A program made the translations under genes and the position numbers. The notes under the pieces are model-generated. The model was not told where the DNA came from, made no database searches, and saw only the letters and a list, made by a program, of their open reading frames with translations. Positions 1 to 38,490 of a DNA stretch of 38,490 nt are shown in pieces (position 1 is the stretch's first letter; every line of letters begins with the position of its first letter). Source of the DNA: a virus; the IMG/VR virus record IMGVR_UViG_3300009593_000048, positions 1 through 38,490 of that record, one strand, 5' to 3'.

Positions 1-342
1 AATACAGGTGCATCAGGAACAGCAGGTGAAATTAGAGCAACTAATAACATTACTGCTTATTACTCAGATGAAAGATTAAAAGACTTTGAAGGACCTATTG
101 AGAATGCTTTAGAAAAAGTATTATCTTTAACTGGTTTTTATTATAAAGATAACCAAACTGCAAAAGACTTAGGTTACGATAATGATAAACGTCAAGTAGG
201 TCTAAGTGCTCAGGAAGTCAAAAAAGTATTACCAGAAGTTATAACAGAAGCACCAATAGATGACCAGTATCTAACTATTTGGTATGATAAATTAATTCCA
301 TTATTAGTAGAAGCAATAAAAGAGCTAGCAGATAAGGAATAA
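1..342 (+). CDS. Tail fibre/spike protein, C-terminal part with S74 autoprocessing chaperone domain (5' truncated)
   Basis: The open frame enters from the window edge and ends at TAA 340-342. The visible 113 residues contain YYSDERLK, the hallmark of peptidase S74 intramolecular chaperone domains; the Ser of SDERLK is the family's self-cleavage nucleophile. GLSAQEVKKVLPE and the C-terminal helix WYDKLIPLLVEAIKEL also match. In this family the domain helps the fibre trimerise and then cuts itself off. The first residues (NTGASGTAGEI) read as three Gly-X-Y triplets, so a collagen-like shaft may lie upstream, out of view. The two genes downstream are 2OG oxygenases, one with collagen-modifying architecture. 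Confidence 0.85.
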   Translation, partial: NTGASGTAGEIRATNNITAYYSDERLKDFEGPIENALEKVLSLTGFYYKDNQTAKDLGYDNDKRQVGLSAQEVKKVLPEVITEAPIDDQYLTIWYDKLIPLLVEAIKELADKE

Positions 343-359
343 AGAACTCAGGAGGAGTT

Positions 360-932
360 ATGAATCAGATATGGCAGATGTGGTCAGAGGAGCTAGACCG
401 CGTCGCAGTAGACTCAATTATCAAGGAATGTGAAACCTATCAGGTAAAACCAGCAACGGTAGGACATATAGAACTTATAGACGCAAAAGAAGATTTATCT
501 ATTCGTAGATCTGAACTCCGTTGGGTTTCTCCTTCAACTTCTCCCACCATAGCAAAGTTACTATGGAATTATGTTGCTACAGCCAATAGGAACGCTTTTG
601 GAGTAGATATTACTAATATATGGGACATACAGTACACAGTATATAAAGGCACAGATGACGGGCATTACGACTGGCACCATGATACTTTCTGGGGGAATGC
701 CTCAAGTTTTGATAGAAAACTAAGTATTATTATCCAACTCTCTGACCCTGCAGACTATGAGGGGGGTAAATTCGAGATAGACCCTCAGTATGAAAACCCA
801 AATGAAATAGCTTTAAAGAAACAAGGTTCTATTCTTGTTTTTCCTTCTACTATACGACACAGAGTATTACCTGTTACTTCAGGGGTACGTAAGTCCCTAG
901 TAGCTTGGGTGGAGGGACCTAAATGGCGTTAA
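360..932 (+). CDS. 2OG-Fe(II) oxygenase (PKHD/prolyl hydroxylase-like)
   Basis: A 190-residue dioxygenase that would use 2-oxoglutarate, O2 and Fe(II) to hydroxylate a protein or small substrate. The iron triad is visible as H106-x-D108 (in WHHDTFW) and H167 (in IRHRVLP). R177 (GVRKSLVAW) is the likely 2OG-binding Arg. YEGGKFEI before the distal His is typical of phage PKHD-type enzymes. The AGGAGG Shine-Dalgarno just upstream supports the ATG at 360. It overlaps the next gene by 10 nt, so the two are probably translated together. The substrate is unknown; the neighbouring tail fibre is a reasonable candidate. Confidence 0.85.
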   Translation: MNQIWQMWSEELDRVAVDSIIKECETYQVKPATVGHIELIDAKEDLSIRRSELRWVSPSTSPTIAKLLWNYVATANRNAFGVDITNIWDIQYTVYKGTDDGHYDWHHDTFWGNASSFDRKLSIIIQLSDPADYEGGKFEIDPQYENPNEIALKKQGSILVFPSTIRHRVLPVTSGVRKSLVAWVEGPKWR

Positions 933-2779
933 AAAAGTTTGTAATAAACCTAGAGCATAGAACAGATCGTAAACAACACTTTATAGATAAAAATCCAACC
1001 TTAGAAGATTACACATTTGTAGAGGCTGTTGATGGCTTAAATCAAGATTTATCTTGGTATAAAACTAGACCAGGGTGGATAGACCCATTTCAGAGTAGGG
1101 GTATTATCCCTACTGAAGTAGCTTGCTTTCTATCTCATAGAAATATGTGGCAGAAATGTGTAGAGCTGGATGAACCTATCCTTGTAATAGAAGATGATGC
1201 TATTATTAATAAGGATGAGTGGGATGAGCCTTTCTACGAATATACTATAGGGTACTGGGACATGTTGTATTTACAACGTAATGAAAATGAACCAGAGAAC
1301 ACTATAAAAGTAAGTGATAGGTTAGAAAGACCTTGGTACCCATATAACACGACCGCTTATGTTATATGCCCTAAAGGAGCTAAAAAGCTTTTAAATACTA
1401 ATATTATGGAAGAAGGTATAATACCTGTAGATGAGTATATTCCTGAGCAAATAAGATCAGGTAGCCTTATGGCTCTTGCCTTACAAAAAGACTCTTGTAA
1501 TCAAGCTCTTGCAGATGATTTACCATCTGATATAAGAAATGACAGGAGAATAATGAAACATACACACGTACTAACAGTCGGAACAGATGTAGGAAAGATG
1601 GATGCCTTTATGACATCTGCTAAATTTCACAATATTGAATTTACAAATATTGGATATGGAGTTAAATGGAAGGGGACAGACATGTCAGGCCCAGGTGGGG
1701 GAATGAAAGTTAACCTATTCAAACGTCACCTAGATACCCTTCCGGATACGGATATTGTACTCTTCACAGATGCGTACGATGTTTTTTATGCAGATGGTTT
1801 AGATACTATAGTAGAAAGATATGAGGACTTTGGTAATAAAGTTATCTTTTCCTCTGAGGTGTTCTGTTGGCCGGATGAAGGATTAGCAGATAATTTTCCT
1901 CCCGTACATACCCCCTACCGATATCTCAACTCTGGTACGTTTATAGGAGAAGTAGGCGAACTTAAAAAAATAGTAGAATATGGAAGTGTATCGGATGACG
2001 GGGATGACCAGCTTTTCTACCAGCACGCATTCTTAAGTGGTAAATACGATATTGCTTTAGATGTGGAAGGTTATATATTCCAATGCCATGAGCCTAATAT
2101 AACTATGTTAGGAGATCAATTACACAATGAATTAACTACATGTTGCCCTTGTATATACCATGGAAATGGGGGGACTGAGGCAAAAGAGACTTTTAATAGG
2201 ATCTATTCTGAGATGTATACAGATAGAGCCCCTATGTTTCTTACCCCTTCTAACACGTATGAAGTACTTAGAGAAGACATGATCGTAGCTGATTTTATGA
2301 CTCCTGAGCAATGTGATAGGATGATTGAGATAGCGGATAAGAATGGGGAATGGTCTAGCTTAGCCTATGATAAGTTCCCAGCACAAGAGATACGACTCCA
2401 GGAGTTAAACCTTTGGGCTGAATTGTCAGCACATTGGGATAACCATATAGTACCTATTATAGAAAAACATTGGACACCTATTCAAATGTATGGGGTTAGG
2501 GATGCTTTTGTTATGAGGTATGCAGTAGATACTCAAAAAGAGTTACCTCTACACCATGATGCTTCTTATGTTACAGGATCTGTTAAACTTAATGAAGATT
2601 ATAAGGGTGGGAATCTTTCTTTCCCAAGGCAAACTTTTACAAATGAGCAAATACCTAGAGGGAAGCTACTTCTTTTCCCTGGGGCAGTTTCACATCCACA
2701 TGAATGTACGGAACTTACAGAAGGGACTAAATATAGTTTAACTATATGGACGCAAAGATTTCCAGGAGACGTTGTTTAG
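923..2779 (+). CDS. Three-domain procollagen lysyl hydroxylase/glycosyltransferase-like protein (GT25 + PLOD-type GT + 2OG oxygenase)
   Basis: The 618 residues hold three domains. Residues about 3-205 look like a GT25 (LPS/procollagen galactosyltransferase) domain: FVINLEHRTDRKQHF near the start and VIEDDAI as the acidic motif. Residues about 213-415 resemble the glycosyltransferase domain of PLOD/LH3, with LFTDAYDVFY carrying D283 and D286, and YLNSGTFIG. Residues about 448-615 are a PLOD-like 2OG-Fe(II) oxygenase with H544-x-D546, distal H593 and K603 where animal lysyl hydroxylases have Arg. Family knowledge links these activities to hydroxylysine formation and its glycosylation. The phage substrate is not shown; the S74 fibre upstream begins, as far as visible, with Gly-X-Y triplets. 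The stop codon overlaps that of the convergent gene. Confidence 0.85.
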   Translation: MALKKFVINLEHRTDRKQHFIDKNPTLEDYTFVEAVDGLNQDLSWYKTRPGWIDPFQSRGIIPTEVACFLSHRNMWQKCVELDEPILVIEDDAIINKDEWDEPFYEYTIGYWDMLYLQRNENEPENTIKVSDRLERPWYPYNTTAYVICPKGAKKLLNTNIMEEGIIPVDEYIPEQIRSGSLMALALQKDSCNQALADDLPSDIRNDRRIMKHTHVLTVGTDVGKMDAFMTSAKFHNIEFTNIGYGVKWKGTDMSGPGGGMKVNLFKRHLDTLPDTDIVLFTDAYDVFYADGLDTIVERYEDFGNKVIFSSEVFCWPDEGLADNFPPVHTPYRYLNSGTFIGEVGELKKIVEYGSVSDDGDDQLFYQHAFLSGKYDIALDVEGYIFQCHEPNITMLGDQLHNELTTCCPCIYHGNGGTEAKETFNRIYSEMYTDRAPMFLTPSNTYEVLREDMIVADFMTPEQCDRMIEIADKNGEWSSLAYDKFPAQEIRLQELNLWAELSAHWDNHIVPIIEKHWTPIQMYGVRDAFVMRYAVDTQKELPLHHDASYVTGSVKLNEDYKGGNLSFPRQTFTNEQIPRGKLLLFPGAVSHPHECTELTEGTKYSLTIWTQRFPGDVV

Positions 2780-3495
2780 AGGTAATCAGTTGTTACAACC
2801 TCATACACGACTGTGTAGGTGTTCTCAACTTTCTTTTCTGGTATAGGGGTGTCAGGTTTAGTACTTCCATCCATTGTTGGAATATGGTCTGTTACCTCTG
2901 GATCATCCCTATCATAATATATGTATTCTTTAGTAAGCTCTGTAACGCTTTGAGAGTTCCAATCCACTAAAGAGCCTGTTTGTTGTAAACCTGCGTGTTT
3001 AACTCTTTCATAGCTGGCTTTCATAGGGGAGTTTTTATCTGTTACCGCCTTTGATTTAATCGCCCCTAAAGTCTTCCAAAGAGAAACCCTAGCATTTTGC
3101 CATTCTACATTATAGATATACTCTTTAGAGTTAGAAGTATTAGGACCTACAAGCCCATTACATACATTTATACTCTTATCGGATGGGTCATAAAATACAC
3201 ACTCTAAGGTGAGTAAGTAGCCATCTTCATATACAGCAGTAAGATAGCTATTTTCCCCTCTACCCCCTGTGTAGTCTGAGTTATGTTTATACCAATATTT
3301 AATAAAATAGGCATCATCCCCAGCGCTGTAGGCTGCATCAAACTCATCATCTGATATATCACCATTCCTGTAATAGTCATAGTGGTGGTTTCCTGCTGCT
3401 ATATAAGGTTTCGAGCTTAGGTATAACCTTTCAAAATCACCATTGGTATAGTGGGTTTGTATTTCTGAGAACTTTAGATTTTTAGCAGTAAACAT
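2776..3495 (-). CDS. Phage protein of unknown function, second gene of a minus-strand pair
   Basis: A 239-residue protein with no family I recognise. It is rich in Tyr, Asp, Asn and Ser and has no signal peptide or membrane segment. Its ATG shares one base with the TAA of the upstream gene (TAATG), so translation is probably coupled. Its TAA (2776-2778) overlaps the TAG of the convergent oxygenase gene (2777-2779), leaving no room for a terminator. Lying inside a virion-gene block on the opposite strand suggests a tail-associated or host-range protein; that is inference only. Confidence 0.7.
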   Translation of the reverse strand: MFTAKNLKFSEIQTHYTNGDFERLYLSSKPYIAAGNHHYDYYRNGDISDDEFDAAYSAGDDAYFIKYWYKHNSDYTGGRGENSYLTAVYEDGYLLTLECVFYDPSDKSINVCNGLVGPNTSNSKEYIYNVEWQNARVSLWKTLGAIKSKAVTDKNSPMKASYERVKHAGLQQTGSLVDWNSQSVTELTKEYIYYDRDDPEVTDHIPTMDGSTKPDTPIPEKKVENTYTVVYEVVTTDYL

Positions 3496-4199
3496 TATTC
3501 AAAGCTTAATGTAAAATCAGTGGCCGAACTACTAGTGAAAGCAGAAAGGGACATCCATGAGTATATAATCCTGGAGTTATATGAAACTACCGCATATACA
3601 CCATTATCATTAGACCCCCTAGTGAACTTTTTGCCCTCTTGGCCACTTCCATGCCATTTTACATATACAGAATCCCAGTCAGTATCTCCTGTTCCGGCTC
3701 CCCCTCCCTCAAAGGCTAGTTTGAAGTAATAGGTGTCTACAATAGTATCTACAAAATGGATCCCTGCAGCACTTAGCCATTTATTACTGTCCCAGTTAGT
3801 ACCGCTAGGTTGATTAGTACCACTATTTAGTGGCCAAGCAGATGTTGTATAGTTGGTGTCCCCAGTCATTATAGTTCCGGTCTGGGTACTATTACCCGAA
3901 GTAGATACAGATTGTATGCCCCCGGACGTGCCCCAGCCATAGAAATAATTAAGTACGGATATACTGCCTTTTAGTTGAGGTACACTGGAAGTCCACGAAG
4001 CAACAGACTGATCTACTACAGCAGAGTTTGCCCAGTCTCTCATAACAGTAGTAGCGGTGGTGGAAGTAGAAGATGTTGTTATAGAACCATTAGTCCTAGG
4101 TCTGTCCTGCGCATAGCCAGAGGTGGACACCGCCCCGGTGTCTCCACTAATATCCCGTACGCCGTCATAGCTTAAATCTGTCCATACAAGTTTGCTCAT
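3495..4199 (-). CDS. Ser/Thr/Gly-rich phage protein, probably beta-structured and virion-associated
   Basis: A 234-residue protein that I cannot assign to a family. It starts MSKLVWTDLSYDGVRDISG and is very rich in Ser, Thr, Gly and aromatic residues, like phage receptor-binding or fibre proteins. It has no membrane segment. It is the first gene of a two-gene minus-strand unit and is divergent from the + strand gene at 4227. The ATG sits at 4197-4199. No Shine-Dalgarno is evident, and an AT-rich TATATT lies only a few bases upstream, so the transcript may have a very short leader. Confidence 0.7.
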   Translation of the reverse strand: MSKLVWTDLSYDGVRDISGDTGAVSTSGYAQDRPRTNGSITTSSTSTTATTVMRDWANSAVVDQSVASWTSSVPQLKGSISVLNYFYGWGTSGGIQSVSTSGNSTQTGTIMTGDTNYTTSAWPLNSGTNQPSGTNWDSNKWLSAAGIHFVDTIVDTYYFKLAFEGGGAGTGDTDWDSVYVKWHGSGQEGKKFTRGSNDNGVYAVVSYNSRIIYSWMSLSAFTSSSATDFTLSFE

Positions 4200-4220
4200 G
4201 TGAATATATTACCATATAAT
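4192..4220 (+). promoter_or_regulatory. Candidate sigma70-type promoter for the 4227 gene and endolysin
   Basis: TTGCTC (4192-4197) is followed after exactly 17 bases by a perfect TATAAT (4215-4220) in the divergent gap. Transcription would begin at about 4227, on or beside the ATG, which has no Shine-Dalgarno. That would give a leaderless mRNA. The -35 match is only four of six. Confidence 0.45.
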
Positions 4221-4226
4221 CGGTAC

Positions 4227-4424
4227 ATGGCTACAGCAAAAGAAGCGTTGGCAAATATAGAAGCGCACGAGAAAACGTGTGCTATACGTTATGGCAACAT
4301 AGAAAAGCGCCTAGATAAAGGAGATGCTAAGTTCGATGCTATGGACGCTAAGTTCACTAGATATATCGTTGGACTATATCTTCTTATTATTGCGGCAAGT
4401 GGCTTTGATAAACTTTTTTCATAG
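4227..4424 (+). CDS. Small coiled-coil/membrane protein (XhlA-like layout)
   Basis: 65 residues: an N-terminal helix (MATAKEALANIEAHEKTCA), a short repeat GDAKFDAMDAKF, then a C-terminal membrane helix (YIVGLYLLIIAASGF). This layout resembles XhlA-type haemolysin/holin-associated proteins, and the gene lies just upstream of the endolysin. A GTG at 4200 could extend it by nine residues, but ATG 4227 fits the family length better. A role in lysis is plausible, not proven. Confidence 0.6.
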   Translation: MATAKEALANIEAHEKTCAIRYGNIEKRLDKGDAKFDAMDAKFTRYIVGLYLLIIAASGFDKLFS

Positions 4425-4432
4425 GAGGAAAA

Positions 4433-4696
4433 ATGGCTAAAAAAGAAAGTAACGGAGTAACACCTGGAGCAAATGTTATTAATTTCGAAAACAAATCATA
4501 TGAAATTGATAAACTAAGCCCAAGAGCAGCGGAATCTTTTAACATGTTAGTACGTCTTCAGAGTGATTGGAATGATTCCCAATACGAAATGAAGAAGATA
4601 GAAACAGCTCAACAAAAAACTGTTTCTGATCTGAAAGTAATAATGGTAGAAGATAATATAAAACCAGTTAAAAACTCCGGGATCATCACACAATGA
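4433..4696 (+). CDS. Small conserved phage protein (DUF6447-like)
   Basis: 87 residues, preceded by a good AGGAGG. The segment INFENKSYEIDKLSP followed by a helix rich in Gln, Glu and Lys resembles DUF6447, small proteins of marine phages whose function is unknown. There is no signal or membrane segment. The last 4 nt overlap the endolysin start (ATGA), so the endolysin is probably translated by coupling. Confidence 0.6.
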   Translation: MAKKESNGVTPGANVINFENKSYEIDKLSPRAAESFNMLVRLQSDWNDSQYEMKKIETAQQKTVSDLKVIMVEDNIKPVKNSGIITQ

Positions 4697-5145
4697 ATAT
4701 AGAACAATGTAAAGAAGATATAAAACGTCACGAGGGTGAAGTTTTAGAGATATATGAAGATAGCTTAGGCTATAAAACCCTTGGTGTGGGGCATCTTTGC
4801 CAACCAGGCGACCCTGAATATGACTGGGAAATTGGGACGAAAGTATCACAAGAAGTAGTAGATATGTATTTTGCAGATGACTTTGACAAGCATCTAACAG
4901 AAGCTATACATGTGTTTGGCACAGAGGAAGACTTCTATAATTTACCTGAAGATATTCAACATGTATTAGTCAATATGTGTTTTAATCTAGGGGGAACAAG
5001 ACTTTCTAATTTTAAGAATATGATGAAAGCTTGTAGAGAACATAATTGGGAACAAATGGCTGCTGAAATGGAAGATAGCAGGTGGTTTAAACAAGTAGGA
5101 AGAAGGAGTCTAGAACTACAAGCAGTGGTTCGTAATACTATATAA
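4693..5145 (+). CDS. Endolysin, T4-type lysozyme (GH24)
   Basis: A 150-residue muramidase that cuts the MurNAc-GlcNAc bond of peptidoglycan at lysis. The T4 lysozyme catalytic triad is visible: E14 (RHEGEV), D23 (YEDSLGY) and T29 (KTLGVGH). The C-terminal half keeps FNLGGTRLSNF and SRWFKQVGRRS, which match the T4 core (SRWYNQTPNRA). There is no signal peptide or SAR-type anchor, so it should need a holin to reach the periplasm; a candidate lies at 12978. The spanins are also 7 kb away, so the lysis genes are split. Confidence 0.93.
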   Translation: MNIEQCKEDIKRHEGEVLEIYEDSLGYKTLGVGHLCQPGDPEYDWEIGTKVSQEVVDMYFADDFDKHLTEAIHVFGTEEDFYNLPEDIQHVLVNMCFNLGGTRLSNFKNMMKACREHNWEQMAAEMEDSRWFKQVGRRSLELQAVVRNTI

Positions 5146-5155
5146 TGAATAGAAT

Positions 5156-7183
5156 ATGGCATATTTCAAAATTAATAGATTCGGTGGCATTGCACCCCGC
5201 CTATCTCCCCGTCTTTTAAAGGAAAACCTTGCACAAACTGCAACGGATATAAACCTTGAAAGCGGTAGACTTGCGCCAATAAAAGACAACTCAGACGCTT
5301 TAACTTTAGCTAGTTCCTCTAAACAAAGTATTTTTAAATATACAGATGATCCTGTACGTTGGCTCCAATTTGATGATGACGTAGACGTAGTACCTGGACC
5401 AATTGCTGGAGATACTAACAATACAGTATATTGGACGGGGGATGGGGCGTATCCTAAGATGGGTAGATCCTCTGATATTGTAGGAGGTTCTAGTTACCCA
5501 AACAATTCATATCGGTTGGGTATTCCCGCTCCTACTGCCGCCCCAACGGTAGCGGTTGTAGCAGAAACTAGTTTTGATGGTGTTATTACCTTTGCTAATG
5601 GATCTGCAGTAGTAACAGTTACTAGTTATACTTCTGGTTCTGCCGCAGCGCACGGAGCAGTTGTAGGGGAATATGTTACGTTAGCAGGTTTTTCTACTAC
5701 ACAAGGGGTTGAGGCCGACAACATAAATGGCACATTTCAAGTAAAAACCGTACCCAGTGTTTCTACTCTTACTTTAGAGCTATCGGCTGCAGCTACTGGT
5801 GCTGGAGATACTGCTAGTGTGAGTAATGGTGTTAAAGTAGGGGGTAAAGCTGACGCCAAATTAGACTATGAGACTTCTTATGTATATACCTTTGTTTCTG
5901 CTTATGGAGAGGAGGGGCCTCCTTCCCCAGCCTCTACAGTTATTACTACAGATGATAACCAATCCGTAGCAATTAGTGGGTTAGAGACTTCTGCAGGTAG
6001 TTCAGCAGGAAGGACAAATACTAATTTAACTAAGAAACGTCTTTACCGATCTAATACAGGTTCTAATACTACATTATTCCAGTTTGTGGCAGAATTAAAT
6101 TTATCAACTGCTACATATACAGATACCTCTACAAACAGTGAATTAGCTGAAGTTATACCTGCTACTTATTGGATTGGACCACCTAACGAAGATACTGCAA
6201 CCTACCCAGATGGGGCTATGAAGGGGTTATGCGCAATGCCCGGGGGAATGTTTGCGGGTTTTGTAGGAAAACGTATATGTTTCTCTGAGCCATACATGCC
6301 ACATGCTTGGCCAGCAGGGTATCGAATAACAATAGAAGAAGAGATTATAGGTATTGCCGTCGGACAAGGTGGCTTATTAGTCGGTACAAAAGGTACGCCC
6401 TATGTGGTAGTAGGGAACGACCCTCAATCGATGCAAGCACTTAGGTTAGAAACAGGCCAGCAGTGTTTAAGTAAACTTTCTATGGTAGATATGGGAGCAT
6501 TTGTGTTCTATGCTGGACCGGATGGTCTTATAGGTGTACAAGGATCTAGTGTAATTGTACTTACAGAGGCGATAGTAACGCCTGAACAATGGCAAGCTGA
6601 CTATTACCCTTCCACTATTAAAGGTTTCTTATGGGAAGGTAAGTATGTAGGCTTCTACTCTACAGGAAGCGGATTTGGAGGTTTTATATTTGACCCAAGA
6701 GAAAGCAATGATGGAGCTACCTTCTACGAGTTAGATGTTAGTGCGCTTGTTAGAGGGGGTTTCACAGATCCAGACGATAATCAGTTGTACACAATAGTAG
6801 CTAACAAGATTGAAAAGTTCCAAGGTGGAAGCACGGACCAAACTTATAATTGGAAATCTAAAGAGTTTGTTACCCCTAAACCCACAAGTATGGGTTTTAT
6901 AAAGGTGGATGCAGAAGCATTCCCTGTGACATTAAAAGTATATGCCGATGGGACTCTATATTACACTGGGACTATAGCCCTATCTGGAACACAACATTCC
7001 GTATCGGGTAGTTATGTAAATGCTGCAGGGGGATCTGTCAGCATAAGCTCTACCGATATACCTGAACCAGTACTTAGGTTACCCGCACGCCTCGGTAGCA
7101 CCTTTTCCGTAGAAGTAGAAAGTGCGAAAACCGTTAACGAGGTATGTATAGGGGAATCTATTGAAGAACTAAGGGCTATCTGA
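5156..7183 (+). CDS. Virion structural protein (tail/neck component, beta-propeller-like)
   Basis: 675 residues. The start (MAYFKINRFGGIAPRLSP) and the middle (LLVGTKGTPYVVVGND, GAFVFYAGPDGLIG, GKYVGFY) resemble a widespread podovirus-like structural protein in which such strands form a propeller or neck piece. Residues about 130-200 look like an inserted Ala/Thr/Val-rich beta domain and about 230-300 like a fibronectin-type insert (YVYTFVSAYGEEGPPSP). No enzyme motif is visible. It overlaps the next gene by one base (TGATG). Its exact place in the particle is not certain. Confidence 0.65.
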   Translation: MAYFKINRFGGIAPRLSPRLLKENLAQTATDINLESGRLAPIKDNSDALTLASSSKQSIFKYTDDPVRWLQFDDDVDVVPGPIAGDTNNTVYWTGDGAYPKMGRSSDIVGGSSYPNNSYRLGIPAPTAAPTVAVVAETSFDGVITFANGSAVVTVTSYTSGSAAAHGAVVGEYVTLAGFSTTQGVEADNINGTFQVKTVPSVSTLTLELSAAATGAGDTASVSNGVKVGGKADAKLDYETSYVYTFVSAYGEEGPPSPASTVITTDDNQSVAISGLETSAGSSAGRTNTNLTKKRLYRSNTGSNTTLFQFVAELNLSTATYTDTSTNSELAEVIPATYWIGPPNEDTATYPDGAMKGLCAMPGGMFAGFVGKRICFSEPYMPHAWPAGYRITIEEEIIGIAVGQGGLLVGTKGTPYVVVGNDPQSMQALRLETGQQCLSKLSMVDMGAFVFYAGPDGLIGVQGSSVIVLTEAIVTPEQWQADYYPSTIKGFLWEGKYVGFYSTGSGFGGFIFDPRESNDGATFYELDVSALVRGGFTDPDDNQLYTIVANKIEKFQGGSTDQTYNWKSKEFVTPKPTSMGFIKVDAEAFPVTLKVYADGTLYYTGTIALSGTQHSVSGSYVNAAGGSVSISSTDIPEPVLRLPARLGSTFSVEVESAKTVNEVCIGESIEELRAI

Positions 7184-10100
7184 TGCCTGAGACAAAACTT
7201 CCTGCTATAAAGAACATCCCAGCTAAGACTGACCCTGAGCTAAAAGGAACGCTTGACTCTATGAAAGAGGCTTTAGAAGTAAGGCTAGGTCGTAGAGGGG
7301 ACCCAAAAGATAGAGCTATTACCCTTAGAGAGTTAATTGATAGTGGGCTAGCAAAAGGGGTAAAAACTAATATAGGAGGGGCTACTGGTACTGATTTTGT
7401 TCCTCCAGATGAGGAACCTCCTGGAGATTTATCTGTCCCACCTGCTCCTACCGGCCTAGAAGCAAGCGGTTCTTTTACACAAGTTATATTAGATTGGAAT
7501 ATCGCTTCCTACTCTAACCACGCATACACAGAAATATGGAGATCAGAAGCAAATGCCTTAGGTGGAGCTGTTCTACGTTCTACTACCAATGCTTTTGTGT
7601 ACACAGATGAAGTAGGGTACGGCAAGACTTATTATTATTGGGTAAAGTTTGTAAGTACATCAAACGTAGAAGGCCCTTTTAATGCTACAGAAGGGACTGA
7701 CGCTACTACTGCTGTTGATGTAGGGGCTGTTATGACTTCTTTATCAGAAGAACTTAAACAGTTACCAGGGTTTAATACTCTTACTTCTGATTTGAATGTT
7801 ACGTTAGGTTCTACTACGGCAACATTACAGGCTACGTTAGAATCTATTAATACTTCTGCTGCAACTGCTAATACTAATGTAGCTTCTTTAACTACGAATA
7901 CACCTAGAGTTCTAAGGGCGACATCTTCACCTACACAAAGATCTGATGGTACGAGTTTACAAGCAGGCGATATATGGATGGACACCGACAACGGTAACGA
8001 GATATTTGTGTACACGGGTAGTACCTGGGCAGCAAGCACGGCCGGGTCCACAAGTTCATCTGATACCACTTTACAAACACAGATTACAGCTAATGGGAAC
8101 TCTATATCACAGAACGCATCTGATTTACTTCTTGTTGCAGGCGTAAGTGACCGAGGGGATATATCAAGTTCTGTAAATATTACAACTTTAAATTCTTCTA
8201 TAACGAATGGAACTACAGGTTTAGCTGCAAATGCTAGTGCTATAGGGGCGCTTACAACTAGAGTTACTTCTGCAGAAGGCACTATAACCAGTCAATCAGG
8301 CAGTATCACAGCTCTTAATAACATTTTAAATGGGTATAGTGGTACTAATGCAGTTGCAAACGCTGTCAGTGGGTTACAGACTCAAATAACCAATAATGAT
8401 ACTGATATAGCGGCTAAAGCAAGTGCCGCAGATGTTACTGCTTTGACTACGACAGTAGGAACTAAAGTTAAAACTTTTGTAGCAACCTCTGCCCCTACAG
8501 CTACAGCTATAGGGGACCTATGGATAGATTCAGATGACAACAACAAATTATATAGGGCTTCTGCTACTGGTTCTTCTAACTGGGTTGCAGTTAACGATAC
8601 TTCTGGTATAACTGTATTTGCACAAACAGCTGAACCTACTGGTGTAAATGCCGGCGACCTTTGGTTTGATACAGATGATAACAATAAACAGTATCGTTAT
8701 AGTGGAAGTGCTTGGGTGGCTGTTGATGATTCCCGTATTACTAGTAATGCAACTGCTGTTTCTAATTTATCTACTGCAGTAGGTTTAAGTGGTTCTAGCT
8801 CTACTAAGATAACAACTTTAGAAAATGCTTTAAGTGGGTACACTGGTAGTGGTGCGGTATCTAGCGCTTTATCTGCCCTCACTTCATCGGTTACTGGGAA
8901 TGACAACGATATAACAGCTATTAATAGTTCTATAACTTCCTTAACTTCCACAGTAAATGCAAAAACTCAAACTTTTGTAGCAACTTCTGCCCCTACAGCT
9001 ATTTCAGTAGGGGATATTTGGATAGATTCTGATGATGGGAATAAGATGTACCGTGCTTCGGCTACAGGAGCTTCTAATTGGGTTGCAGTAAATGATACTT
9101 CTGGTATCGCTGTATACGCCCAAACCGCGGAACCGACAGGTACGAACACCGGGGACTTATGGTTTGATACAGACGATAGCAATAAACAATATAGATATAA
9201 TGGATCTGCTTGGGTAGCTGTAGTAGACACTAGAGTTGCTTCTAATGCTTCTGCTATAAGCAATTTAACGACTGCAGTAGGTTTAAGTGGTTCTAGTTCT
9301 ACTAAGATAACGGCATTAGAAAATACTGTTAACCATGGTACTACTGGTGTGGCAGCTTCAGCAACTGCTATTAACAATCTTACTACTGAAGTTAATGCTA
9401 TACCTGTTCAATTCTACCAAGCTACCGCTCCTTCTAGTGGGCATGTAACAGGCGACTACTGGATTGATTCTGATGATGACCAACTATACAGATATAATGG
9501 CAGTGCTTGGGAGTCGATACGAGACAACCTTGTAACTTCTAGTGCTAGTGCTATCTCTAGTTTACAAACAGATGTAGCAGGTAATACTGCGAACATTGCT
9601 TCAAACGCAACTGCTATATCAACTGAAACTACAGCACGAACTAATGCAATTAATCAGGTTTCTGCTACTGCAGCTAGTAAAAACCAAACTTTCATACAAA
9701 CTAGTGCCCCCACTGCTATAACTGTAGGGGACCTATGGATAGACTCTGACGATAGCAATAAGCTCTATAGGGCAACTGCAACTGGCACTTCTAATTGGGT
9801 AGCGGTCGGAGATACTTCTAATGATAGCAAAGCCACTATATTTACTCAGTCTAGTGTACCTACCTCTATATCTAGTGGAGACCTTTGGATAGACACAGAT
9901 AATAATGACAAAGTCTATAGGGCGAATGGGGCAGGAGCCAATTCTATTGTTACCAGTGGTAATGGTTGGTACGCCGTTGGTATAGCTACGGAAGCAAGTG
10001 TAACAACAGTATCAAGTGCTGTAGCTGATATTAATGGGAACGCCGCCTCCTCGTACGTACTTCAGGTAGCAGCGAATGGATCCGTAGCGGGCATGGTCAT

Positions 10101-10926
10101 AGAAGCTAATGCCTCGGACGGAGGTACAGCGTCCGCGGTTCAGTTCGTAGCAGACAAATTTGCTATATGGAATGATGTAAGCGCATCTACTTCACCTTTT
10201 ACAGTTAGTGGTGGTGTGGTGTATATAAAGGATGCCATGATTCAAAATGGTGCTATTACTTCTGCAAAAATTGGCTCTGCAGCTATTGAGACAGCTAAGA
10301 TAGATAATGCTGCAATAACCACAGCTAAAATAGCAGATGCTAATATTACTACAGCTAAAATTGGTGATGCGCAAATAACAAACGCTAAGATAAACGACTT
10401 AAATGCAGATAAAATAACAGCAGGACTAATCAACTCAGCTAGGATTAATGTAGATACCCTCGCAGTAAAATCTTTTGATAATGTTAGTTCTACGATAGTC
10501 AGTCACCTAGGTGCTGGTACTAAAGTACCATTAAGTGTAGAAGCTAGTGCGCAATCTTGGTCAGGGACATACCCAGGCAGTACCATTGTTTCTTCAGAGA
10601 CAAGTTCGGTTGTTAACTTCGGTTGCACTACAACTAATGTTAGGAACAATGCTAAGTATAGAGTTATATATTCTGCAGTACTTGGGAATGTAAGGAAGGG
10701 GACTATACAATATAGCTATGATCAGAGCACTTGGGTCAGCCTTAGTCCTACAGTTAATGCAAACGCGGGTACGTATAGGACTTACGTGTTTGTTTGGGAC
10801 GGACAGATAACAGGTTTAGGCAGTACACAAAGCACAGTTTATTGGAGAATCAATTGGAATGTAACTGGAGGACAAGTTAATAGTACTTACGCAGCTTTAT
10901 ACGTAACACTAGATAATACACAATAA
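7183..10926 (+). CDS. Large tail tip/fibre protein with FN3 domain and eight repeated GDLW modules
   Basis: 1247 residues, the largest gene here. Residues about 85-165 form a fibronectin type III domain (PPAPTGLEASGSF, YYYWVKFVS). Then come eight modules of the form SAPT..GDLWIDSDDNNKLYR...WVAV, separated by helical, coiled-coil-like linkers rich in Ala, Thr and Asn. Near residue 950 a segment (VLQVAANGSVAGMVIEAN) resembles the C-terminal part of lambda J-like tip proteins. It is followed by heptad-like ITTAKIADAN repeats and a beta-rich end, probably receptor-binding. The small chaperone-like gene follows directly. Two module pairs are recent DNA duplications (see repeat). Confidence 0.8.
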   Translation: MPETKLPAIKNIPAKTDPELKGTLDSMKEALEVRLGRRGDPKDRAITLRELIDSGLAKGVKTNIGGATGTDFVPPDEEPPGDLSVPPAPTGLEASGSFTQVILDWNIASYSNHAYTEIWRSEANALGGAVLRSTTNAFVYTDEVGYGKTYYYWVKFVSTSNVEGPFNATEGTDATTAVDVGAVMTSLSEELKQLPGFNTLTSDLNVTLGSTTATLQATLESINTSAATANTNVASLTTNTPRVLRATSSPTQRSDGTSLQAGDIWMDTDNGNEIFVYTGSTWAASTAGSTSSSDTTLQTQITANGNSISQNASDLLLVAGVSDRGDISSSVNITTLNSSITNGTTGLAANASAIGALTTRVTSAEGTITSQSGSITALNNILNGYSGTNAVANAVSGLQTQITNNDTDIAAKASAADVTALTTTVGTKVKTFVATSAPTATAIGDLWIDSDDNNKLYRASATGSSNWVAVNDTSGITVFAQTAEPTGVNAGDLWFDTDDNNKQYRYSGSAWVAVDDSRITSNATAVSNLSTAVGLSGSSSTKITTLENALSGYTGSGAVSSALSALTSSVTGNDNDITAINSSITSLTSTVNAKTQTFVATSAPTAISVGDIWIDSDDGNKMYRASATGASNWVAVNDTSGIAVYAQTAEPTGTNTGDLWFDTDDSNKQYRYNGSAWVAVVDTRVASNASAISNLTTAVGLSGSSSTKITALENTVNHGTTGVAASATAINNLTTEVNAIPVQFYQATAPSSGHVTGDYWIDSDDDQLYRYNGSAWESIRDNLVTSSASAISSLQTDVAGNTANIASNATAISTETTARTNAINQVSATAASKNQTFIQTSAPTAITVGDLWIDSDDSNKLYRATATGTSNWVAVGDTSNDSKATIFTQSSVPTSISSGDLWIDTDNNDKVYRANGAGANSIVTSGNGWYAVGIATEASVTTVSSAVADINGNAASSYVLQVAANGSVAGMVIEANASDGGTASAVQFVADKFAIWNDVSASTSPFTVSGGVVYIKDAMIQNGAITSAKIGSAAIETAKIDNAAITTAKIADANITTAKIGDAQITNAKINDLNADKITAGLINSARINVDTLAVKSFDNVSSTIVSHLGAGTKVPLSVEASAQSWSGTYPGSTIVSSETSSVVNFGCTTTNVRNNAKYRVIYSAVLGNVRKGTIQYSYDQSTWVSLSPTVNANAGTYRTYVFVWDGQITGLGSTQSTVYWRINWNVTGGQVNSTYAALYVTLDNTQ
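8473..9330 (+). repeat. Imperfect 498-bp tandem duplication inside the tail-fibre gene
   Basis: ACTTTTGTAGCAAC occurs at 8473 and 8971, and AGGTTTAAGTGGTTCTAG at 8781 and 9279, both exactly 498 bases (166 codons) apart. The copies run in the same frame, contain modules 2-3 and 4-5 of the GDLW series, and fade out near 9330. A related but more diverged copy starts near 9688. This suggests fibre-length change by unequal recombination. Confidence 0.8.
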
Positions 10927-11279
10927 TGCACTATACAATCTATACAACATCGTCCGGAGAAGTAATAAGTACAGGTTCTTCCAATATTACTGATATTGCA
11001 GATGTATATGTGGCAAGTGGACAAACTGCAGTAGAAGGAACTTATCCCCCTGGGCAATATAAATTTGTAAGTGGCAAAGCAACAGCAATAGCTGAAGCTC
11101 CTTTAGACTATATACGTGCACAGCGTACTCTATTATTATCCGAATGTGATTGGACACAAGGGTCTGATTCCCCTTTATCTGGCTCAAAGAAAACAGAGTG
11201 GGCTACCTATAGACAGGCGCTAAGAGACCTTCCCGCCTCTACTGACGACCCTATTGTATTCCCAACTCCTCCAGAATAA
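10926..11279 (+). CDS. Tail fibre assembly chaperone-like protein (Phage_tail_APC type)
   Basis: 117 residues. The C-terminal third, RTLLLSECDWTQGSD followed by KKTEWATYRQALRDLPA, is the well-known motif of phage tail-assembly chaperones (Phage_tail_APC). The N-terminal half is a short beta region that may be particle-associated. It starts one base inside the stop of the fibre gene (TAATG), which fits a chaperone or cap for that fibre. Confidence 0.8.
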   Translation: MHYTIYTTSSGEVISTGSSNITDIADVYVASGQTAVEGTYPPGQYKFVSGKATAIAEAPLDYIRAQRTLLLSECDWTQGSDSPLSGSKKTEWATYRQALRDLPASTDDPIVFPTPPE

Positions 11280-11293
11280 GGTACTATAAGACT

Positions 11294-11461
11294 ATGAAAC
11301 GACGACCATTAAAAGCAAAACTTAGTAAAAGACAAGAAGCTTCTATTAACAAGTTTGAGAAACACCATGGAGCGGCTAGCGCAAAGTACTTAAAGCGTAT
11401 GATGATGCTCGGCCACCCAACAAGATCCTCTAAGAAGAAAGCAAAAGGAATAAACAAGTAA
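11294..11461 (+). CDS. Small, strongly basic protein
   Basis: 55 residues, about a third of them Lys or Arg, starting MKRRPLKAKLSKRQEAS and ending KKKAKGINK. HHGAASAKYLKRMMMLGHP in the middle is probably helical. No family is recognised; the charge suggests nucleic-acid or virion binding. It is shorter than usual ORF cutoffs. TATAAG sits just 4 bases before the ATG and no Shine-Dalgarno is visible. The upstream gap is only 14 nt. Confidence 0.6.
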   Translation: MKRRPLKAKLSKRQEASINKFEKHHGAASAKYLKRMMMLGHPTRSSKKKAKGINK

Positions 11462-11476
11462 TGTACTAAACCACGT

Positions 11477-11716
11477 ATGGATAAAATAATAAATGGAGTT
11501 AAAAGTTTTATACAGTGGGTCCTGGACTTCTTTAAAACACGCTACAAAGTAACTGTGTCCTTTAATAAAGAGTGGGGGGATGCAGACGACAAAAGCTACA
11601 TAACCAAAAAACTACTCGTACAAAAAGAAAATCACCTTAAATTTCGTACCGAAGAAGGTAAAGTTATAGAATATCGTAGCGCTGCGGGTTTAAATTACAT
11701 AATAGAGGATTGCTAA
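11477..11716 (+). CDS. Small phage protein with N-terminal amphipathic/hydrophobic segment
   Basis: 79 residues starting MDKIINGVKSFIQWVLDFF, a hydrophobic or amphipathic helix that may touch the membrane, then a polar beta-like part. No family is recognised. Its stop overlaps the i-spanin start (TAATG), so it belongs to the lysis-associated gene row. Confidence 0.6.
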   Translation: MDKIINGVKSFIQWVLDFFKTRYKVTVSFNKEWGDADDKSYITKKLLVQKENHLKFRTEEGKVIEYRSAAGLNYIIEDC

Positions 11717-12111
11717 TGCAACAGTTACTAATAGGGATAATACTAGTATTAGGGCTCAGTTCCTACTGGCTCTATAATGAGAACAGCACACTAAAGGCCA
11801 ATAACATAGCATTAGAAGGGGCAGTAGAAACTCAAAAAGAAACTATATCCAGCCTTCAAAATGATTTTGCCCTACAGACAGAAGGGTTATTATCTATTCA
11901 ATCCCGTAACCAAGAGATAGAAGCAGAGATGTCAAGGTACCTTGACATATTTAAACGCCATAATTTAACTAAATTAGCAGCAGCTAAGCCTGGTTTAATT
12001 GAACCAAGAGTAAATAAAGGAACGAAAGATGTATTTGATAGCATTGAAGAAGACAGTCGTAGTATCGACAATCTTGATGATGGTTTGCAGTTGCAGCCTG
12101 ATACCAAGTAA
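11716..12111 (+). CDS. Rz: Inner-membrane spanin subunit (Rz-like)
   Basis: 131 residues with the i-spanin layout: a short N-terminus, one membrane helix (QLLIGIILVLGLSSYWLY), then a periplasmic coiled coil (ENSTLKANNIALEG through about residue 90). Spanins fuse inner and outer membranes in the last step of Gram-negative lysis. An AGAGG lies 7 bases before ATG 11716; a TTG at 11710 would add only two residues. The o-spanin gene begins inside its 3' end in another frame, the classic Rz/Rz1 arrangement, which supports both calls. Confidence 0.85.
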   Translation: MQQLLIGIILVLGLSSYWLYNENSTLKANNIALEGAVETQKETISSLQNDFALQTEGLLSIQSRNQEIEAEMSRYLDIFKRHNLTKLAAAKPGLIEPRVNKGTKDVFDSIEEDSRSIDNLDDGLQLQPDTK

Positions 12112-12400
12112 ACAGATAGAAGTTGTAGCTAAACCTATAGATAGGGTTATAGCTCAGCCTATTATGCCCCGAGAAATAGATTTAAAAGACCCCTATTGGT
12201 ATGTAGTAAGTGATAAAAATATAGACGAGTTCTTAGCTAGGGTGGAAAAAGACCAAGGTCAAGTAGTATTTGTAGCTATGTCTGTGCCTGATTACGAGCT
12301 TATGGCATATAACATGCAAGAGCTAAAACGTTATATTAACGAGCTTAAAGAGGTAGTGGTCTACTACAGAAAGGTAACAATTGACAAACCAGAGGAATAA
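12029..12400 (+). CDS. Rz1: Outer-membrane spanin lipoprotein (Rz1-like)
   Basis: 123 residues. The N-terminus has Lys residues, a hydrophobic stretch (VVVSTILMM) and VCSC, a lipobox-like site (V-C-S before C24) that would give an outer-membrane lipoprotein. The mature part contains DPYWYVVSDKNIDEFLARV and a C-terminal helix typical of podophage Rz1-like proteins. It starts 82 nt before the end of Rz in a different frame, with AAAGGA just upstream. It is longer than lambda Rz1. Confidence 0.82.
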   Translation: MYLIALKKTVVVSTILMMVCSCSLIPSKQIEVVAKPIDRVIAQPIMPREIDLKDPYWYVVSDKNIDEFLARVEKDQGQVVFVAMSVPDYELMAYNMQELKRYINELKEVVVYYRKVTIDKPEE

Positions 12401-12438
12401 TCTGCTAGAATTAAGGTTCTAAACTAATAGGAGAGAAA

Positions 12439-12597
12439 ATGATATTAGATATAATAATGTGGGTAACGGCTATAGTAACTATTTCTAGTTTAATAGCAGC
12501 GAGTACACCAACACCAAAAGATGATGTTTGGATTGGTAAGTTATACAAACTTATTGATATGTTGGCTTTAAACATAGGGAAAGCAAAGGAGAAATAA
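12439..12597 (+). CDS. Small conserved phage membrane protein (holin-like)
   Basis: 52 residues, below usual ORF cutoffs. One membrane helix (IIMWVTAIVTISSLIAA) is followed by STPTPKDDVWIGKLY and MLALNIGKAKEK, a sequence often seen in small proteins beside phage lysis genes. Shine-Dalgarno AGGAGAG precedes the ATG. The stop is directly followed by the next ATG. Function unknown; a holin accessory role is possible. Confidence 0.75.
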   Translation: MILDIIMWVTAIVTISSLIAASTPTPKDDVWIGKLYKLIDMLALNIGKAKEK

Positions 12598-12978
12598 ATG
12601 GCTAAGAAAGCACCAGATGCTTTTGTTTACCACGGGACCTTGGAGCGGATTGTTGATGGGGACACCTTTGACTGTTCGCTCGACCTAGGATTCGACGTTA
12701 AACTACACAAGCAAAGAGTACGGTTAGCGGGAATAGATACCCCAGAATCAAGAACACGAGATCTAGCAGAAAAGAAACTAGGCTTGGCCGCAAAGGCAAG
12801 GCTAAAAGAACTCTGCGTAGGTAAAATAAAAATAAAGTCTCTTGGAAAGGGCAAGTACGGCAGGATCCTGGGTATACCATACACAGAAGACGGCAAAGAT
12901 ATTTGTCAGATGTTGATAAAAGAAGGTCATGCAGTGGAGTACCACGGTGGGACTAAAACCAAATGGGGTGATTACTAA
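12598..12978 (+). CDS. Staphylococcal nuclease (thermonuclease) family protein
   Basis: 126 residues. Key SNase residues are visible: D22 (VDGDTF), R42, D47-T48-P49-E50 (GIDTPES) and R89 (GKYGRILG), matching D21, R35, D40-T41, E43 and R87 of the Staphylococcus enzyme. The family cuts DNA and RNA with Ca2+. There is no signal peptide, so it should act in the host cytoplasm, perhaps in host DNA breakdown or genome processing. It overlaps the holin gene by one base. Confidence 0.9.
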   Translation: MAKKAPDAFVYHGTLERIVDGDTFDCSLDLGFDVKLHKQRVRLAGIDTPESRTRDLAEKKLGLAAKARLKELCVGKIKIKSLGKGKYGRILGIPYTEDGKDICQMLIKEGHAVEYHGGTKTKWGDY

Positions 12979-13349
12979 TGAACGAAGAAAAATTTAGCGG
13001 AGATATGAGTCGTAATGAGGTTGAGATAGACCTTAATAAATTTATGGCAATGGTTTCCGAGATTGGCGAACTTAAACAAAAGATCATGGAACTAGAAAAT
13101 GAAAAGGAACCTGATAATCCTTGGCAAAGTTGGATATGGTTCTCAAACATGATTGATGCTTGGAGAATCTTCCCAAGAATGTTTTTAACAGTTTACATAG
13201 TGCTTCTCTATAAATGTACTATATGGTTTATGAACCTACCAGCACCAACATTTGAACAATCAGGGTTGATTTCAATAGTAGTTGGAGCAGGCGCAGCTTG
13301 GTTTGGACTATATGCAGGAACAGCTAAAGATAAAATAAATAGCAAATAA
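12978..13349 (+). CDS. Putative holin (two membrane segments)
   Basis: 123 residues: a charged, helical N-terminal half, then two hydrophobic helices (MFLTVYIVLLYKCTIWFM and LISIVVGAGAAWFGLYAG) and a basic tail. The AWRIFPR ... EQSGLISIVVGAGAAWFGLY pattern is common in holins of marine podophages. Holins open the inner membrane to let the GH24 endolysin out. It is joined to its neighbours by one-base overlaps. Confidence 0.72.
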   Translation: MNEEKFSGDMSRNEVEIDLNKFMAMVSEIGELKQKIMELENEKEPDNPWQSWIWFSNMIDAWRIFPRMFLTVYIVLLYKCTIWFMNLPAPTFEQSGLISIVVGAGAAWFGLYAGTAKDKINSK

Positions 13350-13642
13350 TGGAAGCTTTTGACCTTATAGAGAAGGTCGGATTGCCTATAGCTTCTGGTC
13401 TTATAATGGGGTATTTCATATTCCTTATAATGCAACAGCTAATGAAAGGTCTTGTTAATAAGATCAAGACCGTAGAAGGCATTACCAAAATGCTCATTAC
13501 CAGAGCATCAATAATGAATAACGACATCATACGCATAGACACGAGTGTGTCCTCTGCGCTTAACTTAAAACCGGATCTAGGAAGGATTGCGCGGGCAGAA
13601 AACTTTGTAGAAGACGGGAAGATAGATGCAAGACGCGACTAA
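13349..13642 (+). CDS. Small membrane protein, paralogue A
   Basis: 97 residues: an N-terminal LIEKVGLPIASGLIMGYF with one membrane helix, then a helical cytoplasmic part (TRASIMNNDIIRID). It shares the pattern LIEK.G......GLGYF....(I/M)...IIR.D with the next gene, so the two look like an old tandem duplication. One-base overlaps on both sides (TAATG). A lysis or membrane-anchoring role is possible. Confidence 0.7.
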   Translation: MEAFDLIEKVGLPIASGLIMGYFIFLIMQQLMKGLVNKIKTVEGITKMLITRASIMNNDIIRIDTSVSSALNLKPDLGRIARAENFVEDGKIDARRD

Positions 13643-13905
13643 TGGATATAGTAGGCTTAATAGAGAAGTTCGGATTTACAACAGTTATGGTCGTAGGCCT
13701 GGGGTACTTTGTATATTACGTATGGATCACAATAACTAAAACCATTGATCCAGCAGTAGCTGAGATGCAGAAAACAATTATCCGACTGACCGACCAACTT
13801 CGCCTATTAGACCAAGATATGATACGATTACAAGAGAAACTTAATACTGTATTGGAGTTACAAGAACAAGAACATGGTAAAAAAGAAAAGAGGAAGGCCA
13901 AGTAA
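13642..13905 (+). CDS. Small membrane protein, paralogue B
   Basis: 87 residues: MDIVGLIEKFGF, a membrane helix (TTVMVVGLGYFVYYVW), then a coiled-coil-like segment (LTDQLRLLDQDMIRLQEKL) and a basic tail GKKEKRKAK. It parallels the previous gene in length and layout. Its last 32 nt are shared in another frame with the start of csgF, which ties the curli cassette to this operon. Confidence 0.7.
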   Translation: MDIVGLIEKFGFTTVMVVGLGYFVYYVWITITKTIDPAVAEMQKTIIRLTDQLRLLDQDMIRLQEKLNTVLELQEQEHGKKEKRKAK

Positions 13906-14410
13906 GGCCGAGATTGCACTAAGAAAACGAGAAGAAGAGAAGCAAAAGATCATAGAATGGGCTTTCTATATTGGGATCATTCTCTTTTTAGGGGTGATTG
14001 TACAAAATGCCCGGGCCGATGAAATGGTGCATAAGTTTAAAAGCCCTAGTTTTAGCGGAGTAGGGATCTCTTCTCATTACCTAACAATCGAAAACCAAGA
14101 GTTTAATAGAAAAGAAGCGAACAAAGCTGAACTAAAAGCATATAAGGAACAGCTAAAACGGGACGCCGAAAACACAACGCTGGCCAGATTCATAAGAAAC
14201 CTTGAATCTAGAATATATGCACAGCTATCAAGGCAGCTAGTAGATGCTTTATTTGGGGATAACCCAAGTACAAGCGGTATATTAGAACTCATGGGTAACA
14301 CTATCGAGTACTCTGTAAGTGAAGACGGCACAATGATAACTTTAAAAATTACAGATGCAGATGGCAATGTTACCGAAATTACGGTTCCTATCGGTTCTTT
14401 TACTTTCTAG
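13874..14410 (+). CDS. csgF: CsgF-like curli assembly protein with a basic N-terminal extension
   Basis: 178 residues. CsgF sits at the cell surface on the CsgG pore and couples curlin secretion to fibre nucleation. After the signal/membrane segment (residues about 26-43, possible cleavage at NARA/DE, 48/49) comes HKFKSPSFSG, like the FxFxNPxFGG start of mature CsgF, whose N-terminus plugs into CsgG. The rest fits too: a helical region, LSRQLVDALFGDN, and IEYSVSEDG ... TLKITDADGNVTEI. Unusual: 25 residues before the signal include KKRGRPSKAE, an AT-hook-like basic stretch. It overlaps csgG by 56 nt. Confidence 0.85.
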   Translation: MVKKKRGRPSKAEIALRKREEEKQKIIEWAFYIGIILFLGVIVQNARADEMVHKFKSPSFSGVGISSHYLTIENQEFNRKEANKAELKAYKEQLKRDAENTTLARFIRNLESRIYAQLSRQLVDALFGDNPSTSGILELMGNTIEYSVSEDGTMITLKITDADGNVTEITVPIGSFTF

Positions 14411-15176
14411 TTGCGCTTCATTATTACTTGAAGACCCTATAGAAAATACAGTACCTCCGGTAAGAACTATTGAAAAAGCAAGTGTTGATGAGTTAGTTGT
14501 AACTGACTTATTAAATTGCCGTGCGCCTAAAAGAAAACCAACAGTCGCTGTGTACGCAACAGGTTTTATGGACCAAACGGGCCAGAGACTAAGCAATTCT
14601 TCTTATGCTAGTTTTTCTACAGCCATAACCCAACAACCAAGTGCCTTCCTATTAAAAGCACTAAAAGACGCATGTAAGAATAGTGGCGGTTTCTTTATCG
14701 TAGTAGAACGAGCGGGTATAGATAACCTTACAAAAGAAAGACAAATTATACGTAGTGGGAGAGAGGTAGATGGAAATAGTAGCCCATTAAATACATTACT
14801 GTTTGCAGGTTTATTAATAGAGGGTGCTGTTGTGTCGTATGAAGCGAACGAAACTAGCGGTGGCGCAGGGGCTCGTTATCTAGGCATTGGTATCTCTAAG
14901 GCCTATAGAACTGACACTTTAACGATTCAATTGCGTGTAGTATCAGTAAACAACGGAAGGATACTACTTGAGAAACTAGTCACGAAGACCATTCTTAGTG
15001 TATCATTAACAGATGACGTGTTTCGTTTTATTGAAATGGGTACTGAACTCGTGGAAATAGAAAGTGGCATAGTGCGGAATGAGTCTGGAGGGCTTGCTTT
15101 GCGTTCTGCTATAGAAACCGGTCTATTAGAAATAATCAAGGAGGGTGATGAAGCTGGATATTGGAGTTTTAAATGA
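14355..15176 (+). CDS. csgG: CsgG-like outer-membrane secretion pore lipoprotein
   Basis: 273 residues. CsgG forms a nonameric outer-membrane channel for curlin subunits. It has a lipoprotein signal ending LLLSSC (C20). The body aligns with E. coli CsgG: TVAVYATGFMDQTGQ, FSTAITQQPSAFLLKALKD, ERAGIDNLTKERQIIR, GGAGARYLGIG, TLTIQLRVVSVNNGRIL, FRFIEMGTELVE and LRSAIETGLLEII. In the constriction loop F87 matches Phe56, but the Tyr51 and Asn55 positions appear to be Ser. ATG 14355, 14361 or 14367 could all start it. It ends in an ATGA overlap with the curlin-like gene. No CsgE-like gene is seen. Confidence 0.9.
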   Translation: MQMAMLPKLRFLSVLLLSSCASLLLEDPIENTVPPVRTIEKASVDELVVTDLLNCRAPKRKPTVAVYATGFMDQTGQRLSNSSYASFSTAITQQPSAFLLKALKDACKNSGGFFIVVERAGIDNLTKERQIIRSGREVDGNSSPLNTLLFAGLLIEGAVVSYEANETSGGAGARYLGIGISKAYRTDTLTIQLRVVSVNNGRILLEKLVTKTILSVSLTDDVFRFIEMGTELVEIESGIVRNESGGLALRSAIETGLLEIIKEGDEAGYWSFK

Positions 15177-15874
15177 AAAAAATATTACCACTCTTTTTGT
15201 TAGTTGGTTTTTTACATGCAGACAATGAGGTCTATATAGACCAGTCTGGAAACAATGCGAATATAGACTTAGAACAGTTAGGATCCAATAATATTATTGG
15301 TGGATTGGACGCTGCTACAGGTCAAATGACCCCGCTCGACCTTGATGGTTTAAATCTTACTTTAGATGTAAACCAAATTGGTAACTCAAATAAATTCTTA
15401 GGTGATATCTTAGGTGATAACATCGTAGGTTTTTTTGAATTTGATGGGGATAGCAACGTTTTTGATATACAAGTAGACCCAACTGACGCAAACGGAGCGG
15501 ATTCAGGAAACTACAATGTAGATGTAACAGGTTCAAGTAATGACTTTAACCTGAATATTGGAAAGAATGACATGGCTTCCACGCTTGATTTAGATTGGAT
15601 TATCAATGGTGACTCTAACGAGTTCGACTTTGATATAGATTACGATACAGCAACCAGTTATGTTGATGTGGATGGAGATTCCAACACAGTAACATTTGAT
15701 GGTAGCGGGTATGCAAACGGGTATTTTTATCTTGATCAAACAGGAGACAGCAGGACATTCAATATTATTCAGTCATCTACGTTGGCTAGCGATTGGCTTA
15801 AGATCATTTCTACTGGTGATAACGGTACTATTTGTATCACCCAGAATGACGGCGGCTCAAGCACCGGTTGCTAG
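15173..15874 (+). CDS. Curlin-like secreted repeat protein (putative CsgA/CsgB analogue)
   Basis: 233 residues. A clean Sec signal peptide (MKKILPLFLLVGFLHA, cleavage before DNE) is followed by about eight repeats of roughly 20-30 residues with the core (D/Q)xxGDSNxFxxxI, for example VYIDQSGNNANIDLEQ, DVNQIGNSNKF, DVTGSSNDFNLNI and YLDQTGDSRTFNI. Curlin repeats have Q-x-G-x-x-N-x-x-x-x-Q and stack as amyloid; here Asp often replaces Gln. The protein is very acidic and ends with two Cys in CITQNDGGSSTGC. Its position right after csgG supports its being the exported substrate. Fibre formation is inferred. Confidence 0.8.
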   Translation: MKKILPLFLLVGFLHADNEVYIDQSGNNANIDLEQLGSNNIIGGLDAATGQMTPLDLDGLNLTLDVNQIGNSNKFLGDILGDNIVGFFEFDGDSNVFDIQVDPTDANGADSGNYNVDVTGSSNDFNLNIGKNDMASTLDLDWIINGDSNEFDFDIDYDTATSYVDVDGDSNTVTFDGSGYANGYFYLDQTGDSRTFNIIQSSTLASDWLKIISTGDNGTICITQNDGGSSTGC

Positions 15875-16901
15875 TATAGGAGATATCTCCGAATTAACTG
15901 GAAACGCTGAAGTAATAAGAGACCAGCCCTACGGGGCTGAGATTGATTTCGACATCAAACAAATGGATGATGTTCGGACTACTTCCGGCCGTGTCGGAAT
16001 AACCTTCCTGGACGACTCTATTGTCCGTTTAACTGAGCATTCTAAGCTCGTTATTACCGAATATATTTACGACCCTGACCCCTCTAAGGGAAAAATGAGT
16101 ATGCGTTTTGCTAGCGGAACTACTCGTTTTATAAGTAGTAAACTAGGCAAAATTGATAAGAGAAATATAAAGTTATCCACACCCACAGCAGACATAGCCA
16201 TTAGGGGGACAGATTTCACTTGTACGGTTGATGAGCTTGGGCGAAGTCTTATTATTTTATTACCCGATGTAAATGGTATATCTAGTGGTGAGATACTTGT
16301 CACGACGGCAGCTGGCACTGTTACGCTTAATAAGCCGTACGAAGCAACTACTGTAGAAGTTTGGGAGAATAGCCCTAGCAGTCCTGTAATATTGGATCTT
16401 ACATTAGATATCATAGACAACATGCTTATTGTTACACCGCCGGAGGAACAAAAGTTATCCACAGAATCATCCACAACAGCCGTAGCAGATAGCGGGGCTA
16501 TATTAGATGTAGATTATTTAGAATTTAATGAATTAGAAACAGATTACTTAGAAGAAGATGATTTAGAATTTTCAGAGCTAGATATTAATTACTTAGACGT
16601 TAACTTCTTTGAGGACTTACTAGCGATTATAGAAGAAATAGATACACTAAAATCGGACAACCTAGCTGTCGGATCTGTAGTAGCAGGCACGTCTATAGGA
16701 CAGGATTTAGAAACTCAGATCATTACAATCCTTCAAGGTGAAGCAATCTCTTTTCAAAGGAAAGTTACACAAAACGCTCAGTTGACCGTAGATGCGTCGC
16801 AAGGGTACACTATAATATTAATACAGGATGGTAAGTACCAACAAATTGTAGTAAATGGTGGGGGAAGCTCTACTATAACCATTACACAGGGGTCAGGATG
16901 A
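15846..16901 (+). CDS. FecR-domain protein with acidic repeats and curlin-like C-terminus
   Basis: 351 residues from ATG 15846. The FecR domain shows DVRTTSGRVGITFLDDSIVRL, LVITEYIYDP and STPTADIAIRGTDF. Then come acidic YLE repeats (VDYLEFNELETDYLEEDDLEF) and a C-terminus QDGKYQQIVVNGGGSSTITI that recalls curlin strands. FecR domains near CHASE2 cyclases normally work in the periplasm, but this start gives no signal peptide. The same frame upstream (about 15792-15845) encodes a signal-like LRSFLLVITVLFVSPR ending TAAQA; the true start may be ATG 15711 or an unusual codon. ATGA overlap with the cyclase gene. Confidence 0.8.
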   Translation: MTAAQAPVASIGDISELTGNAEVIRDQPYGAEIDFDIKQMDDVRTTSGRVGITFLDDSIVRLTEHSKLVITEYIYDPDPSKGKMSMRFASGTTRFISSKLGKIDKRNIKLSTPTADIAIRGTDFTCTVDELGRSLIILLPDVNGISSGEILVTTAAGTVTLNKPYEATTVEVWENSPSSPVILDLTLDIIDNMLIVTPPEEQKLSTESSTTAVADSGAILDVDYLEFNELETDYLEEDDLEFSELDINYLDVNFFEDLLAIIEEIDTLKSDNLAVGSVVAGTSIGQDLETQIITILQGEAISFQRKVTQNAQLTVDASQGYTIILIQDGKYQQIVVNGGGSSTITITQGSG

Positions 16902-18652
16902 AGAAATGGATTTCGTTTATTAGTATATCGCTACTTTGCATTCCCTTATTATTCAATTGGCAGGCATTAGAAGTACTTAAGTTAAAAGTATTTGATGCTT
17001 TCGTGCAAACCCCTGAAGAAACCGGCTTCTTTGTAACGTTAGATATAACAGAAAAAGATGTATCAGAAGCGGGCGGTTGGCCTTTCCCGCGGGAAGAGCT
17101 GGCACGCATACATAATGAACTTATAAAAGAAGGAGCTATGGGAGTTGGTTGGGTTGTAGCTTTCCCTGAAAAAGACCGTTTTGGGGGCGATCAGGTATTC
17201 GCGGCCTCCCTTGCTAGCACGCCAAGTGTCTTAGCTATGTTTGAAAGTGAAACGGGGATTGTTCCTCCTACTGTAGGTACGGTGGTATTAGGAGAAGGTG
17301 CGGACGGAATACCAGCGCCTGGAGTAATTGTTAACACGCCTGTATTAAGAGAAGCTGCAAATGAAGGGATAGCTGTAGCGCGTACAGATGTAGATAATCT
17401 GGTAAGAAGGTTGCCTTTATTAATGCAAACGGAGACAGGATGGGTTCCAGCATTCGGTACGGAAGTGCTAAAAATATTAGCTAATACTGATACCTATATT
17501 ATTCGTACAGAACAACAACAGATAGCTGCGATAAAAGTACCGAGCTTTGGGGAAATAAAAACGGACGGAATAGGAAGAAAGTGGATATCTTGGACTAAAA
17601 CTTCCCGTACAACTCTAGATGAGCTTAACGTAGAAGGTAAGTTTGTGTTTGTGGGAGTTAGTGCAAAAGGTGTGATGCCTCAAATTGCCACGCCAGCTGG
17701 CCTTTTGTACCCCCATGAGATACAGGCCGCCCTTACAGAAAGTTTATTTTTCGATTCTCCACAAATACCTGGAGCAAGTCTTTTATATGAGCTACTTATA
17801 CTTATAGGGGTTCTACTATTAGCAGTGTTTATAATACGTACTCTGGGGTTAGTGGGTACTTTAATAGGGACCATGGCCCTCGGTTCGTTGACCGTGTTTG
17901 GTGGTTGGTATCTTATTACATCTAATATACTTATTGATGTAAGTTATAGTTTAATATCACTTGTACTTATATCGGTACAAGAGTTCTGGTTACGTTTTAA
18001 TGAACAGTACAAACTAAGACAGCAGATCAAGAAACAGTTCGAACACTATTTAGATCCTAAACAAGTTGCACGATTACAAAACAACCCAGAGCTGCTGAAG
18101 CTAGGAGGAGAGACGCGCGTATGTACGTTCCTTTTCACTGATGTAAGAGGCTTCACGAACCTGTCTGAGAAATTAGAACCCGAACAAGTAACTGAGATAA
18201 TGAATAGAGTTCTTACTGTACAAGTAGAATGCATTCAGGCCCACGGTGGCATGGTAGATAAGTTTATAGGCGACGCATGTATGGCAATATTCAACTCCCC
18301 CCTAGATTTGGATAAACACGAAGTACGTGCTGTCGCCTGTGCCAGGGACATGCGCACGGCTATGAAGTATCTTCAGAAAGATTTGCCCGAACCAATTGCT
18401 ATAGGTATAGGTGTTAATACAGGTAAAGCTGTAGTTGGTAATATGGGGAGTGATACAAGATTTGATTATTCAGCAATAGGAGATGCAGTTAATACAGCCG
18501 CACGATTAGAGAGTGCAACTAAAGAAGCAGGGGTAGATATACTTATAGGAGAAAGTACGTACAAAAAATTACCACCAGGGGTGGGGGCTAGCTTTGTACG
18601 AAATATGAAAGTAAAAGGTAAAGCTAAGGCTCTAAAGGTGTATACTGTTTAG
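16898..18652 (+). CDS. CHASE2-domain membrane adenylate cyclase (class III)
   Basis: 584 residues. One N-terminal membrane helix (ISFISISLLCIPLLF), a periplasmic CHASE2 sensor (about 25-300, with TLDITEKDV and GGWPFPRE), a bundle of membrane helices (about 300-370), then a class III cyclase domain. Metal ligands are D415 (FTDVRGFT) and D459 (KFIGDA). The adenine-selecting pair is K455 and S525, where Asp or Thr is usual. N532 and R536 (AVNTAARLE) are the transition-state residues. So the catalytic set is complete and the expected product is cAMP. It is last in the curli-like cassette, directly after FecR, so FecR may feed signals to CHASE2. Confidence 0.9.
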   Translation: MKKWISFISISLLCIPLLFNWQALEVLKLKVFDAFVQTPEETGFFVTLDITEKDVSEAGGWPFPREELARIHNELIKEGAMGVGWVVAFPEKDRFGGDQVFAASLASTPSVLAMFESETGIVPPTVGTVVLGEGADGIPAPGVIVNTPVLREAANEGIAVARTDVDNLVRRLPLLMQTETGWVPAFGTEVLKILANTDTYIIRTEQQQIAAIKVPSFGEIKTDGIGRKWISWTKTSRTTLDELNVEGKFVFVGVSAKGVMPQIATPAGLLYPHEIQAALTESLFFDSPQIPGASLLYELLILIGVLLLAVFIIRTLGLVGTLIGTMALGSLTVFGGWYLITSNILIDVSYSLISLVLISVQEFWLRFNEQYKLRQQIKKQFEHYLDPKQVARLQNNPELLKLGGETRVCTFLFTDVRGFTNLSEKLEPEQVTEIMNRVLTVQVECIQAHGGMVDKFIGDACMAIFNSPLDLDKHEVRAVACARDMRTAMKYLQKDLPEPIAIGIGVNTGKAVVGNMGSDTRFDYSAIGDAVNTAARLESATKEAGVDILIGESTYKKLPPGVGASFVRNMKVKGKAKALKVYTV

Positions 18653-18910
18653 ATGGCAAGAAACTACGCAAACGAATATAAAAAGTATCAAGGTACTGAG
18701 GCACAAAAGAAAAGACGCGCAATGCGCAATAAAGCAAGACGCCAAGCGATAAAAGACGGACGGGCAAGAAAAGGAGATGGTAAAGACGTACACCATAGGA
18801 ACGGCAATCCAATGGATTCAAGTTCAGATAATTTACAAATCCGAAGTGCTAGTTCTAATAGGTCCTTTGCTCGTACTAAAAACGCAAGAAAGAAACATAG
18901 GACTGCATGA
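18653..18910 (+). CDS. HNH-like small basic phage protein
   Basis: 85 residues, very basic. DVHHRNGNPMDSSSDNLQIRS is the core of HNH-type homing or structure-binding endonucleases (HH, N, and Asn before L). The N-terminal part is a Lys/Arg-rich helix. Similar small proteins are common near phage late genes, where HNH nucleases can aid terminase. Activity is not certain, since the third metal-binding residue is not clear. It directly abuts the cyclase stop. Confidence 0.7.
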   Translation: MARNYANEYKKYQGTEAQKKRRAMRNKARRQAIKDGRARKGDGKDVHHRNGNPMDSSSDNLQIRSASSNRSFARTKNARKKHRTA

Positions 18911-19008
18911 TGTTAGCTAGGTTCTTAGATTGGTTGCTCGAAAGGTCTTTTCAACGTACCGAAGATAGAATGATGCGAAAGCTACAAAACTACAAAAGAC
19001 TCAATTAA
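18907..19008 (+). CDS. Very small ORF closing the plus-strand operon
   Basis: 33 residues (MMLARFLDWLLERSFQRTED ...), starting in an ATGA overlap with the HNH-like gene and ending 8 nt inside the convergent oxygenase gene. An amphipathic helix is likely. Coupling and in-operon position are the only support. Confidence 0.4.
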   Translation: MMLARFLDWLLERSFQRTEDRMMRKLQNYKRLN

Positions 19009-19477
19009 AGTAAGTAGCTACTTCAATTGGGTAACTCCACACATTTATATTCATTGAAGTACGTTTACCATTTATTATACTAGTAACCTTATGTTCTAAG
19101 GCTGGTCCAAAAATGACAAGTCTATTTGACACTGGTTTTATTCTCATATTATTTTTAAATATAAGTTCGCCACCTTCTAATTCTTTAACTTCTGGATAAT
19201 AAACAATTGAACATAAAGGAAAATAGTTCTGGCCTGTACGAAAGAAATGTTTTTCATCTCTATCTACATGCCAATCCGGAGATGAGTTTTTATGAAACCA
19301 AGTGTCATACCCAACTTGTCTAGTCAAATCAATATAATTAGAGGCGGTTTTGATTAATCTTTCACATATCTCTTTATTAGGATGTTCGTCTTTTGGTTCA
19401 AAATAAGTAGGGTTTACATCATAATCTATGTTTTTTATGGTTTCAGGGTATAAAATTTTGTCTAATACTATAATCAT
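19001..19477 (-). CDS. 2OG-Fe(II) oxygenase, third in the window
   Basis: 158 residues. The iron triad is visible as H-x-D in PDWHVDRDE and the His of ALEHKVTSI; the Arg of GKRTSMNINVW is the likely 2OG-binding residue. ELEGGELIFKNN is the usual strand before the distal His. It differs from the 360 enzyme and lies at the end of the minus-strand replication cluster. The substrate could be a protein, nucleic acid or small molecule. Only a weak GGAA precedes the ATG. Confidence 0.85.
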   Translation of the reverse strand: MIIVLDKILYPETIKNIDYDVNPTYFEPKDEHPNKEICERLIKTASNYIDLTRQVGYDTWFHKNSSPDWHVDRDEKHFFRTGQNYFPLCSIVYYPEVKELEGGELIFKNNMRIKPVSNRLVIFGPALEHKVTSIINGKRTSMNINVWSYPIEVATYFN

Positions 19478-19567
19478 ACGAATTTTTCCAATTTAGAGAA
19501 AAACGGCTTCACAGCTTGCTCCCTGCGGGGTTTTCTAATAGGGAGGCTTGTCTAGATATTAAAAACA

Positions 19568-19828
19568 TTAAAAACCTGTTGGGGGGCTTGTGCGTGCGTC
19601 CTCGAGGGTTTCTTCTTTTTCTAGGGTTTCTACTAGTCTATTTAGGTACCATTGAGCTTTTAGGACATCTTGTAGTCCTTTTTTCATCTCATAACGCCAA
19701 ATATACTTTTGAATGTTTCCTTTTAAGTAACCTTTAAAAGCATCAGGTGTCATACTTTCTTCTATTGCCACGATACACTCGACGTTTCCTGTGTTGTAAT
19801 GGGGAGGTGAGTTCACATAATCAGTCAT
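19568..19828 (-). CDS. DUF3310 family protein
   Basis: 86 residues from ATG 19828, chosen because AGGAGA precedes it; an upstream in-frame start would add six residues. VNSPPHYNTGNVECIVAIEE and YLKGNIQKYIWRYEMKKGLQDVLKAQWYLNRL are the typical DUF3310 pattern (His-Tyr near the start, then a helical pair). The family is common beside phage replication genes and its biochemical role is not settled. ATGA overlap with the nuclease gene. Confidence 0.88.
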   Translation of the reverse strand: MTDYVNSPPHYNTGNVECIVAIEESMTPDAFKGYLKGNIQKYIWRYEMKKGLQDVLKAQWYLNRLVETLEKEETLEDARTSPPTGF

Positions 19829-20223
19829 TTTGTTTCTCCTAAACATAAATTAGTTAGCTGTAGTATGTAATCAGTAAAAGGTACAGCTTGTTGGTTAAAC
19901 TCTTTTACTGTAATTTTTTCTTTATCAAAATCCTGGGTTACGTACACTTGATCCCGAGATCCTAAAACTACGTATGTATGTATATTATGATTTGCTTGTA
20001 GCTTTAACCATATACGTTGTTGTACTGATAAATCAATCTTGATAAAAGAGGAGTCTTTAATAGGAAGAGTATCTTTGTATTTATATTCTACAAAGCAATG
20101 GTCTTTAGGACCTGAGTAGAAAGTATCTGCTACTCCTCCGTGGTAGGCATCATTTATCTTCCATCGGTATATTTCTTTTGGAAGCTTTTTGTGAACCTTT
20201 GTTATGAACTCCTTTTCTCTCAC
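19825..20223 (-). CDS. PD-(D/E)XK nuclease (phage Holliday-junction resolvase-like)
   Basis: 132 residues. The nuclease core is DAYHGGVADTFYSG, then CFVEYKYKD, giving the D...ExK catalytic pattern. This resembles small phage endonucleases related to VRR-NUC/Hjc-type resolvases. In the replication cluster it would trim or resolve branched DNA before packaging. An AAGGAG lies close upstream. It overlaps DUF3310 by 4 nt. Confidence 0.75.
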   Translation of the reverse strand: MREKEFITKVHKKLPKEIYRWKINDAYHGGVADTFYSGPKDHCFVEYKYKDTLPIKDSSFIKIDLSVQQRIWLKLQANHNIHTYVVLGSRDQVYVTQDFDKEKITVKEFNQQAVPFTDYILQLTNLCLGETK

Positions 20224-20247
20224 AGAGAAAGTATATCATACGTACTT

Positions 20248-20272
20248 GGCTACGACAGTATATGTCGCAGCC
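20248..20272 (-). promoter_or_regulatory. 10-bp hairpin/inverted repeat upstream of the nuclease gene
   Basis: The arms 20248-20257 and 20263-20272 pair around the loop GTATA. In the minus-strand RNA the only irregular pair is a G-U, so the stem is complete there; on the + strand it is a mismatch. It lies between the 226-residue gene and the nuclease gene. No U-run follows it, so it is more likely an operator or RNA-processing/stability element than a terminator. Confidence 0.45.
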
Positions 20273-20309
20273 GTACGCACTAGTTCTTTATATCGAATTT
20301 AATAGTTAA

Positions 20310-20990
20310 TTAAGAACTAGCTTTAGCAAAAGTTTTATCATAAAAACCTTTAGCAACATTGTAAGTTTCTTCTTTAAGCCAACCTACGTTAGACACAGCT
20401 ATGTTCATGAACCTTTGTCCAGATTTGTTAGCTGTTTGTACTGAAGACATCTTCCACAATGAAGAGAACCTATCTCCACCTAACTTAGCTATCTGAGTAT
20501 TCCATTCTCTAGATACTTTTAATTTAGAGATTGAACAATCAAATAAGAAAGGGATATCTGATACATCACCTGACTGCTCATCTACTTTTAATAGAGTGTG
20601 AGTCTGAGTTCTGTTTATATCATAGTCCTCTACTTTTAAACCTTCATTTGCTAAATGTTCTAACGCTTCCGTGTTAGAGGCAAAAGTACCTATAAGACCA
20701 CCACCTTTCTCTAGTTGTTTCCACACAACAAACTCTTCTTTGAAGTGTACATTTACTAGATAAAGTTCTTTACCGTAGTTTTCCTTGGTCACAGTATTAA
20801 TGAAGTCACCTACTTTGGCATCTTCAATATACTGGCTATGGTTTTCATCTACTTCGTTTGATAGCTGTTGTAGCTGTTTCAAACGTGGCGTAGACAAATG
20901 TTCTGAGCTAATGTTTTCATTACCCAGGTTCGTGCCATTCTTTACATGAGCTGGCATATTGCTCGTTACTATACTTATATCATTAGACAT
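20310..20990 (-). CDS. Conserved phage protein, possible ssDNA-binding/recombination factor
   Basis: 226 residues. The opening (MPAHVKNGT, STPRLKQLQQLSNEV) and YLVNVHFKEEFVVWKQLEKGGGLIGTF match a type of phage protein often found beside replication genes. I cannot name the family or motif. There is no membrane segment. Its place next to a nuclease and helicase makes a DNA-binding role reasonable. A GGAG lies 7-9 bases before the ATG. Confidence 0.65.
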   Translation of the reverse strand: MSNDISIVTSNMPAHVKNGTNLGNENISSEHLSTPRLKQLQQLSNEVDENHSQYIEDAKVGDFINTVTKENYGKELYLVNVHFKEEFVVWKQLEKGGGLIGTFASNTEALEHLANEGLKVEDYDINRTQTHTLLKVDEQSGDVSDIPFLFDCSISKLKVSREWNTQIAKLGGDRFSSLWKMSSVQTANKSGQRFMNIAVSNVGWLKEETYNVAKGFYDKTFAKASS

Positions 20991-21023
20991 AGAACGTTCT
21001 CCTTTTTTAATCTAATATTAATA

Positions 21024-21392
21024 TTATGCTGACCTGAAATTAACTCGGGTCAACTCCGTACTTTTAACTCCTGGAACTTCCGTTCCCATTGCTAAAAGCT
21101 CTCTATACGCAGTAGCTGACATCCGCTTCTGCAGTAATTCAAATTGATTTGTTTTTACTATGTGTTCATGTAACTCATCCCAATCCTCTACGGTTGGTAC
21201 TGTTTCCGTTTTTAATGAGATTGTAGCTACATCATTAGAAATTTTATCAAGACCTTGTTCTTGCATTCTAATAGCTATAGTTGTCTCTAGTTCACGTTGC
21301 GTGGCCTTTAGATCTTTCTCTTGGCTTTGTACGCTTTTAACTGCTTTTCTTATTGCTGCAACTTCTGCTAGCAAATCTGTTAATTTTTCCAT
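21024..21392 (-). CDS. Coiled-coil phage protein (Gp157-like layout)
   Basis: 122 residues. A long N-terminal coiled coil (MEKLTDLLAEVAAIRKAVKS to about residue 50) is followed by LDKISNDVATISLKTETVP, as in Siphovirus Gp157-like proteins, where a helical pair precedes a short K(I/S)...(I)...K strand. The role is unknown; such genes often accompany ssDNA-binding or helicase genes. It starts in a TAATG overlap with the helicase stop, so both are likely co-translated. Confidence 0.6.
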   Translation of the reverse strand: MEKLTDLLAEVAAIRKAVKSVQSQEKDLKATQRELETTIAIRMQEQGLDKISNDVATISLKTETVPTVEDWDELHEHIVKTNQFELLQKRMSATAYRELLAMGTEVPGVKSTELTRVNFRSA

Positions 21393-22738
21393 TACGTTAT
21401 CTCCTTTAATATATGTAATAAATTTTCCATACGACCTAATTTAGTATTAAGTTTTTTGTATACTTCAGGTTCCCAAGTATTTCTAGCTTGGATAAGTATT
21501 GTCTCAGTCTTTTGTGTTTGGCCTGCTCTATATATACGCTGATTGAATTGTTGAAAGTGTTCAGCGTTGTACGTAGGTGAACACCAGATAACGGTGTTTG
21601 CACGTGTAAGTGTTAAACCATGAGAGGCTGATTGTGGGTGGCAAAACAGAACTTGTAGTTGTCCTGCTTGATATCTTGCGACTATATCTTTTCTTTTCTC
21701 TGCTGGGATAGACCCATCAATAACTGCATAAGATATATTTTCACGTTCCGCAATAGCAACGAGTGCATCACGTTCATGTTTCCAGTTGAATGCAACAAGA
21801 CTGTGTGCACGTTGCGCTACAAGTGTCATAACGATATCGTAGCGCTCTTGGTGGATGAAGTTTACTTCTCCATCCTCATCGTACACAGCTCCCGTTACCA
21901 ACTGTAATAATTTCTTTACTCTTGCTCCTGCGTGCACTGCGTTTACTGTGCCCGATTTTGTATACAAAACAGATTCATCCGCTAGAAGCTTATATGCTTT
22001 TTGTACCTGTGGGCTTAGAGAAGTATTAACTTTTCGTATGATTTTATCTGGCAGGTCTATACAATCGGCAAGGGCATATCTAATAGAGATGTCACTTAGC
22101 TTATCTGCTACTGCTTCTTCTATTCCTGGTTTATCAATCCATTCATTAGCAAAACCATTAAATTTAGGTGTACAAACTTGGTGTCTGTATGCAAAGAACC
22201 TAGGGCCAAGACGTTTGCCGTCATCTATTAAATAAGCAGGGTGCCACATGTCTAAGATAGTGTTGCTATTTGGAGTGCCTGACATAGCAATTCTGTTTGT
22301 GAAGTTGTGCATAAGCTTAGCCATATTTTTACTACGTTTAGCGGTTCTATTTTTAAAGGCTGTAAACTCATCTATAACAATAGTGTCAAATTCTTTTACG
22401 TATTCGGGATGTTTAATAAGGAAGTTAACAGCTTCAAAGTTAGTTATAACCATATCAAAGCTAGTATCTTTAAATACCTTTTCCCTATTTTTTGCGTAAG
22501 CAACCCCATATTTTATGTCAGGTTGAAACTTTATAATATCTTCTACCCAAGCTGCTTCTAAGATAGAAAGAGGAGCAAGTACTAACGTACGCCCCCCAAG
22601 AACAGGATGGGCATCAAGTACGGCTCGTGTTTTACCAGTACCTGGATCAGATGTAATCAAACACTGTTTGGTGTTTATTATAAAATCTGTTGTTGTTTTT
22701 TGATGCGCGTAAGGCGCAGGGATATTACTGTTTATCAT
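21392..22738 (-). CDS. SNF2-type DEAD/H-box helicase
   Basis: 448 residues. Superfamily 2 motifs are clear: Walker A SDPGTGKT (30-37), DEFT box (123-126), SGTPNSN (motif III-like), and in the C-terminal half HGLTLTRANTVIW and QRIYRAGQT (motif VI). The family moves along or remodels DNA using ATP; phage members sit in replication and recombination clusters. It has its own probable promoter (22792-22820) and an SD (GGTGGAG) with a short hairpin in the leader. Confidence 0.92.
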   Translation of the reverse strand: MINSNIPAPYAHQKTTTDFIINTKQCLITSDPGTGKTRAVLDAHPVLGGRTLVLAPLSILEAAWVEDIIKFQPDIKYGVAYAKNREKVFKDTSFDMVITNFEAVNFLIKHPEYVKEFDTIVIDEFTAFKNRTAKRSKNMAKLMHNFTNRIAMSGTPNSNTILDMWHPAYLIDDGKRLGPRFFAYRHQVCTPKFNGFANEWIDKPGIEEAVADKLSDISIRYALADCIDLPDKIIRKVNTSLSPQVQKAYKLLADESVLYTKSGTVNAVHAGARVKKLLQLVTGAVYDEDGEVNFIHQERYDIVMTLVAQRAHSLVAFNWKHERDALVAIAERENISYAVIDGSIPAEKRKDIVARYQAGQLQVLFCHPQSASHGLTLTRANTVIWCSPTYNAEHFQQFNQRIYRAGQTQKTETILIQARNTWEPEVYKKLNTKLGRMENLLHILKEIT

Positions 22739-22791
22739 CTATACTCCACCATTGCGTTCGGTGTTATTTGGGTGAACGCTTATGTAATTTT

Positions 22792-22820
22792 ATTATAACT
22801 AATTAGCTCCCCATTCACAA
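22792..22820 (-). promoter_or_regulatory. Sigma70-type promoter upstream of the helicase gene
   Basis: Reading the minus strand, TTGTGA (22815-22820) and TATAAT (22792-22797) are separated by exactly 17 bases. The -35 overlaps the last codons of the Cas4-like gene. The expected leader of about 45 nt contains a 6-bp hairpin (GCGTTC/GAACGC) ahead of the SD. Confidence 0.6.
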
Positions 22821-23554
22821 TGGGGTTCTGGACCTTTACCAAAAGAACACCACCTACAGTTATAATTACTTGGATTAGGTGGAAATTTAGTAGCAGTAGT
22901 CATATTTATAGCTCGCTCATGCACTTTGGGCATAAACACCATAGCTTCGTCTCTTGTATATACTTGTTCCATGGTTGTACCATGATCAAGATACCATAAT
23001 TCTGTTTTAACTATTTGTAATTCTGGGTATCTAAAGAAAGTACCTATAGCATACAGTAAAGCTTGCTGGCTATGAGCTATTTCATTGCCAAATTGTTTAC
23101 CTGTTTTATAGTCAATTACTCTTGCAGACGTTTCTGTCTGATGCACAAGAGCATCTAGTTTAATACGAGCCCAGGTATCAGGAGATAGCCAACCTGTGGT
23201 TTCCCAATCAAGTGTGAAGCCCCATTCCCCCTCTAGCTCTACTTTTGCTTCTGCATATAATTCTCTTAACGTGTTAAAGTCTGTTTCGAATTTTTTAAGA
23301 GAGTCAGGTAGTTCGCCTAGTGTACCGTCAACATAGTCTTCAGCTTGTTGATGGATCTCCGTACCACGCGCTGCTGCGGGGCCGTAGTCTTCTTGTACGC
23401 GTTTTACTTTAGAAATGTAAGTCCTGTAAGCACAGGATTCGAAGGTTTTTAAGGCCGAGTAAGACCATGCTGGGACAAGTCCTAGTTCGAGATCCTCCGT
23501 GACCTCAACCGTTGAGATTAGGTCTGGACGATTGGGTTGCGTTAGTTGATCCAT
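22799..23554 (-). CDS. Cas4/RecB-like PD-(D/E)XK nuclease with Fe-S cysteine cluster
   Basis: 251 residues from ATG 23554. PDDEXK motifs in order: RGTEIHQQAE (the His of motif I), IKLDALV (Asp), VIDYKTGK (DxK) and HSQQALLYA (Gln motif). One Cys near the N-terminus (FESCAYR) and three at the C-terminus (NCRWCSFG, HCEW) form the 1+3 pattern of Cas4/AddB-type [4Fe-4S] nucleases. A DNA end-processing role in recombination is likely. There is no CRISPR array here. Its start overlaps the primase gene by 50 nt. Confidence 0.88.
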   Translation of the reverse strand: MDQLTQPNRPDLISTVEVTEDLELGLVPAWSYSALKTFESCAYRTYISKVKRVQEDYGPAAARGTEIHQQAEDYVDGTLGELPDSLKKFETDFNTLRELYAEAKVELEGEWGFTLDWETTGWLSPDTWARIKLDALVHQTETSARVIDYKTGKQFGNEIAHSQQALLYAIGTFFRYPELQIVKTELWYLDHGTTMEQVYTRDEAMVFMPKVHERAINMTTATKFPPNPSNYNCRWCSFGKGPEPHCEWGAN

Positions 23555-25991
23555 CAAATAAATTTAAATCCCTTTCGTCAAAATGTTCTTTTATTAACTG
23601 TTCTTTCACATTATTGTCTATTTTCCATGTCAACACAACCCCACGAGGGATACCAGCTGCACGATCTTTGCTTATACGTTTACGTGATGTTTTAATATTT
23701 AGTCTAGACATGGCCTTTGCAAAGTCCCTTTGTGAAAGAGTATTACGGCTATCAGTAAGAGCGTCATAAACAATTTTAAAGTGAGCTAATGGAATAATAG
23801 TCTCTGTTCCCACATTTGCTATCCATTCTTTAACGTATCTTTGTGCCGTACTTATTCCCCCTGCGTCAAAGGTGTTTGTAAGAGGAATATCTAACAAGTC
23901 AGTAAAGTACTCCAGGTTACGTGTACGTATTGAGTTTGCAAATTCTTCTAGAACAGACATAGATACTTCTTTCATTTCTTTCTTAGCATCATTTTCTAGC
24001 GCGGTGTGAGCCATGCGTTCATTAACTTTAAATTTCTCTAGAACTCCTGCAATTATATAAAGCTCACCTTCTAAGCTATCTAAATTTTCTAAAAGTTCTG
24101 GGTAAGTAGCCTCTATTTTATGCTCTTGTCTAGGTGCTACGTTATACCTTCTGTCGCTGTCTTCTATTTTGACTGCATCTCCTCTGTTTGTAAGGAATAA
24201 GAAGTTCGTGAAAGATGGCAGCTCGATCTGGTTTGTACGCATTGCCCTAATTGTAAGATTAGGTTCTGTAATTTGATGTTTAAGTTTGTCGGCCATTCGT
24301 CCTATGTTTCCAGAATCTGCCATACGAAATTCATCAACTACAAGAAATAAAGCTGTTCTCATATAAAGGTTAAACTGTTCTTCTATATTTTCTAACGCCC
24401 TCATTGGTGCTTGTTGTTCACCAAAGAGAGGCTTCAGCACTTTATGTACGAACAAGCCCTTACCAGTGCCTGGTATGCCCGTAAATATCCATGCGGTCAT
24501 AGCTTTCTTTTTGTGTTGGTATATGTATGCAAGCCAATTAACAAAATGTTCGAACTCAGGTTTGCCATCTCCGAGGGTGTGCATAAGAAGCTTATAAAAA
24601 TTTGGTGCAATTTTTTGTATTTCTATAGCAGTACCATATTCTAACTCTTTTACATTCTCTTCTGCCTGCAGCATATACTTTGTACGACGGAAAAGGTTTA
24701 CGTAGTAAGGCGTTTCGTCAAGTTGAATACCTTTGTCATTGCTAGGGTCAAAAACAACCCGAGCATCAGGAACATAGTCCAGATTAGCCCGACCGTGAGA
24801 CCGAAGAAAATCATTAATTGAGTTTTTATTGGTGGGCGTGAGCGGGTATTCGTCACTAAATTGTTCTCTGTTTTCATCATATACTCCGTTATAGTAAGTG
24901 TCAGTATAGAAGTCCCTAAGTGCTATAGGTTTCTTCTTTCCTTCTGAATCTATTTGATCTGCAAACATTTCAAAAATACTTTTATAAAAATCTGGATCTG
25001 CTTTTTCTATCTCCCATATAGGTTCTCCTTTAAAGTTGTACATATAATGAGGATTAGTTAATAAGAAAAAGTAAGCTCCGCTATCTCCCCCATTAACATT
25101 ACAGTTAACATAAGGTTCGGCAACACGGGCTACCTGGATGGTCATCTTGTCCGGGTTCTGTAATACGTCTTGCACTTCCCCCGAAACGTTAACCGTGGTC
25201 ACTTTACCTTTTTTAGCAGGTAAGCTCATCTTCTTCCTTAAATTATCTTTAATCTGCAGACCTATAGCGTGAACTTTTTCAGGATTAACGCCAATTAAAG
25301 ATGAGGAGATTTCTAAGATAGGCGAACCACGGTCAACCTTCACGAATCTACCCTCGGGTAAAGGATCTTCAACTCCTATAAATCTAGGAGGTGCTATGTA
25401 AATCAGCTTACTGTTGTCTGCGACAGACGGGTCAAGTACGTACGTAAGACTTTGTCCATTTGCTGATAGACTAATTTGTTCTGCTAAAAAATCTGATTTG
25501 TAATTAACCATACGTAAAAAATCTTTCAGGGTTTTAGGATGTACAGGCATATCCATAAGAAAGAAAAGATGTAATGAAACACTGTCTTTTTTAATACCCA
25601 AAGAAGCACTAGCTTGTGCTATATATGACACGTCGTGGAATACCTCAGGCAGCTGTAACACTATCCGATCGGCCATAGCCTGGATATCGTGCCCAGGAGT
25701 TGTACGAAGACCATCTACATCTAGAACTAATAGTTCAGTTGAGGTTGTACGATCGGACATGAAAGCTCGAGGCTCATCCTGTAGTTTTTGTTTTAACAAT
25801 CCTTTATGTAAGCAATCGCCTTTATCTGCGTGGTCTTTTAATAATTTATAAAAAGCATTTAAGCCTTTTTTGTCTGATGTTATTTGGTAGTGGTGAGAAG
25901 TAAAGTTCTTGGCTAATGGGTAGGGCTTTGTCCCAGTTGCAGTAATTTCTTTACTTAACTTTTTCTTTCCGCTTAAAAATACTACTTCCAT
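23505..25991 (-). CDS. Primase-helicase: AEP-like primase plus SF3-type ATPase
   Basis: 828 residues. The N-terminal third resembles an archaeo-eukaryotic primase: LLVLDVDGL carries the D-x-D metal site near residue 90, and VSLHLFFLMD the following His motif. The C-terminal half is a SF3/D5-like helicase with Walker A GIPGTGKG (about 503-511), Walker B LFLVVDEFR and a sensor-like NFLFLTNRGD. It would unwind and prime the phage origin for the family A polymerase. TAATG overlap with csrA upstream. The N-terminal primase call rests on short motifs. Confidence 0.85.
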   Translation of the reverse strand: MEVVFLSGKKKLSKEITATGTKPYPLAKNFTSHHYQITSDKKGLNAFYKLLKDHADKGDCLHKGLLKQKLQDEPRAFMSDRTTSTELLVLDVDGLRTTPGHDIQAMADRIVLQLPEVFHDVSYIAQASASLGIKKDSVSLHLFFLMDMPVHPKTLKDFLRMVNYKSDFLAEQISLSANGQSLTYVLDPSVADNSKLIYIAPPRFIGVEDPLPEGRFVKVDRGSPILEISSSLIGVNPEKVHAIGLQIKDNLRKKMSLPAKKGKVTTVNVSGEVQDVLQNPDKMTIQVARVAEPYVNCNVNGGDSGAYFFLLTNPHYMYNFKGEPIWEIEKADPDFYKSIFEMFADQIDSEGKKKPIALRDFYTDTYYNGVYDENREQFSDEYPLTPTNKNSINDFLRSHGRANLDYVPDARVVFDPSNDKGIQLDETPYYVNLFRRTKYMLQAEENVKELEYGTAIEIQKIAPNFYKLLMHTLGDGKPEFEHFVNWLAYIYQHKKKAMTAWIFTGIPGTGKGLFVHKVLKPLFGEQQAPMRALENIEEQFNLYMRTALFLVVDEFRMADSGNIGRMADKLKHQITEPNLTIRAMRTNQIELPSFTNFLFLTNRGDAVKIEDSDRRYNVAPRQEHKIEATYPELLENLDSLEGELYIIAGVLEKFKVNERMAHTALENDAKKEMKEVSMSVLEEFANSIRTRNLEYFTDLLDIPLTNTFDAGGISTAQRYVKEWIANVGTETIIPLAHFKIVYDALTDSRNTLSQRDFAKAMSRLNIKTSRKRISKDRAAGIPRGVVLTWKIDNNVKEQLIKEHFDERDLNLFDGSTNATQSSRPNLNG

Positions 25992-26185
25992 TATTCCTCC
26001 TTTAATAGTTTATCATTAAATACTTCTTCTCTATCAATTTTTATATGTGAATCAGCCTGAAAGCCTAATTTACACTGGCTTGTGGCCACATTAGTTACAG
26101 TTACAACACAAAGAACTGTCTGGCCATCATGTACGATAACCTTATCTCCCACTTTTCTAGTAAGTATTAGATTTTTATTTGTCAT
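25991..26185 (-). CDS. csrA: CsrA/RsmA-like translational regulator
   Basis: 64 residues, the usual CsrA size. LILTRKVGDKV matches the family start (LILTRRVGE), and KIDREEVF matches VHREEIY. The RNA-contacting residues R6, R7 and R44 of E. coli CsrA correspond to R10, K11 and R52. CsrA dimers bind GGA motifs in mRNA leaders and block or stabilise translation. In this phage it lies between polymerase and primase, overlapping both (11 nt and TAATG), so it is made with them. It might redirect host carbon/motility regulation or tune phage mRNAs. Confidence 0.88.
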   Translation of the reverse strand: MTNKNLILTRKVGDKVIVHDGQTVLCVVTVTNVATSQCKLGFQADSHIKIDREEVFNDKLLKEE

Positions 26186-27971
26186 ATATTTGACTTACTC
26201 CCCCTTCAGCGTCGAGCGGTAGGTCGCTACACCATTCGGGCGGTGTGCGCATGATATCTATTATCTGATCCATTGTAGCATCTGAATCTACTTCTGAGCC
26301 AATTGCTATAATTTCATCATGTACCTGCAAGACAATGTCTACCTGGGGAAGACTTTGCACGTCTAACATCTGATCGGTAATTACCAACCTAGCTAGCCCT
26401 TGTACAACGTTCTCAGTAACTCGAGGACCATGTGTACGTATAAAGTCTCTCTCTGTCTGATATACAAATTGTCCATATTGGTATGTTAAATTTGGATAGC
26501 TAAGGGCCATGCCATTTGGTAGTTCTAATGATCTACCTTTGATGGTCAATGGCCCATATTGCATACCATAGGAGGTTGGATTGAGCATTTGAAAGAGAGC
26601 ATCTTTCATGTTTGCCCATAATTGAGGGATATTAGGATACATACCGCGGTATTGCATAACAATACTTTTAGCGACATTATCTGTAAGTTCAACGGAGGGG
26701 GAACCAGTTTTAAGTGTCATCTGAAACTTATCGGCTCCCATTCCGTACCCCAAACCGAGTATAGCTGTTTTACCTACATACCTTTCTAGTTTGTCAGCTT
26801 TTGTAATTTCACGTCCATATATTTGTGAAGCAAACTCGCAATAAACGTCTCTACCTGTAGCGAATGCGTCCAATAGCTCAGCTTCTTTAGATAACCACGC
26901 AAGCATACGAGCTTCAATATTAGATAAGTCAGCTATATAAAGCTTTTGTCCTTCAGGGGCCATAAGTGCCGTACGTAACTTTGAACCCCGGGGGAGGTTT
27001 TGTAAGTTAATTTTATCAGCACCCCCAAAACGCCCTGTGTGTGCGGCGTAGTAACGCAGCGGTATACTGAACGTACCGTCAGGGTTAGTAGAATCTATGA
27101 ATCTTTGAGCACGTGTCTCTTCTATACGCGACTTCACCAGCTCACGAGCTTCCCAAATGTGCGAGTATTCCGGGTACATATTGCACATCTGTATGTAAGC
27201 AGGATCGTTTTTACCAAACGCAGGTATTTGTTTACCTGTACGTGGGCTCTTTTTAGTAGGAACAACTATACCTAAAGATTCTAAGTGGTCTTTAAACTTA
27301 ACTTGTGAAGCAAGTGTCTCTCGTGTAAGGCCTGAAGCTTCGATCCCCTCTGCTGTGCGCTTTATAATCTCTTCTTTGTAGGCTGTTAGTAGTCCACGGT
27401 CCAGCATAAGCTTTGGTTCAACAAACAATCGTACAGTAAGATCAATTAGATCTAATTCTTTAGGTGGATAATTAGTCATATAACTTTGAAACAAAGCATA
27501 AGTTAAGTCTACGTCTTGAATACAATAACCACCGATCTGTGCATCAAGCTCAGGGTCCAGGTCTCGTACGCCCTTGGCATTCACAAGTTCTTCACCTTTT
27601 CTCATTGTTTCATCGTTTGGAAACTCACGTTTGACACAATTTTTCAGTGCTGCAGACATATTTGGGTATAAACCACGACTCATAGAAGCGGTGTCATAGT
27701 AATAAGCAGGCTTGTGTGAAAAATATTGTGTAAGAATGTACGCATCAAACAATGTGTTGTGGCATACAACCGCGGTCTCATCCCAATCAATTTGTGCGAG
27801 TATATCTGGTGTTTCTTCTTCGTTATACCATTCGGTATCTCCATCTTCTACTTTAATACCTACTCCCCATACCTTAAAGTCTGGGTGATTGACGTATTGT
27901 ACAGTAGACATTTTTGTTAAAGAGAGAGGCACGTCATAATAAGTTTCGAAGTCTAAATAAATTTTTTGCAT
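26175..27971 (-). CDS. DNA polymerase I (family A) with 3'-5' exonuclease domain
   Basis: 598 residues from ATG 27971, which overlaps the upstream stop (TAATG); a GTG would add four residues. Exonuclease motifs: YLDFETYYD, VVCHNTLFDAY and YCIQDVDLTY. Polymerase motif A is IADLSNIEARML, motif B RYVGKTAILGLGYGMG, motif C LQVHDEII. In motif B the residue equivalent to Phe762 of E. coli Pol I is Leu (L405, codon 26757-26759). No 5'-nuclease domain is present. This is the phage replicative polymerase. Confidence 0.95.
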   Translation of the reverse strand: MQKIYLDFETYYDVPLSLTKMSTVQYVNHPDFKVWGVGIKVEDGDTEWYNEEETPDILAQIDWDETAVVCHNTLFDAYILTQYFSHKPAYYYDTASMSRGLYPNMSAALKNCVKREFPNDETMRKGEELVNAKGVRDLDPELDAQIGGYCIQDVDLTYALFQSYMTNYPPKELDLIDLTVRLFVEPKLMLDRGLLTAYKEEIIKRTAEGIEASGLTRETLASQVKFKDHLESLGIVVPTKKSPRTGKQIPAFGKNDPAYIQMCNMYPEYSHIWEARELVKSRIEETRAQRFIDSTNPDGTFSIPLRYYAAHTGRFGGADKINLQNLPRGSKLRTALMAPEGQKLYIADLSNIEARMLAWLSKEAELLDAFATGRDVYCEFASQIYGREITKADKLERYVGKTAILGLGYGMGADKFQMTLKTGSPSVELTDNVAKSIVMQYRGMYPNIPQLWANMKDALFQMLNPTSYGMQYGPLTIKGRSLELPNGMALSYPNLTYQYGQFVYQTERDFIRTHGPRVTENVVQGLARLVITDQMLDVQSLPQVDIVLQVHDEIIAIGSEVDSDATMDQIIDIMRTPPEWCSDLPLDAEGGVSQIYDK

Positions 27972-28153
27972 TATTTTCCCCACTCTTTCATATACTTTTC
28001 GGCAACTATGCCTTTCTTTGCAAGGTTAGTAACCCTATCGAAAGCTTTAAGTGCAGCTTCTAATTCATCTGGGTTGTTAGAAGTATAATCTCTAATACTT
28101 CTTAAAATTAAATCAATAGCGTCTTGGTCTTTGTCTATTATTTTCCAAGTCAT
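27971..28153 (-). CDS. Small helical phage protein
   Basis: 60 residues (MTWKIIDKDQDAIDLILRSI ...), all-helical and charged, with no membrane part. No family is recognised. It is joined by overlap to both neighbours (ATGA with the upstream gene, TAATG with the polymerase), so it is made together with the polymerase. Confidence 0.6.
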   Translation of the reverse strand: MTWKIIDKDQDAIDLILRSIRDYTSNNPDELEAALKAFDRVTNLAKKGIVAEKYMKEWGK

Positions 28154-28362
28154 AGTTCCTCCTTGAACTTATTCATTTTGGTACACCAATCTTCATATTC
28201 CTCTTTTTTTGCTCGCTCCCAGCCTATTTGCTTACTGGTGTACATATTGTAAGCAACTGATAAACGGACATATTTCCATTGAATATATGGTAAATCGTCT
28301 GGATTGTTATAAGTATATGGGTGTACTGGATTGCGTTTTACATATACATGTGATGGTGGCAT
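28150..28362 (-). CDS. Small phage protein of unknown function
   Basis: 70 residues, starting MPPSHVYVKRNPVHPYTY, rich in Tyr, Pro and Lys. No family is recognised. A good GGAGTAATTAA precedes the ATG. It appears to be the first gene of the polymerase-primase transcription unit, divergent from the + strand gene at 28459. Confidence 0.6.
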   Translation of the reverse strand: MPPSHVYVKRNPVHPYTYNNPDDLPYIQWKYVRLSVAYNMYTSKQIGWERAKKEEYEDWCTKMNKFKEEL

Positions 28363-28383
28363 TTAATTACTCCTTAATTAAAT

Positions 28384-28412
28384 TTGACAAAAGACAAATA
28401 TGTCTTTATGAC
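28384..28412 (+). promoter_or_regulatory. Promoter with an operator-like inverted repeat in its spacer
   Basis: A perfect TTGACA (28384-28389) and TATGAC (28407-28412) are 17 bases apart. The spacer holds AAAGACA (28390-28396) and TGTCTTT (28401-28407), a perfect 7-bp inverted repeat around AATA. A dimeric repressor sitting there would block the promoter. It drives the lone + strand gene and lies in the divergent gap, so it may also affect the minus-strand unit. Confidence 0.6.
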
Positions 28413-28458
28413 TATAGATATTACCTAATTATGGGTGATAACACAAACGGAGAATACT

Positions 28459-28869
28459 ATGGCAACTTTTACAAGTGATCAAGTAAGCGGAAATCAATCA
28501 TTCAAGCCGTTCCCTAGTGGAACAATTGGTGTTAGATACGCTAAAATTATCGTTAGTGCTGCTGTTAATGCTGCAGATGTCTACAAAATGGTAGACGTTT
28601 TTGCAGGTGAGACAGTCCATGATGTAAAAATCAAATCTAGTGATCTAGATACTGGAACTGGTCTTGTGTACGGTGTTGGTGATGGCGGAGATACTGATAA
28701 GTATATCGCTGCTTCAACATGTGGACAAGGTGGTACAGCTGACGAATCAGATGCCGATGTGGCTCCTGTGACTTACGCTACAGATGATACAATTGATATT
28801 ATCTGTGAAGTAGCTCCAGCGGGTGACGTAGCAACTGGTACTTTAGAAATGTGGGTATATATATCCTAA
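28459..28869 (+). CDS. Probable virion structural protein, isolated on the plus strand
   Basis: 136 residues from ATG 28459, chosen for the GGAGA 5 bases upstream. The sequence is Ala/Thr/Val/Asp-rich with alternating beta-like strands (YAKIIVSAAVNAADVYKMVD, VHDVKIKSSDLDTGT, TLEMWVYIS), like small phage head-decoration or structural proteins. It lies alone between minus-strand blocks with a strong promoter and structured 3' end, so it may be highly expressed. No family is recognised with certainty. Confidence 0.65.
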   Translation: MATFTSDQVSGNQSFKPFPSGTIGVRYAKIIVSAAVNAADVYKMVDVFAGETVHDVKIKSSDLDTGTGLVYGVGDGGDTDKYIAASTCGQGGTADESDADVAPVTYATDDTIDIICEVAPAGDVATGTLEMWVYIS

Positions 28870-29019
28870 TCTAAAGACGCATAGCCCAAGTCCGGGACAC
28901 CGAAAGCTTGGGCTATACTAATGCCACTCCTTGGCATGTTCAAAAAGGCGGGCATTGGCTCGGTAGAAACGTTAACCAAGCACTAGCCCTAGCTCTCTGC
29001 GTATGAGAGTTAACTTTTT
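28870..29019 (+). other. Structured 3' region with several hairpins and a possible terminator
   Basis: This 150-nt gap has a perfect 10-bp stem (ATAGCCCAAG 28881-28890 with CTTGGGCTAT 28907-28916), a 6-bp stem (ATGCCA/TGGCAT just after) and a 5-bp CTCTC/GAGAG stem (28993-29009) followed by a T-run. The last may end transcription from 28384. The density of stems exceeds what a terminator needs, so a small 3'-derived RNA is possible. Confidence 0.4.
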
Positions 29020-29248
29020 AATGAAATCGATGGTTATCAGGTAGAACAGTTTTAGGTTGTTCTGTCTCTGTTGAGTTCCAATATCCTTCTTGTACAAATG
29101 AATCCCAGTTTCCTTCAAAAGCGTGCACAAACATTATACACACTTTTACAACTTCTTCGGATTCACTATATGCTTTCATAGATTCTTCGATGCTGTGATC
29201 TACAGCGTATTCACCTACGTCCCACATATAATTCTTAATCGCGCTCAT
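29018..29248 (-). CDS. Small phage protein of unknown function
   Basis: 76 residues (MSAIKNYMWDVGEYAVDH ...), acidic and helical, with no membrane segment. No family is recognised. It overlaps the upstream small gene by 14 nt and is the last gene of this minus-strand unit. Confidence 0.55.
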   Translation of the reverse strand: MSAIKNYMWDVGEYAVDHSIEESMKAYSESEEVVKVCIMFVHAFEGNWDSFVQEGYWNSTETEQPKTVLPDNHRFH

Positions 29249-29420
29249 AATCGCTCCTTGGGTATAACTCAGAAAACTTCATTTCAGCTTGTTCTGGAGT
29301 AAGTATTTCTTCATTATATCTGCTACGCTCAAAGTTGCATGCATCTATCCAGCTTGATCTATTAGCTTCGTATGAGCTCTTTTTATTATAGGTCCATTGC
29401 TGTTCTTCTATGTAATTCAT
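29235..29420 (-). CDS. Small phage protein of unknown function
   Basis: 61 residues (MNYIEEQQWTYNKKSSYEAN ...), rich in Tyr, Glu and Arg, predicted helical. No family is recognised. It follows the 274-residue gene by two bases. Confidence 0.55.
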   Translation of the reverse strand: MNYIEEQQWTYNKKSSYEANRSSWIDACNFERSRYNEEILTPEQAEMKFSELYPRSDYERD

Positions 29421-29421
29421 A

Positions 29422-30246
29422 TTAATCCCCTAATAGTTTATTCTCTAATATTACCTCATTCATCTGTTCTTTCAACTCGTCAGGTATTATTTGGTCTGGT
29501 GTCATACGTTTAGCTTGAGAAGGTTGCTTCTTAGCCGTCATCCTTTGTATGTATTCATCAGGCACAAGAGATCTACCACCCGGCCATTCATCTATGAATC
29601 TTTTAAGCGTAGTAATCTTACTTATATACTCTTCAAAAGTTTCTACATCCGCATTAACTTTAATTTCTATTTCACCTATTGGTGATAATTGTGAGCAAAG
29701 CTCCGGGTCAGTGATTACAATAGCGCAGCCCTCTGTGTGCGGAGCAAAGTGTTGACGGTGCCAACCTTTTGTATAATTAATACAAAGTCTTGCTGGTGCG
29801 TAGTAAGGCTCTAGACCGCCAAGTGCTACAGGTACGTCGCCTTCAACCCAGTTGTCAGAAGCTGGACTGCGTCCATTGTCGTTATACTCGTCTTTAGACT
29901 CAGCTTCCCATCTGCTTATATAAGTACCATTTTCTTCTGCTGGTCTATTTGGATTACATATAAGACCTAGCGTAGTACTAGTCTGTACAATCTCCTCTGT
30001 TATTGTAGCGTTGCTATAATAACTGGCGCCTTCATACGTTTTGCGGGTCTTCTCAAGCATTTCCCCGTACTCATCTTGCAATTCACACAGTTTTGCGAAG
30101 TCAGGATCTCTGTCTGTGATCCCGTGTATGATTGCATCTATTGCTGGTTGCACGTGATGTGCTTTACGATAAGCGAGTTGTAATTGCGCTGTATAATTTG
30201 TTGTTATTTGGTCACGTAAAGTCTGTGACATTTGAACACTAGCCAT
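29422..30246 (-). CDS. Phage protein linked to the AAA+/VWA cassette, similar layout to the 222-residue gene
   Basis: 274 residues from ATG 30246, preceded by GGAGGAAATAAA. It starts MASVQMSQTLRDQITTNYTAQ, an opening like that of the gene at 31935 (MKTVRLSRQLKWDIAAAADKK), and both end in an acidic helix with LLGD. So the two may be distant relatives flanking the AAA+/VWA genes. The middle carries Gly/Pro/Tyr-rich beta-like segments. The function is unknown; a substrate or adaptor of the AAA+ machine is a guess. Confidence 0.6.
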   Translation of the reverse strand: MASVQMSQTLRDQITTNYTAQLQLAYRKAHHVQPAIDAIIHGITDRDPDFAKLCELQDEYGEMLEKTRKTYEGASYYSNATITEEIVQTSTTLGLICNPNRPAEENGTYISRWEAESKDEYNDNGRSPASDNWVEGDVPVALGGLEPYYAPARLCINYTKGWHRQHFAPHTEGCAIVITDPELCSQLSPIGEIEIKVNADVETFEEYISKITTLKRFIDEWPGGRSLVPDEYIQRMTAKKQPSQAKRMTPDQIIPDELKEQMNEVILENKLLGD

Positions 30247-30247
30247 T

Positions 30248-30580
30248 TTATTTCCTCCAATCGGGATCAACCGTTTTCCATTTGACAGAAAGCGTTGGAA
30301 GCCTTACATCAAAGGGTTTATTAATAATAGTTTTGCTACTTTTTTCTACTACGAGTTTTTCATGTACCATAGTCTTTTTAAGAAAGAACAAAACCAATGA
30401 AGCAGTAAGACCGCCAACCATGGCTGCAGTCATACCACTGAATGTGCCGTAAAAACACACCATAAGTGTGACGGTAATGAGCACATCTACAAAGATATCA
30501 TTACCAATTGTTTTGCGTCCACCTGCTTTAAGCGCTAGCAAAAGCAGACCGAGCGCGCTGAGTATGCCTACCAGTAACAT
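30248..30580 (-). CDS. Membrane protein, three hydrophobic segments
   Basis: 110 residues. Hydrophobic segments LLVGILSALGLLLLAL, VDVLITVTLMVCFYG and AAMVGGLTASLVLFFL are followed by a soluble C-terminal tail. GGAGG precedes the ATG. No family is recognised. It is one of three consecutive membrane proteins downstream of the VWA gene. Confidence 0.65.
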   Translation of the reverse strand: MLLVGILSALGLLLLALKAGGRKTIGNDIFVDVLITVTLMVCFYGTFSGMTAAMVGGLTASLVLFFLKKTMVHEKLVVEKSSKTIINKPFDVRLPTLSVKWKTVDPDWRK

Positions 30581-30680
30581 TTTTTGACCTCCACATTAGA
30601 TAAGCCATATAAGCGAACTGAATGGCTTCGATTAAAATCCATAGGGCTGTGGTGACAGCCGACACGATATTTGCATTCAT
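30528..30680 (-). CDS. Small single-pass membrane protein
   Basis: 50 residues, below usual ORF cutoffs. GGAGATTAAT precedes ATG 30680, which overlaps the stop of the upstream gene (ATGA). One membrane helix (TTALWILIEAIQFAYMAYLMW) is followed by a basic tail. Its 3' end overlaps the next membrane gene by 53 nt. Overlap and SD are the main support. Confidence 0.5.
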   Translation of the reverse strand: MNANIVSAVTTALWILIEAIQFAYMAYLMWRSKNVTGRHTQRARSAFASA

Positions 30681-30856
30681 ATTAATCTCCATATTAAATA
30701 TATTATTGAACCTAACCCTAGGCCAACAAAGAAAAGAACTAAAGAGTAGTGCAAACTAGTTGCAATACCAAATAGTATAAATAGAACAGCAGTACCTGTA
30801 AGAACAGATATGCCAAATTCTTTAGCCGTTTTTTTACATTCCGATAATTTCTCCAT
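30677..30856 (-). CDS. Small two-helix membrane protein
   Basis: 59 residues from ATG 30856, chosen because GGAGG lies 6 bases upstream; an earlier start gives six more residues. Two hydrophobic segments (ISVLTGTAVLFILFGIA and LVLFFVGLGLGSIIYLIW) follow a charged N-terminus. It begins inside the end of the VWA-metallopeptidase gene by 23 nt, so its translation is tied to it. Confidence 0.6.
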   Translation of the reverse strand: MEKLSECKKTAKEFGISVLTGTAVLFILFGIATSLHYSLVLFFVGLGLGSIIYLIWRLI

Positions 30857-31934
30857 AAGGTGCCTCCGTTGCACTGGTTGTTACCCATAACACTGGGTAA
30901 TGTGGTTCGTCTCCAAAATCACCAGCTTCTAAATCAGTAAGATAGACAAGCGCTGCGGTACTTGGATACTTTTTATTTATATAATTTATAACTGGACTAA
31001 AGGCAGTTCCGCCTCTACCAGTATATTTAACCTTAAGTGGTAATGACTCACGTGAATACTCTGTATCGTCTTGAACATCGGAATCACACTTAATGAGATG
31101 TATACGTTCTGGGTTTAACTCTTGAAGGATGTACGAAGTTTCAGAAGTAAACTGTTGTAGTTCGTCATCACTAATAGATCCTGAGGTATCCACTGCAATA
31201 CATATATCTTCTAAACAAGGGTTATGCAGAGAAGGCAGATATAAACCGTTAGCAATGAAACGTCTGTTAGGTCTCTGCCATGTAAAATCTGATTTATTAT
31301 TAGCACGTAGGAACCTGGCTAACACGTTACGCCAATCTACTTTGGGTGCAGTTACATCTGATATCAGAGTTTCCATGTTCGCGGACAATTTACCTTGAGC
31401 TTTAGCTGCTTCAGCCGATTGGTTGATAGCAACTGTGAGGGCAGCTTCTATGGCGCCTTGCGTTTCAGCTTTGCCATCAGATTGCGGATGATCGAGCACG
31501 CCACCACATTTACCAGAATCAAAACTAACGTTGTCCCATCCCGAAGGAGGTTCCGGGAGTACGTTGTATATATGTTCTGTGCTCATGTTGAGGTACTCGT
31601 CATCCACTAGACCGCCTTTCGGCAGAATAAAGTTTTCAGCAACTAAGTGATTATTGATAGCGTAGTCTGCTGCTACATTCCATTTGTGTGCATGTCTTTC
31701 TTCTCTTCTAAGAATATGTAAGAGCACAACATGCATAACTTCGTGCGCTAAAAAGCCCACACGTTCTAATTCTGTAAGTTTTTCAAACCATTTAAGGTTA
31801 TAGAACAAATTTACGCCATCCACGGCCCCTGTTGGCTCCTCCCACTCTACTGGTTTGAGACGCAAGCAAAGGGTACCAAAGAAAGGGTTATCTAGTACTA
31901 ATCTTGATCTAGCTTTTTGGAACAGTGGATTCAT
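30834..31934 (-). CDS. Zinc-peptidase-like and VWA-like domain protein (DUF2201 type)
   Basis: 366 residues. The N-terminal part has HEVMH (64-68) in FLAHEVMHVVLLH, a HExxH zinc site, as in the predicted metallopeptidase domain DUF2201. The C-terminal part is VWA-like, with IAVDTSGSIS (near 248) as the D-x-S-x-S MIDAS site. In bacteria such proteins pair with a MoxR AAA+ ATPase; here that ATPase is two genes upstream. The set could remodel or cleave target proteins. No phage target is known to me. Confidence 0.88.
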   Translation of the reverse strand: MNPLFQKARSRLVLDNPFFGTLCLRLKPVEWEEPTGAVDGVNLFYNLKWFEKLTELERVGFLAHEVMHVVLLHILRREERHAHKWNVAADYAINNHLVAENFILPKGGLVDDEYLNMSTEHIYNVLPEPPSGWDNVSFDSGKCGGVLDHPQSDGKAETQGAIEAALTVAINQSAEAAKAQGKLSANMETLISDVTAPKVDWRNVLARFLRANNKSDFTWQRPNRRFIANGLYLPSLHNPCLEDICIAVDTSGSISDDELQQFTSETSYILQELNPERIHLIKCDSDVQDDTEYSRESLPLKVKYTGRGGTAFSPVINYINKKYPSTAALVYLTDLEAGDFGDEPHYPVLWVTTSATEAPYGEIIGM

Positions 31935-32603
31935 TTAATCATCTCCTAATAATGCATCTTCTAATAGTGTTTCACGTAAATCTTGTAGCTCTGAGTCTGC
32001 AACTTCAGCAAGCTCTTTTTGTCTACCAGATCTATCGTCTACTTCGTGCATTTTTGTGAGTTTTTCTTGGGGGACTAGGTCTTTTACGTACGGAGCAGCC
32101 TTAAGTAACTGATTTAAGGTACTAAATCTCTCCATTACTTCTTCTAGTTTCCAACGCTGCTCGCGTTTTGTCTTGTCTAGTTTATTGTTATGGTCATTTA
32201 CACTTATGCACTCTTGCATAGTTTCACTAGTATGGTCTACGCTTATACGTATAGAGTCGTACCGAGTTATAGCTTCAGGTGCTTCCATATCTGGAATAGT
32301 CAGAGTATAAGTTCTATTCTCTTCTCGAGAGCCTCGGTCAATGCCTTCTTCATCTATATTCTCTGGAGATGTCCATTTAGCAATTATTTGTACTTCGTCT
32401 ACCGTAGTTGTAGGCAGGGGCTTGTTCCAAATAGATTGCCACATTTTCTTAGTGGATTCTATTTTGTCAATGATCCCTTCTTGCTCTAGTACAGCATATC
32501 CGTCGTTGGGATACGCTCTAGTTGGGTTAGCATTTTCAAATTTCTTATCTGCTGCTGCAGCAATATCCCATTTCAATTGCCTAGATAGTCTAACTGTTTT
32601 CAT
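31935..32603 (-). CDS. Phage protein between the AAA+ ATPase and the VWA protein
   Basis: 222 residues, acidic and mostly helical, with a C-terminal coiled-coil-like stretch (SELQDLRETLLEDALLGDD). No family is recognised. It sits directly between the ATPase and VWA genes (stop immediately followed by the next ATG), so it probably works with them. Its ends resemble those of the gene at 29422. Confidence 0.6.
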   Translation of the reverse strand: MKTVRLSRQLKWDIAAAADKKFENANPTRAYPNDGYAVLEQEGIIDKIESTKKMWQSIWNKPLPTTTVDEVQIIAKWTSPENIDEEGIDRGSREENRTYTLTIPDMEAPEAITRYDSIRISVDHTSETMQECISVNDHNNKLDKTKREQRWKLEEVMERFSTLNQLLKAAPYVKDLVPQEKLTKMHEVDDRSGRQKELAEVADSELQDLRETLLEDALLGDD

Positions 32604-32611
32604 ATTACCTC

Positions 32612-33628
32612 CTATAAAATTACGTTAGCGTTGTCCGTAATCCATTTACGCACATCATTATGTGATTTAAGTGCTCGCTCTTTGGATAAGCAGCCTTTAA
32701 TTAGGATTACTTGGAACTCAATAGGTAACTTCTTAGAAAGTTTCATAATGTTTTCCATTTTAGCGTCTTCTGCTCTTGTAGCCACTCCTGTAGCTAATGC
32801 GTATAAGAGTGCTGGATTGTCATCTTTTTTATACTTAGATGGATCTTCTAACAGCATGTCTAAGTTAGGCAGTTTGTCAGCTATTTCTTTAAAGGCAACA
32901 AATTCACCTGCTGGGCCGTCCCCAACTAGTGATGACACACCAAAGAACAAACGTTCTGCGTCCGTGTTAGATCTTGATAATTTTTTGCTTACCATTGCCC
33001 ACGCCCGTGGTGTTGGGAATGCGTATTCATCTGCGTTGAACGCGGCTAACAGATTAGGTCTGTATTGTATGAACGAAATGACATCTGGTTCAATGTTGTT
33101 CTGGAAAGCCCATTGTACCCAGTCATCTAGAGTTGGCTCTAGCTCATAGTGCGCAAGCCTGTTTCTAACTGGACTAGGCATCTGATATACAGCTGCGGCA
33201 TCAGTCAGTCTGTTGCCCGCACACAGTATTTGCCATCCGTTCGGTAGTTTGTAGTTACCAACTTCTCTTGTAAGTAAGAGTTGTAGAAAAGCGTTCTGAG
33301 TTGCTGGGGGGGCAGTTGGCAGTTCATCAATGAACAAAATGCCACGGGGCCCGTCCCGTTGCTCGATAGGAAACACATCAGGCACAGCCCAAGAAGTGAA
33401 CCTTTGTCCAGTATCTTTTACTTGTCTAATGTGAGGAATACCACGAACATCGACAGGGTCGAATAAGTTAGCACGAAAATCAATCAACTTAATGTTGAGT
33501 TCATCGGCTATTTGTTGTGGGATTTCGGATTTACCAATGCCTGGACCTCCCCAGATCATAGCTGGGTAGCCGGCAGTAAGGCAATCCTTAAGTTCTAATA
33601 CCAAATTACTTGGACTAATTGTATGCAT
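32612..33628 (-). CDS. MoxR-type AAA+ ATPase
   Basis: 338 residues from ATG 33628, chosen for its GGAGG; an upstream ATG would add eight residues. Walker A is GGPGIGKS (27-34), Walker B LFIDELP, sensor I CAGNR, and a conserved Arg follows in PSPVRNRLAHY. This is the MoxR/AAA_5 pattern. In bacteria MoxR ATPases act with VWA proteins in protein or cofactor maturation. The operon with the HEXXH/VWA gene fits that pairing. Confidence 0.9.
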   Translation of the reverse strand: MHTISPSNLVLELKDCLTAGYPAMIWGGPGIGKSEIPQQIADELNIKLIDFRANLFDPVDVRGIPHIRQVKDTGQRFTSWAVPDVFPIEQRDGPRGILFIDELPTAPPATQNAFLQLLLTREVGNYKLPNGWQILCAGNRLTDAAAVYQMPSPVRNRLAHYELEPTLDDWVQWAFQNNIEPDVISFIQYRPNLLAAFNADEYAFPTPRAWAMVSKKLSRSNTDAERLFFGVSSLVGDGPAGEFVAFKEIADKLPNLDMLLEDPSKYKKDDNPALLYALATGVATRAEDAKMENIMKLSKKLPIEFQVILIKGCLSKERALKSHNDVRKWITDNANVIL

Positions 33629-33664
33629 AATAAATACCTCCTTTAAATGCATGATTTCTGCTGG

Positions 33665-33766
33665 CTAACATATTTTGAAGCCACCAGAGTGTTTAACAAA
33701 TTGATAAAAATCTTCTACTACTTCAGCAGCGAAAGGGTAACTTGAACGAATATCGTCCTTAGGGAG
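33665..33766 (-). other. In-frame continuation of the 33767-34129 gene beyond a TAG
   Basis: The same minus-strand frame continues for 33 codons (LPKDDIRSSYPFAAEVVEDF ...) to TAG 33665-33667. It has no start codon or SD of its own. It reads as a natural C-terminal extension, not random sequence. Confidence 0.55.
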
Positions 33767-34129
33767 CTAATCGAGTGCGGCCATATAGTCACGCTCATAC
33801 ATATGATGAGCATTTATTTCTATGGCTCCAGCCATACGCTCTTCCATTACCGCTGCTTTATCTTTTGTGATTTCGTAACCTTCATTAACGTGTCCGCCAT
33901 CTATGTCCTCTTGTGATAAAACATCTTCACAAAGATCACATACATACATCCACAAGGCACGCCACCACCAAATGTTAGAACGAAAGTAATAACCGGGGTT
34001 ACTTCTTTCGAATTTTTCCACGGCATTAAAGTATTCTTGGCGTTCCTCCTTTGACAGATCAGAAAAATCTGGCATTTCGGGGTGTTCGCCTGTTATTTTG
34101 GGCTCTAGCCCATATACATCCATTCCCAT
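33767..34129 (-). CDS. Conserved phage protein MGMDVYG-type, probably cut short by an in-frame TAG
   Basis: 120 residues. The opening MGMDVYG, then NPGYYFRSNIWWWRALWMYV, is a conserved phage/bacterial signature of unknown function. GGAGGAAATT precedes the ATG. The frame ends at TAG (33767-33769) but continues without another stop for 33 codons to 33665, and that part (YPFAAEVVEDFYQFVKHSGG ending FKIC) looks like the family's normal C-terminus. Either the gene carries a nonsense mutation, or read-through occurs, or the base call is wrong. TAG is used as a normal stop elsewhere here. Confidence 0.75.
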   Translation of the reverse strand: MGMDVYGLEPKITGEHPEMPDFSDLSKEERQEYFNAVEKFERSNPGYYFRSNIWWWRALWMYVCDLCEDVLSQEDIDGGHVNEGYEITKDKAAVMEERMAGAIEINAHHMYERDYMAALD

Positions 34130-34164
34130 AATTTCCTCCTATGTTAAATAGATAATTTTAAAAT

Positions 34165-34200
34165 ATAAAAAGGGAGCTCGCGAACTAACACGAACTCCCT
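34165..34200 (-). terminator. Rho-independent terminator after the 34273 gene
   Basis: On the minus strand, AGGGAG at the 5' end pairs with CTCCCT and the stem extends inward to about 12 bp with two G-U pairs around TTAGTT, followed by a T-run. Confidence 0.8.
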
Positions 34201-34272
34201 AGTGATATATGCTTGTCTTGCAAGGACTGCGTTACTTAGTCTGACGCCCATAGTTTCAGATACATATAAAGG

Positions 34273-35040
34273 TTAAGCTACAGCAAACACAGATTGTGTG
34301 TGCTCAACTGTTGCTTTGTTGAGGTCACTAGCAACTTTGACCGACATGTCGACACAGTTGTTATAGTTCCACTCAGCGAGCCTTTGCTGTCGTCTTTCAA
34401 CTTCAGTTTGAACTCTTATTGCACTCAAAGATAGATTACTAAGACCAAACTTATCATCTACTTGAGCCGTTACTGCTGATAACATTCTTGCTTTACGACC
34501 AAGACCAAACATCTTTTCCTCACGCTCAATTAACCATGTAGGTAATTCCTCGTTTGGATTAGCGTTGGTAGCGTCGTCTTGATATTCCCAAGCTATGCTT
34601 GCGAACTCTGCCCATGTTCTAGTGGTCAGTTGCAAGAAGTTAATACCAGTTGATTGCGGATCGGTTTCCAACAGAGGCTGTAAACCGAGTGCAACCTGTT
34701 CGACTTGCGAATCGAAGTAATCTTGTTCCTTCTTTTTCGCTTTGTCGTCATTGCCCATGAATGCAATAGGTGTTCCCTTTTTGCTTTCAAAGACTTCCAT
34801 TATGCCTTTGACCCGGGATGCCTGAAATGTAGGCTTTCCCTCTGCGTCTAGTGCATACTTCCTGAAATAGTAATCAGGTAGCTGGATTGAGGTCGGGGTA
34901 TTTCTTTCTTCTACGCCAACAGGGTCTGCAATGGTATCTTCTACCCAAGCAGATGCTGGTGTCTCATCTGGAGTGACCAACTCCACTGTTTCTTGGTCAG
35001 ATGGATCAAAGTGATCCACATTTTTACTTCTTTTTGCCAT
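34273..35040 (-). CDS. Phage protein of unknown function, 255 residues
   Basis: An acidic N-terminal tail (residues 1-50) is followed by a mainly helical body with repeated charged helices (FESKKGTPIAFMGNDDKAKK, VERRQQRLAEWNYNN). No family or catalytic motif is recognised. GGAGGACACT precedes the ATG. Its start overlaps the small upstream gene by 17 nt. A clear terminator follows at 34165. Length and single-unit context suggest an abundant protein, but this is a guess. Confidence 0.6.
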   Translation of the reverse strand: MAKRSKNVDHFDPSDQETVELVTPDETPASAWVEDTIADPVGVEERNTPTSIQLPDYYFRKYALDAEGKPTFQASRVKGIMEVFESKKGTPIAFMGNDDKAKKKEQDYFDSQVEQVALGLQPLLETDPQSTGINFLQLTTRTWAEFASIAWEYQDDATNANPNEELPTWLIEREEKMFGLGRKARMLSAVTAQVDDKFGLSNLSLSAIRVQTEVERRQQRLAEWNYNNCVDMSVKVASDLNKATVEHTQSVFAVA

Positions 35041-35176
35041 AGTGTCCTCCTTTTGGCTTTATTTTTCTAAGTGAGTTCTCAAGAACTTCATTAGATCTTA
35101 CATATTCAGCTCGCGAACGCGTTTCCGCTCTCTCGGCTTGTTTAAATACCTCATAAGGTATCTTTACTTCGTTCAT
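35024..35176 (-). CDS. Small phage protein, charged
   Basis: 50 residues (MNEVKIPYEVFKQAERAETR ...), below usual ORF cutoffs. AGGAGG precedes the ATG and the promoter-like box E (35204-35211) lies 28 bases upstream. It is helical and charged, with a basic end. No family is recognised. Confidence 0.6.
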   Translation of the reverse strand: MNEVKIPYEVFKQAERAETRSRAEYVRSNEVLENSLRKIKPKGGHYGKKK

Positions 35177-35203
35177 ATTTACCTCCTAATGAACTAATTA
35201 ACA

Positions 35204-35211
35204 TACTTATA
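35204..35211 (-). promoter_or_regulatory. Promoter-like box TATAAGTA (copy E)
   Basis: CTATAAGTA on the minus strand, directly after the T-run of the 35213 terminator and 28 bases before ATG 35176. The same box occurs at 36641, 37070 and 37322 in the same position relative to terminator and start codon. Confidence 0.6.
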
Positions 35212-35212
35212 G

Positions 35213-35246
35213 AAAAATACCGACCTTTTCGCTTGCGATAGGTCGG
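35213..35246 (-). terminator. Rho-independent terminator
   Basis: CCGACCT/AGGTCGG arms with an inner TCGC/GCGA stem, followed on the minus strand by TATTTTT. It would end the candidate ncRNA transcript. Confidence 0.85.
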
Positions 35247-35455
35247 GGAAAGTAGGAAGTCTGTTGTGCATAGCCGAGTGACTAACGCCCGGCCTGCGAC
35301 AGATTAGAGTAATGAGTGGAAGCGAACGCGAAGCGTGCGGAACGAATGGTGCGCCAAAGCGCAACTCCTGTCGCAAATGGGCGAGCGAGGAAGCGACGCG
35401 AAGCGTGCGACGAGCGATTAGGAGCGAGGCATGCAGGCAGAGCTATCTGTTTATA
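35213..35455 (-). ncRNA. Candidate structured non-coding RNA, about 230 nt
   Basis: This 243-nt stretch is bounded by two minus-strand terminators and has no convincing ORF. It is GC-rich in an AT-rich genome. TATAAACA (35448-35455) follows the upstream terminator just as the TATAAGTA boxes do. Stems: TGCGACAG (35295-35302) with CTGTCGCA (35368-35375), and TGCGC-CAAA-GCGCA (35350-35363). A 21-22 nt direct repeat (core GCGAAGCGTGCG) occurs at 35318 and 35389. The RNA would run from about 35440 to 35213. Expression is unproven. Confidence 0.45.
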
Positions 35456-35458
35456 ACA

Positions 35459-35503
35459 TAAAAAAAGCCGAGTCTTCGACGCACGCGTCTACTAGCTCGG
35501 CTT
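35459..35503 (-). terminator. Rho-independent terminator of the zinc-ribbon gene
   Basis: AAGCCGAG/CTCGGCTT stem with an inner GACGC/GCGTC stem and a following T-run on the minus strand, directly after the stop at 35507. Confidence 0.88.
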
Positions 35504-35506
35504 CTC

Positions 35507-35668
35507 TTATTCTGATTTAATAGTTATAGTCTCTTGGCCCGTGGTTGGGTCTATGATCACCTCTGTTCTACAAAGTAGGCAAGGTGTAACAATTCTTGGC
35601 TCTTCACCAAAGGCAATCCTTCCGCAGTCGGGGCATTCTAAGGTTGCATTCTCTTCATTCCATTCCAT
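35507..35668 (-). CDS. Small zinc-ribbon protein
   Basis: 53 residues, below usual ORF cutoffs. C12-P-D-C15 and C30-L-L-C33 form a four-Cys zinc ribbon. AAGGAGATAACT precedes the ATG. Such small ribbons in phages can bind DNA, RNA or host RNA polymerase; the target here is unknown. A strong terminator follows immediately. Confidence 0.78.
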   Translation of the reverse strand: MEWNEENATLECPDCGRIAFGEEPRIVTPCLLCRTEVIIDPTTGQETITIKSE

Positions 35669-35670
35669 AG

Positions 35671-35790
35671 TTATCTCCTTAAGCAGTGGGGAGTTACGAG
35701 CTCCCCGGTATTATCGATGTTAAGTGTTATAGGCAGTTGCGACCTGCCATTTATTAGAAATAAGGTGGGGGACTTTCTCATTTCCCCCAT
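35671..35790 (-). CDS. Possible small ORF
   Basis: 39 residues (MGEMRKSPTLFLINGRSQLP ...), with ATG 35790 or 35781. It ends in the SD of the zinc-ribbon gene. No good SD of its own is visible. Two G/C-run inverted repeats lie within or beside it, so this could be only a leader. The region 35670-35850 holds nothing else clear. Confidence 0.3.
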   Translation of the reverse strand: MGEMRKSPTLFLINGRSQLPITLNIDNTGELVTPHCLRR

Positions 35791-35850
35791 GGATGTTCCG
35801 TAATCAACGCCATGTGTGTTGGAAGGCGTCACATGGTAGCCTTATGCTGT

Positions 35851-36096
35851 TTAAGCTGAAGCCACTGCTACATTCTCAGTAGGTGTGCCCGCTTGAACAG
35901 GAGCTGAGTCAGTCTGAGCTTTTTGCTCTATGACTCTCATGAACACTTTGGCTTGCTCATTGTCCGCTGTTAGCGGGATGGCTACATCAAAGTGTAAAAG
36001 TAAACTACCGTCTTTATTAGTAGTTGCGATTCCAAGTTCTCTTGGTCTCTGTTTGCCGTCTTTACCCGGCTTTAGTATATATAATGAATACAACAT
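35851..36096 (-). CDS. Small conserved-looking phage protein
   Basis: 81 residues. The start MLYSLYILKPGKDGKQRPRE, then ELGIATTNKDGSLLLHFDVA, suggests a small beta-structured protein like those often found in phage early regions. The C-terminal 25 residues are Ala/Thr/Val-rich and probably disordered. GGAGG precedes the ATG. The leader carries a hairpin at 36126-36155. Confidence 0.65.
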   Translation of the reverse strand: MLYSLYILKPGKDGKQRPRELGIATTNKDGSLLLHFDVAIPLTADNEQAKVFMRVIEQKAQTDSAPVQAGTPTENVAVASA

Positions 36097-36125
36097 GATT
36101 ACCTCCTTTGGTATTAGTTGTGATT

Positions 36126-36155
36126 AAGTATCAATACACCCGTATCGATATACTT
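36126..36155 (-). promoter_or_regulatory. Inverted repeat in the leader of the 35851 gene
   Basis: AAGTATC..ATAC pairs with GTATCGAT..ACTT across a 4-base loop, giving about 12 bp with one G-U and a 2-base bulge. It overlaps a TTAAAGTA that resembles the promoter-like boxes of the other units. Operator or 5'-UTR stem. Confidence 0.45.
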
Positions 36156-36159
36156 TAAG

Positions 36160-36193
36160 AAAAAAACAGACGAGCGAGCTTGCCCGCCGTCTG
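36160..36193 (-). terminator. Rho-independent terminator after the NADAR-like gene
   Basis: CAGACG/CGTCTG with an inner GC-rich stem and a seven-base T-run on the minus strand. Confidence 0.88.
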
Positions 36194-36200
36194 GGATTAG

Positions 36201-36614
36201 CTATTTAGCTAATCCACCGCCTGCAATATGTTTCACATAGCCAGCTATGTAGCACATATTTAGGATTCTAGGAAACTCATGTTTCCATATACCCTTATCT
36301 TGGATATGGGTATATTCTCCTCCAGTAAGACAGAGTGCACCCCATATTCCGGGGTTCTGTGCAAAACTAGCTAACATTAGGTCTTCCATAAGCCCAATGT
36401 TCCAGTTATCCTCAGTCTTAGCTCTAAGCATGCCTACATACTTACTCCCAGCCTTCCAAGGCTTTTCATAAGTTCTACAGTCAAACTTACCGCTTTTAAA
36501 GGTCTGGTAAGCATGCTCAACAGAGACATACTCTCTACCAACCTTATCTTTAAAAGGACGCTCAGCTAAATTACTTAGCCAAGCGTTCTCACCCGTTCCA
36601 TACCATATATTCAT
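36201..36614 (-). CDS. NADAR-domain (YbiA-like) protein
   Basis: 137 residues. WYGTGENAWLSNLAERPF and SVEHAYQTFKSGKF (E33 next to H34) match the NADAR family start. LMLASFAQNPGIWGALCLTG and TH..GIWKHEFP match the later part. NADAR proteins hydrolyse N-glycosidic bonds in ADP-ribosyl/riboflavin-pathway metabolites, and some reverse ADP-ribosylation of guanine in DNA. A phage copy could counter host NAD- or ADP-ribose-based defence; that is inference. It has its own promoter-like box (36641) and terminator. Confidence 0.8.
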   Translation of the reverse strand: MNIWYGTGENAWLSNLAERPFKDKVGREYVSVEHAYQTFKSGKFDCRTYEKPWKAGSKYVGMLRAKTEDNWNIGLMEDLMLASFAQNPGIWGALCLTGGEYTHIQDKGIWKHEFPRILNMCYIAGYVKHIAGGGLAK

Positions 36615-36651
36615 AATATCCTCCTAGGATTTAATTAACTTACTTATAGAT
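36611..36651 (-). repeat. 41-bp perfect direct repeat (leader copy D) with TATAAGTA box
   Basis: Positions 36611-36651 are identical to 37292-37332. The repeat includes the promoter-like TATAAGTA (minus strand, 36641-36648), AGTTAATTAA, a CCTAGG-AGG SD and the start codon. So two unrelated genes share the same leader. Confidence 0.88.
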
Positions 36652-36656
36652 TAAGT

Positions 36657-36683
36657 GGGGGGAAGCCACTTGTTGCTCCCCCC
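36657..36683 (-). terminator. G6/C6 terminator, copy 1
   Basis: GGGGGG and CCCCCC arms around AGC...GCT, ending in a short T-rich tail. The core repeats at 37086-37112. It follows the SLOG gene. Confidence 0.75.
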
Positions 36684-36698
36684 TTGTGGGTCGTGTAG

Positions 36699-37049
36699 TT
36701 AATAATTAACTACACGAACCTGAAGCCCAGCTGATTTAGCTAAATCAATCATGTGCTTAGTGCCTCGGGATTTACCATCCCAGAATGCCACCAATGCATC
36801 TGCGTAATCAGCCATCTGAGCGTTGCGTTTATAACCAGCTGACTTGCCATACAACTGCCAATTAGCTGGAAAGCGTGCAACAGGTAAGTTGGTTTTATAA
36901 GCGTAACGCTCGCCCAATTTATCTGCACCACGAGCAGTGCCTGAGACAATCTCAACAGGATCACGATTGACCAAGAGATTATCTAATTTAGATTTAACAA
37001 GATCATAATCATCAAAATCACGACCACCTGCAATAATTACTTTAAACAT
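36699..37049 (-). CDS. SLOG-family protein (DUF2493, YspA-like)
   Basis: 116 residues. VIIAGGRDFDDYD opens the Rossmann-like fold, SGTARGADKLGERYA (residues 36-50) is the nucleotide-binding loop, and FPANWQLYGKSAGYKRNAQM and FWDGKSRGTKHMI complete the DUF2493/SLOG pattern. SLOG proteins bind nucleotide or NAD-derived ligands, sometimes as sensors in defence systems. Its neighbour is a NADAR-like gene. It has its own promoter-like box (37070) and terminator. Confidence 0.85.
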   Translation of the reverse strand: MFKVIIAGGRDFDDYDLVKSKLDNLLVNRDPVEIVSGTARGADKLGERYAYKTNLPVARFPANWQLYGKSAGYKRNAQMADYADALVAFWDGKSRGTKHMIDLAKSAGLQVRVVNY

Positions 37050-37069
37050 AATTTACTCCTTAATTAATA

Positions 37070-37077
37070 TACTTATA
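37070..37077 (-). promoter_or_regulatory. Promoter-like box TATAAGTA (copy C)
   Basis: CTATAAGTATATTAATTAA on the minus strand, right after the T-run of the 37086 terminator and 21 bases before ATG 37049. Confidence 0.6.
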
Positions 37078-37085
37078 GATAAAAT

Positions 37086-37112
37086 GGGGGGAAGCCACTT
37101 GTTGCTCCCCCC
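37086..37112 (-). terminator. G6/C6 terminator, copy 2
   Basis: Same core as at 36657: G6, AGC, eight-base loop, GCT, C6, then ATTTTAT on the minus strand. It follows the 55-residue membrane-protein gene. Confidence 0.75.
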
Positions 37113-37127
37113 TCGAGATGAGAGAGC

Positions 37128-37295
37128 TTATTGCTCCCTCTCCCATTCGCGATACTTAGACACATCGCGTTTGTATTCGGACCTGAGCTTGTAAATCTCA
37201 GTCCATGAAGCCTCACAAACTGTGATGCACATAGCAAGGTATCCAGCCATGAAGCCGAATACTAAGCCGAGTATGAATAATAATAGTTCAATCAT
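37128..37295 (-). CDS. Small single-pass membrane protein
   Basis: 55 residues, below usual ORF cutoffs. One N-terminal membrane helix (LLLFILGLVFGFMAGYLAM) is followed by a charged cytoplasmic helix (EIYKLRSEYKRDVSKYREW). AGGAGG precedes the ATG in the repeated leader, and its own terminator follows. No family is recognised. Confidence 0.65.
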   Translation of the reverse strand: MIELLLFILGLVFGFMAGYLAMCITVCEASWTEIYKLRSEYKRDVSKYREWEREQ

Positions 37296-37321
37296 AATAT
37301 CCTCCTAGGATTTAATTAACT

Positions 37322-37329
37322 TACTTATA
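37322..37329 (-). promoter_or_regulatory. Promoter-like box TATAAGTA (copy B)
   Basis: In the repeated leader 37292-37332, directly after the terminator of the 37386 gene and 27 bases before ATG 37295. No -35 hexamer is seen at the normal distance. Confidence 0.6.
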
Positions 37330-37332
37330 GAT

Positions 37333-37374
37333 AAAAGAGAACGAGGGAACTAAGTCTTCGAGTTCCCCGTTCTC
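37333..37374 (-). terminator. Rho-independent terminator after the 37386 gene
   Basis: GAGAACG/CGTTCTC continued by GGAAC/GTTCC gives a stem of about 13 bp with one mismatch, followed by TTTTAT on the minus strand. Confidence 0.85.
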
Positions 37375-37385
37375 CGAGCTGTGGT

Positions 37386-37643
37386 TTAGGCCCAAAGCCC
37401 GCACTTGTATGCACATGGGACGCAAATCCACCAGCCTTCGCCGTCGCTAGTGCAATAGCTAGGGAAAATCATCTGGTCGATGGCTTCGCTCTCTAGCCTG
37501 TGTGCACACTCAGGGTGTTGGCAGGTTGTCATCTTAATCTCCGGCTCTTCATAGACGATTGTGCCGTCGGCTAGATGTTTGTGAACATAGCAGAGCCCGT
37601 TGTCAGGGTCCTGATTGTTTTTAATTGTTTTAAGTTTGTTCAT
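37386..37643 (-). CDS. Cys/His-rich small protein, probable zinc binder
   Basis: 85 residues with seven Cys and several His: C18, H21, H23, C41, H43, C46, H48, C64, C74, C77 and C81. C74-VP-C77-AYK-C81 and C41-QHPE-C46 are typical metal knuckles. Such clusters imply one or two zinc sites. No family is recognised. An AGGAG precedes the ATG. Confidence 0.7.
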   Translation of the reverse strand: MNKLKTIKNNQDPDNGLCYVHKHLADGTIVYEEPEIKMTTCQHPECAHRLESEAIDQMIFPSYCTSDGEGWWICVPCAYKCGLWA

Positions 37644-37680
37644 TTTATTCTCCTTTGGTTGATTAACTTACCCTCAAGAT

Positions 37681-37711
37681 AAAAGAGAACGAGTGAACTT
37701 GTTCACCGTTC
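37681..37711 (-). terminator. Hairpin with T-rich tail before the 37386 gene
   Basis: GAACG/CGTTC plus TGAAC/GTTCA around AA, followed by CTTTTAT on the minus strand. It lies upstream of the zinc-binder gene and would stop transcripts entering from the right. Confidence 0.7.
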
Positions 37712-37751
37712 AAGAGCGAGCGACCAAGGGGAGCGAGCGGGTCGGGAATGT

Positions 37752-38032
37752 GGTTCCACTGGTTCCACATGGTTCCACGAGCCGTGGAACACGATTAGCG
37801 TTATTAAACCGGTGTTTAATGACTTGGTTCCACTGGTTCCACGAAAAAAAGGTTATTTAAAAACTAACCAATGTTCTCGGTCCGGTGTCCGATGGCAGGG
37901 TGCAACCTGCAGTTCATGGAACCATGGAACCAGCATGGATGCAGTAGCATCGTAGCATGCATGGTTATAGCGAAAATCTTGGTTCCACTTGGCGGTTCCA
38001 CATGGGCACAGAGTCGTGGAACACGCGGAACC
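37752..38032. repeat. Iteron-like cluster of GGTTCCAC, candidate origin or regulatory locus
   Basis: GGTTCCAC occurs at 37752, 37761, 37771, 37826, 37835, 37981 and 37994. The reverse form GTGGAAC/TGGAACC/GGAACC occurs at 37784, 37917, 37925, 38016 and 38027. TGGTTCCACTGGTTCCAC is present twice (37751, 37825). Many copies are spaced 9-10 bases apart, about one DNA turn. The AT-rich 37841-37868 lies inside. The gap 37644-38172 has no supported gene; ORFs there arise from the repeats. Confidence 0.8.
37803..37820. repeat. Perfect inverted repeat within the iteron cluster
   Basis: ATTAAAC (37803-37809) and GTTTAAT (37814-37820) around CGGT, between two groups of GGTTCCAC. Possible binding site for a different dimeric protein. 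Confidence 0.7.
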
Positions 38033-38112
38033 AGATTTTCTGGACAATGCAGACTCGGTCCGGTAGGGCCTCGGCATTGATGATAGTAGTTAGGCATTGT
38101 TCTAGGGTGGTT

Positions 38113-38143
38113 AAAAAAGAAAAGGCGCCGAGTGACCAGCGCC
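38113..38143 (-). terminator. Terminator of the 38173 gene
   Basis: GGCGC/GCGCC stem with a long T-rich tail (TTTTCTTTTTT) on the minus strand. Confidence 0.8.
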
Positions 38144-38172
38144 AATAGCCTGAAGGGCGTGAGATAGGTTCG

Positions 38173-38415
38173 TTACCAACGATAACACCCTTCTTTTACC
38201 TCCCAAGAGCGATTGATACTCTTATACTCATCGCGGTTCCCTTTCTCGAAGTCCCTGATAGCCTCCCTTTCAGTAGGGAATTGGTATTGCTCCATTGAAT
38301 CAGATACTCTGTCGGTTTCATATTCACCTGTTTCTGTGTCGTGCCACACTTGGACGATGAAGTATCCGTATGCTCCTTTGTTTGTTTGTATCCATGTTTT
38401 GATAGTGTTGTTCAT
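38173..38415 (-). CDS. Small phage protein of unknown function
   Basis: 80 residues (MNNTIKTWIQTNKGAYGYFI ...), with a likely beta-hairpin (YFIVQVWHDTETGEYE) and a charged helix. No family is recognised. AGGAGC precedes the ATG and a terminator follows at 38113, so it is probably a single-gene unit. Confidence 0.6.
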   Translation of the reverse strand: MNNTIKTWIQTNKGAYGYFIVQVWHDTETGEYETDRVSDSMEQYQFPTEREAIRDFEKGNRDEYKSINRSWEVKEGCYRW

Positions 38416-38436
38416 TGTATGCTCCTGTAATAAGAA

Positions 38437-38453
38437 GGGGGCTAGATGCCCCC
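38437..38453 (-). terminator. Hairpin after the gene entering from the right edge
   Basis: GGGGGC/GCCCCC stem around a 5-base loop, then TTCTTATTA on the minus strand. The T-tail is weak. Confidence 0.6.
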
Positions 38454-38457
38454 AGTG

Positions 38458-38490
38458 TTAAGATTTGCGTAGGACTTTGTCCCAGTTTAT
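38458..38490 (-). CDS. C-terminal end of a gene cut by the window edge
   Basis: The last ten codons and TAA of a minus-strand frame (INWDKVLRKS) run to the window end, and a hairpin follows the stop. Too short to assign. Confidence 0.4.
   Translation of the reverse strand: MNWDKVLRKS

What the first reader, a model, noticed from the sequence alone, without database searches (positions are those of the whole stretch)
13874..18652. Curli-type secretion and cAMP-signalling cassette inside a phage late operon
Five overlapping genes encode a CsgF-like protein, a CsgG-like lipoprotein pore, a secreted curlin-like repeat protein, a FecR-domain protein and a CHASE2-adenylate cyclase with complete catalytic residues. 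I recall curli-type genes being described in uncultured marine (SAR11-type) phages, but I have not verified details; the pairing with FecR and a CHASE2 cyclase in one operon beside lysis genes is what deserves attention. It could build a pore or fibre on the infected cell (aggregation, superinfection exclusion, uptake or release) and report or trigger it through cAMP. CsgE and a separate second curlin are missing.
Basis: partly seen in the sequence, partly recalled or inferred. Interest (0 to 1): 0.95.

Follow-up and report, generated by a model that had tools for sequence, protein, structure and literature searches.

The report
Phage curli-export cassette in lysis operon
A marine bacterial virus carries a compact set of genes for making a curli-like fibre-export pore on its host plus a cAMP-making sensor; the gene set was already known from SAR11 viruses, but here it sits in a slot of the cell-bursting operon where related viruses carry a different secreted-protein cassette instead.

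Summary
CsgF, CsgG, a curlin-like repeat protein, a FecR-domain protein and a CHASE2 adenylate cyclase lie in that order at 13874-18652 in a genuine podovirus contig. The cassette is not new: PMC9599517 (2022) describes CsgF-CsgG-CsgA/B-FecR-(CsgA/B)-cyclase in SAR11 podo- and myophages, and cultured HTVC008M and Melnitz have the same order.

What I add:
(1) The window is a KPP25-like podovirus, not the HTVC023P type: a further lineage with the module.
(2) The module occupies a defined slot in the lysis operon, between SNase/holin-like TM0 and HNH (this lineage) or the spanins (HTVC023P type). In 63 fully covered occupied slots it is the curli cassette (43) or an unrelated three-gene secreted-protein cassette (20), never both; each occurs in both backbones.
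(3) Cyclase catalytic positions are conserved across phages (one exception, Melnitz).
(4) The published 'histidine kinase' is not supported (no HATPase domain in 12 phage records).
(5) No cNMP-binding protein in 17 phage records, and none in 95 of 99 genomes of the presumed host family: the cAMP target is unknown.

Best reading: a late-expressed surface-fibre exporter with an envelope sensor; its benefit is unproven.

The parts
11710..12111 (+). i-spanin (Rz-like), lysis gene; flank of the slot
   Evidence: PHROG Rz-like spanin 6.5e-16
12029..12400 (+). o-spanin (Rz1-like lipoprotein), overlapping the i-spanin
   Evidence: PHROG Rz-like spanin 2.2e-11
12598..12978 (+). staphylococcal-nuclease-type endonuclease (SNase), left flank of the slot
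   Evidence: Pfam SNase 5e-14; 93% identical in slot-alternative loci L408/L409
12978..13349 (+). TM0, small membrane protein, putative holin (inference); last conserved gene left of the slot
   Evidence: phrog_10198; 67-70% identical in L408, L342, L346, L361, which hold the alternative cassette
13349..13642 (+). TMa, about 97 aa, single TM plus coiled coil; first gene of the curli cassette; corresponds to the 'HK' of PMC9599517 but is not a histidine kinase by domain search
   Evidence: phrog_18771; no HisKA/HATPase domain; homologues before CsgF in HTVC008M and Melnitz
13642..13905 (+). TMb, paralogue-like second small TM protein
   Evidence: phrog_18771, alignment A12
13874..14410 (+). CsgF-like protein
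   Evidence: Pfam CsgF 5.3e-18; no PDB sequence match
14355..15176 (+). CsgG-like outer-membrane pore lipoprotein
   Evidence: Pfam CsgG 4.3e-44; profile vs E. coli CsgG structures 2.4e-62
15173..15874 (+). curlin-like secreted repeat protein, predicted all-beta repeat fold
   Evidence: Curlin_rpt 0.025; AlphaFold pLDDT 85; BFVD 'Curlin associated' 9e-8
15696..16901 (+). FecR-domain protein, predicted exported; true start uncertain between 15696 and 15846
   Evidence: Pfam FecR 1.4e-10; codon view
16898..18652 (+). CHASE2 - class III adenylate cyclase, catalytic residues complete; last gene of the cassette
   Evidence: Pfam CHASE2 1.8e-29, Guanylate_cyc 6.5e-22; conservation
18653..18910 (+). 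HNH endonuclease-like gene, right flank of the slot in this lineage
   Evidence: HNH_3 2e-4, just under cut-off; conserved right of both alternative cassettes

Best explanation
The window carries the known marine-phage type VIII (curli) secretion module in a lysis-operon slot. Shown: the gene set, its order, its slot, strong conservation, intact catalytic and pore-family sequence. Inferred: late in infection CsgG (lipoprotein nonamer) and CsgF form an outer-membrane channel that exports the curlin-like repeat protein, which forms or coats a surface fibre on the infected, soon-to-burst cell. The exported FecR-domain protein and the periplasmic CHASE2 domain act as an envelope sensor pair that sets cyclase activity. 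The fibre most likely changes adhesion of the infected cell and its debris or progeny (aggregation, tethering, or shielding from competing phages). That the same slot instead holds other secreted repeat proteins in related phages suggests that the shared product is an extracellular protein, not the pore or the cAMP.
For: Five genes with curli, FecR and CHASE2-cyclase families. Identical order in all 122 CsgG loci apart from truncation and in cultured HTVC008M and Melnitz. Purifying selection, pN/pS 0.10-0.27. Catalytic residues invariant except Melnitz N to S. Curlin-like protein modelled as an all-beta repeat fold. Slot evidence: 43 curli, 20 alternative, 0 both in unique fully covered occupied slots; no locus with both in any of six search sets; homologous flanks and non-homologous interior between L549 and L317 and between L408 and L230. 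Alternative cassette proteins carry apparent signal peptides and Asn/Thr-rich repeats. FecR neighbours cellular CHASE2 cyclases in 4 of 30 alphaproteobacterial loci and in L123, and CHASE2 kinases in a Burkholderia biofilm operon (PMC5192318).
Against: No clumping was seen in Melnitz cultures (PMC9004378), though its cyclase has an altered catalytic residue. The curlin-like protein has no significant structural match to the CsgA fibril. CsgE is absent. 8 of 56 loci with room for it lack the cyclase, so cAMP is not essential. No cNMP-binding receptor in 17 phage records and in only 4 of 99 genomes of the presumed host family. The host of this phage is not established. That the alternative cassette is functionally equivalent rests on position only.
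Confidence: 0.6

Rival explanations
1. CsgG/CsgF are repurposed as an outer-membrane lysis pore or pinholin-like trigger that helps time or complete the burst, as proposed for Melnitz; the repeat protein is secondary.
For: The cassette sits among spanin, SNase, holin-like and lysozyme genes in two podovirus lineages; a spanin-only search returned csg-module genes in 75 of 80 loci and 20 of 20 loci of at least 10 kb. Proposed in PMC9004378.
Against: Related phages with the same lysis genes replace the whole cassette by genes without a CsgG homologue, so the pore is not needed for lysis. The curlin-like protein is always kept and conserved. HTVC008M and Melnitz carry the cassette between replication and structural genes (PMC7029224).
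Confidence: 0.15
2. The CsgG channel is an uptake or leakage pore (nutrients, cofactors, siderophores) that feeds the infected cell, with FecR as an iron sensor.
For: No CsgE gate; FecR domain; suggested in PMC9599517 and PMC7029224.
Against: The FecR domain here pairs with a CHASE2 cyclase, not with an ECF sigma factor or TonB receptor, and FecR-CHASE2 pairs occur in bacteria outside curli or iron operons. It does not explain the conserved repeat protein or the replacement by secreted-protein genes.
Confidence: 0.1
3. The main product is cAMP: the cyclase reprograms the host or signals to defence or lysis circuits, and the curli genes are its sensory input.
For: Catalytic residues strictly conserved; present in 48 of 56 loci with room for it.
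Against: Absent from otherwise complete cassettes such as L094, L097, L122. No cNMP-binding domain in 17 phage records; such domains in only 4 of 99, and class III cyclases in only 3 of 99, host-family genomes.
Confidence: 0.1

Closest known systems
Pelagiphage type VIII secretion module of HTVC023P-type podophages and T4-like pelagimyophages (PMC9599517; PMC7029224)
   Same: Same genes in the same order: small TM gene(s), CsgF, CsgG, curlin-like, FecR, optional second curlin, cyclase.
   Different: This window belongs to a KPP25-like podovirus backbone (DNA polymerase 34% to KPP25, 23% to HTVC023P); no second curlin; upstream 'HK' not supported by domain search; slot in the lysis operon and alternative cassette are not mentioned in that paper's main text (no occurrence of holin, spanin or endolysin).
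Methylophilales phage Melnitz and Pelagibacter phage HTVC008M curli operon (PMC9004378; records MZ577097, KC465899)
   Same: Same order including FecR and cyclase.
   Different: Only 33% cyclase and 44-47% CsgG identity; cassette not in a lysis operon; Melnitz cyclase has N532 to S. PMC9004378 states csgA/csgB are lacking although its record annotates two curlin repeat proteins.
Bacterial curli (type VIII) operon, E. coli csgBAC/csgDEFG
   Same: CsgG and CsgF homologues, a curlin-type repeat substrate.
   Different: No CsgE found; one repeat protein; FecR and CHASE2 cyclase attached; the five alphaproteobacterial curli loci examined lack the latter two.
FecR - CHASE2 sensor pairs, e.g. Burkholderia BiofilmReg operon (PMC5192318)
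   Same: Exported FecR-domain protein adjacent to a CHASE2 sensor.
   Different: Burkholderia output is a histidine kinase; here it is a class III cyclase, and the pair is joined to a curli operon.

Membership tests
Pelagiphage T8SS module (PMC9599517) | CsgF, CsgG and curlin-type gene in conserved order | tested here: met
Pelagiphage T8SS module (PMC9599517) | FecR after the curlin gene, frequently cyclase | tested here: met
Pelagiphage T8SS module (PMC9599517) | preceded by one or two 'histidine kinase' genes | tested here: not met
   Upstream genes are about 90-aa TM proteins without kinase domains; HATPase_c absent from 12 phage records, with control genomes positive. Genes of the same position and family are present in HTVC008M and Melnitz, so this questions the published annotation rather than membership
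Pelagiphage T8SS module (PMC9599517) | carried by an HTVC023P-type podophage or T4-like myophage (the carriers described so far; not a requirement of the module) | tested here: not met
   Backbone is KPP25-like
CsgG curli secretion channel | CsgG domain over full length, lipoprotein signal | tested here: met
   Pfam 4e-44, PDB profile 2e-62 over the whole chain; lipobox-like LLSSC by inspection
CsgG curli secretion channel | nonameric pore with CsgF 9:9 | not testable with these tools
   no complex prediction available
CsgA/CsgB amyloid subunits | tandem curlin repeats above family cut-off and CsgA-like fold | tested here: inconclusive
   Curlin_rpt 0.025 under cut-off; GxxN repeats conserved; all-beta model; CsgA fibril match not significant
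Class III adenylate cyclase | two metal Asp, Lys, adenine-specifying Thr/Asp/Ser, Asn, Arg | tested here: met
   D415, K455, D459, S525, N532, R536; conserved in about 146-154 phage homologues at each ungapped position; Ser or Thr at the adenine-specifying position
FecR iron-citrate anti-sigma regulator | partner ECF sigma factor and TonB-dependent receptor adjacent | tested here: not met
   Neighbours are the curlin-like gene and CHASE2 cyclase or lysis genes in the loci examined

The most novel reading that the evidence does not exclude
Marine podophages have a cassette-exchange slot in the lysis operon that takes one of at least two unrelated secreted-protein modules: the curli-FecR-cyclase cassette, or a cassette of an Asn/Thr-repeat protein, a ~740-aa exported protein and a TM coiled-coil protein. 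These are interchangeable ways for a phage to coat or tether the infected cell just before lysis, the curli form being sensor-controlled.
Probability: 0.45. Interest if true: 0.75.

Novelty: new member of a known kind. Interest (0 to 1): 0.55.

Why it matters
The curli cassette of SAR11 phages has had no tested function. Finding that a precise slot in the lysis operon holds either this cassette or a different secreted-protein cassette, in two unrelated phage backbones, narrows the likely function to something extracellular made around lysis. It gives a natural comparison (closely related phages, different cassette) for testing it. The lack of a recognisable cAMP receptor in phage and presumed host turns the conserved cyclase into a sharp open question.

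Tried and rejected
Contaminant or chimeric assembly: rejected; flanking phage genes and order are shared by many independent contigs. HTVC023P-type backbone for the window: rejected. Published histidine kinase upstream: not supported. Cellular curli operon with FecR and cyclase as donor: the only genome-contig scan found 7 loci, all carrying the phage-type gene order, probably phage contigs in MAG bins; five alphaproteobacterial curli loci had no FecR or cyclase. Phage cAMP receptor: none. CsgF sequence match in PDB: none. FecR model: low confidence outside the FecR domain (pLDDT 52), not used.
Full report
What is there. Pfam assigns CsgF, CsgG, FecR, CHASE2 and Guanylate_cyc over the curated cut-offs. 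A CsgG profile matches solved E. coli CsgG at 2.4e-62 over the full chain, and the cyclase matches solved class III cyclases. The curlin-like protein is the weakest assignment by family score (0.025). Across 56 homologues it keeps regularly spaced GxxN motifs, models as an all-beta repeat fold at pLDDT 85 and matches other phage 'Curlin associated' proteins; the CsgA fibril itself is not a significant match. I therefore call it curlin-like, not CsgA.

Prior knowledge. The cassette is published. PMC9599517 describes CsgF, CsgG, CsgA/B, FecR, an optional second CsgA/B and adenylate cyclase in HTVC023P-type podophages and in SAR11 myophages, with a worldwide distribution and transcription. PMC7029224 and PMC9004378 described the CsgF/CsgG part. 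Cultured HTVC008M and Melnitz have the same order.

The phage. The window has an internal virion protein, lysozyme, spanins, primase, helicase and DNA polymerase. Its DNA polymerase and primase are closest to KPP25-like phages among annotated records and the polymerase is only 23% identical to HTVC023P. This is a podovirus lineage other than the two in PMC9599517. Its host is not established; the presumed SAR11 link rests on the module and on related contigs.

The slot. Window order is lysozyme, internal virion protein, tail fibre, spanin pair, small ORF, SNase, TM0, then TMa, TMb, CsgF, CsgG, curlin, FecR, cyclase, then HNH. A spanin-only search of IMG/VR returned csg-module genes in 75 of 80 loci, and in 20 of 20 loci of at least 10 kb. 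These 80 are the closest of at least 581 relatives, so the rate is for close relatives only. In HTVC023P-type contigs (TerL 57-63% to HTVC023P) the cassette lies between TM0 and the spanins. In L408 and L409, which share lysozyme (84%), internal virion protein (60%), SNase (93%), TM0 (67%) and HNH (65%) with the window, the cassette is replaced exactly between TM0 and HNH by three other genes: an Asn/Thr-rich protein with an apparent signal peptide, a ~740-aa protein with an apparent signal peptide, and a TM coiled-coil protein. A search with the first found 422 relatives among the stretches that matched; of the 79 new loci analysed none has a csg gene. In all sets together no locus has both. 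Among fully covered slots made unique by sequence, 43 hold the curli cassette, 20 the alternative, none both; 18 further flank pairs counted as 'neither' are mostly SNase next to TerL, not this slot. The set mixes searches seeded on either cassette, so 43:20 is not a frequency, and no phylogenetic correction was made. Nucleotide comparison shows homologous flanks around non-homologous interiors (L549 vs L317; L408 vs L230), and TerL of L549 (alternative) is 98% identical to that of L094 (curli). I read this as cassette exchange, some of it recent; the mechanism of exchange was not studied.

Selection and activity. pN/pS of CsgG, curlin-like, FecR and cyclase is 0.10-0.27. Cyclase catalytic positions are invariant across 156 aligned phage sequences where not gapped, with Ser or Thr at the adenine-specifying position; Melnitz alone has Asn to Ser and Asp at the specifying position. 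Among loci with FecR and at least 3 kb beyond it, 48 have the cyclase and 8 do not.

Sensor pair. FecR-domain genes neighbour CHASE2 cyclases in 4 of 30 alphaproteobacterial CHASE2 loci, the most frequent neighbour family in that sample, and in a locus of a Neomarinimicrobiota bin (L123). A FecR-CHASE2 kinase pair belongs to a biofilm-regulating operon in Burkholderia (PMC5192318). I infer that FecR-CHASE2-cyclase is a pre-existing envelope sensor joined to a curli operon, rather than an iron regulator.

The cAMP question. No cNMP-binding domain was found in 17 phage records. In 99 genomes of the family of a Pelagibacter-labelled MAG, 4 have such a domain, 3 a class III cyclase match (2 over cut-off) and 2 a CsgG; the two with CsgG also have the cyclase on the same contig, consistent with binned phage. 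The target of cAMP is unknown.

Corrections to the literature. The genes before CsgF in the window, HTVC008M and Melnitz are one family of about 90-aa TM proteins with no kinase domain, and HATPase_c is absent from 12 records, so the 'histidine kinase' of PMC9599517 looks like a misannotation; I could not see its supplement. Melnitz is said to lack csgA/B, but its record annotates two curlin repeat proteins.

Mechanism and confidence. Shown: gene set, slot, conservation. Inferred: export of a repeat protein through CsgG/CsgF late in infection, sensed through FecR/CHASE2. The alternation with other secreted-protein genes favours an extracellular function over a lysis pore or uptake channel. Aggregation was not seen with Melnitz (PMC9004378), so shielding or progeny tethering remain open. 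Confidence 0.6 for the exporter reading; the benefit to the phage is unresolved.

Noticed in passing
L408:16318-19984: Alternative cassette at the curli slot: Asn/Thr-repeat protein with apparent signal peptide, ~740-aa exported protein, TM coiled-coil protein; widespread in marine viral contigs, never with csg genes in the loci examined.
   Followed up: partly
L205:29245-29916 (HTVC023P gp45): Cultured HTVC023P has a 55% identical match to the C-terminal domain of the Asn-rich protein, near a PurM gene rather than in the lysis slot.
   Followed up: no
L035:7998-10049: Melnitz cyclase has the catalytic Asn replaced by Ser and Asp at the adenine-specifying position, unlike all other phage homologues examined.
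   Followed up: no
L036, L037, L039, L042: Phage-type curli cassettes occur in contigs binned in Neomarinimicrobiota, Maricaulis, Flavobacteriaceae and Pelagibacter MAGs; probably viral contigs binned with bacteria.
   Followed up: partly
OR851715.1 (hit H17): A 1.5-kb 'Salmonella phage S.Kent 1-2-1' record encodes a CsgG; probably host DNA in a phage record.
   Followed up: no
window 360-2779 and 19001-19477: Three 2OG-Fe(II) oxygenase-like genes, one just past the cassette; oxygenase genes also occur in HTVC023P-type phages.
   Followed up: no
window 15696-15874: FecR frame stays open through the 3' end of the curlin gene and encodes a hydrophobic stretch there; the true start codon (and signal peptide) is unclear.
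   Followed up: partly
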